A DNA stretch of 64,000 nucleotides from Actinomycetes bacterium (GCA_021793675.1 JAJYSG010000001.1:41702-105701); one strand, 5' to 3'; positions 1 through 64,000 are shown, counted from the first letter of the stretch. Notes: generated from the letters alone by a model not told the origin. A program made the numbers and translations.

Positions 1-546
1 GTCGGCCTGCAGGCGCGGTTGATGTCGCAGGCGCTGCGCAAGATCACCGGTGCGCTGAACTCCTCGGGCACCACGGCCATCTTCATCAACCAGCTCCGCG
101 AGAAGATCGGCGTGTTCTTCGGCTCGCCGGAGACGACCACCGGTGGCAAGGCGTTGAAGTTCTACGCGTCCGTGCGTCTCGACATCCGCCGCATCGAGAC
201 CCTCAAGGAGGGCCAGGAGGCGGTGGGCAACCGCACCCGCGTCAAGGTCGTCAAGAACAAGATGGCCCCGCCCTTCAAGCAGGCGGAGTTCGACATCCTG
301 TACGGCGTCGGCATCTCGCGTGAGGGCAGCCTCATCGACATGGGCGTCGAGCACGGCTTCATCCGCAAGTCCGGGGCGTGGTTCACGTACGAGGGCGACC
401 AGCTCGGGCAGGGCAAGGAGAACGCCCGGTCGTTCCTGCGCGACAACCCCGACCTGGCGAACGAGCTCGACAAGAAGATCAAGGAGAAGCTGGGCATCGG
501 CGCGAAGGTCGACAAGCCGGCCGACGACGTTCCGGTCGCCTTCTGA
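1..546 (+). CDS. recA: RecA recombinase, C-terminal part (5' truncated by window edge)
   Basis: Translation has RecA core C-terminal motifs ([48 protein letters not shown]); followed by recX. Confidence 0.97.
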
Positions 547-611
547 CCGATGGCTCGGCGACACGGAACGGCGGTCGAGATCGGCCGGATGACGGCGAGG
601 GGGGATGTCCG

Positions 612-1214
612 GTGAGCGGCGTCGGTCAGGGGCGCCGCCGCTCACCCGCACCCGAACCGCCGGCCTGCGGCGCGGCCGCCGTGGATCCGGAGCCGGACGG
701 CGAGGACGTCGCTCGCGCCATCCTGCTCCGGCTCCTCACCGGCTCGCCCCGCACCCGCGCGCAGCTGGCCGCAGCGCTGGCCAAGCGGGACGTGCCTGAC
801 GACGTGGCGACCCGCGTGCTGGATCGCTTCACCGAGGTGGGCCTCGTGGACGACGCCGCCTATGCGGACATGCTCGTCGCGTCGCGGCACGCCGAACGAG
901 GGCTGTCTCGCCGGGCGCTCGCGGTGGAGCTGCGCCGTCGTGGGATCGATGACGCGATCGCCGCCCAGGCGCTGACGCAGGTGGGAGACGAGTCCGAGGT
1001 GGCGGCCGCCCGTCGTCTCGTCGAGCGGAAGCTGGCCTCGACGCATGGGCTGGACGCTGCGACCCGGGCGCGGCGCACGCTCGCGGCCCTGGGACGCCGG
1101 GGCTATGCGCCCGCTCTGGTGGCACGGCTGGTGCGGGAGACCCTGGCTCGCGAGGGTTCGCCGGACGACCTGGCGGACGGTGCCGACATCGACGACCTTC
1201 ACTCGTACGAGTGA
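612..1214 (+). CDS. recX: Regulatory protein RecX (GTG start)
   Basis: Directly downstream of recA; RecX-like helical repeats (LVDDAAYADMLVASRHAERGLSRRALAVELRRRGIDD). Confidence 0.92.
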   Translation: MSGVGQGRRRSPAPEPPACGAAAVDPEPDGEDVARAILLRLLTGSPRTRAQLAAALAKRDVPDDVATRVLDRFTEVGLVDDAAYADMLVASRHAERGLSRRALAVELRRRGIDDAIAAQALTQVGDESEVAAARRLVERKLASTHGLDAATRARRTLAALGRRGYAPALVARLVRETLAREGSPDDLADGADIDDLHSYE

Positions 1215-1328
1215 ACCTGAGGCCGGACCGTCGCGGCGCGTGGACCCGAACGGTGCGGCGCCGCCACCGCCCGGGGCGCATGGGCGACAATGGGCGGATT
1301 CCCGTTCCGGGGGCGTCGGGAGGTGTCA

Positions 1329-2828
1329 ATGAACTGGGCGCCGATGCTCACGATCATCGGGCTGCTCGGTGCCTGTCTCGTCGCGCTTCTGCTGGTGCAG
1401 CTCGCCCGTCGCGAGGCCGACGAGGTGCGCCACCGCGCTGCCGACGACGTCGCCACCCTCAAGGAGGAGGCCCGCGCCAAGCTGGCCATCGCCGAGCGAC
1501 GTGAGCAGCGGCTGGCCGAACGTGAGCAGTCACTGGCGCAGGATCGAGCCGAGCTCGAGTCGCTGGAACGCCGCACGCGCGAGCGGGCGGAGGCGCTCGT
1601 GTCGGCCGAGCGCACCGCGGGCCGGCTCGTGGCGGACGCCGAGCAGACCGCGGCCAGGACGTTGGCGAAGGCGGAACGGGCGGCTGTCGCGGAGCTGGAG
1701 TCGGCCGCGGGCCTGTCCGCGGACGAGGCGCGGGTGCAGCTCGTCGAGCGGATGACCGAGCAGGCTCGCAACGACGCGGCGGCCCAGGTGCGCCGCGCGG
1801 ACGCCCAGGCGCGACGCACGGCCGAGGCCCGCGCCCGGCGCATCGTGGCGAGCGCGGTGCAACGGCTCGCGGTCCCGACGAGCAGTCAGTCGGCCATCAC
1901 GGTCGTGCCGCTGCCGTCGGACGAGATGAAAGGTCGCATCATCGGCAAGGAGGGGCGCAACATCCGTTCCTTCGAGTCCCTGACGGGTGTCAACGTGCTC
2001 GTCGACGAGACGCCGGACGCGGTGGTGCTCTCGTGCTTCGACCCGGAGCGTCGCGAGATCGCGCAGGTGGCGCTCGAGGCGCTGATGGCGGATGGGCGGA
2101 TCCAGCCCCAGCGCATCGAGGCCGCGTACCAGGACGCCGTGGCGGCGGTCGACGAGCGCACCGAGGCGGCCGGTGGCGACGCCGCGGAGCGTGCCGGGGT
2201 CCGGGGGCTGCATCCTGAGCTCGTCCACACGCTCGGGAGGCTGCGACTGCGGACGTCCTACGGCCAGAACGTCCTCCAGCACCTGGTCGAGACGGCGATC
2301 GTCGCCGGTGTGATCGCCGCCGAGGTCGGTGCGGACGTCGAGGTGACCAAGCGCGCTGCGTTGCTGCACGACATCGGCAAGGCGCTCACCGCGGAGCAGC
2401 CGGGCACCCATGCCGCGCTGGGCGCGGAGCTGGCGCGTCGCTGCGGCGAGTCGGCGGCGGTCGTCAACGCCATCGCCGCCCACCACGACGAGGTGCCCAT
2501 GGACACGGTGGAGGCGGTGCTGGTCCAGGCGTCGGACGCGATCTCCGCGGCGCGGCCCGGTGCTCGCCGGGAGGAGCTCGACCAGTACGTCGAGCGGATG
2601 GACAAGCTGGAGTCGATCGTCGCCGAGCATCCGGGGGTGCGTCGCGCGCTGGCGATGTCCGCCGGGCACGAGGTGCGGGTGGTCGTCGAACCCACGGAGG
2701 TGGACGACACGGCGCTGCCGGGTCTGGCCACGGCGATCGCCCGGCACATCGAGCAGGACCTCACCTACCCGGGCGAGATCAAGGTCACCGTGGTGCGCGA
2801 GCTGCGGGCCAGCGCCACCGCCGGCTGA
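1329..2828 (+). CDS. rny: Ribonuclease Y-like protein (TM + coiled coil + KH + HD domain)
   Basis: N-terminal hydrophobic segment, long charged coiled coil, KH motif GRIIGKEGRNIRSFESLTGVNVLVDETP, HD motif LLHDIGKAL. Confidence 0.9.
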   Translation: MNWAPMLTIIGLLGACLVALLLVQLARREADEVRHRAADDVATLKEEARAKLAIAERREQRLAEREQSLAQDRAELESLERRTRERAEALVSAERTAGRLVADAEQTAARTLAKAERAAVAELESAAGLSADEARVQLVERMTEQARNDAAAQVRRADAQARRTAEARARRIVASAVQRLAVPTSSQSAITVVPLPSDEMKGRIIGKEGRNIRSFESLTGVNVLVDETPDAVVLSCFDPERREIAQVALEALMADGRIQPQRIEAAYQDAVAAVDERTEAAGGDAAERAGVRGLHPELVHTLGRLRLRTSYGQNVLQHLVETAIVAGVIAAEVGADVEVTKRAALLHDIGKALTAEQPGTHAALGAELARRCGESAAVVNAIAAHHDEVPMDTVEAVLVQASDAISAARPGARREELDQYVERMDKLESIVAEHPGVRRALAMSAGHEVRVVVEPTEVDDTALPGLATAIARHIEQDLTYPGEIKVTVVRELRASATAG

Positions 2829-2888
2829 GCCGGGCGCCGAGCAGACCCACGGAGGGCGGCCGGCGCGCGCAACGTACCCTTGACGGCG

Positions 2889-4454
2889 ATGTCCTCGCAG
2901 CCAGCCGTCCCGTTCACCGCCCCGCTCGCCCCGGCCGCTGCCGGCTTGGTGGCGGGGAGCCCCCGCACGTACCTGGTCAAGACCTTGGGCTGCCAGATGA
3001 ACGTGCACGACTCGGAGCACATGGCGGGTCTGCTGGACGCCGCCGGGTACGTCGCGGCGGCCCCGGACGCCGTCGTCGCCGAGGACGCGGACGTCATCGT
3101 CATCAACACCTGCGCCGTACGGGAGAACGCGGCCGAGCGGCTCTACGGGACGCTCGGCCGGCTGGCCGCCGTCAAGCGCGCCCGGCCCGGGCTGCAGATC
3201 GCGGTGGGTGGCTGCCTGGCACAGAAGGACCGTGCCGGCATCGTCGAGAAGGCGCCGTGGGTGGACGTCGTCTTCGGCACGCACAACCTCGACGTGCTGC
3301 CCGTGCTGCTCGAGCGCGCCCGCCACAACGCGCGCGCCCAGGTGGAGATCGCCGAGTCGCTGCAGGTGTTCCCGTCGACGTTGCCGACGCACCGGGAGTC
3401 CGTCTACGCCGGCTGGGTGTCCATCAGCGTGGGCTGCAACAACACGTGCACGTTCTGCATCGTCCCGTCGCTGCGGGGTCGCGAGCGCGACCGCCGGCCG
3501 GGGGAGATCCTCGCGGAGGTCGAGGCGCTCGTCGCCGGCGGCGCGATCGAGGTGACGCTGCTCGGTCAGAACGTCAACTCGTACGGTGTGGAGTTCGGCG
3601 ACCGGTCGGCGTTCGCGACGCTGCTGCGCGCGGTCGGCGCGATCGACGGGCTGGAGCGGGTCCGGTTCACCAGCCCGCACCCGGCGGCCTTCACCGACGA
3701 CGTCATCGCGGCGATGGCGCTGACCCCGACCGTCATGCCGGCGTTGCACATGCCGCTGCAGTCCGGCTCGGACCGGATCCTGCGGGCGATGCGCCGCTCG
3801 TACCGCAGCGAGCGGTTCCTCGGCATCCTCGAGCGGGTGCGTGCGGCGATGCCGGACGCCGCCATCACCACGGACGTCATCGTGGGCTTCCCGGGCGAGA
3901 CCGAGGACGACTTCGCGCAGACGCTGCGGGTGGTGGAGGCCGCCCGGTTCGCCAGTGCGTTCACGTTCCAGTACTCGCCGCGGCCCGGGACCCCGGCGGC
4001 GGGGCTGGTCGACCAGGTGCCCAAGGCCGTGGTCCAGGAGCGGTACGAACGGCTCACCGAGCTCCAGGAGCGCGTCTCGCTCGAGGAGAACCGCCTCCAG
4101 GTGGGCCGGACCGTCGAGGTCCTCGTCGCGGAGGGCGAGGGCCGCAAGGACGGTGCCACCGCCCGGCTGTCCGGCCGCGCGGCGGACAACCGGCTCGTGC
4201 ACTTCGCGCTCCCGGTGGCCGCCACGGCGGACCAGCTGCCGCGGCCGGGGGATCTGGTGCACGTCGACGTGACGCACGCGGCGCCGCACTTCCTCGTCGC
4301 CGACGGGGCGACCGCCGGCGGCACGTTCGCGGTGCGGCGCACCCGGGCCGGCGACGCGTGGGCGGCGCGGGGGTCCGAGTCGCACAGCCACGCGCACGGC
4401 GGTCCGGCCGGTCCGGTCGCGCTCGGGGTGCCCGGGGTCGGCGTGCCGCGCTGA
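2889..4454 (+). CDS. miaB: tRNA-2-methylthio-N6-dimethylallyladenosine synthase MiaB
   Basis: [18 protein letters not shown], radical [27 protein letters not shown]-like C-terminus. Confidence 0.96.
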
Positions 4455-4470
4455 CCCCCGCGGCTCGCCG

Positions 4471-4547
4471 ACGTGCGCCACGTGCGCCACGTGCGCCACG
4501 TCGGCCACGGGTGTCAACGGCCGCCGCGGCCGCCGCGGCCGCCGCGG
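4471..4547. repeat. Two adjacent 9-bp tandem repeat tracts (ACGTGCGCC x3 plus a degenerate copy, and CCGCCGCGG x3)
   Basis: Read directly: acgtgcgccacgtgcgccacgtgcgccacgtcggcc ... ccgccgcggccgccgcggccgccgcgg. Confidence 0.9.
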
Positions 4548-4573
4548 CTCAGCAGTCAGGCGGGCGGGGCGGC

Positions 4574-5098
4574 TCAGTTGTCCGGCAGGTCCGGCGGCTC
4601 TGCCTCGTCCGGCGCCGGCAGCGTGGACTCGAAGCTGAGGAACATCTGCACGCCGGTGCCCAGGCCGCACGAGAGCACCTGGGCGAGCTGGGCGTCGTTC
4701 GCGCCGGCGTCGAGGTCGGCGGACGTCTCGGCGTAGATCGCGAGCATGCCCTCCTCTTCGCGGACGTACGCCTTGGGCCAGATCCGTTCCCGGTTCCAGT
4801 CGTTGACAACCAGGGCGATGGCGGGCCGGGCGTCGAGCGGCAGGGTGCGGTGCCAGCGGCCGCGGACCTGGACGATCTCCTGCTCGTCACCCAGCAGCAG
4901 GAACCAGAAGCGGTTGCCGTCCCACGTCCCGGTGAGGTCGCCGTCGTCGTCGACGACGAACCGGTAGCTGCGCCGGCGCAGGTAGTCGGCGACACGCGCG
5001 CGCGTGACCGGCGTCGGCGGCTCGTCGTCCACGCGTGGCGCCTTCGTGGCGTTCGGCAGCCCGGACAGTGCCCGCAGCAGCCATCCCGGGGTGCTCAT
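4574..5098 (-). CDS. YbjN domain-containing protein (paralog 2)
   Basis: YRFVVDDDGDLTGTWDGNRFWFLLLGDEQEIVQVRGRWHRTLPLDARPAIALVVNDWNRERIWPKAYV; aligns by eye with the next ORF. Confidence 0.8.
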   Translation of the reverse strand: MSTPGWLLRALSGLPNATKAPRVDDEPPTPVTRARVADYLRRRSYRFVVDDDGDLTGTWDGNRFWFLLLGDEQEIVQVRGRWHRTLPLDARPAIALVVNDWNRERIWPKAYVREEEGMLAIYAETSADLDAGANDAQLAQVLSCGLGTGVQMFLSFESTLPAPDEAEPPDLPDN

Positions 5099-5685
5099 GG
5101 TGCGATCCCGACGGGGTCCGGGTACCGCTCGTCGAGGGCGTCGAAGAACATGCTGCCGGTGGACAGCCCGCAGAACAGCGCCTGGTGCAGCTGGGCGTCC
5201 GTGGCGCCGTGCTCCAGGTCGAGCGCCACCTCGGACACGACGTGCACGCGTCCGTTGTCCCGCACCCGCACGTAGGCCTTGGGCCAGATCCGCTCCGCGT
5301 TCCACTCGTTGCAGACGTCGAGGATCTCGGGCATCCGCTCGATGGTGACCTCGCGCTGCCACTGGCCGCGGACCTGGAGGATCTCGGCGTGCTCGCCGAA
5401 GAGGAAGAAGTAGAAGAGGCGGCCCCGCCACATCCCGCCGAGGTCGCCGTCGCTGTCCACGAAGTAGCTGAAGCCGTTGTTGCTCATCCAGGTGGCGACA
5501 CGGGCCGGCGTCACCGCGACCGGCACGTCCTCGGCCGCCTCGACGACGCCCAGCTCACGGGCCAGCAGGGCGGCCACGGAGTCGTGCAGGTCGGGACCCT
5601 CGTCCGCCACGGGTGGCGCCCCCCGACCGGCGCGGCGGAACCAGTCGTGGAACCGGCGACCGGCCCGGTCGGCGAACGAGGCCAT
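5095..5685 (-). CDS. YbjN domain-containing protein (paralog 1)
   Basis: FSYFVDSDGDLGGMWRGRLFYFFLFGEHAEILQVRGQWQREVTIERMPEILDVCNEWNAERIWPKAYV; 4-bp overlap with the downstream paralog. Confidence 0.8.
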   Translation of the reverse strand: MASFADRAGRRFHDWFRRAGRGAPPVADEGPDLHDSVAALLARELGVVEAAEDVPVAVTPARVATWMSNNGFSYFVDSDGDLGGMWRGRLFYFFLFGEHAEILQVRGQWQREVTIERMPEILDVCNEWNAERIWPKAYVRVRDNGRVHVVSEVALDLEHGATDAQLHQALFCGLSTGSMFFDALDERYPDPVGIAP

Positions 5686-5787
5686 GGCTCGAGACTACCG
5701 ACCGATCCGGCGGCGGGCGTGCCCGGTTCGCCCGCAGCGCACCCGGCGTGCGACCACCCGGGCTGCCGGGGGCCGTAGCCTGCCGTC

Positions 5788-6591
5788 ATGCTCCACGCCG
5801 CGGCGCTGATCCCCGACACCGCGCTGCTGGTGCCGGGCGCGGCCGGGGGCCTGAGCGCGCGCGACGAGGACCCGGCGCGCACCCTCCGGGCTGCTGCCGT
5901 CGTCGCGGTCGCCGAGTCGCTCGCCGGGTGCGACCGCGTGGTCGTGGTGGCGCCGGGGCGCGCGGACCGGCAGGTCGAGCCACCGGTGCGCGGCTCGCTG
6001 GCCGCCGCCGGCGTGCCCGACGAGATGCTTCGCTGGCCTGCCCCGGGACCCGCGGGCGCGGTGCTCGTGGGCGTGCCTGCCGCGATCGGCCTGTTCGTCG
6101 TGGCGCGTGCCGTGGCGCACCGTGACACGGGTGGCGACGCGCGCGTCGTCGAGGTCGGGTCCGGCGGCCGGCACGGCGGGCGGTCACCGGCAGGCGCCGC
6201 CGGACGGACGACCCGGCGTCGGACCGGGAGAGCGACCGAGCTGCAGGCCCTGGGGGCCGAGCTCGTCGCGAGCGGGCGGCGCACGGCGCTCGTCGTCGTC
6301 GGCTCCCCGTCGGGACGGCACGGCCCGGACGCCCCGCTGGCCGACGACCCCCGCGCGCCCGGCTACGACCATGCCGTCCTGGCCGACCTCGCCGACGCCG
6401 GACCGGCCGCACGCGCACGGCTCGCCGCGCTCGACCCCGCCCGGGCCTCCTTGCTCGCGGTCACCGGCTGGGCGCCCTGGCAGGTGCTGCTCGGGGCGGC
6501 TGGGGAGGCGCCGGTGGGCTCCCGGCTGCTGGTCGACGAGGTGCTCGCCGGTGCCTGCCACGCGGTCCTGACGTGGCGGGCCGCCGCATGA
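5788..6591 (+). CDS. Class III extradiol dioxygenase subunit B-like domain protein (conserved actinobacterial protein next to miaA)
   Basis: Position before miaA, ATGA overlap with it, MLHAAALIPDTALLVPGAAG... architecture. Confidence 0.65.
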   Translation: MLHAAALIPDTALLVPGAAGGLSARDEDPARTLRAAAVVAVAESLAGCDRVVVVAPGRADRQVEPPVRGSLAAAGVPDEMLRWPAPGPAGAVLVGVPAAIGLFVVARAVAHRDTGGDARVVEVGSGGRHGGRSPAGAAGRTTRRRTGRATELQALGAELVASGRRTALVVVGSPSGRHGPDAPLADDPRAPGYDHAVLADLADAGPAARARLAALDPARASLLAVTGWAPWQVLLGAAGEAPVGSRLLVDEVLAGACHAVLTWRAAA

Positions 6592-7544
6592 GCCTCGTCG
6601 TGGCGGTCGTCGGACCGACGGCGACCGGCAAGTCGGACCTCGGCATCGAGCTCGCGCTGGCGCTGGGTGGCGACGTGGTCAACACCGACGCCATGCAGCT
6701 GTACCGCGGCATGGACATCGGCACCGCCAAGGTGTCGCCGGGCGAGCGCCGCGGCGTGCCGCACCACCTGCTCGACGTGCTGGACCCGCGCGAGGACGCG
6801 ACGGTCGCGGACTACCAGGTCTGGGGTCGCCAGGTGCTGGCCGACCTCCGGGTGCGCGACCGGACGGCGGTCGCCGTCGGTGGCTCGGGCCTGTACGTCC
6901 GGGCGCTGCTCGACCGGCTCGACTTCCCTGGCACCGACCCGCGGCTGCGCGCCGAGCTCGAGGCTCGGGCGGACGCCGAGGGTCCACGCGCACTGCACGC
7001 GGAGCTGGCGGTGGCCGACCCGGCGGCCGCGGAGCGGATCGGGCCGCACAACGCGCGGCGGATCGTCCGGGCGCTCGAGGTCATCGCGCTGACGGGGCGT
7101 CCCTACTCGTCGTCCCTGCCCGAGCACGTCTACCAGGTGCCGGCGGTCCAGATCGGCCTCGACTGCGACCGCGCGGTGCTCGACGAGCGCGTCGCCGCCC
7201 GTGTGGCCCGGATGTGGCAGGCCGGCCTGGTCGACGAGGTGGGCCGCCTGGTGGCCGGCGGTGGCCTGGGACGCACCGCCGCGCGGGCCGTCGGCTATGC
7301 GCAGGTGCTCGCGCTGCGGTCCGGCCGGCTGTCCGAACGGCAGGCGTACGACGAGACGGTCGTCGCCACCCGGCGACTGGCTCGCCGGCAGATGGGCTGG
7401 TTCGGCCGGGACCCGCGGGTGCACTGGCTGGATGCCCAGGACCCGGAGCTCGTCGGCCGCGCGCTCGACCTGGTGGGACGCGCGCGCGCGGGCGAGCTGC
7501 CGGAGCCGGGTCCGGCGCCGACGAGCCGTAGGCTCGGCACATGA
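6588..7544 (+). CDS. miaA: tRNA dimethylallyltransferase MiaA
   Basis: VAVVGPTATGKSDLGIELALALGGDVVNTDAMQLYRGMDIGTAK. Confidence 0.97.
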   Translation: MSLVVAVVGPTATGKSDLGIELALALGGDVVNTDAMQLYRGMDIGTAKVSPGERRGVPHHLLDVLDPREDATVADYQVWGRQVLADLRVRDRTAVAVGGSGLYVRALLDRLDFPGTDPRLRAELEARADAEGPRALHAELAVADPAAAERIGPHNARRIVRALEVIALTGRPYSSSLPEHVYQVPAVQIGLDCDRAVLDERVAARVARMWQAGLVDEVGRLVAGGGLGRTAARAVGYAQVLALRSGRLSERQAYDETVVATRRLARRQMGWFGRDPRVHWLDAQDPELVGRALDLVGRARAGELPEPGPAPTSRRLGT

Positions 7545-8467
7545 GTCCGCAGGCGCTGCACGCGGTCAAGGGCCACGGCACCCGCAACGACTTCGTCCTG
7601 CTCGACGGCCGCGACGGGCTGGACCTCACGCCGACGCTCGTCCGGGCGCTCGCCGACCGCCGCGGCGGTGTCGGCGGCGACGGCGTCATCCGGCTCGTCG
7701 CCTCGGCGCGGCTCGACGACGGCGGTGCGGCGCTCGCCGAGGACCCCGCCGCGACCTGGTTCATGGACTACCGCAACGCCGACGGCTCGCTGGCGCAGAT
7801 GTGCGGCAACGGCGCGCGGGTGTTCGCCGCGTGGCTGGAGCGCCTCGGCCTGTGGGACCCGGCCGCGGGGGACGTGGTCGTCGGCACGCGCGCGGGTGCG
7901 AAGCGGATCCGCCGCGAGGCGGGCCCGGACGACGAGCCCTGGTACGCCGTCGACATGGGCGGATGGTTCCTGCCCGGCGGCTCGGCGGCGGTCGATGCCG
8001 GTGGGGACGTCGAGGTCACCGTGCGCGGCCTGCCGGTCGCCCGGCCGGCGCTGCGCGTCGACGTCGGCAACCCGCACGCCGTGCTAGCGGTGGCCTCCGG
8101 CGACGAGCTGGCCGGAGCCGACCTCACCGTCGCGCCGGTGGTGTCGCCGCCCGACCCCGAGGGGCAGAACGTCGAGCTCGTGCTGCCGCTCGGTGAGCGC
8201 GAGGAGGGCGGTCGGCGCGTCGGCGTCGTCGCGATGCGCGTGTTCGAGCGCGGCGTGGGGGAGACCCAGTCGTGCGGCACCGGAGCCGTGGCCGCGGCGC
8301 TGGCGGTGCGCGCGTGGGCGGGCGACGACGCCCCCGACGTGTGGCGGGTCCAGGTGCCGGGCGGCGTGCTGCGCGTCACCGTGCTGCCCGACGGCCACGC
8401 CGAGCTGGCCGGCCCCGCGGTGCTCGTCGCCGACGTCGCCGTGGACTGGCTCGCGCTCGCAGGATGA
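7541..8467 (+). CDS. dapF: Diaminopimelate epimerase
   Basis: KGHGTRNDFVLLD, MCGNGARVFAAW, GETQSCGTGAVAAALA. Confidence 0.97.
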   Translation: MSPQALHAVKGHGTRNDFVLLDGRDGLDLTPTLVRALADRRGGVGGDGVIRLVASARLDDGGAALAEDPAATWFMDYRNADGSLAQMCGNGARVFAAWLERLGLWDPAAGDVVVGTRAGAKRIRREAGPDDEPWYAVDMGGWFLPGGSAAVDAGGDVEVTVRGLPVARPALRVDVGNPHAVLAVASGDELAGADLTVAPVVSPPDPEGQNVELVLPLGEREEGGRRVGVVAMRVFERGVGETQSCGTGAVAAALAVRAWAGDDAPDVWRVQVPGGVLRVTVLPDGHAELAGPAVLVADVAVDWLALAG

Positions 8468-8913
8468 ACGCGACGACGCAGATCGTTCCCGTCGCCGCGG
8501 ACCACCACGACGGCTGGCGTCGGCTGTTCATGGACTACTGCATGGACGGTGGGATCGAGGTGACGCCACCTCATCTCGATCGGGTGTGGGGCTGGCTGGC
8601 GTCGGCTGATGCCCAGACGCGCGGCCTCGTGGCGCTCTCCGACGGTGAGGTCGCCGGTCTTGCCCACTTCCGTGTGTTCGAGCGACCCATCACGGGGACG
8701 ACCGGCCTCTGGATCGACGACCTCTACGTCGAACCGATGCGGCGCGGTCGTGGCTTCGCAGGTGCGCTCGTCGAGAGCGTCCGGTTGGTCGCGCGCACCG
8801 AGGGACACGATGTGGTGCGGTGGACGACGAGAGAGACGAACGTCGGCGCCCGGCGTCTCTACGACCGGATCGCTACGCAAGCGCCCGTGGTCGTCTACAA
8901 CGCGACACCCTGA
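8464..8913 (+). CDS. GNAT family N-acetyltransferase
   Basis: LWIDDLYVEPMRRGRGFAGALVESVRLVARTEGHDVVRWTTRETNVGARRLYDRI. Confidence 0.88.
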   Translation: MNATTQIVPVAADHHDGWRRLFMDYCMDGGIEVTPPHLDRVWGWLASADAQTRGLVALSDGEVAGLAHFRVFERPITGTTGLWIDDLYVEPMRRGRGFAGALVESVRLVARTEGHDVVRWTTRETNVGARRLYDRIATQAPVVVYNATP

Positions 8914-9539
8914 TCAGCCGGCTCGCCGGTGGGATCGGGCCGCCGCATCTCCAGCACCCGGAACCCCTTGGCGCTGGCGGCACGCTGGACCGGCAGGCCG
9001 AGCTCGTCGGCCAGCCAGCGCTGCAGCGGGTCCGCGCCGAGGTTGCGCCCGACGACGAGCCAGGCCTCGCCCCCGGGTGCCAGGCGCGGCAGCCAACGGT
9101 GAAGGAGCTCGTGGAGGGCGTCCTTGCCGATCCGCACGGGCGGGTTGGACCACAGGGCGGCGAAGCGGATCTCGTCGGGCACCTCGTCGGGCAGCGCGGG
9201 GGTGACGTTGGCGAGCCCGAGGCGCAGCGCGTTGCCGCGCACCAGGTCGAGGGCCCGCTCGTTGACGTCCACCGCCCAGACGCGAGCCTGCGGCGCCAGC
9301 AGCGCCATCGTCAGGGCGAGCGGGCCCCAGCCGCAGCCGAGGTCGAGCAGGTCGCCCGAGGGGGGCGGGTCCGGCACCTCCCGCAGCAGCACCCGGGTGC
9401 CGAGGTCGACGTGCCCGGCGGAGAACACGCCACCGGCGGTCTGCACGGACGCCGGCCTGCCCGCCAGCTCGACGGTGATCGTGCGGCGCTCGTCGGGTGT
9501 CGCCGGGTGCGCGGAGAAGTAGTGGTCCGGCTCGGTCAC
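8895..9539 (-). CDS. Class I SAM-dependent methyltransferase (RsmC/MTS small-domain type)
   Basis: GDLLDLGCGWGPLALTMALLAPQARVWAVDVNERALDLVRGNA...ALWSNPPVRIGKDALHELL. Confidence 0.88.
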   Translation of the reverse strand: MTEPDHYFSAHPATPDERRTITVELAGRPASVQTAGGVFSAGHVDLGTRVLLREVPDPPPSGDLLDLGCGWGPLALTMALLAPQARVWAVDVNERALDLVRGNALRLGLANVTPALPDEVPDEIRFAALWSNPPVRIGKDALHELLHRWLPRLAPGGEAWLVVGRNLGADPLQRWLADELGLPVQRAASAKGFRVLEMRRPDPTGEPADQGVAL

Positions 9540-9643
9540 GGCCCGACCCTAGCCGCCGCGCGGCCCTCGGCCTGTGGCGAAATGCGTCGCTCACCCGGCC
9601 GCGGCGTGCGAACCTTGAGCTGGAGCACGACGAGAGGAACCGC

Positions 9644-11149
9644 GTGAACGACGCCCAGCACACCGACGGCCGCACGGCGCAGGAGGTGGCTGACGACGTG
9701 GTCGCGCGTGTCCTGGCGCGAGCCGGACGCTACGACGGCACCGCCCTGCAGTCCGGCGCGGACGGTCACACCTCGTACGACGGTGACCAGATCGACCTCG
9801 AGGCGCGCACGTCCCTGCGCCGGGTCGCCGGGCTGTCGACGGAGCTGCAGGACGTCACCGAGGTCGAGTACCGGCAGCTGCGCCTGGAGCGGGTGGTGCT
9901 CGTCGGGATCACCGGCGCGGGGACGCCCGACGAGGCCGAGCTCTCGCTGCGCGAGCTGGCCGCCCTTGCCGAGACGGCGGGCTCCGTGGTGCTCGACGGG
10001 CTGCTGCAGCGCCGCCGTGTGCCCGACGCCTCGACGTATCTCGGTTCGGGCAAGGCCGCCGAGCTCGCCGCGGTGGTCCGGGCGGTCGGTGCGGACACCG
10101 TCGTCGTCGACGGGGAGCTGGCACCGTCCCAGCGGCGGTCGCTCGAGGACGTCGTCAAGGTCAAGGTCGTCGACCGCACGGCGCTGATCCTCGACATCTT
10201 CGCCCAGCACGCCAAGTCCAAGGAGGGCAAGGCCCAGGTCGAGCTGGCACAGCTCGAGTACCTGCTGCCACGGCTCCGCGGCTGGGGCGAGTCGATGTCG
10301 CGGCAGGCCGGCGGCCAGGTCGGCGGGGCCGGGCAGGGGATGGGCTCGCGCGGACCAGGCGAGACGAAGATCGAGCTCGACCGTCGCCGCATCCGGAACC
10401 GGATGGCCAGGCTGCGCCGCGAGATCGCGGAGATGGAGCCGGCACGGCTCACCAAGCGGGCCAGTCGCAAGCGCCACGCGATCCCCTCGGTGGCCATCGC
10501 CGGATACACCAACGCCGGCAAGTCCTCCTTGCTCAACCGGCTGACGAACGCCGGGGTGCTCGTCGAGAACGCGCTGTTCGCCACGCTCGACCCGACCGTG
10601 CGCCGCGCCGAGACCGACGACGGGCGCATCTACACGCTGACCGACACCGTGGGCTTCGTCCGGGCGCTGCCGCACCAGCTGGTGGAGGCGTTCCGGTCCA
10701 CGCTCGAGGAGGTCGCCGACGCCGACCTCATCCTGCACGTGGTCGACGCCGCCCACCCCGATCCGGAGGGACAGCTCGCCGCCGTGCGGGCGGTCTTCGC
10801 CGACATCCCCGGGGCCATGGACGTGCCGGAGATCGTCGTGCTCAACAAGGCCGACATCGCGGCGCCGGACGTGGTCGCCCGGCTGCGGTCGCGCGAGGTG
10901 CACTCGGTGCTGGTGTCCGCCCACACCGGCGAGGGGATCGAGGAGCTGCGTGCGCTCCTCGCCGACCAGCTGCCACGCCCGGGTGTGCCGGTGGACGTCG
11001 TGGTGCCGTACCACCGGGGTGACCTGGTCAGCCGCGTCCACGAGCACGGCGACATCGACCACGAGGAGCACACCGAGCGGGGTACGGCGCTGCGCGCCCG
11101 CGTCGACGCGCAGCTGGCGGCGGAGCTGCAGGCGGCCTCGGTCGTCTGA
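9644..11149 (+). CDS. hflX: GTPase HflX
   Basis: GRGGWGESMSRQAGG-type glycine-rich segment, VAIAGYTNAGKSSLLNRLT, DTVGFVRALPHQLVEAFRSTLEE. Confidence 0.95.
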   Translation: MNDAQHTDGRTAQEVADDVVARVLARAGRYDGTALQSGADGHTSYDGDQIDLEARTSLRRVAGLSTELQDVTEVEYRQLRLERVVLVGITGAGTPDEAELSLRELAALAETAGSVVLDGLLQRRRVPDASTYLGSGKAAELAAVVRAVGADTVVVDGELAPSQRRSLEDVVKVKVVDRTALILDIFAQHAKSKEGKAQVELAQLEYLLPRLRGWGESMSRQAGGQVGGAGQGMGSRGPGETKIELDRRRIRNRMARLRREIAEMEPARLTKRASRKRHAIPSVAIAGYTNAGKSSLLNRLTNAGVLVENALFATLDPTVRRAETDDGRIYTLTDTVGFVRALPHQLVEAFRSTLEEVADADLILHVVDAAHPDPEGQLAAVRAVFADIPGAMDVPEIVVLNKADIAAPDVVARLRSREVHSVLVSAHTGEGIEELRALLADQLPRPGVPVDVVVPYHRGDLVSRVHEHGDIDHEEHTERGTALRARVDAQLAAELQAASVV

Positions 11150-11184
11150 ACGGTCCCGTGGGAGCGCCGCACTAGCCTGTCCCG

Positions 11185-13227
11185 GTGCCCGACGAGCCCG
11201 AGGTGACCGAGGACCACGGCCGGTCGGTCGCGACGACGGCGACCGTCGAGGAGCTCCTCGACCTGGCGGTCGCGGCGATCGGGGGCATCCGGCGGGACGG
11301 CCAGCACCAGATGGCGGTCGCGGTCGCGGGAGCGCTCGAGACCGGCGAGCACCTGGCGGTGCAGGCCGGTACCGGTACGGGCAAGTCGTTGGCCTACCTC
11401 GTGCCGTCGGTGCGGCACGCGGTGCTGGCCGACGAGCGGGTCGTGGTCTCGACGGCGACGCTCGCCCTGCAGCGCCAGGTGACCGGGCGGGACCTGCCGC
11501 TCGTCGTGGACGCGGTCGCGCGCCGGCTGCCACGAACGCCGCGCGTGGCGCTCCTCAAGGGCTGGCACAACTACCTCTGCGTCCACAAGGTGGCAGGGGG
11601 ATACCCGGACGACGAGGGGGCGCTGTTCGACGTCCCGGAGCCGCCGGGGGCGGCCGAGCACCCGGCGCTCGCCGGCGGTGGCGGACCGGCGCGCGGGGAA
11701 TCGCTCGGTGAGCAGGTCGTGCGGCTGCGCGAGTGGGCCGACGAGAGCGGCACCGGGGATCGCGACGACCTGGTGCCGGGTGTCACGGAGCGCGCGTGGC
11801 GGCAGGTCTCGGTGACGGCGGCGGAGTGCCTCGGCACGTCCTGCCCGGCGCGGGGCGAGTGCTTCCCGGTGAAGGCGCGGGAGGCGGCGCACGCCGCGGA
11901 CGTCGTCGTCACCAACCACGCGATGCTCGGCGTGGCCGCCGCCACGCAGGCGCCGGGCGTGCTCCCCGAGCACGCCGTCCTCGTCGTCGACGAGGCCCAC
12001 GAGCTGGCGGACCGGGTGACCGCGCAGGCGACCGCGGAGCTGTCCGTCGGCGTCGTCGAGCACGCCGCCCGCCTCGCGCGGCGCCAGGGCGGTGTCCCGA
12101 CGACCGATCTGGACTCCGCCGGCCGGGCCCTGGAGTCGGCGCTCGCGGACCTCCCCGAAGAACGCTTCCCCAGGGGACTGCCGCAGGCGGCGGGGGAGGC
12201 CGTCGCCGCGGTGCGGGACGCGGCGCGCACGCTGCTGTCGGCCCTCAAGCCCGACGCGAAGGAACCGGCCGAGGTCGCGGGCGGCCGCAAGATGGCCTCC
12301 TCCGCGATGCAGGCCCTGTTCGAGACGGCGGAGCGGATGACGTCGGACGCCACCGAGGCGAACGGCACCGTGCTGTGGTGCGCGCGCACGGAGGACCGCC
12401 GCGGCGAGGTCGTCACCCGCCTGCATGCCGCACCGCTGGCGGTGGCGGGGCTCATCGGCGACCACCTGGTCGCCGGGCGCACCGCGGTGCTCACCTCCGC
12501 GACGCTGACGCTCGGCGGCACGTTCGAGCCGCTGGCACGCTCGGTGGGGCTCGGCGAGGACTGGCACGGGCTCGACGTCGGCAGCCCCTTCGACTACCGG
12601 CGGCAGGGCATCTGCTACGTGGCGCGGCACCTGCCCGCCCCGGGCCGTGAGCCGGCTACCGAGGCGCAGCTCGACGAGATCGCGTCCCTCGTGGAGGCGG
12701 CCGGTGGGCGCACGCTCGGGCTGTTCTCCTCCCGGCGGGCCGCGACGGCCGCGGCGACGGCGCTGCGGCCGCGGCTGGGTGTCCCGATCCTGCTGCAGGG
12801 CGATGACCAGCTGCCCACGCTGGTCCGCCGCTTCACCGACGACGAGCCCAGCTGCCTGTTCGGCACGCTGTCGCTGTGGCAGGGGGTGGACGTGCCGGGG
12901 TCGACGTGCCGGCTCGTCATCGTCGACCGGATCCCGTTCCCCCGGCCGGACGACCCGCTCACCGCAGCCCGGACCGAGGCGGTGGCCGCCGCGGGCGGCA
13001 ACGGGTTCATGGCGGTCGCGGCGACGCACGCCGCGCTGCTGCTCGCGCAGGGCGCCGGTCGGCTCATCCGTTCGTCGGCCGATCGGGGCGTCGTGGCGAT
13101 CCTCGACCCGCGGCTGGCGACCGCCCGGTACTCGTCGTTCCTGCTGCGGTCCATGCCGCCGTTCTGGCTGACCACCGAGCTGGAGGTGGCGACCGCGGCA
13201 CTGCGCAGGCTGGCCTCGTCAGGCTAG
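11185..13227 (+). CDS. ATP-dependent DNA helicase (DinG/XPD-like)
   Basis: AGTGTGKSLAYLVPSV, four-Cys FeS-like region CVHK...CLGTSCPARGECF, DEAH box VVDEAHELAD, LWQGVDVPG. Confidence 0.93.
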   Translation: MPDEPEVTEDHGRSVATTATVEELLDLAVAAIGGIRRDGQHQMAVAVAGALETGEHLAVQAGTGTGKSLAYLVPSVRHAVLADERVVVSTATLALQRQVTGRDLPLVVDAVARRLPRTPRVALLKGWHNYLCVHKVAGGYPDDEGALFDVPEPPGAAEHPALAGGGGPARGESLGEQVVRLREWADESGTGDRDDLVPGVTERAWRQVSVTAAECLGTSCPARGECFPVKAREAAHAADVVVTNHAMLGVAAATQAPGVLPEHAVLVVDEAHELADRVTAQATAELSVGVVEHAARLARRQGGVPTTDLDSAGRALESALADLPEERFPRGLPQAAGEAVAAVRDAARTLLSALKPDAKEPAEVAGGRKMASSAMQALFETAERMTSDATEANGTVLWCARTEDRRGEVVTRLHAAPLAVAGLIGDHLVAGRTAVLTSATLTLGGTFEPLARSVGLGEDWHGLDVGSPFDYRRQGICYVARHLPAPGREPATEAQLDEIASLVEAAGGRTLGLFSSRRAATAAATALRPRLGVPILLQGDDQLPTLVRRFTDDEPSCLFGTLSLWQGVDVPGSTCRLVIVDRIPFPRPDDPLTAARTEAVAAAGGNGFMAVAATHAALLLAQGAGRLIRSSADRGVVAILDPRLATARYSSFLLRSMPPFWLTTELEVATAALRRLASSG

Positions 13228-13275
13228 CCTCGACCAGGCGACGACGCCGGGTGGTGGACAGGTGGAGGAGGGGCC

Positions 13276-14280
13276 ATGACCGAGACGGGCGTGTTCGACG
13301 AGGCCGGCCTGGGGCGCGTCGAGTTCTCGCCGCGGCGCGCGGCGAAGCTGGGCATCGTGGGGGCCGGAGCCGTCGGGTCGACGATGGCGTTCGCCGCGCT
13401 CATGGCCGGTGCGGCGCGGACCGTGGCGCTGTTCGACATCAACCGCGCCAAGGTGGAGGCGGAGGTCCTCGACCTGTCGCACGGCATCCAGTTCATGCCC
13501 ATGGCCGCGGTCACCGGGTCCGACGAGATCGAGGTGCTCGCGGACTCCGACGTCATCATGTTCACCGCCGGCGCCAAGCAGAAGCCCGGCCAGTCGAGGC
13601 TCGACCTGGCAGGCTCGACCATCTCGCTCGTCGCCGCGGTGCTGCCCGAGCTGGTGCGCGTGGCGCCGAACGCGGTGCACGTCATGGTGACCAACCCGGT
13701 GGACGTGGTGACCTACGCGGCGCTGAAGATCTCCGGCCTGCCGCCCAACCAGCTGTTCGGGTCGGGCACCGTCCTGGACTCCTCGCGGCTGCGCTACCTC
13801 ATCGCCGCGGAGACCGGTGTCGCGGTCCAGAGCGTGCACGCCTACGTGGCAGGTGAGCACGGCGACACCGAGATCCCGCTGTGGAGCTTGGCCAGCCTCG
13901 GCGGCGTGCCGTTGCTCGAGTGGACCGGCGTGGGCAAGCACGGTCCACTGACCGCGCAGCTGCGCGAGCAGATCGCGCACGAGGTGGTCGAGTCCGCCGA
14001 CAAGATCATCGAGGGCAAGGGCGCGACGAACTACGCGATCGCGCTCACGGGTACCCGCATCGTCGAGACCATCCTCAACGACGAGCATAGCGTGCTGCCG
14101 GTGTCGTCGCTGCTCGACGACTACTACGGCATCAGCGACGTGTGCCTGTCCGTGCCGACGATCGTCAGCGCCAGCGGCGTCGGCGAGCATCTGGCCGTAC
14201 CGCTGTCCGCCGACGAGCTCGGTGGTCTCCGCAGGTCTGCGGCAGCGGTCCGCGCGGTGGCGCGGCAGTTCGGGTACTGA
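13276..14280 (+). CDS. ldh: L-lactate dehydrogenase
   Basis: LGIVGAGAVGSTMAFAALM, VTNPVDVVTYAALKISGLPPNQLFGSGTVLDSSRLR, GEHGDTEIPLWS. Confidence 0.95.
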   Translation: MTETGVFDEAGLGRVEFSPRRAAKLGIVGAGAVGSTMAFAALMAGAARTVALFDINRAKVEAEVLDLSHGIQFMPMAAVTGSDEIEVLADSDVIMFTAGAKQKPGQSRLDLAGSTISLVAAVLPELVRVAPNAVHVMVTNPVDVVTYAALKISGLPPNQLFGSGTVLDSSRLRYLIAAETGVAVQSVHAYVAGEHGDTEIPLWSLASLGGVPLLEWTGVGKHGPLTAQLREQIAHEVVESADKIIEGKGATNYAIALTGTRIVETILNDEHSVLPVSSLLDDYYGISDVCLSVPTIVSASGVGEHLAVPLSADELGGLRRSAAAVRAVARQFGY

Positions 14281-14287
14281 CCGCCGG

Positions 14288-15043
14288 CTACAGGCTGCGC
14301 AGCACGCTCACGACGCGGCCGAGGATGGTCGCGGCGTCGCCGTCGATGGGGGAGTAGGCGCGGTTCTGCGGCATCAGCCAGACGTGCCCGTCGGCGCGCC
14401 GGAGCGTCTTGACGGTGGCATCGCCGTCGATCATGGCCGCCACGATCTCGCCGTTCTCGGCGACCTGCTGGCGGCGCACCACGACCCAGTCGCCGTCGCA
14501 GATCGCGGCGTCGACCATGGAGTCCCCCCGGACCTTGAGCAGGAACAGCTCGCCGTCCCCGACGAGCTGGCGCGGCAGCGGGAACACGTCCTCGACCACC
14601 TGCTCGGCGAGGATCGGGCCCCCGGCGGCGATCCGGCCCACGACGGGCACGTAGGTGGCCGCGGGCCTGCGGTCGTAGTCCGGCGCATCGGCGTCGATGC
14701 CCGCCGCCCAGTCGACCGTGCCCTGCCACGTGCCGACCGTGCGGGAGTCGTCCGGGTGGACGACCTCCATCGCTCGCGGCTTCATCGGGTCCCGGCGCAG
14801 GTAGCCCTTCTTCTCGAGCACCCCGAGCTGGTGCTTGACGCTCGAGGGACTCGTCAGGCCGACCGCCTCGCCGATCTCGCGCATGCTCGGTGGGTAGCCG
14901 CGCTGCTCCACGGACGCACGGATGGTCTGCAGCACCAGCCGCTGGCGGGCCGTGAGCCCGTCACCGTCAGGAGCGCCGTCGGGCAGCTCGTGCACGGAGG
15001 CGAGCGCCTCGCCGTCCGCGGTCCGTCGCGTGTCCGTCACCAT
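14288..15043 (-). CDS. lexA: SOS repressor LexA
   Basis: [59 protein letters not shown] with Ala-Gly cleavage site; GDSMVDAAI. Confidence 0.97.
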
Positions 15044-15160
15044 CTGTCCTTCCCCCAGGCCGGTGCCCCGGCACGAACGGACCCGCCGGCGGCGGGCCGT
15101 GTCAGTGGTGCGTGGTGCGCTGTGCGTGTGACACCAGCCTAGGGCTCGCGACACGCCGGA

Positions 15161-15176
15161 TCAAACAATTGTTCGA
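15161..15176. promoter_or_regulatory. LexA (SOS) box, TCAAACAATTGTTCGA, upstream of lexA
   Basis: One mismatch to the palindromic actinobacterial/Gram-positive consensus TCGAACNNNNGTTCGA. Confidence 0.88.
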
Positions 15177-15213
15177 TCGCGTCTCGACGAGTGTCGGTCC
15201 GGCATGGTAGACA

Positions 15214-15244
15214 TCGTACGTGCGTTCGACGTACGTCTGTTCGA
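15214..15244. promoter_or_regulatory. Two abutting LexA-box-like sites (TCGTACGTGCGTTCGA and ACGTACGTCTGTTCGA) immediately downstream of a TAGACA -10-like hexamer
   Basis: 15214-15229 (1 mismatch) and 15229-15244 (2 mismatches) to TCGAACNNNNGTTCGA. Confidence 0.7.
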
Positions 15245-15290
15245 CCGACATGTGGTCGGTTTCGCGGGCGTCGGGGATCGGGAGGCAGTC

Positions 15291-15665
15291 ATGACCACGC
15301 TCACGCTCGTCGCCAGCCGTGGTGCCCGGGTGGCCGGTGTGCCCGTCGCTGATGGGCCGGCGCGGCGCCCGGCGTCGCTGCACCTGACGCGGCGGGGCCG
15401 GCTCGTGCTCGCGCTCGTCGCGCTCCTGGTGGTGGTCGGGGGAAGCCTCGTCGCGACGCGCGCGGTGGCGCAGGCTCCGGCGAGTGCGCCGGAGGTCCAG
15501 CGGTACGTGGTCGCACCGGGGGACACGTTGTGGCAGATCGCGAGCGGTGTCGCCCGGCCCGGCGAGGACCTGCGCGACACGGTGCAGCGCATCGAGGTGC
15601 TCAACAACATGCCGTCGCCGGCGTTGACGGCCGGGGAGCAGATCCTGCTGCCGCTCACGAAGTGA
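15291..15665 (+). CDS. LysM domain protein divergent from lexA; candidate SOS-induced division inhibitor (YneA/ChiZ/DivS-like)
   Basis: Single TM segment then LysM QRYVVAPGDTLWQIASGVARPGEDLRDTVQRIEVLNNMPSPALTAGEQILLP; gene order lexA<>LysM. Confidence 0.85.
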   Translation: MTTLTLVASRGARVAGVPVADGPARRPASLHLTRRGRLVLALVALLVVVGGSLVATRAVAQAPASAPEVQRYVVAPGDTLWQIASGVARPGEDLRDTVQRIEVLNNMPSPALTAGEQILLPLTK

Positions 15666-15758
15666 CGCGCTTGCGTCCGGCCAGGCCGTCCCCTAGCGTC
15701 CCTGGAGTTCGCGGTCGCGTTGGCGCGCGGATGCCGAGCGCTGGTGAGAGGACGATCC

Positions 15759-16289
15759 GTGCACTGCCCGTTCTGCCGCCACCCCGACTCGAGGGTCGTC
15801 GACTCGCGAACGTCCGACGACGGGTCATCGATCCGCAGGCGGCGCCAGTGCCCCAGCTGCGGGCGGCGGTTCACGACGCTGGAGACGACCAGCCTGTCGG
15901 TGGTCAAGCGATCGGGAGTGATCGAGCCGTTCAGCCGTGAGAAGGTCGTCGGCGGCCTGCGCAAGGCATGCCAGGGACGCCCGGTGACCGAAGACGCGCT
16001 GGCGCTGCTCGCGCAAGGCGTCGAGGAGACGCTGCGAGCCTCGGGCCAGGCCGAGATCGACTCCTATGAGATCGGGCTGGCGATCCTCGGGCCGCTGCGG
16101 GAGCTGGACGAGGTGGCCTACCTGCGGTTCGCGTCCGTGTACCAGGGCTTCAGCTCGCTCGAGGACTTCGAGGCCGCGATCACGCTGCTCCGCTCGGTGC
16201 ACGCCGGGTCGGGGGACGGGGACGATCCTGATGCCACCGTCGAGGTGGTGGACGCTCCGGACCGCGCCGCGGAGGAGCGCCCGCGGTGA
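15759..16289 (+). CDS. nrdR: Transcriptional repressor NrdR
   Basis: [41 protein letters not shown] zinc ribbon + ATP-cone. Confidence 0.97.
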
Positions 16290-16364
16290 CCGCGGACCGG
16301 GCAGGTTGGCGCCGTACCGCCAGGTAGGACAGGCTGGGCCCTGACCCGAGGTACAGGAGGCACG

Positions 16365-16565
16365 ATGGCCGCCGATGAGCATGACGAGGAATCTCGCCCG
16401 ACCGTGAGCGAGGACGCGAAGTCCCGCTTCCGGGAGGCGCTCGAGCGCAAGAAGTCGACGCAGCACCGGACCGCCGGTGGCGCGAACGGAGCCGCGTCAG
16501 TTCACGGATCCGAGACCAGCGGCCCGACCCAGCGCCGGTTCCAACGCAAGTCCGGTTCGTCCTGA
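16365..16565 (+). CDS. DUF5302-type small protein
   Basis: 66 aa; SEDAKSRFREALERKKS motif; SD-like aggagg before ATG. Confidence 0.7.
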   Translation: MAADEHDEESRPTVSEDAKSRFREALERKKSTQHRTAGGANGAASVHGSETSGPTQRRFQRKSGSS

Positions 16566-16566
16566 T

Positions 16567-16606
16567 CGCAGGGTCTCGTCCCACCAGGGTGGGACGAGAC
16601 CCTGCG
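16567..16606. terminator. Strong bidirectional hairpin between the convergent DUF5302 gene and serA
   Basis: Perfect 19-bp inverted repeat CGCAGGGTCTCGTCCCACC-AG-GGTGGGACGAGACCCTGCG. Confidence 0.85.
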
Positions 16607-16660
16607 ACGGCGTCGCGCCGGGGACGGCGGCGCCGTCAGGGGCGGGACGGAGTGCTTCCG

Positions 16661-17860
16661 TTAGGACAGCACGCGCAGCCGGACCGACTCCGGACGTGCT
16701 CCGAGCGCGGCGACGACGTCGTCGGACACCGCGGAACCGGCATCCGTCACCACATAGCCGATCTCTCCCCGCGTGGCGAGCAGCTGGCCCTCGATGTTGA
16801 CCCCGTGCTCGGCGAGCGTCGCGTTGACGGCGGCGAGCACCCCGGGGACGTTGCGGTGCAGGTAAGCGAACCGGTGCACGTCGGGGATCGCCTCGAGTGC
16901 GACGTTCGGCAGGTTGACGGACATCGTCGTCGACCCGGTGGCCAGGTAGTCCCGCACCTTGTGCGCGACGAACTGCCCGATGGCCTCCTGGGCCTCCTCG
17001 GTGGAACCTCCGACGTGCGGCGTGAGGATGACGTTCGGCAGGCCGCGCAGCTCGGAGTCGAACGGGTCGCCGTTGCGCTTCGGCTCGGTGGCGAAGACGT
17101 CGACAGCGGCACCGGACACCTGTCCGGACGTGATGGCTTCCGCCAGTGCGGCGTAGTCCACGACGAATCCCCGGGAGAGGTTGAGGAAGACCGCGCCCGG
17201 CCGCATCCGGGCGAACTGCTTGGCGCCGAACAGCCCGGCGTTGCCGGCGCGGCCGTCGACGTGCAGCGTGACCACGTCGGAGGCGTCGAGCAACTCATCG
17301 AGCGAGTGCATCCGCCGGGCGTTGCCCAGGGCGAGCTTCTCGGCGGTGTCGTAGAAGGCCACCGACATGCCGAGGTTCTCGGCGAGCACCGACAGCTGCG
17401 TGCCGATGTTGCCGTAGCCGACGATGCCCAGCGTGCGACCGCGCACCTCGTGCGAGCCGGAGGCGGACTTGTTCCACACGCCGGCGTGCATCTGCTTGTC
17501 GAACTCGGTGAGCCGACGGGTGAGCGCGATGATGTCGGCGATCGCCACCTCGACGACCGACCGGGTGTTGGAGAACGGGGCGTTGAACACGGCGACGCCG
17601 CGGCCGGCCGCCGCGCGCAGGTCGATCTGGTTCGTCCCGATGCAGAAGGCGCCCACCGCGAGCAGCTCGGGTGCGGCCTCGAGCACGGCGGCGGTGACGT
17701 GCGTCTTGGACCGGATGCCGAGCAGGCTGACGCCGTCGAGCGCCTCGATCAGCTCGGCCTCGTCGAGCGCACCAGAGCGCGAGATCACCTCGAACCCGGT
17801 GGACTCGAGGATCTGACGTCCGAACGGATGGATGTTCTCGAGCAGCAGGGCTTTGGGCAC
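16661..17860 (-). CDS. serA: D-3-phosphoglycerate dehydrogenase with C-terminal ACT domain (GTG start)
   Basis: GRTLGIVGYGNIGTQLSVLAENLGMSVAFYD, RPGAVFLNLSRGFVVD, TPHVGGSTEEAQ, ACT-like C-terminus. Confidence 0.94.
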   Translation of the reverse strand: MPKALLLENIHPFGRQILESTGFEVISRSGALDEAELIEALDGVSLLGIRSKTHVTAAVLEAAPELLAVGAFCIGTNQIDLRAAAGRGVAVFNAPFSNTRSVVEVAIADIIALTRRLTEFDKQMHAGVWNKSASGSHEVRGRTLGIVGYGNIGTQLSVLAENLGMSVAFYDTAEKLALGNARRMHSLDELLDASDVVTLHVDGRAGNAGLFGAKQFARMRPGAVFLNLSRGFVVDYAALAEAITSGQVSGAAVDVFATEPKRNGDPFDSELRGLPNVILTPHVGGSTEEAQEAIGQFVAHKVRDYLATGSTTMSVNLPNVALEAIPDVHRFAYLHRNVPGVLAAVNATLAEHGVNIEGQLLATRGEIGYVVTDAGSAVSDDVVAALGARPESVRLRVLS

Positions 17861-17864
17861 GGCC

Positions 17865-20189
17865 CTATGGTGCGCCGGTCCGGCCGCGGGTTCGAATCCG
17901 TCCCGCGGACCGGACCGGGGACGTCGGGGACGGCGCTGGCGCAGCCCCGGTCGAGGTGGGCGCCAACCCCGCCGGCAGGGGCGCCGCATGCACCACCTGC
18001 AGTGCGACAGTGGGGCGGGTCATGGCGACGTAGAGGTCGCCGGCCGGCAGGTCCGCCGGTTCGACGAGGACGACGACGTCGAACTCCAACCCTTTCGCCT
18101 GCACCGGTGTGAGCACGACGAGCGGCGCATCGAGGTCGACGTCGTCGGCCGCGACAGGCACGGCGCTGCCGGCCACCTGGCCGGTCGCCGCGACGGCGCG
18201 CCGCACGGCCTCGACCCGGTCGGGGGACGCGACGATCGCGACGCGCCCGGCTCCCGAGGCGTCGACGACGTTCCCCGCGGCGGCGACCGCGCGCGCGGCG
18301 GCGGCAGCGACGAGCTCGTCGTCGGCGACGTGCTGGGTGACCAGCGCGCCCGGCACGTCGCGCGCGGAGGTGAGCGGCGAGGCGGGCAGCCCGGCCGCGG
18401 CCGCGACGCGGGACGCCGCCTCGGCCACGGTGGCCGGCGTCCGGTAGTTCACGGTGAGCTCGGCGAGCCGCCATGACCCCCGCAGCACCGGGTCGAGCAT
18501 CGCCGCCCAGGAGTGGGCACCGGCCCGTGTCGACGTCTGGGCGACGTCCCCGACGATCGTCATCGAGCGGGTCGGCACCCGCCGCAACAGCGTGCGCCAC
18601 GCCATCGTCGACAGCTCCTGTGCCTCGTCGACCACCACGTGGCCGTAGGTCCAGGAGCGGTCCGTGGCCGCGCGTTCCGCGGTGGTCAGCGACGGGCCGG
18701 TCGAGGCGAACCGGTCGGCCAGCGCGTCGGCCGAGACGAAGGCGCTCGCCCAGCTGGTGGCCAGCACCTGCCGGGCGTACTCCACCTCCTGCGCTCGGCG
18801 TTCGGCGTCGGCGCGGGCCTGGGCGCGCGCCGCCTGGTCGTCCTCGCCCAGCAGCTCGGCGGCCTCGTCGAGCAGTGGCACGTCGGCGGGCGTCCACGCC
18901 GCCCCCTTCGGCCGGGCGAGGAGCTCGCGCTCCCGGGCCGACAGCTCGGGAGCCGCCTCGGCCAGCCGGTGCGGCTTGGCGAACAGGTCACCGACGAGCC
19001 CTTCGGGCGTCAGCGGCAGCCACGCGAGGTTGAGCGCCACGCGGATGCCCCGCGCCGTGCGCAGCTCCTCGATGACCTCCTCGCGGTCGTCGGGCGAGAT
19101 CCCGAACGTCAGCTGCTCGGTGTACTGGTCCGCCAGGCGGCCGAGCATGTCCCGCACGAACGCCGCCCTCGCCAGGTTGTGCGGGCGGTGCTGGCGCCGG
19201 GCCCGCCCGATGGCGGCGGCGACGTCGCGCGGCCGTATGACGATCGTGCGACCGTCCACCCGCACCTCGACGGGCTCCGCGGGCACGCGCTCGCGAGCCC
19301 GGATGGCGCGTTCGATGATCTGGACCCACTGCCGCCGGCCCTTGATCTCCGCCACCTCGTCGGGCTCGGTGCCGTGGGCCGGGACGCCTGGGTAGAGCTC
19401 GGCCAGGGTCGTGGTCACCACGCCGTTCTCGCCGAGAGAGGGCAGCACCTGGTCGATGTAGTGCAGGAAGGTGCGGCTGGGCCCGACGAGCAGCACGCCG
19501 GAACGGTCGAGCACCCGGCGGTGCGAGTACAGCAGGTACGCCGCCCGGTGCAGGGCGACCGCGGTCTTGCCGGTGCCGGGCCCGCCCTGCACCACGAGCG
19601 CGCCGGACAGCTCGGAGCGGATGATCGCATCCTGCTCGGCCTGGATCGTGGCGACGATGTCGGCCATCCGTCCCGTACGCCGAGCGGCGAGGGAGGCCAG
19701 CAGGGCCCCCTCGCCGGAGAGGTGCTCGAGCGCCGCGCCGGCCGCGTGGTCGAGGTCGAGCAGCTCGTCCTCGAGCCCCGTGACGGTGCGCTGGGAGGTG
19801 ACGAGGTGCCGGCGGCGCACGACGCCGTCGGGGTGGGCGGCCGTGGCCCGGTAGAACGGCTGCGCGGCCGGCGCCCGCCAGTCGGTGAGCAGGGGCGTCT
19901 GGTCCTCGTCCGTCAGGCCGATCCGCCCGACGTAGCGCCGCTCCCCGTCCGCCAGGTCGAGCCGTCCGAACGCCAGCCGGTCCTCGACCGCCTCGAGTGC
20001 CGCGATGCGGTCCTCGTAGAGCGTCGCGAACGCGTCGCGTTCGCTGCGGTTCTGCGGCGACCCCGACGGGCCGGCCCTGCGGACGTCGGCGAGCCGCCGT
20101 CGCGTCTGGGCGCGGAGCGTGTCGAGGCGGGTGTAGAGCTCGTCGAGCACCTTCTGCTCGTCGGCGAGCTCCTCCTGCCGTCCTGCCAC
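17865..20189 (-). CDS. HelD/HelR-family RNA polymerase-associated ATPase (UvrD-like)
   Basis: YVGRIGLTDEDQTPLLTDWRAPAAQPFYRAT, Walker A VVQGGPGTGKTAVALHRAAYLLYSHR, VDEAQELSTMAWRTLLRR. Confidence 0.88.
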   Translation of the reverse strand: MAGRQEELADEQKVLDELYTRLDTLRAQTRRRLADVRRAGPSGSPQNRSERDAFATLYEDRIAALEAVEDRLAFGRLDLADGERRYVGRIGLTDEDQTPLLTDWRAPAAQPFYRATAAHPDGVVRRRHLVTSQRTVTGLEDELLDLDHAAGAALEHLSGEGALLASLAARRTGRMADIVATIQAEQDAIIRSELSGALVVQGGPGTGKTAVALHRAAYLLYSHRRVLDRSGVLLVGPSRTFLHYIDQVLPSLGENGVVTTTLAELYPGVPAHGTEPDEVAEIKGRRQWVQIIERAIRARERVPAEPVEVRVDGRTIVIRPRDVAAAIGRARRQHRPHNLARAAFVRDMLGRLADQYTEQLTFGISPDDREEVIEELRTARGIRVALNLAWLPLTPEGLVGDLFAKPHRLAEAAPELSARERELLARPKGAAWTPADVPLLDEAAELLGEDDQAARAQARADAERRAQEVEYARQVLATSWASAFVSADALADRFASTGPSLTTAERAATDRSWTYGHVVVDEAQELSTMAWRTLLRRVPTRSMTIVGDVAQTSTRAGAHSWAAMLDPVLRGSWRLAELTVNYRTPATVAEAASRVAAAAGLPASPLTSARDVPGALVTQHVADDELVAAAAARAVAAAGNVVDASGAGRVAIVASPDRVEAVRRAVAATGQVAGSAVPVAADDVDLDAPLVVLTPVQAKGLEFDVVVLVEPADLPAGDLYVAMTRPTVALQVVHAAPLPAGLAPTSTGAAPAPSPTSPVRSAGRIRTRGRTGAP

Positions 20190-20366
20190 CTGGAGTGCCC
20201 CCGTCCGGGTCGGAGATCCGCGCGCGCGGCCGGCGGGTCGCGCGCAACGGGCCGTCCATTATCCGCCGCGGGGCCGGTGGTCCGAACCGGTCGTCCGTCC
20301 AGGTCCGGGAAGAGCCGTGGCCGTGGCGTGGTTGGGTGGGAGGAGAACGACGAAGGGCTGACGAAC

Positions 20367-21293
20367 ATGCTGGATCCTGCGGAGATCTACGAGGTGGACG
20401 AGGACGTCGCGGCCGAGCTGGACGAGCGCGCCGCGGTGGGCACCGGTCCCGTGCTGGTGCATGCCGTCCGGGGGTTCGTCGACGCGGGGCACGCGGGTGA
20501 GATCGCGGCCGAGCACATGGTGGACGAGCTGCGCACCCGTCGCCTGGTGACGTTCGACGTCGACCAGCTGCTCGACTACCGCTCGCGGCGGCCCATGATG
20601 ACGTTCGACGCCTCGACCTGGAGCGAGTACGAGGAGCCGGAGCTGGTCGTCGACCTGGTCGACGACGCCGAGGGCACGCCATTCCTGCTGCTGCACGGGA
20701 CCGAGCCGGACGTGCAGTGGGAGCGGTACGTCGCGGCCGTCCGGCAGCTCGTCGAGCGGTTCTCCGTGCCGTTGACGGTCGGGATCCACGGCGTCCCGAT
20801 GGGGGTGCCGCACACGCGCCCGATCACCCTGACCGCTCACGCGACGCGCCCCGACCTGGTCGCCGACGTGCCGTCGTGGTTCGGCATGGTGCGGGTGCCC
20901 GCCTCGGCACAGACCCTGCTCGAGCTGCGGCTGGGTCAGTCCGGCCATGACGCCATGGGCTTCGTCGTGCACGTGCCGCACTACCTGGCGCAGTCGACGT
21001 ACCCGCAGGCGGCCATCGCGGCGCTGCACCGGCTGGAGCGCACCACCGGCCTGGAGCTCAAGGTCGGTGAGCTCGAGGGCGCCGCCCAGGAGGCCGTCCG
21101 GCAGATCGATGAGCAGGTGGCGGGCTCGCCCGAGGTCGCCTCGCTCGTGCAGGCGCTCGAGGAGCAGTACGACGCGTTCACGCGCGGCATCGGCCGGGCC
21201 GGGCTGCTGGCCGCCACCGATCTGCCGACCGCCGACGAGCTGGGGGCCGAGTTCGAACGCTTTCTCGCGGAACAGGGTCCGGACGAAGGTTGA
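20367..21293 (+). CDS. PAC2 family protein
   Basis: VLVHAVRGFVDAGHAGEIAAEHMVDELRTRRLVTFDVDQLLDYRSRRPMMTFD; FGMVRVPASAQTLLELRLG. Confidence 0.85.
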   Translation: MLDPAEIYEVDEDVAAELDERAAVGTGPVLVHAVRGFVDAGHAGEIAAEHMVDELRTRRLVTFDVDQLLDYRSRRPMMTFDASTWSEYEEPELVVDLVDDAEGTPFLLLHGTEPDVQWERYVAAVRQLVERFSVPLTVGIHGVPMGVPHTRPITLTAHATRPDLVADVPSWFGMVRVPASAQTLLELRLGQSGHDAMGFVVHVPHYLAQSTYPQAAIAALHRLERTTGLELKVGELEGAAQEAVRQIDEQVAGSPEVASLVQALEEQYDAFTRGIGRAGLLAATDLPTADELGAEFERFLAEQGPDEG

Positions 21294-21543
21294 CGTCCGC
21301 GGCGGCGCCTCGTTCGTCCGTTGACCGGATCGTTGTCGGCGTTTATCGGATCGTTGCCTTCAGGGACCTGAGAGCCTTCCGAAACAATGGCGGCGGCAGC
21401 GGGCCTCATGCGAGGATGCCTGCGTTGCAGTGACGTGCGGACGCTCGACCGGCAGGCTTGCCCCACCGGCGCAGGACGTGAGGCATTGCGGCAGCGGGGC
21501 AAGCGCGGTGCTTGCACCGTCACCGGGCAGAAGGAAGCTGGAC

Positions 21544-21747
21544 ATGGCACAGGGTGCTGTCAAGTGGTTCAACGCCGAGAAGGGCTACGGGTTCATCGCC
21601 CAGGACGGCGGCGGCGCCGACGTCTTCGTCCACTACTCGGCCATTGACTCGCAGGGCTACCGGTCTCTGGACGAGGGCCAGCGTGTCGAGTTCGAGATCA
21701 CGCAGGGCGCCAAGGGCCCGCAGGCCGAGCACGTCAAGCCGCTCTGA
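21544..21747 (+). CDS. Cold-shock protein (CspA family)
   Basis: [52 protein letters not shown]. Confidence 0.97.
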
Positions 21748-21785
21748 ACGACGCCGACGGCCCTCGCGGTCGTCGTGACGGCGAG

Positions 21786-21819
21786 AAGGACCGTTCCCGC
21801 ACCGGCGGGGGCGGTCCTT
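21786..21819 (+). terminator. Intrinsic-terminator-like hairpin downstream of cspA
   Basis: AAGGACCG...CGGTCCTT outer stem with inner CCCGC/GCGGG stem, followed by tcgtcgttt. Confidence 0.7.
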
Positions 21820-21847
21820 CGTCGTTTCCGGGCCATGGCGCCGCGGC

Positions 21848-22684
21848 TCAGGCCGGCGGGTCGTGGTGCACGGGGGAGCGGCCGACGAAGCCGGCGAGGT
21901 CGTCGCCCAGCAGGATGCGCGCAGGCACCGGCAGCGTGCGCAGTGCCCTCGCCAGCGCAGCGGAACCCAGCAGATCGGCGTCGTCGGTCCCCGCGACGAC
22001 GAGGTTGCCGTAGCGCCGACCGCGCAGCACCGCCGGCTCGGCGATGACCGCGCAGTGCCCGAAGACCGTGGCCGCGGTCGCCGCCTCGGAGCGTGCCAGG
22101 GCCAGCGGCGGGCGGTCCGCGCAGTTCGCCAGGTAGACGCCGGTGGGCCGCAGCACCCGTGCGACGTCGGCGACGAACTCGGCCGTCGTCAGGTGCGGTG
22201 GCGTCCCGTCGCCCGCGAACGCGTCGCGCACGACGAGGTCCGCGGAGGCGTCGGCCAGGCCGGAGAGCGCGTGCCGCGCGTCGTCGATGCGGATCCGCAG
22301 CGCCGGCGACCGTGGCAGGTCGAACCATCGTCGGACGAGCTCGGCGAGCACTGGATCGACGTCCACGGCGAGCTGGCGGGAGCCGGGCCGTGCGGCGTCG
22401 AGCGCGCGGGCGAGGGCGCACCCCGCGGCGCCGAGGTGGACGGCCGCCACCGGGCCGGGTGTCAGCCGATCGGCGACCGCGGCCATCTGCTGCATGTACT
22501 CGAACTCCAGCCGCGTCGGGTCGATGAGGTCGAGGTGCGAGCTCGGTACGCCGTTGACCAGGAGCGTCACGCCGTCCGGGTCGTCCCGCTCGCGGCGCAG
22601 CTCGGCGGTGCCGGTGGTGATCGGCACGGAGCCGACGGGCCACCCGGCCGGTGTCGGTGCCCGGTGCGACGCTGGACGCGGCAT
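21848..22684 (-). CDS. Spermidine synthase-like SAM-dependent methyltransferase
   Basis: VAAVHLGAAGCALARALDAARPGSRQLAVDVDPVLAELVRRWFDLPRSPALRIRIDDARHAL...DLVVRDAFAGDGTPPHLTT. Confidence 0.82.
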   Translation of the reverse strand: MPRPASHRAPTPAGWPVGSVPITTGTAELRRERDDPDGVTLLVNGVPSSHLDLIDPTRLEFEYMQQMAAVADRLTPGPVAAVHLGAAGCALARALDAARPGSRQLAVDVDPVLAELVRRWFDLPRSPALRIRIDDARHALSGLADASADLVVRDAFAGDGTPPHLTTAEFVADVARVLRPTGVYLANCADRPPLALARSEAATAATVFGHCAVIAEPAVLRGRRYGNLVVAGTDDADLLGSAALARALRTLPVPARILLGDDLAGFVGRSPVHHDPPA

Positions 22685-22736
22685 CGAGCAAGGCTACGGC
22701 CGCCGGGGATCCGGGCATGGACGGGACTTGACGCCA

Positions 22737-22752
22737 TCGAACACGTGTTCGA
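22737..22752. promoter_or_regulatory. Perfectly palindromic LexA (SOS) box TCGAACACGTGTTCGA
   Basis: Exact match to TCGAACNNNNGTTCGA, 22 bp upstream of the HEPN gene ATG. Confidence 0.92.
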
Positions 22753-22774
22753 TGATGGAGTGGAGGTGATCGAC

Positions 22775-23182
22775 ATGACGGTCGTGCAGATGCTCGCGAG
22801 AGCCGACGCGGAGCTGCTCGCAGCGCAGTTCTCCGGTGAGGCGTGGGAACGCTTCACGCACGCCCACCTCGCAGCGGTTCGCGCGGCGGCGGCCGTCGTG
22901 GCGGCCCGGGGGCGGCCCGGGGGCCGTGGCGCTCCGCGCACGGTGTGGGAGCTGCTCGCCGTCGTCGCCCCGGAGATGGCACGTTGGGCGGCCGTGTTCG
23001 CCGGTGGCGCGCGGCTGCGCGCCGCCCTGGACGCCGGCCGGTTCGAGGCGGTGTCCGTGGCCCGGGCGGACCAGGCATTGTGCGACGCGGAGGACTTCGT
23101 CGACCTGGCACGGAGCGTGCTGGCCGAGGACTGGTCGGCGGGGTCCGCGGCACCGCGGATGCTGGCGGTGCGGGCGTCGTGA
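22775..23182 (+). CDS. SAV_6107 family HEPN domain-containing protein
   Basis: Small all-helical protein directly upstream of dinB; SVARADQALCDAEDFVDLARSVLAE. Confidence 0.75.
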   Translation: MTVVQMLARADAELLAAQFSGEAWERFTHAHLAAVRAAAAVVAARGRPGGRGAPRTVWELLAVVAPEMARWAAVFAGGARLRAALDAGRFEAVSVARADQALCDAEDFVDLARSVLAEDWSAGSAAPRMLAVRAS

Positions 23183-23198
23183 GCCGCGCGGGTGCGTC

Positions 23199-24470
23199 AT
23201 GAGCAGGGGTCCGCGCTCGTCGGCGGCGCGCCGCGACTGGGGGCGCGACGAGGACGGCTGCACGATCCTCCACGTCGACATGGACGCGTTCTTCGCGTCG
23301 GTGGAGCTCGCGCGTCGCCCGCACCTGCGCGGGCTGCCGGTCATCGTCGGGGGGGCGCAACGCGGCGTCGTGCTCGCGGCGACCTACGAGGCGCGAGCGT
23401 TCGGCGTGCATGCCGCGATGCCGATGACGCAGGCGCTACGGCTCGCGCCGCAGGCGGTGGTGGTGCCGCCGGACCACCAGGCCTACCACGACGTCTCCGA
23501 AGGTGTCATGGCGATCCTCAGGGACGTCACGGCGCTCGTCGAGCAGGTGAGCGTCGACGAGGCGTTCCTCGACGTCGCGGGTGCGCGCCGGCGGGTGGGA
23601 TCGCCGACGATGATCGCCGAGCTCATCCGACGCCAGGTGCGCGAGCGGTACGGCATCACGTGCTCGGTGGGGATCGCCGCGACGAAGTTCGTGGCGAAGC
23701 TGGCGTCCGGCCATGCCAAGCCGGACGGCGTCCTGCTCATCCCGCGCTCCGCGACGGTGGACTTCCTGCGAGTGCTGCCGGTCGGTGCGCTGTGGGGCGT
23801 GGGGGAACGGACGGAGGCGGCCCTGGGGCGCTGGGGGATCATCACCGTCGCGCAGCTGGCCGACAGCGACGTCGGCACGGTGCAGCGGGCGGTGGGCAAG
23901 GTGGCCGGCGCTCACCTGCACGACCTGGCCTGGGGCCGTGACCCGCGACCGGTCCACCCGGGTCGTGAGGAGAAGTCGATCGGCGCTGAGGAGACGTTCG
24001 GTGTGGACGTCGCCGACGCGGCCGTGGTGCAGGCCAAGGTGCTCCAGCTCGCCGACCGGTGCGCGGCGCGCCTGCGCAGCCACGGCCTGGTGGCCGGGAC
24101 CGTCGCCGTCAAGGTGCGCGCGAGCGACTTCCGGACGCTCACTCGCGCGAGGACGTTGGTGACACCGACAGACGTCGGCCGCGAGATCTACCTTGCTGCG
24201 AGGGAGCTGCTGGCCGGCGTCGACCTCGGGGGGCTGCCGGTCCGTCTCGTCGGCGTGCGGGCGGAGGGCCTGGCGGTCGCGTCGCAGGCCGTGCGCCAGC
24301 CGACGCTCGAGGAGGCGACCGCGGACGACGGTGCCGACCGGCGTGCGGCGGAGCTCGCGATGGACGAGGTGCGGCGCAAGTTCGGCTCGACCGCCATCCG
24401 TCCCGGCTCCGCACCCGCCGCGCGCGGCGAGAGGTCGACTACCACCTTCGTTCCAGCGGACCTATCCTGA
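23199..24470 (+). CDS. dinB: DNA polymerase IV (Y-family)
   Basis: ILHVDMDAFFASVELARRPHLRGLPVIVGG, VVLAATYEARAFGVHAAMPMTQA, QVSVDEAFLDV, GIAATKFVAKLAS. Confidence 0.97.
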   Translation: MSRGPRSSAARRDWGRDEDGCTILHVDMDAFFASVELARRPHLRGLPVIVGGAQRGVVLAATYEARAFGVHAAMPMTQALRLAPQAVVVPPDHQAYHDVSEGVMAILRDVTALVEQVSVDEAFLDVAGARRRVGSPTMIAELIRRQVRERYGITCSVGIAATKFVAKLASGHAKPDGVLLIPRSATVDFLRVLPVGALWGVGERTEAALGRWGIITVAQLADSDVGTVQRAVGKVAGAHLHDLAWGRDPRPVHPGREEKSIGAEETFGVDVADAAVVQAKVLQLADRCAARLRSHGLVAGTVAVKVRASDFRTLTRARTLVTPTDVGREIYLAARELLAGVDLGGLPVRLVGVRAEGLAVASQAVRQPTLEEATADDGADRRAAELAMDEVRRKFGSTAIRPGSAPAARGERSTTTFVPADLS

Positions 24471-24506
24471 GGGCCAGAGGGTTTTCCGGGTGGGACGGGG
24501 GTTCCA

Positions 24507-24905
24507 ATGCCTCTCTCCGAGTACGAGCAGCGCGTTCTCGAGCAGATGGAACGACAGCTCGCGTCCGATGACCCACGCCTCGCGAACACGTTGACGCAGC
24601 GCGGCCACCGGAAGGTTGTTCGCTACGCCCTGTCGGGTGTCGGCGCCGCCGCGGGGCTGCTGCTTCTGGTGCTCGGCGTGGCCACCGACCAGCCCGCCCT
24701 GGGCGTCGTCGGATTCGTGCTGATGTTCGCCGCCGTCGCCTACGTGTTCGCCGCGCCTCGCACCCGCAGGGCGCGCGCGGAGGCCGGTGCCGAGCAGCCG
24801 GCCCCGGCGGCCAAGGCCGCCAGCCCTAGGGCGAAGGGTCGCCGAAGCTTCATGACTCGCTTGGAAGAGCGCTGGGATCGGCGTCGCGACGAGTCCGGTC
24901 ACTGA
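24507..24905 (+). CDS. DUF3040 domain-containing membrane protein
   Basis: MPLSEYEQRVLEQMERQLASDDPRLANTL and two TM segments. Confidence 0.88.
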   Translation: MPLSEYEQRVLEQMERQLASDDPRLANTLTQRGHRKVVRYALSGVGAAAGLLLLVLGVATDQPALGVVGFVLMFAAVAYVFAAPRTRRARAEAGAEQPAPAAKAASPRAKGRRSFMTRLEERWDRRRDESGH

Positions 24906-27183
24906 CCTGCTGCTCCACCGCCCGGCGCACGGTCGTCAGCCAGTGGTGCAGCTCGGCTGACGTCGTCGGCAGCGGCCGAGGGGCGTAGCGCTCCTGCTCC
25001 ACGGCGCTGGCCAGGCGTGTCAGCGCCTCGAGCGCCGGGCCGTCGAGCCCCCGCCCCGTTCGCTCCGCGAGCCGTGACTGGATGGTCCGCACCGCCGCGC
25101 GGGGTGTCGTCGCATCCGACCAGCTGATCGAGGCGCGCCGCGAGAGCAGGCGCTGCAGGTGGTGCCAGGCACGCTCGCACGTCAGCTCCACCGGGCGCCG
25201 ACGGCGGCGGACGACGAGCAGCGCCGCGCCGGCGAGCAGCGCCGCCAACGCTGCCAGCATGCCGGTGGGCAGCCAGGGACCGTGAGCGGAGATCGCTCCG
25301 CCGATGCCGCCCGACGTGGTCTGCGCGGGACTCGTCGCGGAGCCCGTGGCTGCACCCATGTGACCGAGCCGAGGGTCCGACCCCGGGTCTGACTGGCCGG
25401 CCTTCAGGTTGGCCAGCGGGTCGCTCCACACCGGGGGCGCGCCGGTCTGCTCGGCCGGTGTCGGCTCGAACCGCACCCAGCCGTAACCCCGGAAGTACAG
25501 CTCGGGCCACGCGTGCGCGAGCTTGCCGGAGACCACGTACGTCAGGTGGTCGCCGTCCATCACCGCGGTGCCGGGCAGGAACCCCACCGCGACCCGGGTG
25601 GGGATCCCGAGCGTGCGGCTCATGATCGCCATGGCGGTCGCGAACTGGACGCAGTACCCCCGGCGGTCCTGCAGGAAGTCCCACACCGCGTCGCTCGTCG
25701 TGGCCGGCGGCACGCGGGTGTCGTAGGTGAAGTTCGCCGTCGACCGCAGGTAGCTCTGCAGCGCCAGCGCCTCGTCGTAGGGCGTCGCGGCCTTCCCGAC
25801 GATCTGCTTGGCGAGGGCCGCCACGTCGCCGATGTGCTGGGAGCTCGGCAGCTGCAGGTAGTCGTCCGATCCCGGCGGTGTCGCCACGCCGGCGTTCCGC
25901 AGGTCCGCGGCCGTGATGGTCGGGACGTAGACCTGCATCGCGTACTGCTGGCCGGAGGTCGTCGGAGCCCGGCCGTCCACCTCGTCCTTCGTCGGGTTGT
26001 ACGTCCACGGCCCCGTGACCTGCAGCGTCCGTGCGAACGTGGCGATCGGGAGCTCGGACTGCTCGAGGTTCTGGAGAGTCACCGCGACGTCGAGCACGTG
26101 GGGGTTCGACGGGTCGATGAGCCGCGGGGCCGACGGCCCGCCGCCGAGCACCTGGCCGGGAGCCCATGCCTGTCCGAGGGTCGGGCCCGTGCGGTGCCAC
26201 TGGCGGCCGTCGAACTCGTCGACCGTGAAGGCGCGCAGCGGTCCGATCGACGAAGCGCTCGGCACGACGCCCGTCGTGGTGCCCGCCGTGGCGTTCGGCG
26301 TCGAGGCTACGGTGCCGCCCGACGAGGCGGCGGCAGCGGCCTGCTGGGCCTGGGGCGTCGTCACCGTGTAGGTCAGCACCGCCTGCGACGAGCGCATGCC
26401 GAGGCTGTCACGCAGGTCGAGGGAGTCGGACAGCTGGAGGGGACCGGTGGGACCGGCGCCGAGGTTCGGCAGCGAGACGGCCGCCCAGGCGGGCAGCGAT
26501 GACAGCGCAGGGGCGCCGACGAGCGCCACCAGCAGCACGCCGAGGGCACCGGCCACGATCGTGCTGCCCTGGCGCAGCCGCACCGAGTCGCTCACCGGTG
26601 GCGCGGCCCCCACGGCGAGCAGCAGCAGGTACGACAGACCTGCCCAGAACAGGCCCCAGCCGTTCGTCGGGAAGCCGAGGAACACGGCCGGCAACCAGAA
26701 CGCGACGAGCGGCAGGGCGGAGAGCGCGGGTACGTCCGCGCCGATCGCCAGCGCGTCCACCAGGAGGAAGATCGCTGCGGCCGCCGTCACGACGATGACG
26801 TCGGCGGGTCGTTGCGCCGGCATCGGCACCATCGAGTCCTGGATCAGCCGGATCCCTTGCGCGCCGAGGTCCCAGGCGCGCGTCAGCGGGTTGCTCCCCG
26901 GGGCGCCGGTGCCGGAGCCGCCGTAGGCGAGCACGATCCCCAGCACGGCGGCGGCCAGCCCGAGCAGGCTCGGCAGCCACGCGGTCCGGACGAGGGCCCG
27001 CACCGTCGCCGTCAGTGCCGCGAGGAGCAGCACCGTCACGCAGGCCGACGAGAGCCACGAGCCGTGCTCGATGAGGCCGGAGAGCGCCAACAGGCTGCCG
27101 CAGGTGGCCGTCGCGGCCAGCACCGAGCTGAGGAGGGGGCGCGGCCCGCGACCGGGCGGGGCGGCTCGGCCGGCCGCGCTCAT
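24850..27183 (-). CDS. TgpA-like transglutaminase (DUF3488/transglutaminase-like) membrane protein
   Basis: Multiple N-terminal TM helices; core motif DRRGYCVQFATAMAIMSRTLGIPTRVAVGF, AHAWPELYFRGYGWVRFEPTP. Confidence 0.92.
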   Translation of the reverse strand: MSAAGRAAPPGRGPRPLLSSVLAATATCGSLLALSGLIEHGSWLSSACVTVLLLAALTATVRALVRTAWLPSLLGLAAAVLGIVLAYGGSGTGAPGSNPLTRAWDLGAQGIRLIQDSMVPMPAQRPADVIVVTAAAAIFLLVDALAIGADVPALSALPLVAFWLPAVFLGFPTNGWGLFWAGLSYLLLLAVGAAPPVSDSVRLRQGSTIVAGALGVLLVALVGAPALSSLPAWAAVSLPNLGAGPTGPLQLSDSLDLRDSLGMRSSQAVLTYTVTTPQAQQAAAAASSGGTVASTPNATAGTTTGVVPSASSIGPLRAFTVDEFDGRQWHRTGPTLGQAWAPGQVLGGGPSAPRLIDPSNPHVLDVAVTLQNLEQSELPIATFARTLQVTGPWTYNPTKDEVDGRAPTTSGQQYAMQVYVPTITAADLRNAGVATPPGSDDYLQLPSSQHIGDVAALAKQIVGKAATPYDEALALQSYLRSTANFTYDTRVPPATTSDAVWDFLQDRRGYCVQFATAMAIMSRTLGIPTRVAVGFLPGTAVMDGDHLTYVVSGKLAHAWPELYFRGYGWVRFEPTPAEQTGAPPVWSDPLANLKAGQSDPGSDPRLGHMGAATGSATSPAQTTSGGIGGAISAHGPWLPTGMLAALAALLAGAALLVVRRRRRPVELTCERAWHHLQRLLSRRASISWSDATTPRAAVRTIQSRLAERTGRGLDGPALEALTRLASAVEQERYAPRPLPTTSAELHHWLTTVRRAVEQQVSDRTRRDADPSALPSES

Positions 27184-28430
27184 GGCGTCCCGCCGAGCAG
27201 CCGCATCCAGCAGTCCGTGGCGGCCTCGCCGGTGCTGACGCGCACGGCGTGCCAGCCGGCACGGCGCAGCGCCCGCAGCGTGTTCTCGGTCGCCGCCGCC
27301 TCGCCGGGCTGGCGGGAGTCGCTGCGCACCACGGCCCAGCCCTGCGCCGAGTCGCTGATGCGCGCCAGCTCGGTGCGGGCCGCCGGGGTCAGCGGTCCGA
27401 GCACGGCCAGCACGATGTCGTCGCCCTTGCCCGAGGTCTGGATCATCCGCACGGCGGCGCCGAGCCGCTGCTCGGCCTCCGGCTCGGTGCGGGGCCCGAC
27501 GAGGTCGATGAGCGGGTCGAGGAGCGCCGCCCGGGCGATGGGGCCGGACTTGGCGGTGAGGAACGTGGGGATGTCGCCGGTCTCACCCAGCCCGGCACCG
27601 AGCAGGCGCACCGGGTGGCCGGCCTCGAGCATCGCCACGGCCATGGAGGCGGCGAGCGAGATGGACCACTCGACGGCGGCGGGCCGGGCGGGCTGGTCGA
27701 GCAGCACGGTGACGGGCCGCATGCCGGCCCGCTCATCGGACCGCACCAGGAGCGAGCCGCGCCGGGCGGACGACCGCCAGTGCACCCGGCGCAGGTCGTC
27801 GCCCTCGCGGTAGTCACGCAGCGACGCGTCGTCCGTCGAGGGGGAGCGGGCGCCCAGGGCGACGCGGTCCGGCTCCCCGACCAGCGCCTCGCTCGGTGCG
27901 GGCAGCGCGACGATCGACGGCCACACCGCGACCTCGGCGACCGATCCGATGTCGGCCGGCGCGCGCACCACGCCGAACGGGTCGCCGCGCGTCACGACGA
28001 GCGGGCCGAGCGTCCACCGTCCGCGCCGTGCGGCCTGCACGCTGTACCGGACCTCGACGCTGGAGGGGGTCCGCTCCACCCGGGCGCGCAGCGCGTGACC
28101 GCCCGACAGCTCGCTCGACGCCTGCTCGGCGAACCGCAGCCCGGCGAGCCGGGCGCGGGCGGCGGCATCCGTCGCCTGCACGTGGATCGCCACCTGGGCC
28201 GTCTCGCCGACGTGCAGCGGGTTCGGCCGCACGCTGCGGCGCACGTCGATGCGGTGCCGCTGACGAGCGGGCGAGCGAGCGGCGACCAGTGCACCCGCCC
28301 CGACGACGAGCACGACGGCCGCCAGGCCGATGCGGACCAGGTCCAGCGACCCGAGCAGGCCACCGAGCACCACGAGCGCGCCGCCGCACCCGGCGAGCGC
28401 CCAGCCTCGGACGGTCGGCCGGGGCAGCAT
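27180..28430 (-). CDS. DUF58 domain-containing protein
   Basis: LRDYREGDDLRRVHWRSSARRGSLLVRSDERAG; operon with MoxR and transglutaminase. Confidence 0.92.
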   Translation of the reverse strand: MLPRPTVRGWALAGCGGALVVLGGLLGSLDLVRIGLAAVVLVVGAGALVAARSPARQRHRIDVRRSVRPNPLHVGETAQVAIHVQATDAAARARLAGLRFAEQASSELSGGHALRARVERTPSSVEVRYSVQAARRGRWTLGPLVVTRGDPFGVVRAPADIGSVAEVAVWPSIVALPAPSEALVGEPDRVALGARSPSTDDASLRDYREGDDLRRVHWRSSARRGSLLVRSDERAGMRPVTVLLDQPARPAAVEWSISLAASMAVAMLEAGHPVRLLGAGLGETGDIPTFLTAKSGPIARAALLDPLIDLVGPRTEPEAEQRLGAAVRMIQTSGKGDDIVLAVLGPLTPAARTELARISDSAQGWAVVRSDSRQPGEAAATENTLRALRRAGWHAVRVSTGEAATDCWMRLLGGTP

Positions 28431-29434
28431 CAGCCGGTCGCCCGCCGGGCCCGGGTCGCCACCGGCTCGGGCAGCGCGACGCGACTCACCACGTCCGCCA
28501 CCAGGTCCGACGTGGTGCGACCGGACAGCCGTGCCTCGGTGCTCGGCAGCAGCCGGTGCGCGAGGACGGGCACGGCGAGCTCCTGCACGTCGTCGGGCAG
28601 CACATGGTCGCGGCCCGCCATGGCGGCGACGGACTTCGCCGCCCGCAACAGCTGGATCGCCGCGCGCGGCGAGGCGCCGAGCCGCAGCCCGGGGTCCTCG
28701 CGGGTGGCGCCGACGAGCGCGACGACGTACCGCTTCACCGCGGGGGCGGCGTACAGCCGGCGCACCACGTCTGCCATGCGGGCGACGTGCTGCGCGTCCG
28801 TGACGGGCTCGAGGCTGTCGAGCGGGTCGGAGGTCTCCTGGCGGTCGAGCATCTCGAGCTCCGACTCGGGGCTCGGGTAGCCGACCGTCAGCCGCGCCAT
28901 GAAGCGGTCGCGCTGGGCCTCCGGGAGCGGGTAGGTGCCCTCCATCTCGACCGGGTTCTGCGTCGCCACGACGAGGAAGGGACGCGGCAGCGGATAGGAG
29001 CGCCCGTCCACCGTGGCCTGGGCCTCCTGCATGCACTCGAGCAGGGCGGACTGCGTCTTGGGGGAGGCCCGGTTGATCTCGTCGCCGATGACGACGTGGG
29101 CGAACACCGGCCCCGGCCGGAACTCGAACTCGTGCGTCTGGCTGCGGAAGATGTTGACGCCGGTCAGGTCGCTGGGCAGCAGGTCGGGCGTGAACTGGAT
29201 CCGTCCTACCGAGCAGTCGATCGTCCTGGCGATCGCCTTGGCCAGCGTCGTCTTGCCGACGCCGGGCACGTCCTCGAGGAGCAGATGCCCCTCGGCGAGC
29301 AGGACGGCCAAGCTGACGCGCACGAGGTCGGGTCGGCCCGTCATGACCGACTCGACACCCTGACGCATGCGACCGGTGACGTCGACGACGTCACCCAGCT
29401 CTGCCTCCGTGGGGACAGCAGCGAGCATGTGCAC
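28430..29434 (-). CDS. MoxR family AAA+ ATPase
   Basis: GHLLLEDVPGVGKTTLAKAIARTIDCSVGRIQFTPDLLPSDLTG, VVIGDEINRASPKTQSALLECMQE. Confidence 0.95.
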   Translation of the reverse strand: MHMLAAVPTEAELGDVVDVTGRMRQGVESVMTGRPDLVRVSLAVLLAEGHLLLEDVPGVGKTTLAKAIARTIDCSVGRIQFTPDLLPSDLTGVNIFRSQTHEFEFRPGPVFAHVVIGDEINRASPKTQSALLECMQEAQATVDGRSYPLPRPFLVVATQNPVEMEGTYPLPEAQRDRFMARLTVGYPSPESELEMLDRQETSDPLDSLEPVTDAQHVARMADVVRRLYAAPAVKRYVVALVGATREDPGLRLGASPRAAIQLLRAAKSVAAMAGRDHVLPDDVQELAVPVLAHRLLPSTEARLSGRTTSDLVADVVSRVALPEPVATRARRATG

Positions 29435-29527
29435 CTCCTCGGGCTGTCTCCGAGCGTACGTGCTGGCGGGCCCCGACGGGGGCGGTCGGGCGCGCGAGGT
29501 TCACCCCGGCCCGCCCGGCACCGAGCC

Positions 29528-29543
29528 CTCCACTTCCCTCCAC
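29528..29543 (-). promoter_or_regulatory. MraZ-box-like pair (GTGGAG x2, 10-bp period, minus strand)
   Basis: plus strand CTCCACTTCCCTCCAC. Confidence 0.45.
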
Positions 29544-29643
29544 GTCGTGCGCCGTGCCGTGGCGTGCCGGGCGGTTCGGTGCGGCCGGCGGGCGGTGCGG
29601 CCGCCGGTTGCGGCCCGGTCGCGGTCGTCGGGACGGCCAGCTC

Positions 29644-29659
29644 CTCCACCGCCCTCCAC
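29644..29659 (-). promoter_or_regulatory. MraZ-box-like pair (GTGGAG x2, 10-bp period, minus strand)
   Basis: plus strand CTCCACCGCCCTCCAC. Confidence 0.45.
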
Positions 29660-29720
29660 CGCCATTGACCTGCTGCGACGCGACATCCTGGGGTGAAACG
29701 GGGCGTCGGTTCCGCCACTC

Positions 29721-29766
29721 GTGGAGGAAAGTGGAGTAGCGTGGAGCGCGCTGGAGCCAGTAGGAG
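29721..29766 (+). promoter_or_regulatory. MraZ operator-like array: GTGGAG-N4-GTGGAG-N4-GTGGAG-N4-CTGGAG-N4-TAGGAG
   Basis: Five hexamers with exact 10-bp period immediately upstream of mraZ. Confidence 0.8.
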
Positions 29767-29789
29767 GGCTGCGGGCGAGGGGAGGCGTG

Positions 29790-30263
29790 ATGGAGCAGGA
29801 GGCCGGCGGCGTCCTCGGCTCGGTCGCGCCCTTCCTCGGCACGCACACACCGCGGCTCGACGACAAGGGCCGGCTGATCCTCCCGGCGAAGTTCCGGGTG
29901 GCGTTCGCGCCGGGCCTGGTCATGACCCGCGGCCAGGAGCGCTGCCTCTACCTGCTGCCGCTGGGCGAGTTCCGTCGCATGCACGAGCGGCTGTCCGGCG
30001 CCCCGATCACCAACAAGCAGGCCCGCGACTACCTGCGGGTGTTCCTGTCCGGGGCGAGCGACGAGCAGCCGGACCGGCAGGGACGCATCTCGATCCCGCC
30101 GATGCTGCGCCGCTACGCCGGTCTCGAGCGCGACGTGGCCGTCATCGGGGCCGGGACCCGGGTCGAGATCTGGGACCTCGGGGCCTGGGAGAGGTACCTC
30201 GAGGAGACCGAGTCCGGCTACGCCGACACCGCGGAGGAGGTCTTCCCGCACGGCCCGTTCTGA
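29790..30263 (+). CDS. mraZ: Transcriptional regulator MraZ
   Basis: [23 protein letters not shown]...[35 protein letters not shown]. Confidence 0.96.
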
Positions 30264-30341
30264 CCGTCCATCGCCGCTGCCCGAGCGACACCAACCTGCA
30301 GGAACCCCGAACCGACCGCCCGACGAGACCTCCCCCCGGAG

Positions 30342-30364
30342 CTGGCGCACTTCCCCGGTGCCAG
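30342..30364 (+). ncRNA. mraW RNA-motif-like hairpin in the rsmH (mraW) leader
   Basis: CTGGCGC-ACTTCCCCG-GTGCCAG: 7-bp stem (one G-U) presenting CUUCCCC in the loop; located between mraZ and rsmH in an actinobacterium. Confidence 0.65.
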
Positions 30365-30380
30365 ACACCGGAGGGGGATC

Positions 30381-30421
30381 TGGTCGGACGGTGGAGGGAC
30401 CGTCCGACCATCCACCGTCCG
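30381..30421 (+). promoter_or_regulatory. Competing hairpins in the rsmH 5' leader
   Basis: 12-bp IR TGGTCGGACGGT/ACCGTCCGACCA (loop GGAGGG) overlaps 11-bp IR CGGACGGTGGA/TCCACCGTCCG. Confidence 0.6.
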
Positions 30422-30435
30422 GAAGGAGCATCGCC

Positions 30436-31425
30436 GTGGCCCAGGCCGACGCTGCTGCACGGCACGTGCCGGTGCTGCTGCAGCGGTGCCTGGACCTGCT
30501 CGGTCCGGCGCTGCAGGCGCCGGACGCCGTGATGGTCGACTCGACGCTCGGCATGGGCGGGCACAGCGAGGGCGTGCTGGCCGCGTTCCCGCACGTGCGC
30601 GTGGTCGGGCTGGACCGCGACCCGCAGGCGCTCGACCTCGCGGGCCGCCGGCTCGCCCCGTACGGTGACCGTTTCGTCGCGGTCCACGCGGTGTACGACG
30701 AGGTCCACGCGGTGCTCGACGGGCTCGGGATCGGCGCGGTGCAGGGCGTGCTCATGGACCTCGGCGTCTCGTCGCTCCAGCTCGACGAGCCGGAACGCGG
30801 CTTCTCCTACGCCCAGGACGCGCCGCTCGACATGCGGATGGACCCCACCACCGGGCCGACGGCCGCCGACGTGCTCAACACCTACGACGAGCGCGAGCTC
30901 GCCCGCGTGCTGCGCACGTGGGGCGAGGAGCGGTTCGCCGGGCGCATCGCGCGGGCCGTGGTCCGGGCCCGGGCTCGCCGGCCGCTCGAGCGCACCGGCG
31001 AGCTCGTCGACCTGGTGCGGGATGCCATCCCGGCCGCGGCGCGCGCCACCGGAGGGCACCCCGCCAAGCGCACCTTCCAGGCGCTGCGCATCGAGGTGAA
31101 CGGCGAGCTCGACGCGCTGGCCCGCGCGCTGCCGGAGTCGGTCGCGGTGCTGGCCGTCGGCGGCCGGATCGTCGTCGAGGCGTACCAGTCGCTCGAGGAC
31201 CGCCTGGTCAAGCGCACCTTCGCGGCCGGTGCGACGTCGAGCGCACCGCCGGACCTCCCGGTGGAGCAGCCGGAGCACGCGCCGTACCTCAGGCTCCTCA
31301 CCCGGGGAGCGGAGCAGGCGGGCGACGACGAGGTCGCGCACAACCCTCGGGCCCAGTCCGTCCGGCTGCGGGCGGCCGAACGGGTCCGGCCGACGCCGGG
31401 CCACGTCGCAAGGAGTGCCGCATGA
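30436..31425 (+). CDS. rsmH: 16S rRNA (cytosine1402-N4)-methyltransferase RsmH (GTG start)
   Basis: [69 protein letters not shown]. Confidence 0.96.
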
Positions 31426-31844
31426 GCGCCGCCACGGCACGCGCCACCAGTGCTCGTCCCGCTCCGCGCCCTCGGCCGTCGGCGCCTGCCACCCCGCCGG
31501 CGCCCCGGCTGCGCGTGGTCGCCACGCCGGCGCAGGCGCGCACGCGCGTGCCGTTCGTCCTGGCGTGCATGGCCGTGCTCGCGGCGGCGCTGCTCGCGGC
31601 GCTGCTGCTCAACACCTCGACCGCCCAGCTGGCGTTCGAGCGCTTCACCCTGACCAACCAGCTCGGCCGCCTGCAGCAGGACCAGGCCGAGCTGCAGACC
31701 CAGCTGGACTCGAAGTCCTCGCCGTCGAACCTGGCCAGCGCCGCCCGGGCGATCGGGATGGTGCCGGCCAACGGCACGGGATGGCTGCGGCTGTCGGACG
31801 GCAGCGTGCAGGGAGCGCCGGCGCCCGCCAAGGCGGCCGGATGA
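31422..31844 (+). CDS. FtsL-like septum formation protein
   Basis: Position between rsmH and ftsI; Pro-rich N-terminus, one TM, coiled coil ([24 protein letters not shown]). Confidence 0.8.
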
Positions 31845-33688
31845 CCCCCGCGGGGGCCGGGGACGCCGCGCTCCGTCGGGCCACGCCCCGGACCGTGGCC
31901 CGGCGTCAGGGGCGGCCACCGGCGGTCCGGCGGCCGGTGACGGCGCCCGTCGCCGTGCCGGGCTCGCGGCGCCGTGTCACGGCGATCGTCGTCGTGGTCA
32001 CCCTGGTCCTGGCCGTGTTCGGGGCACGGCTCGTCTACCTGCAGGGCATCGACGGACCGGCGATCGCGCGGCAGGCCCTCCAGGACCGGCTCGTGACGGT
32101 GAGCTCCTTGGGAGACCGGGGCGAGATCACCGACGCCAACGGGGTGCCGTTGGCGGTCTCGGTGGAGCGGTACGACGTCGCGGTCAACCAGAAGCAGGTG
32201 GCGTCCTACAAGGGTGGCAAGGACGTCCCGGCCGGCGCAGCCGGCGTCGCCCAGCTGCTCGCGCCGATCCTCGGTGCCAACCCGGCGGAGCTGGGCGGCG
32301 CGCTCGTCGGCAGCTCGACGTACCGCTACCTCGCGAAGGGCGTGGTGCCGGACGTCGCCCGCCAGATCCGGGCGCTCGGCCTGCCCGGGGTGCAGCTGTC
32401 GGCGGTGACCGACCGCGTCTACCCCAAGGGGACGCTGGCCGGGAACATCATCGGCTTCGTCGGTGCGAACGGGAAGGGCGCGCAGGGGCTGGAGTACTCG
32501 CTGCAGGACCGGCTCGCCGGCTCGAACGGCAGCGAGACGTTCGAGGTCGGCGGGCAGGGGCAGACCATCCCCGGCGGGTACGACGTCGCCAAGCCCGCGG
32601 TGGCCGGCTCGTCGGCCCGCCTGACGATCCTGTCCGACGTCCAGTGGAAGGCGCAGGAGGCGGCGAACGCGCAGCAGGCGGCCACCGGCGCCGATGCGGT
32701 GACGATCGTCGTCATGGGGGCGCGCACGGGCGACGTGTACGCGATCGCCGACTCGGGCTCCATCGACCCGAACAAGCCGGGGCCGGCGGCCGCCGACGCC
32801 CTGTCGCGCGCGGTGACCCAGGTGTTCGAGCCCGGCTCCACCGGCAAGGTCGTGACGATGGCGGCGCTGCTCGAGAGCGGCCTGGCGACGCCGACCAGCC
32901 AGTACCAGGTGCCGAACCAGTTCACGACGCCGAACGGCGCTGGCGTCATCACGGACGCCGAGAACCATGGTGTCGAGCACCTCACGCTCACCGGCATCCT
33001 CGCGCAGTCGTCGAACGTCGGGACGGTCACGGCCGGCCAGCGCCTCACCGTCCAGCAGCGCTACGACTACCTCAGGAAGTTCGGCTTCGGCTCCCCGACC
33101 GGTATCGAGATGCCGGGCGAGTCCCCGGGCATCCTGCGGCCGGCCGCGCAGTGGGACGGGCGCACGCAGTACAACGTGCTGTTCGGCCAGGGCCTGGCGG
33201 TCAACGCGCTGCAGGCCGTCGGCGTGTACGGCACGGTCGCCAACGGCGGCGTCAAGGTGTCGCCGCACGTCGTGGCGGGCTGGACGGCGCCCGACGGCAC
33301 CTACACCCCGGTGGCGCGTGCCGCCGGCACCCGGATCATCTCCCAGGCGACCGCGGGCGAGCTCATGACGATGCTGCAGTCGGTCGTCGACGACGGTTCC
33401 GGCACCGGCAACGCGGCGGCCATCCCCGGGTACCGCGTGGCGGGCAAGACGGGCACCGCGCAGGAGCTGAGCACGAACGGCATCACGGCGTCCTTCATCG
33501 GCGTGGTGCCTGCGGACTCGCCGCAGGTCGTCGTGGGCGTCTTCGTGACCAACCCGAAGACGTCGGTCTACGGCGGCGTGGTCGCGGCGCCGGTGTTCGC
33601 CGACGTGGCGGGCTTCACGCTCGCGGAGCTCGGCATCGCGCCGTCCGCCGGCACCTCCGGACCCGCCCTCTACCCGCCGACGTGGTGA
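31841..33688 (+). CDS. ftsI: Peptidoglycan transpeptidase FtsI/PBP3
   Basis: VFEPGSTGKVVTMAALLE (SxxK), SSN motif LAQSSNVGT, VAGKTGTAQE (KTG). Confidence 0.95.
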   Translation: MTPAGAGDAALRRATPRTVARRQGRPPAVRRPVTAPVAVPGSRRRVTAIVVVVTLVLAVFGARLVYLQGIDGPAIARQALQDRLVTVSSLGDRGEITDANGVPLAVSVERYDVAVNQKQVASYKGGKDVPAGAAGVAQLLAPILGANPAELGGALVGSSTYRYLAKGVVPDVARQIRALGLPGVQLSAVTDRVYPKGTLAGNIIGFVGANGKGAQGLEYSLQDRLAGSNGSETFEVGGQGQTIPGGYDVAKPAVAGSSARLTILSDVQWKAQEAANAQQAATGADAVTIVVMGARTGDVYAIADSGSIDPNKPGPAAADALSRAVTQVFEPGSTGKVVTMAALLESGLATPTSQYQVPNQFTTPNGAGVITDAENHGVEHLTLTGILAQSSNVGTVTAGQRLTVQQRYDYLRKFGFGSPTGIEMPGESPGILRPAAQWDGRTQYNVLFGQGLAVNALQAVGVYGTVANGGVKVSPHVVAGWTAPDGTYTPVARAAGTRIISQATAGELMTMLQSVVDDGSGTGNAAAIPGYRVAGKTGTAQELSTNGITASFIGVVPADSPQVVVGVFVTNPKTSVYGGVVAAPVFADVAGFTLAELGIAPSAGTSGPALYPPTW

Positions 33689-33777
33689 CGTCGGGCCCCG
33701 CGCCCGCGCGCCGCGCCGCACTGCCGGCGAGCACCCCGTGCGCGGCCGGAGCATCCGGTCCGGGTAGATTCGTCGCC

Positions 33778-35331
33778 ATGTCCTCCCCCCAGGGCCGGAT
33801 GCGTCCGGAGCATCCGACCCCCCACCGGGTGGTGGACCTCGCCACCGCCTTCGGGCTCGTGGGGCACGTGCCGGAGGCCCTCGTCGTCACGGGCGTCACG
33901 GTCGCGTCCGGTGACGCTCGACCGGGCGACCTGTTCGTCGCCGTCCCGGGGCGCGCCGTGCACGGCGCGCGGTACGCGGCCGCGGCAGTGGCCGGGGGCG
34001 CCGTCGCGGTGCTCACCGATGCCGCGGGCGCCCCGGACGCGGCGGCCACGGGCGTTCCGGTGCTCGTCGCCGACGATCCCCGAGCGCTGGCCGGACCGAT
34101 CGCCGCAGCGGTGTACGACGATCCCGGCGCCCGCCTGCTCACCATCGGGATCACCGGCACCAACGGCAAGACGACGACGACCTACTTCGTCGACGCGGCG
34201 CTGCGGGCGGTGCACGCGACGACGGCGGTGCTGGGCACGGTCGAGCTGCGGATCGGGGACGACGCCGTGGAGAGCCCACGCACCTCGGTCGAGGCGCCGG
34301 TGCTGCAGGCGATCTGCGCGTTGGCGCTCGAGCGGGGCGCCACGGCGGTGACCACCGAGGTGTCCTCGCACGGCCTGGCGCTCGGCCGGCTGCGCGGGAT
34401 GCGGTTCGACGTGGCGGGCTTCAGCAACCTGCAGCGCGACCACCTCGACTTCCACGGGGACATGGCGGGGTACTTCGCGGCCAAGGCGACGTTGTTCGAG
34501 CCTGACCTGGCGCGCCGCGGCGTCGTCGTGGTGGACGACGAGTGGGGCCGCCGGCTGGCGAGGCAGGCGCCGATCCCGGTGGAACGCGTGTCCACGCACG
34601 CTGCCGACCCGCAGGACGCCGAGTGGACCGTCACCGAGGCGCAGATCGGGCTGGACGGGGTGGGGTCCTCGTTCGTGCTGCGGGGCCCGGACGGCGTCCA
34701 CCACGCGGCCAGCAGCCCGCTGCCGGGCCTGGTCAACGTCTCCAACGCCGCGCTGGCGATCGTGCTGGCGCACGCCGGCGGGATCGATCTCGACGTCGCG
34801 ATCGGTGCCGTCGCGCGCGCGCACGCGATCCCCGGACGCATGGAACGCGTCGTCGAGCGGGGCTGCGGGCTCCCGCTGTGCCTCGTGGACTACGCCCACA
34901 CGCCGGACGCGCTCGTGCTCGCGCTGGAGGCCGTCCGGCCCATCACGCCGGGTCGGCTGATCATCGTGCTCGGCTCGGACGGCGACCGGGACCGGGGCAA
35001 GCGACCGATCATGGGGCAGATCGCCGCCCGGCTCGCGGACGTCCTCGTGGTGACGGACGAGAACCCGCGCTCGGAGGAGCCGGCCAGCATCCGCCGCGCG
35101 ATCCTTGACGGCGTGCTGGCCGAGCGGCCCGACGGGCATGACGTGCACGAGGTCGAGCCCCGTGCGGCGGCCGTCCGGCGCGCGCTCGAGCTGGCGGACG
35201 CGGCCGACACCGTGATCGTCACCGGCAAGGGCCACGAACCGACCCAGGAGGTCGCCGGGGTGTTCCACCGGTACAACGACCGTGACGTGTTCCTCGCGGT
35301 GCGGGACGAGCGCGCCGGAGCGGCGCGATGA
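33778..35331 (+). CDS. murE: UDP-N-acetylmuramoyl-tripeptide synthetase (Mur ligase MurE)
   Basis: LLTIGITGTNGKTTTTYFVDAAL, DYAHTPDALVLALEAVRP, DENPRSEEP (meso-Dpm/Lys specificity loop). Confidence 0.95.
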   Translation: MSSPQGRMRPEHPTPHRVVDLATAFGLVGHVPEALVVTGVTVASGDARPGDLFVAVPGRAVHGARYAAAAVAGGAVAVLTDAAGAPDAAATGVPVLVADDPRALAGPIAAAVYDDPGARLLTIGITGTNGKTTTTYFVDAALRAVHATTAVLGTVELRIGDDAVESPRTSVEAPVLQAICALALERGATAVTTEVSSHGLALGRLRGMRFDVAGFSNLQRDHLDFHGDMAGYFAAKATLFEPDLARRGVVVVDDEWGRRLARQAPIPVERVSTHAADPQDAEWTVTEAQIGLDGVGSSFVLRGPDGVHHAASSPLPGLVNVSNAALAIVLAHAGGIDLDVAIGAVARAHAIPGRMERVVERGCGLPLCLVDYAHTPDALVLALEAVRPITPGRLIIVLGSDGDRDRGKRPIMGQIAARLADVLVVTDENPRSEEPASIRRAILDGVLAERPDGHDVHEVEPRAAAVRRALELADAADTVIVTGKGHEPTQEVAGVFHRYNDRDVFLAVRDERAGAAR

Positions 35332-36770
35332 TCGCGCTCACCGCGGCGGAGATCGCCGCCGTCACCGGCGGCGTGCTGCACGCCCTCGACGCCTCGACGC
35401 TCCTGGCCGGTCCGGTGGTGAGCGACTCGCGCGAGGTCGTTCCCGGCGCGCTCTTCGTGGCGATCGCCGGTGAGCGCAGCGACGGCCACGCCTTCGCCGC
35501 CGCAGCGGTCGCGGCGGGTGCCCGCGCGGTGCTCGCGGCGCACGAGGTGACCGCGGACGACGGCACACCGGTCCCCACCGTCGTCGTGCCGGACGTCGTC
35601 GCCGCGCTCGGCGCCCTGGCGCGCGAGGTGCTCGCCCGGCTGCGCATGGCGGCCGCCGAGCCGGGCGGCTCGGCCCTCAAGGTCGTGGCCGTCACCGGAT
35701 CGGTCGGCAAGACGACGACGAAGGACCTGCTGCTGCAGCTGCTCGGCTCGGTCGGGCCGACGATCGCGCCGGTGCGCAGCTTCAACAACGAGATCGGCCT
35801 GCCGCTGACGGTGCTGCGGGCCGACGAGGACACCCGCTACCTGGTCCTGGAGATGGGGGCCAGCGGCATCGGGCACATCGCCTACCTCACCGGCATCGCG
35901 CCGCCCGACGTCGCGATCGTGCTGGTGGTCGGCGCGGCACACGTGGGGCAGTTCGGCGGCCTCGAGGCCACGGCGCGCGCCAAGTCCGAGCTCGTCACCG
36001 GGCTGGTGCCGGAGGGCGTCGCGGTGCTGAACGCCGACGACGACCGCGTCGCGGCCATGGCGGCGCTCACGCCGGCGGAGGTCGTCACGTTCGGGCTCTC
36101 GTCGGACGCGCAGGTGCAGGCGGTCGACGTGCGGCTCGTCGACGGCGGCCACCCGCAGCTGACGCTGCTCGACGCGCGCGGGCCGGAGCCCCGGTCCGCA
36201 CCGGTGCGGCTGCGCCTGGTGGGCGAGCACCATGTCCACAACGCCCTCGCGGCGGCCGCGGCGGCGCTCGTCGTGGGGCTCGACCTCGCGACGGTGGCGG
36301 ACGGCCTGGCCGGTGCCGAGGCGCTGAGCCCGCACCGCATGCACGTGGTCGACCGGCCGGACGGTGTCACGGTGGTCGACGACTCCTACAACGCGAACCC
36401 GGACTCGATGCGTGCCGCGCTCAAGGCGCTGGCCGCGCTCGCCGGCCGGCAGCGGCGCTCCGTCGCGGTGCTGGGCGAGATGCTCGAGCTCGGTCCGCAG
36501 GCGCGCTCGGCGCACGACGCCATCGGGCGGCTGGCCGTCCGGCTCGACATCGGGCTGACGGTCGTCGTCGGGGACGGCGCCCGGGCGATCGCGGACGGCG
36601 CGGCGCAGGAGGGCTCGTGGGGCGACGAGGTGGTGCTCGTCGACGACGTCGACGCGGCGGCCGCGCTGCTGCAGGAGCGGCTGCGTCCGGGTGACGTGGT
36701 GCTTGTCAAGTCGTCGTACGGCGCCGGGCTGTGGCGCCTCGGTGACCGGCTGCTGGAGGTGCAGGCATGA
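35328..36770 (+). CDS. murF: UDP-N-acetylmuramoyl-tripeptide-D-alanyl-D-alanine ligase
   Basis: VVAVTGSVGKTTTKDLLLQLL, VVDDSYNANPDSMRAALKAL. Confidence 0.96.
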   Translation: MIALTAAEIAAVTGGVLHALDASTLLAGPVVSDSREVVPGALFVAIAGERSDGHAFAAAAVAAGARAVLAAHEVTADDGTPVPTVVVPDVVAALGALAREVLARLRMAAAEPGGSALKVVAVTGSVGKTTTKDLLLQLLGSVGPTIAPVRSFNNEIGLPLTVLRADEDTRYLVLEMGASGIGHIAYLTGIAPPDVAIVLVVGAAHVGQFGGLEATARAKSELVTGLVPEGVAVLNADDDRVAAMAALTPAEVVTFGLSSDAQVQAVDVRLVDGGHPQLTLLDARGPEPRSAPVRLRLVGEHHVHNALAAAAAALVVGLDLATVADGLAGAEALSPHRMHVVDRPDGVTVVDDSYNANPDSMRAALKALAALAGRQRRSVAVLGEMLELGPQARSAHDAIGRLAVRLDIGLTVVVGDGARAIADGAAQEGSWGDEVVLVDDVDAAAALLQERLRPGDVVLVKSSYGAGLWRLGDRLLEVQA

Positions 36771-37849
36771 AGGCCCCGCTGTTCTCCGGCGGCCTGTCGA
36801 TGCTCATCTCCCTGCTCGGCACGCCGCTGTTCATCCGCTTCCTGGTGCGGCGGCAGTACGGCCAGTTCATCCGGCAGGACGGACCGACGGCGCACTTCAC
36901 GAAGCGCGGCACGCCCACCATGGGCGGCGTCGTCATCATCCTGGCCAGCATCCTCGGCTGGGCCGCGGGGCTGCTGCTCACCGGCACCAGGCCGACGGTG
37001 TCGGCCGGCCTCGTGCTGTTCCTCATGGCCGGGCTCGGCGTCGTCGGCTTCCTCGACGACTTCATCAAGATCTCGCGTCAGCGCAGCCTGGGGCTCTCGC
37101 CGCTGGCGAAGATCATCGGTCAGGGGCTGGTGGGCATCGCGTTCGCCGCGGCCGCGCTGCACTTCCCGAACTCGCACGGGCTGACGCCCGCCTCGACGCA
37201 CATCTCGTTCATCCGCGACACGCGTGTCGATCTCGCGTTCGGCGGGGCGGCCGTGGGCCTGGTGCTGTTCGTCATCTGGGCGAACTTCCTCATCACCGCC
37301 TGGTCGAACTCCGTCAACCTCACGGACGGCCTGGACGGGCTGGCGACCGGGGCGTCGATCTTCGTCCTCGGCGCGTACGTCATGGTGGGCGTCTGGCAGA
37401 ACAACCAGACCTGCCAGCACCTGGCCACGCTGGGGCCGCGATGCTACGAGACGCGCGACCCGCTGGCGATGGCGGCCGTGGCCGCCGCCGTGACCGGTGC
37501 GCTGTTCGGATTCCTGTGGTGGAACGCCAGTCCTGCCCAGATCTTCATGGGCGACACCGGGTCGCTCGCGCTCGGCGGCGCCCTGGCCGGCATCTCGATC
37601 CTCACGCGCACCGAGATCCTTGCGGCGATCATCGGCGGCATCTTCGTGCTCGAGGTGCTCAGCGACGTCATCCAGATCGGGTTCTTCAAGCTGACGCGAC
37701 GACGAGTGTTCCGGATGGCCCCGCTGCACCACCACTTCGAGCTGAGCGGCTGGGGCGAGGTGACGATCGTCATCCGGTTCTGGATCGTCGCCGGCCTGTT
37801 CGTGATGATCGGCGTGGGGATCTTCTACGCGGAGTGGGTGACGGGGTAG
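36767..37849 (+). CDS. mraY: Phospho-N-acetylmuramoyl-pentapeptide-transferase
   Basis: GTPTMGGVVII, NLTDGLDGLATG, FMGDTGSLALGG, MAPLHHHFELSGW. Confidence 0.97.
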   Translation: MKAPLFSGGLSMLISLLGTPLFIRFLVRRQYGQFIRQDGPTAHFTKRGTPTMGGVVIILASILGWAAGLLLTGTRPTVSAGLVLFLMAGLGVVGFLDDFIKISRQRSLGLSPLAKIIGQGLVGIAFAAAALHFPNSHGLTPASTHISFIRDTRVDLAFGGAAVGLVLFVIWANFLITAWSNSVNLTDGLDGLATGASIFVLGAYVMVGVWQNNQTCQHLATLGPRCYETRDPLAMAAVAAAVTGALFGFLWWNASPAQIFMGDTGSLALGGALAGISILTRTEILAAIIGGIFVLEVLSDVIQIGFFKLTRRRVFRMAPLHHHFELSGWGEVTIVIRFWIVAGLFVMIGVGIFYAEWVTG

Positions 37850-39283
37850 GTGACGTGGCACGGCGTCCGGGTGCTGGTGGCCGGGCTGGGGATCTCGGGA
37901 CGGGCTGCGGTGCGGGTGCTCGCCGCACGCGGCGCGCAGGTGACGACGTACGACGACGTCGCGGCGGACGCCGACGAGCGGGACGCCGCGGCGTTCCTGC
38001 GACGTGACGGGCTGGCCGCGGTCGACCTCGTCGTGACCTCGCCGGGGCTGCGGCCTGACCATCCGGTGCTGGCGGCGGCGCTCGCCCGGGGCATCGAGGT
38101 GGTCTCCGAGGTGGAGCTGGCGTGGCGGCTGCGCGTGCCGCGAGCCGCCGGGGTCGGACCGGCGCCCTGGCTCGCCGTCACCGGCACCAACGGCAAGACC
38201 ACGACCGTGGGGATGCTGGCTGCGATCCTCGCGGCGGGGGGCGAACGGGTCGCCGCGGTGGGCAACGTGGGCTCGCCGATCGTGCTCGCGGCCACCGACC
38301 CGTCGCTCGACGTCCTGGCGGTGGAGCTGTCCAGCTTCCAGCTGCACTTCACGCACTCGATGTCGGTCGAGGCGGGCGCCGTGCTCAACGTCGCGCCGGA
38401 CCACATCGACTGGCACGGCTCGTTCGAGGCGTACGCCGCGGACAAGGGTCGGGTCCTGCAGCGCGCGCGGCTGGCGTGCGTCTACAACGTGGCCGACGAG
38501 ACCACCCGCCGGCTGGTGGAGGAGGCGGACGTCGCCGACGGGGCGCTCGCGGTGGGTTTCACGCTGGGCACGCCGTCGGTCGGTCAGCTGGGTCTCGTCG
38601 AGGACGTGCTGGTGGACCGGGGGTTCGCGCCGCAACGTCACACCCACGCGCAGGAGCTGGCGACGCTGGACGACCTGGCGCAGCTCGCCGGGCCGGACGG
38701 ACGGGTCGCGCCGCACGTCGTCGCCGACGCCCTCGCCGCTGCCGCCCTGGCCCTGGCGCACGGCGTGCCGCCGCAGGCCGTGCGGGACGGGTTGCGCGCC
38801 TTCGGCCCTGGTGCGCACCGCATCGCCACGGTCGCCACGGTGGACGAGGTCGCCTACGTGGACGACTCCAAGGCGACCAACGCGCACGCCGCTGCCGCAT
38901 CCCTCGCCGCCTTCCCGCCGCACTCGGTCGTCTGGATCGCCGGCGGCCTGGCGAAGGGCGCGACGTTCGACGAGCTGGTCGCTGCCCGCGCCGACCGCCT
39001 GGTGGGCGCGGTGCTCATCGGCGTGGACCGCGAGCCGTTGGCGGGGGCGCTGGCCCGACACGCGCCCGAGGTTCCGGTGATCGAGGTCGAGGCGACAGAG
39101 ACTGGCGAGGTGATGCCCCACGCCGCGTCCGTCGCCCGACGGCTGGCCACCGGGGCGCCCGCCGGAACGCACGTCACCGTGCTGCTCGCGCCGGCGTGCG
39201 CGTCGATGGACCAGTTCGTCTCGTACGCGGACCGGGGCGACCGGTTCGCGGCCGCGGTCCGGGACCTGACCGAGGGGGCGTGA
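37850..39283 (+). CDS. murD: UDP-N-acetylmuramoylalanine-D-glutamate ligase
   Basis: WLAVTGTNGKTTTVGMLAAIL, NVAPDHIDWHGSFEAYAADKGRVL, VDDSKATNAHAAAASLAAF. Confidence 0.96.
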   Translation: MTWHGVRVLVAGLGISGRAAVRVLAARGAQVTTYDDVAADADERDAAAFLRRDGLAAVDLVVTSPGLRPDHPVLAAALARGIEVVSEVELAWRLRVPRAAGVGPAPWLAVTGTNGKTTTVGMLAAILAAGGERVAAVGNVGSPIVLAATDPSLDVLAVELSSFQLHFTHSMSVEAGAVLNVAPDHIDWHGSFEAYAADKGRVLQRARLACVYNVADETTRRLVEEADVADGALAVGFTLGTPSVGQLGLVEDVLVDRGFAPQRHTHAQELATLDDLAQLAGPDGRVAPHVVADALAAAALALAHGVPPQAVRDGLRAFGPGAHRIATVATVDEVAYVDDSKATNAHAAAASLAAFPPHSVVWIAGGLAKGATFDELVAARADRLVGAVLIGVDREPLAGALARHAPEVPVIEVEATETGEVMPHAASVARRLATGAPAGTHVTVLLAPACASMDQFVSYADRGDRFAAAVRDLTEGA

Positions 39284-40542
39284 GGCCGGTGGCGGCGACC
39301 CGTCCGGCCCCGGCTGCTGCGCCCGCCGCGCCGGCGACGGTGCGTCCGGCGTCCGCGCTCGGGCAGTGGAACAGCGCGGTGACCAGCTACTACGTCCTGG
39401 CCGGCGCGACCGCGTTGCTGCTCGTCCTCGGGCTGGTCATGGTGCTGTCGAGCTCGAGCGTCGACTCGCTGGCGGCCAGCCGGTCCCCGTACACGCAGTT
39501 CCTCAACCAGACGAAGTACGCGCTCATCGGGCTGCCGGTCATGCTGGCCCTGGCGAAGATGCCGCCGCGCCGGCTGCGGACCCTCGCGTGGCCGGCACTG
39601 ATCGGCGCCGTGCTGTTCCAGGGGCTGGTCTTCACACCCTTGGGTGCCACCGAGAACGGCAACACGAACTGGGTGCGCCTGCCCGGTTTTCAGGCGCAGC
39701 CGTCGGAGATGATCAAGTTCGGCCTCGCGCTCTGGCTGGGTGCGGTGCTCGCGCGCAAGCTGCCGCTGCTGCACGAGTGGAAGCACGCGCTGATCCCGGC
39801 GGTCCCCGTGGCCGCGGGTGCGATCGGCGTCGTCCTGCTGGGCGGGGACCTGGGGACGACGATGGTGCTGTTCCTGCTCGTCTTCGGGGCGTTGTGGGTC
39901 TCGGGGATGAAGCTGCGCATGTTCGCGGTGCCCGCCCTGGCGGTCGGCCTCGTGACGGCGCCGCTCGTCATGCTCAACGGCAACCGATCGGGGCGCATCT
40001 CGGCCTGGCTCCACCCGCAGACCGTCGACCAGGGTGGCCTCGGCCTCACCTACCAGTCCAAGCACGGCATCTGGGCGCTCGGCACCGGTGGCTGGGGTGG
40101 TCTGGGGCTCGGGGAGAGCCGCGAGAAGTGGGGCTACCTGCCCGAGGCGCACAACGACTTCGTGTTCGCGATCATCGGGGAGGAGCTGGGACTGCTGGGC
40201 ACGCTGCTCGTCGTGGCGCTCTTCGGGCTGCTCGCGTTCGCGATGGTCCGGGTGATCCGGCGGCACGACGACGCGTTCGCCCAGATCACCACCGGCGCGA
40301 TCATGCTGTGGATCATCGGGCAGGCGCTCATCAACATCGCCGTGGTCCTCGGCCTGCTGCCCGTCATGGGGGTCCCGCTGCCGCTGGTGTCCGCCGGCGG
40401 ATCCGCGCTCATCATGACGATGGCGGCGCTCGGGGTGGTGATCGGCTTCGCGCGGTCGGAGCCGGGCGCTGCCGAGGCGCTCGCGGCCCGGCCGTCCGTG
40501 TTCCGACGGTCGCTGGCCGTGCTGGGGCGGGCCCGTGGCTGA
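39280..40542 (+). CDS. ftsW: SEDS peptidoglycan polymerase FtsW (GTG start)
   Basis: PSEMIKFGLALWLGAVLARK, EAHNDFVFAIIGEELGLLGTLLVV, GVPLPLVSAGGSALIMTMAALGVV. Confidence 0.95.
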   Translation: MRPVAATRPAPAAAPAAPATVRPASALGQWNSAVTSYYVLAGATALLLVLGLVMVLSSSSVDSLAASRSPYTQFLNQTKYALIGLPVMLALAKMPPRRLRTLAWPALIGAVLFQGLVFTPLGATENGNTNWVRLPGFQAQPSEMIKFGLALWLGAVLARKLPLLHEWKHALIPAVPVAAGAIGVVLLGGDLGTTMVLFLLVFGALWVSGMKLRMFAVPALAVGLVTAPLVMLNGNRSGRISAWLHPQTVDQGGLGLTYQSKHGIWALGTGGWGGLGLGESREKWGYLPEAHNDFVFAIIGEELGLLGTLLVVALFGLLAFAMVRVIRRHDDAFAQITTGAIMLWIIGQALINIAVVLGLLPVMGVPLPLVSAGGSALIMTMAALGVVIGFARSEPGAAEALAARPSVFRRSLAVLGRARG

Positions 40543-43234
40543 ACCCGCGGTGCTGCTGGCCGGCGGAGGCACGGCGGGTCACGTCAACCCGCTGCTCGCG
40601 GTCGCCGACGCCCTGCGCGAGGCCCGGCCCGGGCTGGGCCTCGTGGTGCTCGGCACGGTCGAGGGCCTCGAGTCGCGCCTGGTGCCCGAGCACGGCCTCG
40701 AGCTCGCGGTGGTGCCGCGGGTGCCGCTGCCCCGCCGCCCGACGCTCGACTGGCTGCGACTGCCCGGCAGGCTGCGCGCGGCGGTGCGTGCCGCCGGCCG
40801 GGCGATCGACGACTCGGGCGCGGCGGTGGTCGTCGGCTTCGGCGGATACGTCGCGACGCCCGCCTACCTGGCGGCCCGTCGCCGCCGGTTGCCCGTCGTG
40901 GTGCACGAGCAGAACGCGCGCCCGGGGCTGGCGAACCGGCTCGGTGCCCGGTGGGCCAGCGCCGTCGCCACCACGTTTCCCGCGACCCGCCTGCCGCACG
41001 CGCAGGTCACCGGCCTGCCGTTGCGACCGGCGGTGGCCCGGCTCGCGGCGGACCGGGCCGCCGACCCCGTCGTGGCGCGGGCCCGGGGCGCGGTCGAGCT
41101 GGGGCTGGACCCGGCGTTCCCCACGCTGCTCGTGACCGGCGGCTCGCTCGGTGCCGCCAGCCTCAACCGCGCGGTGTCCGGCGCCGCCGCCGAGCTGCTC
41201 GCGGCCGGGGTCCAGGTGGTCCACCTCACCGGCGCCGGCAAGGCGGAGGCGGTGCGCGCCGCGCTGGCGGGCGTCGGCGGCGCCGAGCGCTACCACGTGC
41301 TGGAGTACCTGCCTCGGATGGAGCTGGCGCTGGCGGTCGCCGACCTCGTGGTGTGTCGCGCGGGTGCCGGCACGGTGTGCGAGCTGGCCGCGCTCGGCAT
41401 CCCGGCGGTGTACGTGCCGCTGCCCTTCGGCAACGGCGAGCAGCGTCTCAACGCCGCGGGCGTGGTGCAGGCCGGCGGGGGCCTACTGGTCGAGGACGAG
41501 GCCCTGACCCCCGCCTGGGTGCGGTCCCGGCTGGTGCCGCTGCTGGCCGACGAGGCGTCCGCGGCGAACCGCGCGCGGATGGCGACCGCGGCGGCGACGG
41601 TCGGTGTGCGCGACGCGGCCGCGCGGGTCGCGGCCCTGGTCACGGCGTTGCTGCCGGCGGCGTCCGACGCCTCGTCGGCCATCGGATCGGCGCTGACCGG
41701 CCCTGCGGCGGCCGGCTGGTCGCTCGCCGGAGCTGCGCCGGCCGGCTCCGCGTCGCCCGGCCCGTCGTCCACCGGAGCTGTGCCGACGGGCCCGTCGTCC
41801 ATCGGCGGCGCGGCCGGTGCGCCGTACCGGCCACCCGCGGTGGTCGACCTCGGGCGCGTCCACCTGGTGGGCGTGGGCGGGGTGGGCATGTCGGCGGTCG
41901 CCACGCTGCTGGCGGGACGCGGGCTGGTGGTCTCCGGGTCCGACGCCGCGGACGGCCCTGCGCTGCCCGGCCTGCGCGCGGCGGGCGTGCAGGTCCACGT
42001 CGGTCACGACGCGGACCACGTGGTGGGCGTGGACACCCTCGTCGTCTCGTCGGCGGTGCGTGAGACGAACCCTGAGCTCGTGGCTGCCCGCGCCGCCGGG
42101 CTGCGGGTGCTGCACCGTTCCGAGGCGCTGGCCGCTCTCATGGCCGAGCGGGACGCCGTCGCGGTCGCGGGCGCGCACGGCAAGACGACCACGTCGGCGA
42201 TGCTCGCCACCGCGCTGGTCGAGGCCGGCGCCGACCCGTCGTTCGCGATCGGGGGCGTCGTGCTGGGGCCTGACGGTCCGCTCGGGGGGTCCCGCGACGG
42301 CGCCGGACCGTTCGTCGCCGAGGCCGACGAGTCGGACGGCTCGTTCCTCAACTACGCACCGCTCGTCGCCGTCGTCACCAACGTGGAACCGGACCACCTG
42401 GACCACTACGGCACGCGGGAGGCCTTCGAGGAGGCGTTCGTCCAGTTCGCCGACAGGATCCGGCCCGGTGGGCTGCTCGTCGCGTGCGCGGACGACGACG
42501 GCGCGGCGCGGCTGGTGGCCCGCGTGCGCGCGGGGTTGGGGCGCGCCGGCGTGGCCGTGACGACGTACGGCCGGTCGCCGGACGCGGACGTGCGCGTCGG
42601 GCCGACGACCCGTGACGCGGACGGCTCGTGGACCACCGTGGTGACCGCACCGGACGCGGACGCGGAGCTGCACCTCGCGGTCCCCGGCGAGCACAACGGG
42701 CTGGACGCGGCGGCGGCGTGGACGGCGCTGCGCCGGCTCGGCCTGTCACCGCAGGCGGCCGCCGAAGGCCTGGCGTCCTTCCGTGGCACGGGCCGACGGT
42801 TCGAGGACCGGGGCACCGCCGGTGGCGTGCGGGTGGTGGACGACTACGCCCACCACCCGACCGAGATCGCGGCCCTGCTGAGCGCCGCGCGGCAGGTGAC
42901 CGAGGGCCGGCTCGTCGTGCTCTTCCAGCCGCACCTGTACTCCCGGACGAAGGCCTTCGCCGCGCAGTTCGCGGCGGCCCTCGCGGCGGCCGACGAGGTC
43001 GTCGTCACGGACGTCTACGCGGCGCGCGAGGACCCGGACCCGGCGGTGACCGGGGCGCTGATCACCGAGCGGATGGCGGGGCGGGCGCACTTCGTCGCCG
43101 ATCGCTGGGAGGCGGCCCGGGTGGCGGCAGGCCTCGCGCACCCGGGCGACCTGCTGCTCACGGTGGGTGCCGGGGACGTCACGGCGCTTGCTCCGGTGGT
43201 GCTCGAGGCTCTGGCCGCGGGACGCGCGTCGTGA
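40535..43234 (+). CDS. MurG-MurC fusion: GlcNAc transferase MurG (aa ~1-376) + low-complexity linker + UDP-MurNAc-L-alanine ligase MurC (aa ~436-899)
   Basis: One uninterrupted 899-codon ORF: MurG motifs LLAGGGTAGHVNPLLAVADAL, VHEQNARPGLANRLGARWA, VVCRAGAGTVCELAALGIPAVYVPLPF; MurC motifs VHLVGVGGVGMSAVATLLA, AVAGAHGKTTTSAMLATAL, VEPDHLDHYGT, VVDDYAHHPTEIAALLSAAR. Confidence 0.9.
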   Translation: MAEPAVLLAGGGTAGHVNPLLAVADALREARPGLGLVVLGTVEGLESRLVPEHGLELAVVPRVPLPRRPTLDWLRLPGRLRAAVRAAGRAIDDSGAAVVVGFGGYVATPAYLAARRRRLPVVVHEQNARPGLANRLGARWASAVATTFPATRLPHAQVTGLPLRPAVARLAADRAADPVVARARGAVELGLDPAFPTLLVTGGSLGAASLNRAVSGAAAELLAAGVQVVHLTGAGKAEAVRAALAGVGGAERYHVLEYLPRMELALAVADLVVCRAGAGTVCELAALGIPAVYVPLPFGNGEQRLNAAGVVQAGGGLLVEDEALTPAWVRSRLVPLLADEASAANRARMATAAATVGVRDAAARVAALVTALLPAASDASSAIGSALTGPAAAGWSLAGAAPAGSASPGPSSTGAVPTGPSSIGGAAGAPYRPPAVVDLGRVHLVGVGGVGMSAVATLLAGRGLVVSGSDAADGPALPGLRAAGVQVHVGHDADHVVGVDTLVVSSAVRETNPELVAARAAGLRVLHRSEALAALMAERDAVAVAGAHGKTTTSAMLATALVEAGADPSFAIGGVVLGPDGPLGGSRDGAGPFVAEADESDGSFLNYAPLVAVVTNVEPDHLDHYGTREAFEEAFVQFADRIRPGGLLVACADDDGAARLVARVRAGLGRAGVAVTTYGRSPDADVRVGPTTRDADGSWTTVVTAPDADAELHLAVPGEHNGLDAAAAWTALRRLGLSPQAAAEGLASFRGTGRRFEDRGTAGGVRVVDDYAHHPTEIAALLSAARQVTEGRLVVLFQPHLYSRTKAFAAQFAAALAAADEVVVTDVYAAREDPDPAVTGALITERMAGRAHFVADRWEAARVAAGLAHPGDLLLTVGAGDVTALAPVVLEALAAGRAS

Positions 43235-44421
43235 GCCCGTCGCGTCCGCCGGCTCCGCGTCCCTCGTCCCGGGGTGGCGGTGCTGCGCCGGCGGTCACCC
43301 GGCCGGCGTCACGGCCCGGGGCGCCCACCACAGCGGGGGCGCCCGGCGCGGCACGCCCGCCGGGCACGCCGGCCACAGCGGGGGCGCCCGTCGCGCCGCC
43401 GACACCGGACGCGGCGCCCGCGCCGTGGGTGACCCCGCCGCGGACCGGCGCCGGCGCCCGAGGCCCAGCCGCCGCGGTGCCTGGCACCCGAGGCCCGCGC
43501 GCCGACGAGTCCGCCGAGCCCCGATCCCAGGCGTCGGAGCCGTCGCCGCGCGCTGCCGCCAGCACCGCGAGCACGGTCGCCCTCGGGACACCGGTGGCCG
43601 CCGCCACCACCCGCACCACCTACGAGGTGCGCAGGTTCCGGGGGCCGGTGCGGCCGGCGGTGGTGTCGACCCGATCGGCGGAGCGGTTCGCGGAGCGCGC
43701 CCGGGCCGCCCGGAACCTGGCTCGCCGGCAGGTCGCGATCGTGGTGGGCGGCGTGCTCGCGCTCCTGGCCGTCGGCTACCTCGTGCTCTTCTCGCCGGTC
43801 TTCGCGCTCGACCCTGCGAAGACGTCCATCACCGGCGCCGGGACCGTCGTCGCGGTCGACCAGGTGGCGGCGGTGGTGACCCGGCACGGGGGCACACCGC
43901 TGCCACGCCTCGACATGGGCGCGCTGCGTGCGCAGATCCTGCAGGTGCCGGGCGTGCGTGAGGTCACCGTCTCCCGGGACTGGCCGCGTGGCCTGCGGAT
44001 CACGTTGGTGAGCCGGGAGCCGGTGGCGGCGGTGCCCGAGCAGCAGGCGCCGCAGGGCACGGCGAAGGCCGGTTTCGCGCTGCTCGACCAGGACGGCGTC
44101 CAGGTGGGCCGGACGGATGCCGTGCCGGCCGGGCTGCCGGTGGTGACCGTGCCGGTCGACGACGCGCGCACGCTGCAGGCGGTGCTCACCGTGGTGCGCC
44201 AGCTGCCGGCCGACCTCGCCACCCAGGTGGCGGCGGTCTCGGCGCAGACCCAGGACACCATCACGATGACGCTGCGCGACCACGTCACGGTGGACTGGGG
44301 GAGCGCGGACGAGACGGCGCTCAAGGTCGCCGTCCTCAAGGCGTTGCGCGCCTCGCCGGCGGCCGCCGGCGTCCACACCATCGACGTGTCGGCGCCCCGG
44401 ATGCCCATCACGAAACAGTGA
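43231..44421 (+). CDS. ftsQ: Cell division protein FtsQ (DivIB, POTRA domain) with long Ala/Pro-rich N-terminal tail
   Basis: Single TM, LGVxEVTVSRDWPRGLRITLVSREPVAAVP-type POTRA; between murC and ftsZ. Confidence 0.92.
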   Translation: MSPSRPPAPRPSSRGGGAAPAVTRPASRPGAPTTAGAPGAARPPGTPATAGAPVAPPTPDAAPAPWVTPPRTGAGARGPAAAVPGTRGPRADESAEPRSQASEPSPRAAASTASTVALGTPVAAATTRTTYEVRRFRGPVRPAVVSTRSAERFAERARAARNLARRQVAIVVGGVLALLAVGYLVLFSPVFALDPAKTSITGAGTVVAVDQVAAVVTRHGGTPLPRLDMGALRAQILQVPGVREVTVSRDWPRGLRITLVSREPVAAVPEQQAPQGTAKAGFALLDQDGVQVGRTDAVPAGLPVVTVPVDDARTLQAVLTVVRQLPADLATQVAAVSAQTQDTITMTLRDHVTVDWGSADETALKVAVLKALRASPAAAGVHTIDVSAPRMPITKQ

Positions 44422-44501
44422 TCGCCGACACGCGCGGTGCGGTCGTTGCCGCGGTCCCGGCGCGGACCTACCTTCACACCGAAGGACCTGACATAACTCT
44501 A

Positions 44502-44518
44502 ACCCTCCACCTGAGGGT
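44502..44518. promoter_or_regulatory. Inverted repeat ACCCTC-CACCT-GAGGGT upstream of ftsZ
   Basis: 44491-44530 reads ACATAACTCTAACCCTCCACCTGAGGGTGAAGGTTGCACC, 40 bp upstream of ftsZ ATG. Confidence 0.6.
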
Positions 44519-44558
44519 GAAGGTTGCACCCAGGACCCCGGAACGAGAGGCGTGAACC

Positions 44559-45809
44559 GTGGCAGCTCCGCAGAACTACCTGGCGGTCATCAAGGTCGTC
44601 GGCATCGGCGGCGGCGGCGTCAACGCCGTCAACCGGATGATCGAGGTCGGCCTCAAGGGCGTGGAGTTCATCGCCATCAACACCGACGCGCAGGCGCTGC
44701 TCATGTCGGACGCGGACGTCAAGCTCGACGTCGGCCGTGAGCTGACCCGAGGCCTGGGCGCGGGCGCCGACCCGGAGGTGGGCCGCAAGGCGGCCGAGGA
44801 CCACGTCGAGGAGATCGAGGACGTCATCCGCGGCTCCGACATGGTGTTCGTCACCGCGGGCGAGGGCGGCGGCACCGGGACCGGAGGTGCGCCCGTGGTC
44901 GCGCGCGTGGCCCGGTCGCTCGGCGCACTGACCATCGGCGTCGTCACCCGGCCGTTCACGTTCGAGGGGCGTCGCCGCGGCGTCCAGGCGGACTCCGGGA
45001 TCGAGGCGCTGCGCGCCGAGGTCGACACGCTCATCGTCATCCCCAACGACCGCCTGCTGTCGATCTCCGACCGGTCGGTCTCGGTGCTGGACGCGTTCCG
45101 GTCCGCGGACCAGGTGCTGCTGTCCGGCGTCCAAGGCATCACGGACCTCATCACGACCCCAGGCCTCATCAACCTCGACTTCGCGGACGTCAAGTCCGTC
45201 ATGCAGGGCGCCGGCTCGGCGCTCATGGGCATCGGCTTCGCGCGGGGCGAGGACCGTGCCGTCCAGGCGGCGGAGATGGCGATCTCCTCGCCGTTGCTCG
45301 AGGCGAGCATCGACGGTGCGCACGGGGTGCTGCTCAGCATCCAGGGCGGCTCTGACCTCGGGCTGTTCGAGATCAACGAGGCGGCCCGGCTGGTGCAGGA
45401 GGCGGCGCACCCCGAGGCGAACATCATCTTCGGCGCCGTCATCGACGACGCCCTGGGCGACGAGGTGCGCGTCACGGTCATCGCCGCGGGCTTCGACGGC
45501 GGGACACCGACCGTGCGGCGCGACGCCCGCGCGCTGGGTCAGGTCAGCGCCGGCGCACCCGCGGCCGCGGCCGTGCCGCCACAGCCCCGTCCGGCCCCCT
45601 CGGCGCCGGTGCAGGCATCGGTGCCCGCACCCGTGGCGGCCGGTGGCGACCACGCGGCGCCGCCGCGTCAGCCCGAGGTGCCGGCGTTCCTGTCCAGCGA
45701 GCTCGACCCGGTGCCGCTGACCGGGTCGCTGGAGGTGCCGCGCCTCTTCACCGAGCCGGTGCCGCGCGTCGAGCACGACGAGCTGGACGTCCCCGACTTC
45801 CTCAAGTAG
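44559..45809 (+). CDS. ftsZ: Cell division GTPase FtsZ
   Basis: [54 protein letters not shown]-terminal DVPDFLK. Confidence 0.98.
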
Positions 45810-45811
45810 GC

Positions 45812-46567
45812 GTGGCCGGCACACCGCCCTGGGACGCCGTCGACCTCGCGCCAGGCGTCCTGGCGGCCTTCACCACGCGCGCGGGCGGTGTCAGCCGCGC
45901 GCCGTGGGACTCCCTCGACCTCGGACTGGGCGTCGGGGACGACGAGGCGGACGTGCTGGCCAACCGCGCCCGCCTGGCGGCCTGGGTCGGAGCACCGGTG
46001 GCGTTCGGCACCCAGGTCCACGGTGCCGGGGTGCTCGTCGTCCACGGCGCGCCGGCCGACGAGCGCACGGTGGGCGTCGCGGACGCGTACCTGGCGACCG
46101 GTGCCGACGTGGCCGTCGGGGTGCTCGTCGCGGACTGCGTGCCCGTGCTGCTCGCCGATCCGGAGGCACGCGTCGTCGCCGCGGTCCATGCGGGGCGCGG
46201 CGGGCTCGTCGCCGGCGTGCTCGGCGCCGCCGTGGCGGCGATGACGCGGCACGGCGCGACGCCGGGCCGCATCCGGGCCGCCGTCGGGCCGTCGGTCGCG
46301 GGCGCGTCGTACGAGGTCCCGGCCGCGATGCGGGACGAGGTGGGGCTGCGACTGCCCGAGGCGCCGACGACGACCTCGTGGGGCACGCCGGCCCTCGACC
46401 TGCGAGCCGCCGCGGTGGGCGAGCTGGCGCGGGTCGGCGTGCACCACGTCGTGCGCGTCGAGCGCGACACCTTCGTCGACCCCGCGCTCTTCTCCCATCG
46501 CCGGGCGACGGCGGCGGGCACCACGACCGGGCGCGCGTGCGGGGTCGTCCGGCTGCTACCGGGCTGA
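45812..46567 (+). CDS. pgeF: Peptidoglycan editing factor PgeF (laccase-domain, YfiH family)
   Basis: TTRAGGVSRAPWDSLDLGLGVGDD, FGTQVHGAGVLVV, VADCVPVLLADPEARVVAAVHAGRGG. Confidence 0.93.
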   Translation: MAGTPPWDAVDLAPGVLAAFTTRAGGVSRAPWDSLDLGLGVGDDEADVLANRARLAAWVGAPVAFGTQVHGAGVLVVHGAPADERTVGVADAYLATGADVAVGVLVADCVPVLLADPEARVVAAVHAGRGGLVAGVLGAAVAAMTRHGATPGRIRAAVGPSVAGASYEVPAAMRDEVGLRLPEAPTTTSWGTPALDLRAAAVGELARVGVHHVVRVERDTFVDPALFSHRRATAAGTTTGRACGVVRLLPG

Positions 46568-46668
46568 CTCGTGGCGCCGGGCGTGTCCTCCCAGGCAGGA
46601 CCCCCTGCCGTTGCTAGCGTGAAACGCGGTACGTGCCATCGACGCACGCACGGATGGGGAGAGGGCTG

Positions 46669-47133
46669 ATGGCCGGAGCGCTGCGCAAGACGATGCTGTA
46701 CCTCGGTCTGGCCGAGCCTGGCGCCGAAGACCACGAGGAATGGGTCGAGGAAGACGGTCAGGAGGCCGAGGTGGCTGAGCAGTTCGTGGGTCAGGTGACC
46801 CCGCTGAGGCGACCGGAGCGGACGGTCGGCCCCACCGCCGTCGCCGAGCTTCGCCGCATCACCACGGTGCACCCGCGGTCGTACAACGACGCGCGCACCA
46901 TCGGCGAGGCGTTCCGTTCCGGCATCCCGGTGATCATCAACCTCACCGACATGGACGACGCCGACGCCAAGCGTCTGGTCGACTTCTCGGCAGGGCTGAT
47001 CTTCGGGCTGCACGGCGCGATCGAGCGCGTGACCAACAAGGTCTTCCTGCTGTCGCCGGCCACCGTCGAGGTGTCCGCGCAGGGCGCGACCGCCGAGGCG
47101 CCTGCGAAGTCCGGTTTCTACAACCAGAGCTGA
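46669..47133 (+). CDS. sepF: Cell division protein SepF
   Basis: [63 protein letters not shown]. Confidence 0.96.
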
Positions 47134-47151
47134 CACGTGCAGAGTTAGCGC

Positions 47152-47439
47152 GTGCTCCTCCAGGTCATCCGACAGGTCCTCAGTCTCGTCGTCGTCCTCT
47201 TCCTCATCGTCCTGCTCGCGCGGGCGGTGCTGGACTGGGTCCAGTTCTTCGCGCACGAGTGGCGTCCCAAGGGTGTCTCGCTGGTCGTCGCCGAGGTGGT
47301 CTACACGGTGACCGACCCGCCACTGAAGCTGCTGCGGCGGCTCATCCCTCCGTTGCGGCTGGGCGCCGTCGCGGTGGACGTCGCCTACATGGCGCTGTTC
47401 GCCATCTGCTGGGTGCTGCTGTCGGTCCTGGGGGCCTGA
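47152..47439 (+). CDS. YggT family membrane protein
   Basis: Two TM helices with YTVTDPPLKLLRRLIPPLRLGAVAVDVAYMALF. Confidence 0.9.
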   Translation: MLLQVIRQVLSLVVVLFLIVLLARAVLDWVQFFAHEWRPKGVSLVVAEVVYTVTDPPLKLLRRLIPPLRLGAVAVDVAYMALFAICWVLLSVLGA

Positions 47440-47600
47440 CACCGGCGTCCCGAGCCGGGGCGACGAGCCCGCCCACCCGGGTTCGGCCCCCCGGGTGTGT
47501 CGCGGGAGTTCCCGGCCGGACAATGTCCGCTACGGTGGCCCGATGGGCGGTCTCGTGACTGCCGCCTGCTAGAGCAGTACGACCGACAGAGGTGACGACG

Positions 47601-48251
47601 ATGGCACTGCTGACCGCAGACGACGTCCTGAACAAGAAGTTCCAGTCGACGAAGTTCCGCGAGGGCTACGACCAGGACGAGGTCGACGACTTCTTGGATG
47701 ACGTCGTCAACACACTGCGCGAGCTGCAGAACGAGAACGACGGCGTCAAGACCAAGCTCGCGGCAGCCGAGCGGCGGATCGCGGAGCTGAGCCGTGACGG
47801 CGCGGCGATGGCAGCGGTGGCCGCCCCGGTGCCGGTGAGCGTGCCCGTCCCGGTGGCGGCGCCGCCGATGCCGGCCCCGGTCTTCAGCCAGCCGGCACCG
47901 GCCCGCAACGAGCCGGAGTCCGCCACCGGCATGCTGGCCCTGGCGCAGAAGCTGCACGACGACTACGTGCGCAGCGGCCAGGAGGAGTCGGACCGTCTCG
48001 TCAACGAGGCACGCGTGCGTGCCTCGCAGATCGTGCGTGAGGCCGAGGAGACCAGCCAGCGCACGCTCATGCAGCTCGAGCAGGAGCGCAGCCTCCTGGA
48101 GCGCAAGATCGACGAGCTGCGGGTCTTCGAGCGCGACTACCGGACGCGTCTGAAGAGCTACCTGGAGAACCTGCTCGGCGACCTCGACAACCGCGGCAAC
48201 GCGTTGCCGCCGCGTGCCGGACAGGCGCAGACGGTCGGCGACAACCTCTAG
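47601..48251 (+). CDS. DivIVA/Wag31 polar growth protein
   Basis: MALLTADDVLNKKFQSTKFREGYDQDEVDDFLDDVVNTLREL. Confidence 0.96.
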   Translation: MALLTADDVLNKKFQSTKFREGYDQDEVDDFLDDVVNTLRELQNENDGVKTKLAAAERRIAELSRDGAAMAAVAAPVPVSVPVPVAAPPMPAPVFSQPAPARNEPESATGMLALAQKLHDDYVRSGQEESDRLVNEARVRASQIVREAEETSQRTLMQLEQERSLLERKIDELRVFERDYRTRLKSYLENLLGDLDNRGNALPPRAGQAQTVGDNL

Positions 48252-48262
48252 CTCGGCCCCCG

Positions 48263-48298
48263 CGACACGCAGTCCCCGGTTCCGGGGGCTGCGTGTCG
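48263..48298 (+). terminator. Hairpin terminator after divIVA
   Basis: 17-bp stem CGACACGCAGTCCCCGG-TT-CCGGGGGCTGCGTGTCG (one G-T wobble) followed by tgttgtg. Confidence 0.8.
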
Positions 48299-48350
48299 TG
48301 TTGTGCGCGGCGAGGAGCGCGATTACAGTCGCGTGACTTCCGAAGGGGGG

Positions 48351-48815
48351 GTGACCGGCGTGAACGAGGTGCTCAACACGCTCACCGTGACCGGTGAGTC
48401 GAAGGACCTGTCGAAGATGGTCAAGCAGTTCCCTGTCCGTGCCGGGGAGAAGTCCTGGACGGCCAAGGAAGTGACCGAGGTGGCCGACGAGCTCGTCGCC
48501 GAGCGGCAGCGGCTCGAGGACGAGCTGGCCGATGCGGACGCCGACCTGACCGACCTGCTGCGCAACGCCGGGGACGGCGCCGGCGACGACCAGGCGGACT
48601 CCGGCGCCTCGGCGCTCGAGCGCGAGCACGAGCTCACGCTCGTCAACAACACCCGGGACCTGCTGGTGCAGACCCAGCACGCGCTCGAACGGATCGCCGC
48701 GGGCACGTTCGGCACGTGCGAGTCGTGCGGGCAGCCGATCGGCAAGGCGCGCCTGCAGGCGTTCCCCCGGGCGACCCTGTGCGTCGAGTGCAAGCAGCGC
48801 GAGGAACGGCGCTGA
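48351..48815 (+). CDS. TraR/DksA-type C4 zinc-finger protein
   Basis: [41 protein letters not shown]. Confidence 0.9.
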
Positions 48816-48835
48816 GCCGCCCGTACACTCCTGCG

Positions 48836-49426
48836 GTGCCCGAGAACCGGATCGACGAGACGGACGACGACGCGACGGAGCCCGTGACGCGGCCGGCGCC
48901 GGCGAGCCGGACGCGTCTCGTCCCGTTGGTGGTCGTGCTCACGCTCGTGGTGCTCGGCGCCGACCAGCTCGCCAAGTGGCGCGCCCTGGCGACACTGGTG
49001 CCGGGGCAGCGGGTCGACCTCGTCGGCTCGCTGCTGGGGCTCGAGCTGGTGTTCAACCCGGGTGCGGCGTTGTCGATCGCGACCGGGATGACGTGGGTGC
49101 TCACGCTCATCGCCGCGATCGTCGTGGTGGTCGTCGCCCGTGCGTCGCGCCGACTGGGCTCGCGGCTCTGGGCGGTGGCGTTCGGGCTGCTGCTCGGCGG
49201 GGCGCTCGGCAACCTCGTCGACCGGTTCTTCCGGCCGCCGGGACCTGCCCGCGGTCATGTCGTCGACTTCATCGCGTACGGGAACTGGTTCGTCGGCAAC
49301 GTCGCGGACATCGCGATCGTGGTCGCCGCCGGGCTCGTCGTGCTGCAGACGCTGCGTGGCGTGCGGCTGGACGGGACCCGGGAACGGCAGGCCGACGAGC
49401 CCGGGACGGCCGTGCCGGAGCCGTGA
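48836..49426 (+). CDS. lspA: Signal peptidase II (GTG start)
   Basis: [66 protein letters not shown]. Confidence 0.95.
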
Positions 49427-50358
49427 CGACGCATCGCACGCTGCCGGTGCCGGACGGGCTCGCCGGCGAACGCGTGGACGCGGGCTTGGCCCGGCTGCTG
49501 GGCCTGTCCCGCACCCGGGCCGCCGAGGTGGTCGAGTCGGGCGGGGTGCTGCTCGACGGCCGCACCGTCGGCAAGTCGGACCGGCTCCCGGCCGGCGGCT
49601 GGCTCGAGGTCGACCTGCCGGACGCGCCGTCGGCCGCGCCGGCCGTGGCGCCGGAGCCGGTGCCCGGCATGGCGATCGTCCACGAGGACGACGACGTCGT
49701 GGTCGTCGACAAGCCCGTCGGCGTCGCCGCGCACCCGTCGCCTGGCTGGACCGGCCCGACGGTCGTGGGGGCGCTGGCGGCGGCCGGCTACCGGGTGTCG
49801 ACGTCGGGCGCGGCCGAGCGCCAGGGCGTGGTGCACCGGCTGGACGTCGGCACCAGCGGCCTCATGGTCGTCGCCAAGACCGAGCGGGCCTACACGGTGC
49901 TCAAGCGGGCGTTCAAGGAACGAACGGTCGAGAAGGTGTACAACGCGGTGGTGCAGGGCCACCCGGAGCCGACCGTCGGGACGATCGACGCGCCGGTCGG
50001 CCGGCACCCGAGCTCGGACTGGAAGTTCGCCGTCGTGGCGACCGGCAAGCCGGCGGTCACGCACTACGAGGTCCTCGAGATGCTGCCGTCCGCCTCACTC
50101 GTCCAGGTGCACCTCGAGACGGGCCGGACGCACCAGATCCGGGTCCACTTCGCGGCGCTGCGGCACGTGCTCGTCGGCGACCTCACGTACGGGGCCGACC
50201 CGGTGCTGGCGGAGCGGCTCGGCCTGTCCCGGCAGTGGCTGCACGCCGTCCGGCTGGGCTTCGATCACCCTGGAAAGGGGGACAGGGTCGAGTTCACCAG
50301 CCCCTACCCGGCGGACCTCGCCACGGCGCTGGAACTGCTGCGCGAGCGCTACCGCTGA
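49423..50358 (+). CDS. RluA/RluD family pseudouridine synthase
   Basis: [76 protein letters not shown]. Confidence 0.96.
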
Positions 50359-50421
50359 GGCGGTGGCGGCCCCGGCGGTGCCGCGCCGGGAGTGTCTGCC
50401 GGCCGACGTAGGATCGCCCGC

Positions 50422-53400
50422 ATGGCTCCGGTGGACGGCTCCGACTACGTCCACCTGCACGTGCACACCGAGTACTCGATGCTCGACGGCGCGGCCAAGA
50501 TCGACGACCTCATCGCCGAGGTGAAGCGGCTCGGCCAGCGCGCGGTCGCGATGACCGACCATGGCTACCTGTTCGGCGCGTTCGAGTTCTGGAGCAAGGC
50601 GCGGGCTGCGGGGATCAAGCCGATCATCGGCCTGGAGGCGTACGTCACGCCGGGCACCAGCCGCCACGACCGCACGCTGGTGCGATGGGGGGACCCGTCG
50701 CAGAAGGACGACGACGTCTCGGCGCGGGGCGCCTACACGCACCTGACGCTGTGGGCCCGGGACAACGAGGGTCTGCACAACCTGTTCCGGCTGGGCTCCA
50801 TGGCCTCGCTCGAGGGGCAGATGGGCAAGTGGCCGCGGATGGACCTGGAGCTGCTGCAGCGGTACTCGAAAGGCCTGTCCGCCGGCACGGCCTGCCCGTC
50901 GGGCGAGGTGCAGACCCGGCTGCGGCTCGGGCAGCGCGACCAGGCGGCGCGCGCGCTCGGTGAGCTGCAGGACGTGTTCGGCAAGGAGAACGTCTACGTC
51001 GAGCTGATGGACCACGGCGCGCAGATCGAGACGCGGGTCACCAAGGACCTCGTCGAGCTGGCGCGCGACCTCCGGGCGCCTCTGCTGGCGACGAACGACT
51101 CGCACTACGTGCGCCCGGAGAACCACAGCTCGCACGACGCCCTGCTGTGCATCAACTCCGGGTCCACGCTGGCGGACCCGGACCGGTTCCGGTTCGACGG
51201 CGACGGGTACCACGTGCGCTCGAGCGAGGACATGCGGCGGCTCTTCGCGGAGCTGCCGGAGGCCTGCGACAACACGCTGCTCCTGGCGGACCAGTGCGAC
51301 GTCGGCTTCGACACCAAGGCGAACTACATGCCGCGGTTCCCCTGCCCGCCCGGGGAGGACGAGACGAGCTGGTTCGTCAAGGAGGTGGAGCGCGGCCTGC
51401 ACGTGCGCTACCCGCAGGGGGTGCCCGACGAGGCCCGCCGGCAGGCGGAGTACGAGACCGGCGTCATCACGCAGATGGGGTTCCCCGGGTACTTCCTCGT
51501 CGTGGCCGACTTCATCAACTGGGCCAAGGACAACGGCATCAGGGTGGGGCCCGGCCGTGGGTCGGGCGCCGGGTCGATCGCCGCCTACGCGATGCGGATC
51601 ACGGATCTCGACCCGCTGGCGCACGGGCTGATCTTCGAGCGGTTCCTCAACCCCGAGCGCATCTCGATGCCCGACATCGACGTCGACTTCGACGACCGCC
51701 GCCGGGGCGACGTCATCAAGTACGTCACGGAGAAGTACGGCGAGGACCGGGTGGCGCAGATCGTCACCTACGGCACCATCAAGGCCAAGCAGGCGGTGAA
51801 GGACTCCGCGCGGCTGCTGGGCTTCCCGTTCGCGATGGGCGACAAGCTGACCAAGCTGATCCCGGCGCCCAACCAGGGTCACGACATCGGCCTGGCGAAC
51901 ATCTTCGACCCGGCCGACGACCGCTTCGCGGAGGGCGAGGAGTTCCGCCAGCTCGTCGCGACCGACCCGGACGCCCAGCGCGTGGTGGAGCTGGCGCGCG
52001 GCATCGAGGGCCTCAAGCGTCAGTGGGGCGTCCACGCGGCCGGCGTCATCATGTCGAGCCACCCCCTCATCGACATCATCCCGATCATGCGCCGGCCGCA
52101 GGACGGCGCCGTCATCACGCAGTTCGACTACCCGACGTCCGAGGGCCTCGGCCTGATCAAGATGGACTTCCTCGGGCTGCGGAACCTGACGATCATGAAC
52201 GACGCCCTCGACAACATCCGCGACAACCGGGGCTTCGACCTGGTGCTCGAGGACCTGGTGCTCGACGACGCCGAGACGTACCAGCTGCTGGCCCGCGGCG
52301 AGACGCTCGGCGTCTTCCAGTTCGACTCGTCGGGCTACCAGTCGCTGTGCAAGCTGATGCAGCCCGACCGCTTCGCGGACGTCGTCGCCCTCGGCGCCCT
52401 GTTCCGGCCGGGTCCGATGGGCATGAACTCGCACACCAACTACGCCCTGCGCAAGAACGGCAAGCAGCGGGTCGACTACATCCACCCCGAGCTGGAGTCC
52501 GCCCTCAAGCCGATCCTCGAGGAGACCTACGGCCTGACGGTCTACCAGGAGCACGTGCTGCAGATCGCCCAGCACCTGGCGGGCTACTCGCTCGGCAAGG
52601 CCGACCTGCTGCGCAAGGCGATGGGCAAGAAGAAGAAGGAGGTGCTGGACGCCGAGTTCGTGCCCTTCAGCGAGGGCATGCGGGCCAACGGCTTCTCCGA
52701 CCCGGCGATCCAGGCGCTCTGGGACGTGCTCGTGCCGTTCGCGTCGTACGCGTTCAACAAGGCGCACGCCGCCGCCTACGGCCTGGTCTCGTACTGGACC
52801 GCCTACCTCAAGACGCACTTCCCGGCCGAGTACATGGCGGCCCTGCTGACGTCCGTCGGGGACTCCCGCGACAAGATGGCCGTCTACCTGGCCGAGTGCC
52901 GCCGGATGGGCATCCGGGTGCTGCTGCCGGACGTCAACGAGTCGACCCTCTACTTCACCGCCGTCGGCGCCGACATCCGGTTCGGCCTGGGCGCCGTGCG
53001 GAACGTCGGTGCCAACGTCGTGGAGGCGATCGCGACGGCGCGGCAGGAGAAGGGCTCGTACACCAGCTTCACGGACTTCCTCGACAAGGTGCCCGCGGTC
53101 GTCTGCAACAAGCGGACGATCGAGTCGCTCATCAAGGCCGGGGCCTTCGACTCCCTCGGGCACAGCCGCCGTGCGCTGCTGCTGGTCCACGAGCAGGCGG
53201 TCGACGCGGTGATCGGCGTCAAGCGGCGGGAGGCCGAAGGCCAGTTCGACCTGTTCGCGGGCCTGCTCGGCGAGTCCGACGACGGCACCCCGGGGTTCTC
53301 GGTGGTCGTGCCCGACGTGCCGGACTGGGACAAGAAGCAGCGGCTCGCGTTCGAGCGGGAGATGCTCGGCCTGTACGTGTCCGACCATCCGCTGGCCGGG

Positions 53401-53967
53401 CTGGAGCACGTGCTGCAGGCCGCCGCCGACGTGTCGATCGCCACGCTGCTCGCCGACGAGGCACGCCCGGACGGCTCCACGGTGGTGGTCGCGGGCCTGA
53501 CCACACAGCTCCAGCGGCGGATGTCCAAGCAGGGCAACCCCTGGGCGTCGATCGTGCTGGAGGACATGGAGTCCTCGGTCGAGGTGATGTTCTTCGGCGA
53601 GACCTACCAGAGCTACTCGACGGTGCTGGCCGAGGACGCCGTGCTGGTCATCCGCGGACGCGTGCGGCGGCGGGACGAGACGATGCAGCTGCAGGCCATC
53701 GAGGTCGCCGTGCCGGACGTCGTCGGCCACGGCCCTGACAGCCCGCTGCTGGTGCAGATGTCGGTGCAGCGGTGCACGCCGCCCGTCGTCGAGCGCCTCA
53801 AGGAGGTGCTCGCCGGCCATCCCGGCACCACCGAGGTGCGGCTGAAGCTCACCAGCCCGGGCCGCGCGACGCTCATGAAGCTCGGCGACGCGCTGCGGGT
53901 CGAACGGTCCACCGAGCTGTTCGGCGACCTCAAGGCGCTGCTCGGGGCGGGCTGCCTGCCGTCCTGA
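50422..53967 (+). CDS. dnaE: DNA polymerase III alpha subunit
   Basis: [25 protein letters not shown] motif, [48 protein letters not shown]. Confidence 0.98.
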
Positions 53968-54031
53968 GCGCTGGCATCGTGTCGCGGACGCCACGGCGGG
54001 GGACCGGCGGGCGCACCTAGACTCACCGTTC

Positions 54032-55354
54032 GTGATCCGGATCGACCTGCGCGGCCGCACGCTCGGCCGCCGAGAGCTGCACGACGTCCTGCCGCGCGCC
54101 GAGCTCGACGTGGAGCACGCCACGGCGACGGTGGCGCCGATCGTCGCGGACGTCCGCGGGCGCGGGGCCGCGGCGCTGCGGGACCTCGCCGAACGCTTCG
54201 ACGGCGTGCGCCCGGCGCACCTGCGCGTGCCGCCCGCCGCGCTGGCGCAGGCGGCCGACGAGCTCCAGCCCGCGATCCGTGACGCACTGGCCGAGGCGAT
54301 CCGTCGGGTCCGTGCCGTGCACGCGTCCCAGCTGCCCTGGGGCGGCACGGTCGCGGTCGCGCCCGGCGCCCGGGTGCGGCAGCGGTACGTGCCGGTGCGG
54401 CGCGTCGGGCTGTACGTGCCGGGCGGCCTGGCGGTCTACCCGTCGTCGGTCGTCATGAACGTCGTGCCGGCCCAGGTCGCCGGGGTCGGGTCGTTGGCCG
54501 TGGCGTCCCCGCCGCAGCGCGACACGGGCCTGCCGCACCCGCTGGTGCTGGCGACCTGTGCGCTGCTCGGCGTCGACGAGGTCTACGCCGTGGGCGGCGC
54601 GCAGGCGGTCGCCGCGTTCGCCTACGGGTTCGCGGACGACGAGGACGGCGTGGTGTGCGAACCGGTGGACGTGATCACCGGGCCGGGCAACGTCTATGTC
54701 GCGGCGGCCAAGCGCCTGGTGCGGGGGCTCGTCGGGATCGACGCCGAGGCCGGACCCACCGAGATCGCGATCCTCGCCGACGACACCGCCGACCCCGACC
54801 ACGTCGCCGCCGACCTGGTGTCCCAGGCCGAGCACGACCCGTTGGCCGCGGCGGTCCTGGTGACCCCCTCGACCGCGCTGGCGGACGCGGTCGAGGAGCG
54901 CGTCGAAGCCCGTGTGGCGGTGACGGCGAACTCGGCCCGGGCCGCGACCGCGCTGGCCGGCACGCAGTCGGCCGTCGTGCTCGTCGACGACCTCGACGCC
55001 GGGCTGGCCGTGGTGGACGCGTACGGCGCCGAGCACCTGGAGATCCAGACGGCGGACGCCGCGGCGCGGGCCGAGCAGGTCAGCTGTGCCGGCGCGATCT
55101 TCGTCGGCCCGTACTCGCCGGTCTCGCTGGGCGACTACCTCGCGGGCTCGAACCACGTGCTGCCCACCGGTGGCTCGGCCCGATACGCGTCGGGCCTCGG
55201 GGTGCACGCGTTCCTGCGCTCGGTGCAGGTCATCGACTACGACGAGCCGGCGCTCGCCGCCGTCGCGGAGCAGGTCGTGGCGCTCGCGGACGCCGAGAGG
55301 CTGCCGGCGCACGGCGAGGCCGTGCGGGCGCGCGTCCCGGAAGCCTCGTCGTGA
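54032..55354 (+). CDS. hisD: Histidinol dehydrogenase
   Basis: [62 protein letters not shown]. Confidence 0.97.
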
Positions 55355-56448
55355 CCCGGCTGCCGCTGCGCCCGGAGCTGGCCGAGCTCGAGCCCTATGG
55401 CGCGCCGCAGCTCGACGTGCCGGTGCGGCTCAACGTCAACGAGAACCCGTACCCGCCGTCGGCGGCGGTGGTGGACGACATCGCCGCAGCGGTCCGGACG
55501 GCGGCCGCCGGCCTCAACCGCTACCCCGACCGCGACTTCACCGCGCTGCGCGTGGACCTGGCCGACTACCTCGCGGTGGAGTCGGGCGTGCGGCTGGCAC
55601 CGGAGCAGATCTGGGCGGCCAACGGCTCGAACGAGGTGATGCTCCACCTGCTGCAGGCGTTCGGCGGCCCGGGTCGCACCGCGCTGAGCTTCGACCCGAC
55701 CTACTCGATGTACCCGGAGTACGCGCGCGACACCATGACGGCCTGGGTGGCCGGCCGGCGTGCGGACGACTTCACGCTCGACCCCGCGGCGGCGGCCACG
55801 CTGGTGGCGCGGGTGGCGCCCTCGGTGGTGCTGCTGGCCAGCCCGAACAACCCGACCGGGACGGCGCTGCCGGCCACGACCGTGGTGGCGATCCTCGACG
55901 CCGCCCGTGACGTGCCGGGCGGGTGCGTCGTCGTGGTGGACGAGGCCTACGCCGAGTTCCGCCGGGCGGGCACGCCGTCGGCGCTCGAGCTGCTGGACGC
56001 CCACCCGCACCTGGCGGTGTCGCGGACCATGTCGAAGGCCTTCGCGCTGGCCGGCGGGCGGGTCGGGTACCTCGCCGCGGCGGCGGAGATCGTCGACGCG
56101 CTGCGCGTGGTGCGGTTGCCGTACCACCTGTCGGCCGTGACGCAGGCGGTCGCGCGTGCCGCGCTGGCCCACCGCGACGAGCTCATGGCCGAGGTCGGCA
56201 CGCTGCGCCGGGACCGGGACGTGCTCGTCGCCTGGTTGCGTGAGCGGGGGCTGACCGTCGCGGACTCCGACGCCAACTTCGTGCTCTTCGGCCAGTTCCC
56301 GGACCGGCACGCGGTCTGGCAGGGTCTGCTGGATCGGGGTGTGCTCATCCGGGAGGTCGGTCCCACGGGCTGGCTGCGGGTCTCGGTGGGCACACCGGAG
56401 GAGATGGCGGCGTTCCGCGCCGCGCTGACGGAGGTGGTGGGCCTGTGA
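55351..56448 (+). CDS. hisC: Histidinol-phosphate aminotransferase
   Basis: [53 protein letters not shown]. Confidence 0.96.
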
Positions 56449-57050
56449 GCGGGAACCGCGTCGCTCGCGTCGAGCGCACGACGAGCGAGTCGAGCGTCGT
56501 CGTCGAGCTCGACCTCGACGGCACGGGGCGCACGGCGGTCGCCACGACCGTGCCCTTCTTCGACCACATGCTCACGGCCCTCGGGAAGCACGCGCTGCTC
56601 GACCTGCGGGTGACGGCGTCGGGGGACACCCACATCGACGCGCACCACACCGTCGAGGACACCGCGATCGTGCTCGGGCAGGCGATCCGGCAGGCGCTCG
56701 GCGACCGGGCGGGCATCGCGCGGTTCGGCGACGCCACGGTGCCGCTCGACGAGGCCCTGGCGCAGGCCGTGGTCGACGTGTCCGGCCGGCCCTACTTCGT
56801 CCACACCGGGGAGCCCGCCGGCCAGCAGTACCACCTCATCGGAGGCCACTTCACAGGGTCGCTCACCGGGCACGCGCTGGAGTCGATCGCGACGCACGCC
56901 GCGATGACGGTGCACGTCCGGCTGCTGGCCGGTCGCGACCCGCATCACATCGTCGAGGCACAGTTCAAGGCGTTCGCGCGCGCGCTGCGCGCTGCGGTCG
57001 CACTCGACCCGCGAGTGGTGGGCATCCCGTCGACCAAGGGCGCGCTGTGA
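56445..57050 (+). CDS. hisB: Imidazoleglycerol-phosphate dehydratase
   Basis: [51 protein letters not shown]. Confidence 0.97.
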
Positions 57051-57529
57051 CCGACCCGGAGATCCACGTCCCCGACGACCTGTCCGAGCTGGACGACGAG
57101 CGCCCGACCATCGCGCTGGTCGTCACACCGGTGGCGGGCGCGCAGCCGCTCGCGGCGGCGTGCGCGCTGGCGAAGGTCGCTGCGGACGTGGTGCCCAGCG
57201 ATGTCGGGGCCATCGCGGTGCTGCGCGACCCGCTGTCCGGCCGGGCGGGCGCGGCCGCCGTGTCGCAGCTGCTCCGGCAGGTGCCGGTCGTCCTCCTCGA
57301 GCGGCGGGCGTCGCAGATGTCGGCGACGCAGTGGGTCGCCGGGGAGCACGTGCGCGACCTGCCCCCGGGTCTCGTGCTGTCCGATGCCCCGGACGTGCTC
57401 GAGGAGCTGCTGCTCGACGGACGCGTCCCGTCGGCCGTGGACGGTGCCGTGACCAGCGTCGGGATGTCGAAGCTCACCGCGATGCGGGTGCTGGCGGCCC
57501 ATCGGCCGCGCCGCACGGGGCCCAGGTAG
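57047..57529 (+). CDS. Conserved hypothetical protein embedded in his operon
   Basis: 160-aa ORF, ATG/GTGA-type overlap with hisB; no motif recognised. Confidence 0.75.
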
Positions 57530-57538
57530 CCTGGCCCC

Positions 57539-58165
57539 ATGCCCTTCGTCGTCGTCCTCGACTACGGCTTCGGCAACGTCCGCTCCGCCGTGCGCGCGCT
57601 CGAGCGCGTCGGCGCGCAGGTCGCCCTGACGGCCGACCGCCACACGGCGCTGGAGGCGGACGGCCTCGTCGTCCCCGGCGTCGGGGCCTTCGCCGCGGTG
57701 ATGGACGGGCTGCGGGCCGTGGGTGGGGACGAGATCGTCGACCGGAGGTTGGCCGGCGCCCGTCCCGTGCTGGGCATCTGCGTGGGGATGCAGGTGCTGT
57801 TCGCCGAAGGGGTGGAGCACGGCGAGCGGAGCGAGGGGCTGGGGCAGTGGCCCGGGGTCGTCGACCGGCTCGAGGCGGACGTGGTGCCCCACATGGGCTG
57901 GGCGACCGTGCGCCCGCCGCAGGGTTCGGTCCTGTTTCACGGTCTCGAGGACGAGAGGTTCTACTTCGTGCACTCCTACGCCGCGCGCACCTTCCCGCTG
58001 CGGCCGGCGGCCACGCTGCCGCAGCCGCTCGTCACCTGGGCCGAGCACGGCGGGCCGTTCGTCGCCGCCGTCGAGAGCGGGCCGTTGGCCGCCACCCAGT
58101 TCCACCCCGAGAAGTCCGGGGACGCCGGAGCGCAGCTGCTCGAGCACTGGGTCGGCACGCTGTGA
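57539..58165 (+). CDS. hisH: Imidazole glycerol phosphate synthase subunit HisH
   Basis: [54 protein letters not shown]. Confidence 0.97.
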
Positions 58166-58902
58166 GCCCGCGTCTGGAGCTGCTGCCCGCCGTCGACGTG
58201 GTCGACGGCCAGGCGGTGCGCCTGGTGCAGGGTGAGGCAGGGTCCGAGACGGGATACGGCGACGCCCTGGCGGCCGCGCTCACCTGGGCCGACGGCGGCG
58301 CCGAGTGGGTGCACCTCGTCGACCTGGACGCCGCGTTCGGCCGCGGTTCCAACGCCGGGCTGCTCGCCGACGTCACCGGCGCGCTCGTCGCGCGAGGCGT
58401 GCGGGTGGAGCTCTCGGGCGGGATCCGCGACGACGCCTCGCTGGCACGCGCGTTGGCGACCGGCGCGACGCGGCTCAACCTCGGCACCGCCGCGCTGGAG
58501 GACCCCGGGTGGACCGCCGCCGCCATCGCGGCGCACGGCGACCGCGTCGCGGTCGGGCTCGACGTCCGGGGCCGCACGCTGGCCGCCCGCGGCTGGACGC
58601 GGGAGGGCGGCGACCTATGGGAGGTGCTGGCGCGGCTCGACGAGGCCGGCTGCGCGCGTTACGTCGTCACCGACGTGACGAAGGACGGCACGCTGCGCGG
58701 CCCCAACCTCGGGCTGCTGCGCGAGGTGTGCGCCCGCACCACCGGCAAGGTGGTGGCCTCGGGCGGGGTGTCCACCCTGGACGACCTGGTGGCGCTGCGT
58801 GAACTCGTGCCGGCCGGCGTGGAGGGCGCGATCGTCGGGAAGGCGCTGTACGCGTGTGCTTTCACGCTGCCGCGGGCGCTCGACGTCGCCGGGCGGCCGT
58901 GA
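58162..58902 (+). CDS. HisA / bifunctional PriA isomerase (GTG start)
   Basis: [74 protein letters not shown]. Confidence 0.95.
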
Positions 58903-59633
58903 GCACCCCCCGGGCGCTGCCGCCGACGTCCCCGTTCGCGCACGACGACGGCACGGCTGACCCCGCGGTGACGGCCGTCCTCGCCGAGCACGCGGCGGGC
59001 CGGGCCGACGTCGCCGACGTGCTGACGGTGCTCGCCGAGGCGCGGCTGCTGGTCGCGATCCTGCCGCACGGGCGCGAGCAGGCCCCGACGGACGAGGCGT
59101 CCCGAGCGGCCTACGACCCGGGGGCGAGCGGCGCCGCGGTGGTCGGCGTCGCCGCCGGCGACGGTCGCGCCGCGATGCCGGTGTTCTCCTCGGTCGCAGC
59201 GCTGGCGGCCTGGCGCGCGGACGCCCGGCCGGTGCCGACGCCCGCCCGCCAGGCGGCGCAGGGCGCGCTGGCCGAGGGCTGGCCGGTGCTGGTGCTCGAC
59301 CCTGCGGGGCCGGTGACGGTCCGGCTGCCCCGGCCCGCGGTCGTCGCGCTCGCCGAGGGCGGCCGGTGGCGCCCGGCGGTGCGCGACGGCGCCGTGGACG
59401 GTGAGGTGGTGGCGGCGGTCGCGACCGCCCTGGCCGGCATCGACGCGCTCGCCGGCTGCGACGTCGTGCCGGGCGGGCGGGGCGAGGTGGCGATCGAGCT
59501 GGCGGTGCGGGCCGGGCTGGACCGGGCCGGCCTCGAGGGCGTGGTGGCGCGCGTCAACGACGCGCTCGCGGCGGACCCGACGGTCGCGGGGCGGGTCGAC
59601 TCGCTCGAGCTGCGGCTGCGGCCGGCCGGCTGA
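58899..59633 (+). CDS. SseB family protein
   Basis: [17 protein letters not shown] ... [33 protein letters not shown]. Confidence 0.8.
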
Positions 59634-59640
59634 CAGCGTC

Positions 59641-59757
59641 TCAGCGGCGGCGGCGCAGCGCCCGGGCGACGGCCGCGGCCGACGCGACGACGGTCGCGGC
59701 GCACCCCGCCACGCCGTGCTCGTGTCGCTCTCGCCCGCACCGGACGCCGTGTCGTCG
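59641..59757 (-). other. Putative out-of-frame remnant of the protease's C-terminal linker and TM anchor
   Basis: Minus strand +1 frame DDDTASGAGESDTSTA, then original frame GVAGCAATVVASAAAVARALRRRR*. Confidence 0.45.
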
Positions 59758-60489
59758 TCACCCGGCGCACGTCGGCGCGGGCTGGAACCCGGTCTTGTCG
59801 TCCAGCATGGCGCGCAGGGTGCTCACCGGCACGAGGAACGAGTAGCCGGCGTCGTTCTTGGCATAGACCACCCCGATGACCTTGCCGTCGGCACCCAGCG
59901 CCGCGGAGCCGGACGATCCGGGCTCGACGCGCGCGTCCGTGACCAGGACCTGACCGAGCGTGGCGTTGAGCGGATCGGTGGTGGTGCCGATCACGTGGCC
60001 GTTCGTCACCGTCAGCTCGCCGCCCAGCGGATAGCCCACGACGGTCACCGGGTCGCCCTGGCGGGGGTCGGTAGCCGCCAGCTGCGGCGACGACGGCAGG
60101 TCCTCCTTCGTGCGCACCAGCGCGAGGTCCGCCAGGGCGGCGGTGCTGGCGGCGGTGACGTCGACGTCGTGACCGTCGTAGGTCGACACCTGGAGGCGCG
60201 CGGAGTCCTGGACCACGTGCTTGTTGGTCACGAGTGTGGTCGCCGTCAGCGCGAACCCCGAGCCCGTCGACACCTCGCCGCAGCCGACGTTGCGGATCCG
60301 CACCGCCATGCGCCGCACCGCGTCGAACCCGTCGGGGGAGAGCGCGTCGCTGCCGGCCGAGATCGTCGGGGTGGCCCGCACGGTCGGCACGGTGTCCGAG
60401 GGAATCGGGGGCGGCATCGACGGCAGTGCGGCGCACCCGGCGAGCAGCATCACGGTCGCGACGGGCAGCCACCCCCGGCGTGGCGTCAC
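59758..60489 (-). CDS. Trypsin-like (S1C-type) serine protease lipoprotein
   Basis: Lipobox MLLAGC; VGCGEVSTGSGFALTATTLVTNKHVVQ, ADLALVRTK, DARVEPGSSGSAALGADGKVIGVVYAK. Confidence 0.88.
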   Translation of the reverse strand: MTPRRGWLPVATVMLLAGCAALPSMPPPIPSDTVPTVRATPTISAGSDALSPDGFDAVRRMAVRIRNVGCGEVSTGSGFALTATTLVTNKHVVQDSARLQVSTYDGHDVDVTAASTAALADLALVRTKEDLPSSPQLAATDPRQGDPVTVVGYPLGGELTVTNGHVIGTTTDPLNATLGQVLVTDARVEPGSSGSAALGADGKVIGVVYAKNDAGYSFLVPVSTLRAMLDDKTGFQPAPTCAG

Positions 60490-61208
60490 TTGGTGAGCTC
60501 CGCCTGCAGCGACGCGTTCGCGTCACGGGCCTGGCCGCAGTAGTTCTGGACGTCCTGGCGGTAGGAGGCCAGCGACTGCGGGTCGTACTGCGCGGAGTTC
60601 TCGATGTACCCGATGAGCTTCTCCTGGCCGTCGATGCAGGTCGCCAGCGCCGTGGCGACCTGTCCGGCCGCCTTGGACACCCGCGCCTGGTAGTCGGCGA
60701 GCTGTTGCTGCGTGGCCGTCTGGTCACCCAGCTGCGCCTTCTCGTCCGCCAGCTGCGTGATGCGGGTCTGCGCGGTCGTCAGCTGGTCCTGCACGGCCTG
60801 CAGCTCGGTCCGCGTCGACTCGAGGTCGGAGCGGGCCTGGGCGAGGTCGGCGCCGTGCTGCTCGGCGAGCGCCTGCCACTGCTGGGAGTGCTGCTGCCAC
60901 GCGGCGTTGACGTGCAGCAGGTACCAGGTGAGCGCGCCCGATCCGGCGAGGGCCACGCCGAGGGCCACGGCGAGCACGACGACCGTCGTCCGGCGCGAGC
61001 GCGCCCTGGGCTCCGCGGCGGGCGCGGCCGCCAGGGACGTGCCGGTCGCCGGCTCCGCCGCACCCGGCGTCGTCGGGAGGTCCGTGCGGGTCACCGGCTC
61101 CCCGGTGGCGGGGGCAGCGCCTGGCAGCCACGCTGACCTGGTCGGGGGCGGCTCGGCCGCCGCGCGCCCCTGCTCGGGCGGACCAGGCCGCCAGGGTGCA
61201 TCGGTCAC
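60486..61208 (-). CDS. Single-TM coiled-coil hypothetical protein (GTG start)
   Basis: TM TTVVVLAVALGVALAGSGALTWYLL followed by coiled coil; overlaps protease start by 4 bp. Confidence 0.7.
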   Translation of the reverse strand: MTDAPWRPGPPEQGRAAAEPPPTRSAWLPGAAPATGEPVTRTDLPTTPGAAEPATGTSLAAAPAAEPRARSRRTTVVVLAVALGVALAGSGALTWYLLHVNAAWQQHSQQWQALAEQHGADLAQARSDLESTRTELQAVQDQLTTAQTRITQLADEKAQLGDQTATQQQLADYQARVSKAAGQVATALATCIDGQEKLIGYIENSAQYDPQSLASYRQDVQNYCGQARDANASLQAELTK

Positions 61209-61288
61209 GCCCGTCAGGATAGGCGGCGGCCGTCCCACGGCTCGAAAAGCCGTTCGGCGCCTCACCGTGCTGCGCCAGAATTGCTCCC

Positions 61289-62539
61289 GTGCCCCGTCGA
61301 TCGCCGTACTCGGCGCTGTTCGCGCTGCCTGGCGTCGCCCGGCTGTTCGCGATCGCGTTCGTGGCGCGACTGCCGCAGGCGATGACGGGCGTGGTGGTGA
61401 CGCTGCACGTCGTGACCACGCTGCACCGCGGATACGGCGAGGCCGGCCTGGTGACGGCCGTGATGACGGTCGGCATGGCGATCGGTGCTCCCTGGCGGGG
61501 TCGGCTCGTCGACCGGCTCGGGCTGCGCCGTGCGGTGGTGCCGTCGGTCGTCGTCGCCTCGCTGGTCTGGTTCACCGCCCCGCACCTGCCGTACCAGGCG
61601 CTGCTCGCAGCGGTGTTCGTCGGCGGCGTGTACTCGGTGCCGGCGTTCTCGGTGACGCGCCAGTCGCTGTCCGTGCTCGTGCCGGTGTCCCAGCAGCAGA
61701 CCGCGTTCGCCGCCGACTCGGTGCTGGTGGAGCTGACGTTCATGGTCTCGCCGCTGGTCGGCGTCTGGCTGGCCACCGCGGTGTCCACCACCGTGGCGCT
61801 CACGACGACGGCGGTGGTCACCGTCGTCGGCGGCGCGCTGCTGGCCTGGGCGGACCCACCCACCCGCTCGGCGCAGGCTTCGGTCGGCGAGCCCGACCAC
61901 GACCGTGGCGTGCGCGGGCTCATCACGCCGGGCATCGTCGTCGTGCTGCTGGCGGCCGTGGCGGCCGCGTTCATCCTGGTGGGCACCGACGTGGCGCTGG
62001 TGGCCGCGCTCAACGAGGCCGGGCGCGCGCGGGACATCGGCTGGATGGTGGCCCTGTGGTGCCTGGGCTCCGTGGTGGGTGGCGTGGTCTACGGCGGCCG
62101 AGCTCGTGGGGTCTCGCCGCTGGTGCTCGTCGCGCTGCTGGGAGCGGCGACCGTGCCGGCAGCCTTCGCCACCGGGCAGCCGTGGCTGGCCCTGGCGGTC
62201 GTCCTCGCCGGTGTGCCGTGCGCCGCCTCGCTGTCCGCCATCAACGCCGCGCTGGTCCGCCAGGTGCCGGAGCACCGCCGGGGCGAGGTGATGGGCTGGA
62301 GCGGCGCGACGTCCACGGCCGGCAACGCCCTCGGTGCGCCGCTCGTCGGGCTCGTCATCGACCGCGTCACGCCCGGTGCCGGGTTCCTCACCGCGGCATG
62401 CGTCGGCGGACTCGTCGCGCTCGCCGGGATCGCGGTGCTCCGCCTGGTGCGGACGCGGCGCGAAGGTGCGGCCGACGTCGGCGCCGGCACGGCGCAGGGC
62501 GCGGGCGAACCGGTTGCCGTCGGCGCGGACCTCAGCTGA
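61289..62539 (+). CDS. MFS transporter (GTG start)
   Basis: About 12 hydrophobic segments; GAPWRGRLVDRLGLRRAVVPS loop. Confidence 0.9.
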   Translation: MPRRSPYSALFALPGVARLFAIAFVARLPQAMTGVVVTLHVVTTLHRGYGEAGLVTAVMTVGMAIGAPWRGRLVDRLGLRRAVVPSVVVASLVWFTAPHLPYQALLAAVFVGGVYSVPAFSVTRQSLSVLVPVSQQQTAFAADSVLVELTFMVSPLVGVWLATAVSTTVALTTTAVVTVVGGALLAWADPPTRSAQASVGEPDHDRGVRGLITPGIVVVLLAAVAAAFILVGTDVALVAALNEAGRARDIGWMVALWCLGSVVGGVVYGGRARGVSPLVLVALLGAATVPAAFATGQPWLALAVVLAGVPCAASLSAINAALVRQVPEHRRGEVMGWSGATSTAGNALGAPLVGLVIDRVTPGAGFLTAACVGGLVALAGIAVLRLVRTRREGAADVGAGTAQGAGEPVAVGADLS

Positions 62540-62891
62540 CGGGTCCGGTGTACTTCTCGCCCGGCCCCTCACCGGGCGGGTCGGGGAACGGCGAGGCCTC
62601 ACGGAAGGCCAGCTGCAGGCTGCGCAGGCCGTCCCGCAGCGAGCGCGCGTGCTCGTTGCCGAGGTCCGGGGCGGCGGCCGTGACCAGCCCGGCGAGCGCG
62701 GTGATGAGCTTGCGCGCCTCGTCGAGGTCGCGCAGCGCGTCGCCCTCCTCCGCGAGCCCGCACGTGACGGCCGCCGCGCTCATCAGGTGCACGGCGGCGG
62801 TGGTGATCACCTGGACCGCCGGCACGTCGGCGATGTCGCGAGCGAGCTCGGCGACGTCGCCGGGGTCGGGCAGGGCGGAAGGTGTCGACAT
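62532..62891 (-). CDS. DUF1844 domain-containing protein
   Basis: VITTAAVHLMSAAAVTCGL...EARKLITALAGLVTAAAPDLGNEHARSLRDGLRSLQLAFREAS; neighbour of infC. Confidence 0.85.
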   Translation of the reverse strand: MSTPSALPDPGDVAELARDIADVPAVQVITTAAVHLMSAAAVTCGLAEEGDALRDLDEARKLITALAGLVTAAAPDLGNEHARSLRDGLRSLQLAFREASPFPDPPGEGPGEKYTGPVS

Positions 62892-63111
62892 GGGTCGATC
62901 CTGCCACCGGTGCCGGCCGGGCCGTCTGGTACCCTTGCCAGTTGACTGACCTGGTGGGCGTTCGCGTCCTCCGGGTGCACAAGTGGAGTCCTTCCCACCT
63001 GGGACCGACTGCCTCGCGCTACGCGGGACGACAGGGACCGGGTTCACAGTCCGCAGCGCGCGGTTCGCCGCGTGCAGTCGTTCGGCGCGCGCCGAGCGGT
63101 GCGGCGCTTCG

Positions 63112-63142
63112 AGGCCTCCGCCGGTGCCCAGGGCGGAGGCCT
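63112..63142 (+). promoter_or_regulatory. Attenuator/terminator-like hairpin in the infC leader
   Basis: Perfect 11-bp stem AGGCCTCCGCC/GGCGGAGGCCT followed by tcctcgttcc. Confidence 0.65.
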
Positions 63143-63186
63143 TCCTCGTTCCCGGCGGTCTGACCGACGACATCGAGGAGCACCAC

Positions 63187-64000
63187 ATCAGCGAGCCCCG
63201 CATCAACGATCGGATCCGTGTCGCCGAGGTCCGACTCGTCGGACCCAACGGCGAGCAGGTCGGCATCGTCCGCGTGGAGGACGCCCTGCGCCTGGCCCAG
63301 GACGCTGACCTCGACCTGGTCGAGGTCGCCCCCGACGCCCGGCCGCCCGTCGTCAAGATCATGGACTTCGGCAAGTTCAAGTACGAGGCCGACATGAAGG
63401 CCCGTGAGGCTCGCCGGAACCAGACGAACACGGTCCTCAAGGAGATCCGGTTCCGCCTGAAGATCGACCCGCACGACTACGGCACGAAGCTGGGCCACGT
63501 CGAGCGGTTCCTCAAGGGCGGCGACAAGGTCAAGGTGATGATCATGTTCCGCGGGCGTGAGCAGTCGCGCCCGGAGGCCGGTGTGCGGCTGCTGCAGCGC
63601 CTCGCCGGTGACGTCGCCGAGCTCGGCTTCATCGAGTCGATGCCCAAGCAGGACGGCCGCAACATGATCATGGTGCTCGGCCCGGTGAAGAAGCGGGCCG
63701 AGCAGCGCTCGGAGGCACGCCGTGCGGCAGCCGTGCGGCCCGCCGACGACCAGCCGGCCGCGGCAGCCGCACCGGCGGCAGAGGCCGCCCCGGCGCATCC
63801 GGCCCCCCGCCCTGCCGAGGTCGCCGCGGCTCCCGCCGTGGCCGCTGCCGCCCAGCCCACCGAGGCCGAGCCGGCTCCGCGCGCTGCCGAGGCCGCTGCC
63901 GCCCAGCCGGCCGAGGCCGAGCCGGTTGCGGCCCCTGCCGGGGCCGCGCCGCGTGCGACCACCGGCGCGCCGCGTCCGCAGGCTCCGCGTCCAGCCGCTC
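63187..64000 (+). CDS. infC: Translation initiation factor IF-3, probable ATC start, runs off the window
   Basis: [75 protein letters not shown] 6 nt upstream of ATC; not in supplied ORF track. Confidence 0.93.
63841..63925 (+). repeat. 34-bp near-identical direct repeat (51-bp period) in the infC C-terminal extension
   Basis: gccgctgccgcccagcc(ca/gg)ccgaggccgagccgg at 63841-63874 and 63892-63925. Confidence 0.85.

Follow-up and report, generated by a model that had tools for sequence, protein, structure and literature searches.

A murG-murC gene fusion in the Cellulomonas clade and repeated switching between fused and separate states

When a single open reading frame runs through murG and on into murC, does it encode one real protein, and what would joining the two enzymes mean for the cell? 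MurC is the first of the Mur ligases, adding L-Ala to UDP-MurNAc, and MurG carries out the final cytoplasmic step, in which lipid II is made at the membrane. The question is raised by a 64,000-nucleotide stretch of actinomycete DNA (GCA_021793675.1, JAJYSG010000001.1:41702-105701), referred to here as the window, in which an uninterrupted frame at 40535-43234 (forward strand, as are all window features below) opens with GTG, closes with TGA and specifies 899 amino acids. A sequence-only reading had noted MurG motifs followed by MurC motifs in this one stop-free frame, and curated models bear this out, both halves passing their NCBIfam cut-offs: residues 6-368 score 262.2 bits with TIGR01133 (cut-off 250.25) and residues 442-888 score 436.2 bits with TIGR01082 (cut-off 335.1). 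Models for MurD, MurE and MurF score far under their own cut-offs on the MurC half. Pfam assigns two GT28 domains, N- and C-terminal, in the MurG domain (residues 1-370, 40535-41644) and three Mur-ligase domains in the MurC domain (residues 437-899, 41843-43231). Fold matching links the MurG half to the E. coli and P. aeruginosa enzymes (1f0k, 1nlm, 3s2u), E. coli MurG being its closest solved relative, and M. bovis MurC (7bva) is the closest for the MurC half. The MurG motif GGGTAGH (10-16) and the donor-site residues E283, N300, E302 and Q303 of its C-terminal region are invariant across 21 fused proteins, and the MurC P-loop GAHGKTTT (546-553) and ligase motifs EADESD (596-601) and DDYAHHPTE (769-777) are likewise invariant. 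AlphaFold2, with 21 fused sequences, returned two confident domains (mean pLDDT 86.5) at a pTM of 0.56, from which we draw nothing on how the MurG and MurC domains lie relative to each other. From these matches the product is predicted to be a full MurG and a full MurC joined by an Ala/Gly/Ser/Pro linker, and one bifunctional polypeptide is very probably its main form.

The linker (residues 371-436, 41645-41842) is about 65 residues long and rich in Ala, Gly, Ser and Pro; residues 377-428 are predicted to be disordered, and pLDDT below 50 in the AlphaFold2 model is confined to them. TRF detects a degenerate 45-bp tandem array of 2.7 copies within it (41673-41793), and the 17-bp near-repeat GGCCCGTCGTCCAyCGG reported earlier sits exactly where it was placed, read in the sequence at 41759-41775 (PGPSSTG) and 41789-41805 (TGPSSIG). 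An open stretch of 65 codons in a single genome of 77% G+C is in itself little evidence, since stops are rare. Inside clades whose members are all fused, linker length has shifted about a dozen times, by whole codons every time (82/83/48/41/39; 100/112/121/122; 70/31/37/40; 27/44; 33/25, by clade), and linker dN/dS over 13 pairs is 0-0.6, below 1 yet above that of MurC (0.03-0.17). On the basis of whole-codon length changes, dN/dS below 1 and predicted disorder, we take the linker to be translated and under protein-level constraint. Between clades linkers vary in sequence as well as length, from 14 to 122 residues, and are Pro/Ala-rich or composed of charged AER repeats. In the C. hominis group (L110, L071, L112, L011) they reach about 100-120 residues and begin with charged, helical-looking AER-type repeats, those elsewhere being Pro/Ala-rich.

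The assembly that supplied the window, a 1.87-Mb MAG in 103 contigs, is fragmented and 62% complete, and it would be reasonable to ask whether a base gained or lost at the junction, within a repetitive and very G+C-rich linker, had created the fusion. The three other members of the window's clade (L002, L003, L015) are fused, however, as are finished single-contig genomes, and we consider an assembly error extremely improbable. The same frame recurs in 29 distinct Cellulomonas-clade loci, which include the nearest relatives and one-contig genomes (the loci comprised 80 from GTDB plus genomes added individually, with duplicates removed), and this recurrence, together with the protein-level constraint on the linker, places the fusion beyond chance. 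G006, G011 and G021, each a one-contig genome, contain no good murG and no murC other than the fused gene; the window's own genome yielded one murG-murC match, in an assembly of the limited completeness given above.

Within the window's genus, sampled as 24 relatives plus its own genome, 17 of the 24 classifiable genomes are fused (the window's included) and 7 are separate, C. fimi, C. uda and C. xylanilytica among them; G013 was too fragmented to classify. None of 28 other genomes sampled across the order is fused, with G040 unclassifiable, nor is any classifiable genome among 30 others sampled across the phylum. A search of the 899-aa product against related genomes had been suggested as a check on whether the fusion is conserved and clade-restricted, and it proves to be both. 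Outside the genus, G030, G055 and G073 looked as if they might be fused, having equal or long open frames or split contigs, but reading the DNA showed separate genes in each. Separately, the distant Actinomycetota MAG 0813_bin28 (L031:5986-8487; 39-45% identity) encodes MurG and MurC in a single open frame; its linker is short and differs in sequence, and this fusion apparently arose independently.

A fused frame could nonetheless be nominal, if most MurC were a free enzyme, either translated from a start within the linker or cut loose by proteolysis. The sequence-only reading had pointed to two in-frame GTG codons, 41780-41782 and 41840-41842, as possible starts for free MurC while remarking on their poor Shine-Dalgarno (SD) context. 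Both exist in frame and neither has an SD signal, with anti-SD energies of -1.1 and -1.7 kcal/mol respectively; ordinary internal ATG/GTG codons are stronger, with a median of -3.2 kcal/mol and a tail in which 10% lie at -7.0 and 5% at -8.6, and separate murC genes usually have a good SD upstream of their start (median best energy -8.2 kcal/mol). Four fused loci (L105, L107, L009, L010) contain no ATG or GTG at all from the MurG C-terminal helix to the MurC HxxGxGG motif, and in three more (L108, L017, L013) the sole candidate is the Val codon immediately before the histidine of that motif. The proposal of free MurC from either window GTG is thus not sustained, both being without SD and some fused relatives having no start there. 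In some fused relatives, for example L002, L003, L106 and L124, linker GTGs are preceded by fair SD-like sequence (-7.8 to -11.1 kcal/mol, inside the background tail), and some free MurC may be made there, but neither the window nor L015, its nearest relative, shows an internal-start signal above background. The contrary case had been named as closely related strains in which murG and murC are separate, together with a strong internal initiation signal. Relatives with separate genes do exist, but no internal initiation signal is conserved in the fused genomes and none is present in the window. With no SD at the proposed starts, and no usable start in several fused relatives, MurC in fused species probably exists solely within the fusion. 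The linker being held in frame under amino-acid constraint also speaks against a nominal fusion, which we regard as unlikely.

How the fusion came about can be approached through a tree built from seven dcw proteins, aligned in 60 rows and 2922 columns, in which the outgroups are all separate. Within Cellulomonas the tree requires a minimum of 8 switches from fused to separate or back (bootstrap range 8-8), 7 of them forced by well-supported branches, and the history of the clade may be read as 11 fusions without reversal or as one fusion followed by 7 splits. Allowing reversals gives a better fit than treating fusion as irreversible (lnL -24.5 vs -29.5). Over the whole tree a two-rate model favours early fusion and later splits, though within the clade gains-only and losses-only models fit alike (lnL -18.6 vs -19.7). 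In 30 of 31 separate loci the murG stop overlaps the murC start as ATGA or GTGA, and because this overlap is so nearly universal a single frame-changing indel there could flip the state in either direction. We envisage a separate state in which murG and murC are coupled via this 4-bp overlap, from which a small indel, or loss of the murG stop, would produce a single frame; the linker would afterwards drift and lengthen through in-frame repeat slippage. Separate-gene lineages lie between the window's clade (L002, L003, L015) and C. gilvus, and for this reason the two fusions may be independent. Some record names sit oddly on the tree: L026, recorded as Cellulosimicrobium cellulans DE0111, clusters with the Cellulomonas hominis/pakistanensis clade and probably carries the wrong name, and two records of Cellulomonas cellasea, ET82 and NBRC 3753 (L017 and L018), fall on clearly different branches with differing fusion state, ET82 adjoining C. 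timonensis.

Whether so labile a character has been selected for, or is simply tolerated, can be weighed against the neighbouring junctions. The dcw gene order around the fusion is standard, murE, murF, mraY, murD, ftsW, murG-murC, ftsQ, ftsZ. In the same operon upstream lie murF (35328-36770; TIGR01143, 388 bits), mraY (36767-37849; TIGR00445, 305 bits) and murD (37850-39283; TIGR01087, 351 bits), and ftsW (39280-40542; TIGR02614, 348.6 bits, above cut-off) runs 8 bp into murG. Downstream, ftsQ (43231-44421; an NF004039 match below cut-off) overlaps the murC stop by the 4-bp GTGA and is followed by ftsZ (44559-45809; TIGR00065, 413 bits). In the Cellulomonas clade murG-murC is fused in 29 of 42 loci. 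No fusion occurs at murE-murF or murF-mraY (0/38 each, the same 4-bp overlap being present in 38/38 of both), at murD-ftsW (0/40), at ftsW-murG (0/41, and separate in 59/59 loci overall) or at murC-ftsQ (0/41, with a 4-bp overlap in 36). Since the N-terminus of MraY is on the periplasmic side, a murF-mraY fusion may be blocked by topology, but for a pure high-G+C effect murE-murF and murC-ftsQ serve as fair controls. Two apparent murE-murF fusions outside the clade were rejected: the frames in Actinotalea subterranea HO-Ch2 (L081:89-2161) and a related MAG (L075, about 258-2129) hold a complete MurE and only the C-terminal domain of MurF, followed by mraY. A whole-genome search of HO-Ch2 found no canonical full-length MurF, and a diverged MurF-like ORF is present at L137:970-2550 (TIGR01143, 177 bits against a cut-off of 289).

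These comparisons bear directly on the possibility that the fusion is selectively neutral, an indel merging the frames, stops being rare at high G+C and free protein tails tolerating the join, with no scaffolding benefit; such an account contests the benefit of tethering and not the existence of the fusion. The number of switches on the seven-gene tree, the better fit of the reversal model and the unlike lengths and compositions of linkers among clades are all in its favour, and we give it close to an even chance. It sits poorly, however, with neighbouring junctions, among them murE-murF and murC-ftsQ, which are fusable, that share the 4-bp overlap and are alike in composition yet never fuse in this clade, and with the order and phylum samples, in which no classifiable genome outside the genus is fused. 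A bolder possibility, somewhat less likely than not, is that at least 8 switches at murG-murC alone were driven by recurrent, lineage-dependent selection for physical coupling of MurC to MurG. The specificity of the junction could also reflect structural tolerance instead of benefit.

The predicted structure suggests how the fusion might operate, with MurG and MurC folding independently and the disordered linker serving as a flexible tether. The fusion product would be the cell's only MurC; the tether would set MurG and MurC at 1:1 and keep MurC by the membrane MurG complex, replacing translational coupling and not providing direct substrate handover. A benefit from keeping MurC tethered to MurG at the membrane is plausible, with the chances about even; the sequence-only reading had suggested scaffolding of substrate or enzymes at the divisome. 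Direct channelling of substrate from MurC to MurG is improbable, given that four other enzymes, MurD, MurE, MurF and MraY, work between their steps, and the same point on non-consecutive MurC and MurG steps has been made previously (PMC6420597). It is debated whether the cytoplasmic peptidoglycan enzymes work as a physical complex, an idea that has been invoked to explain the failure of Mur inhibitors in cells. Counting against it, the Mur ligases of M. tuberculosis were not seen to interact with one another (PMC3605390). Should the selective reading be true, Cellulomonas would amount to a natural experiment on this debated complex. Close species that differ in the covalent MurG-MurC link offer matched pairs for testing it, for example fused C. 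gilvus with separate C. uda, and fused G005 with separate C. xylanilytica.

As a kind, the MurG-MurC fusion is already published, and the window's gene is another member: Laddomada, Miyachiro and Dessen (2016) described murG/murC fusions and named C. gilvus in the legend to their Fig. 3 (PMC4929429). A search of the open-licence literature for the literal phrase murG-murC gave no further fusion report, and no paper describing either the repeated switching or the junction control was found there. The C. gilvus fusion (G021, fused in our tree) matches the window's in gene pair, order, genus and single ORF; it differs in belonging to another subclade, in having a nearest relative, C. uda, with separate genes, and in linker length and sequence. 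Comparable in another way is the MurE-MurF fusion of Bordetella pertussis, which also joins Mur enzymes adjacent in the dcw cluster in one flexible polypeptide, is expressed as a single protein and binds MurG (PMC6420597). That fusion unites consecutive ligase steps, however, whereas in the window's the first ligase is linked to the glycosyltransferase that acts last. In Chlamydia MurC-Ddl and Verrucomicrobium MurB-MurC, MurC is likewise fused to a pathway enzyme but the partners differ, and the MurC-Ddl model PRK14573 scores 263 on the window product against a cut-off of 1015. The FtsW/MurG fusion of 'K. flavida' is again an actinomycete dcw fusion involving MurG, but at the upstream junction (PMC4929429).

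One further feature lies just beyond the fused gene. FtsQ carries an N-terminal extension of about 140 residues (43231-43650) that is rich in Pro, Ala and Gly and resembles the murG-murC linker, and its DNA contains tandem repeats at 43340-43374 and 43446-43504.
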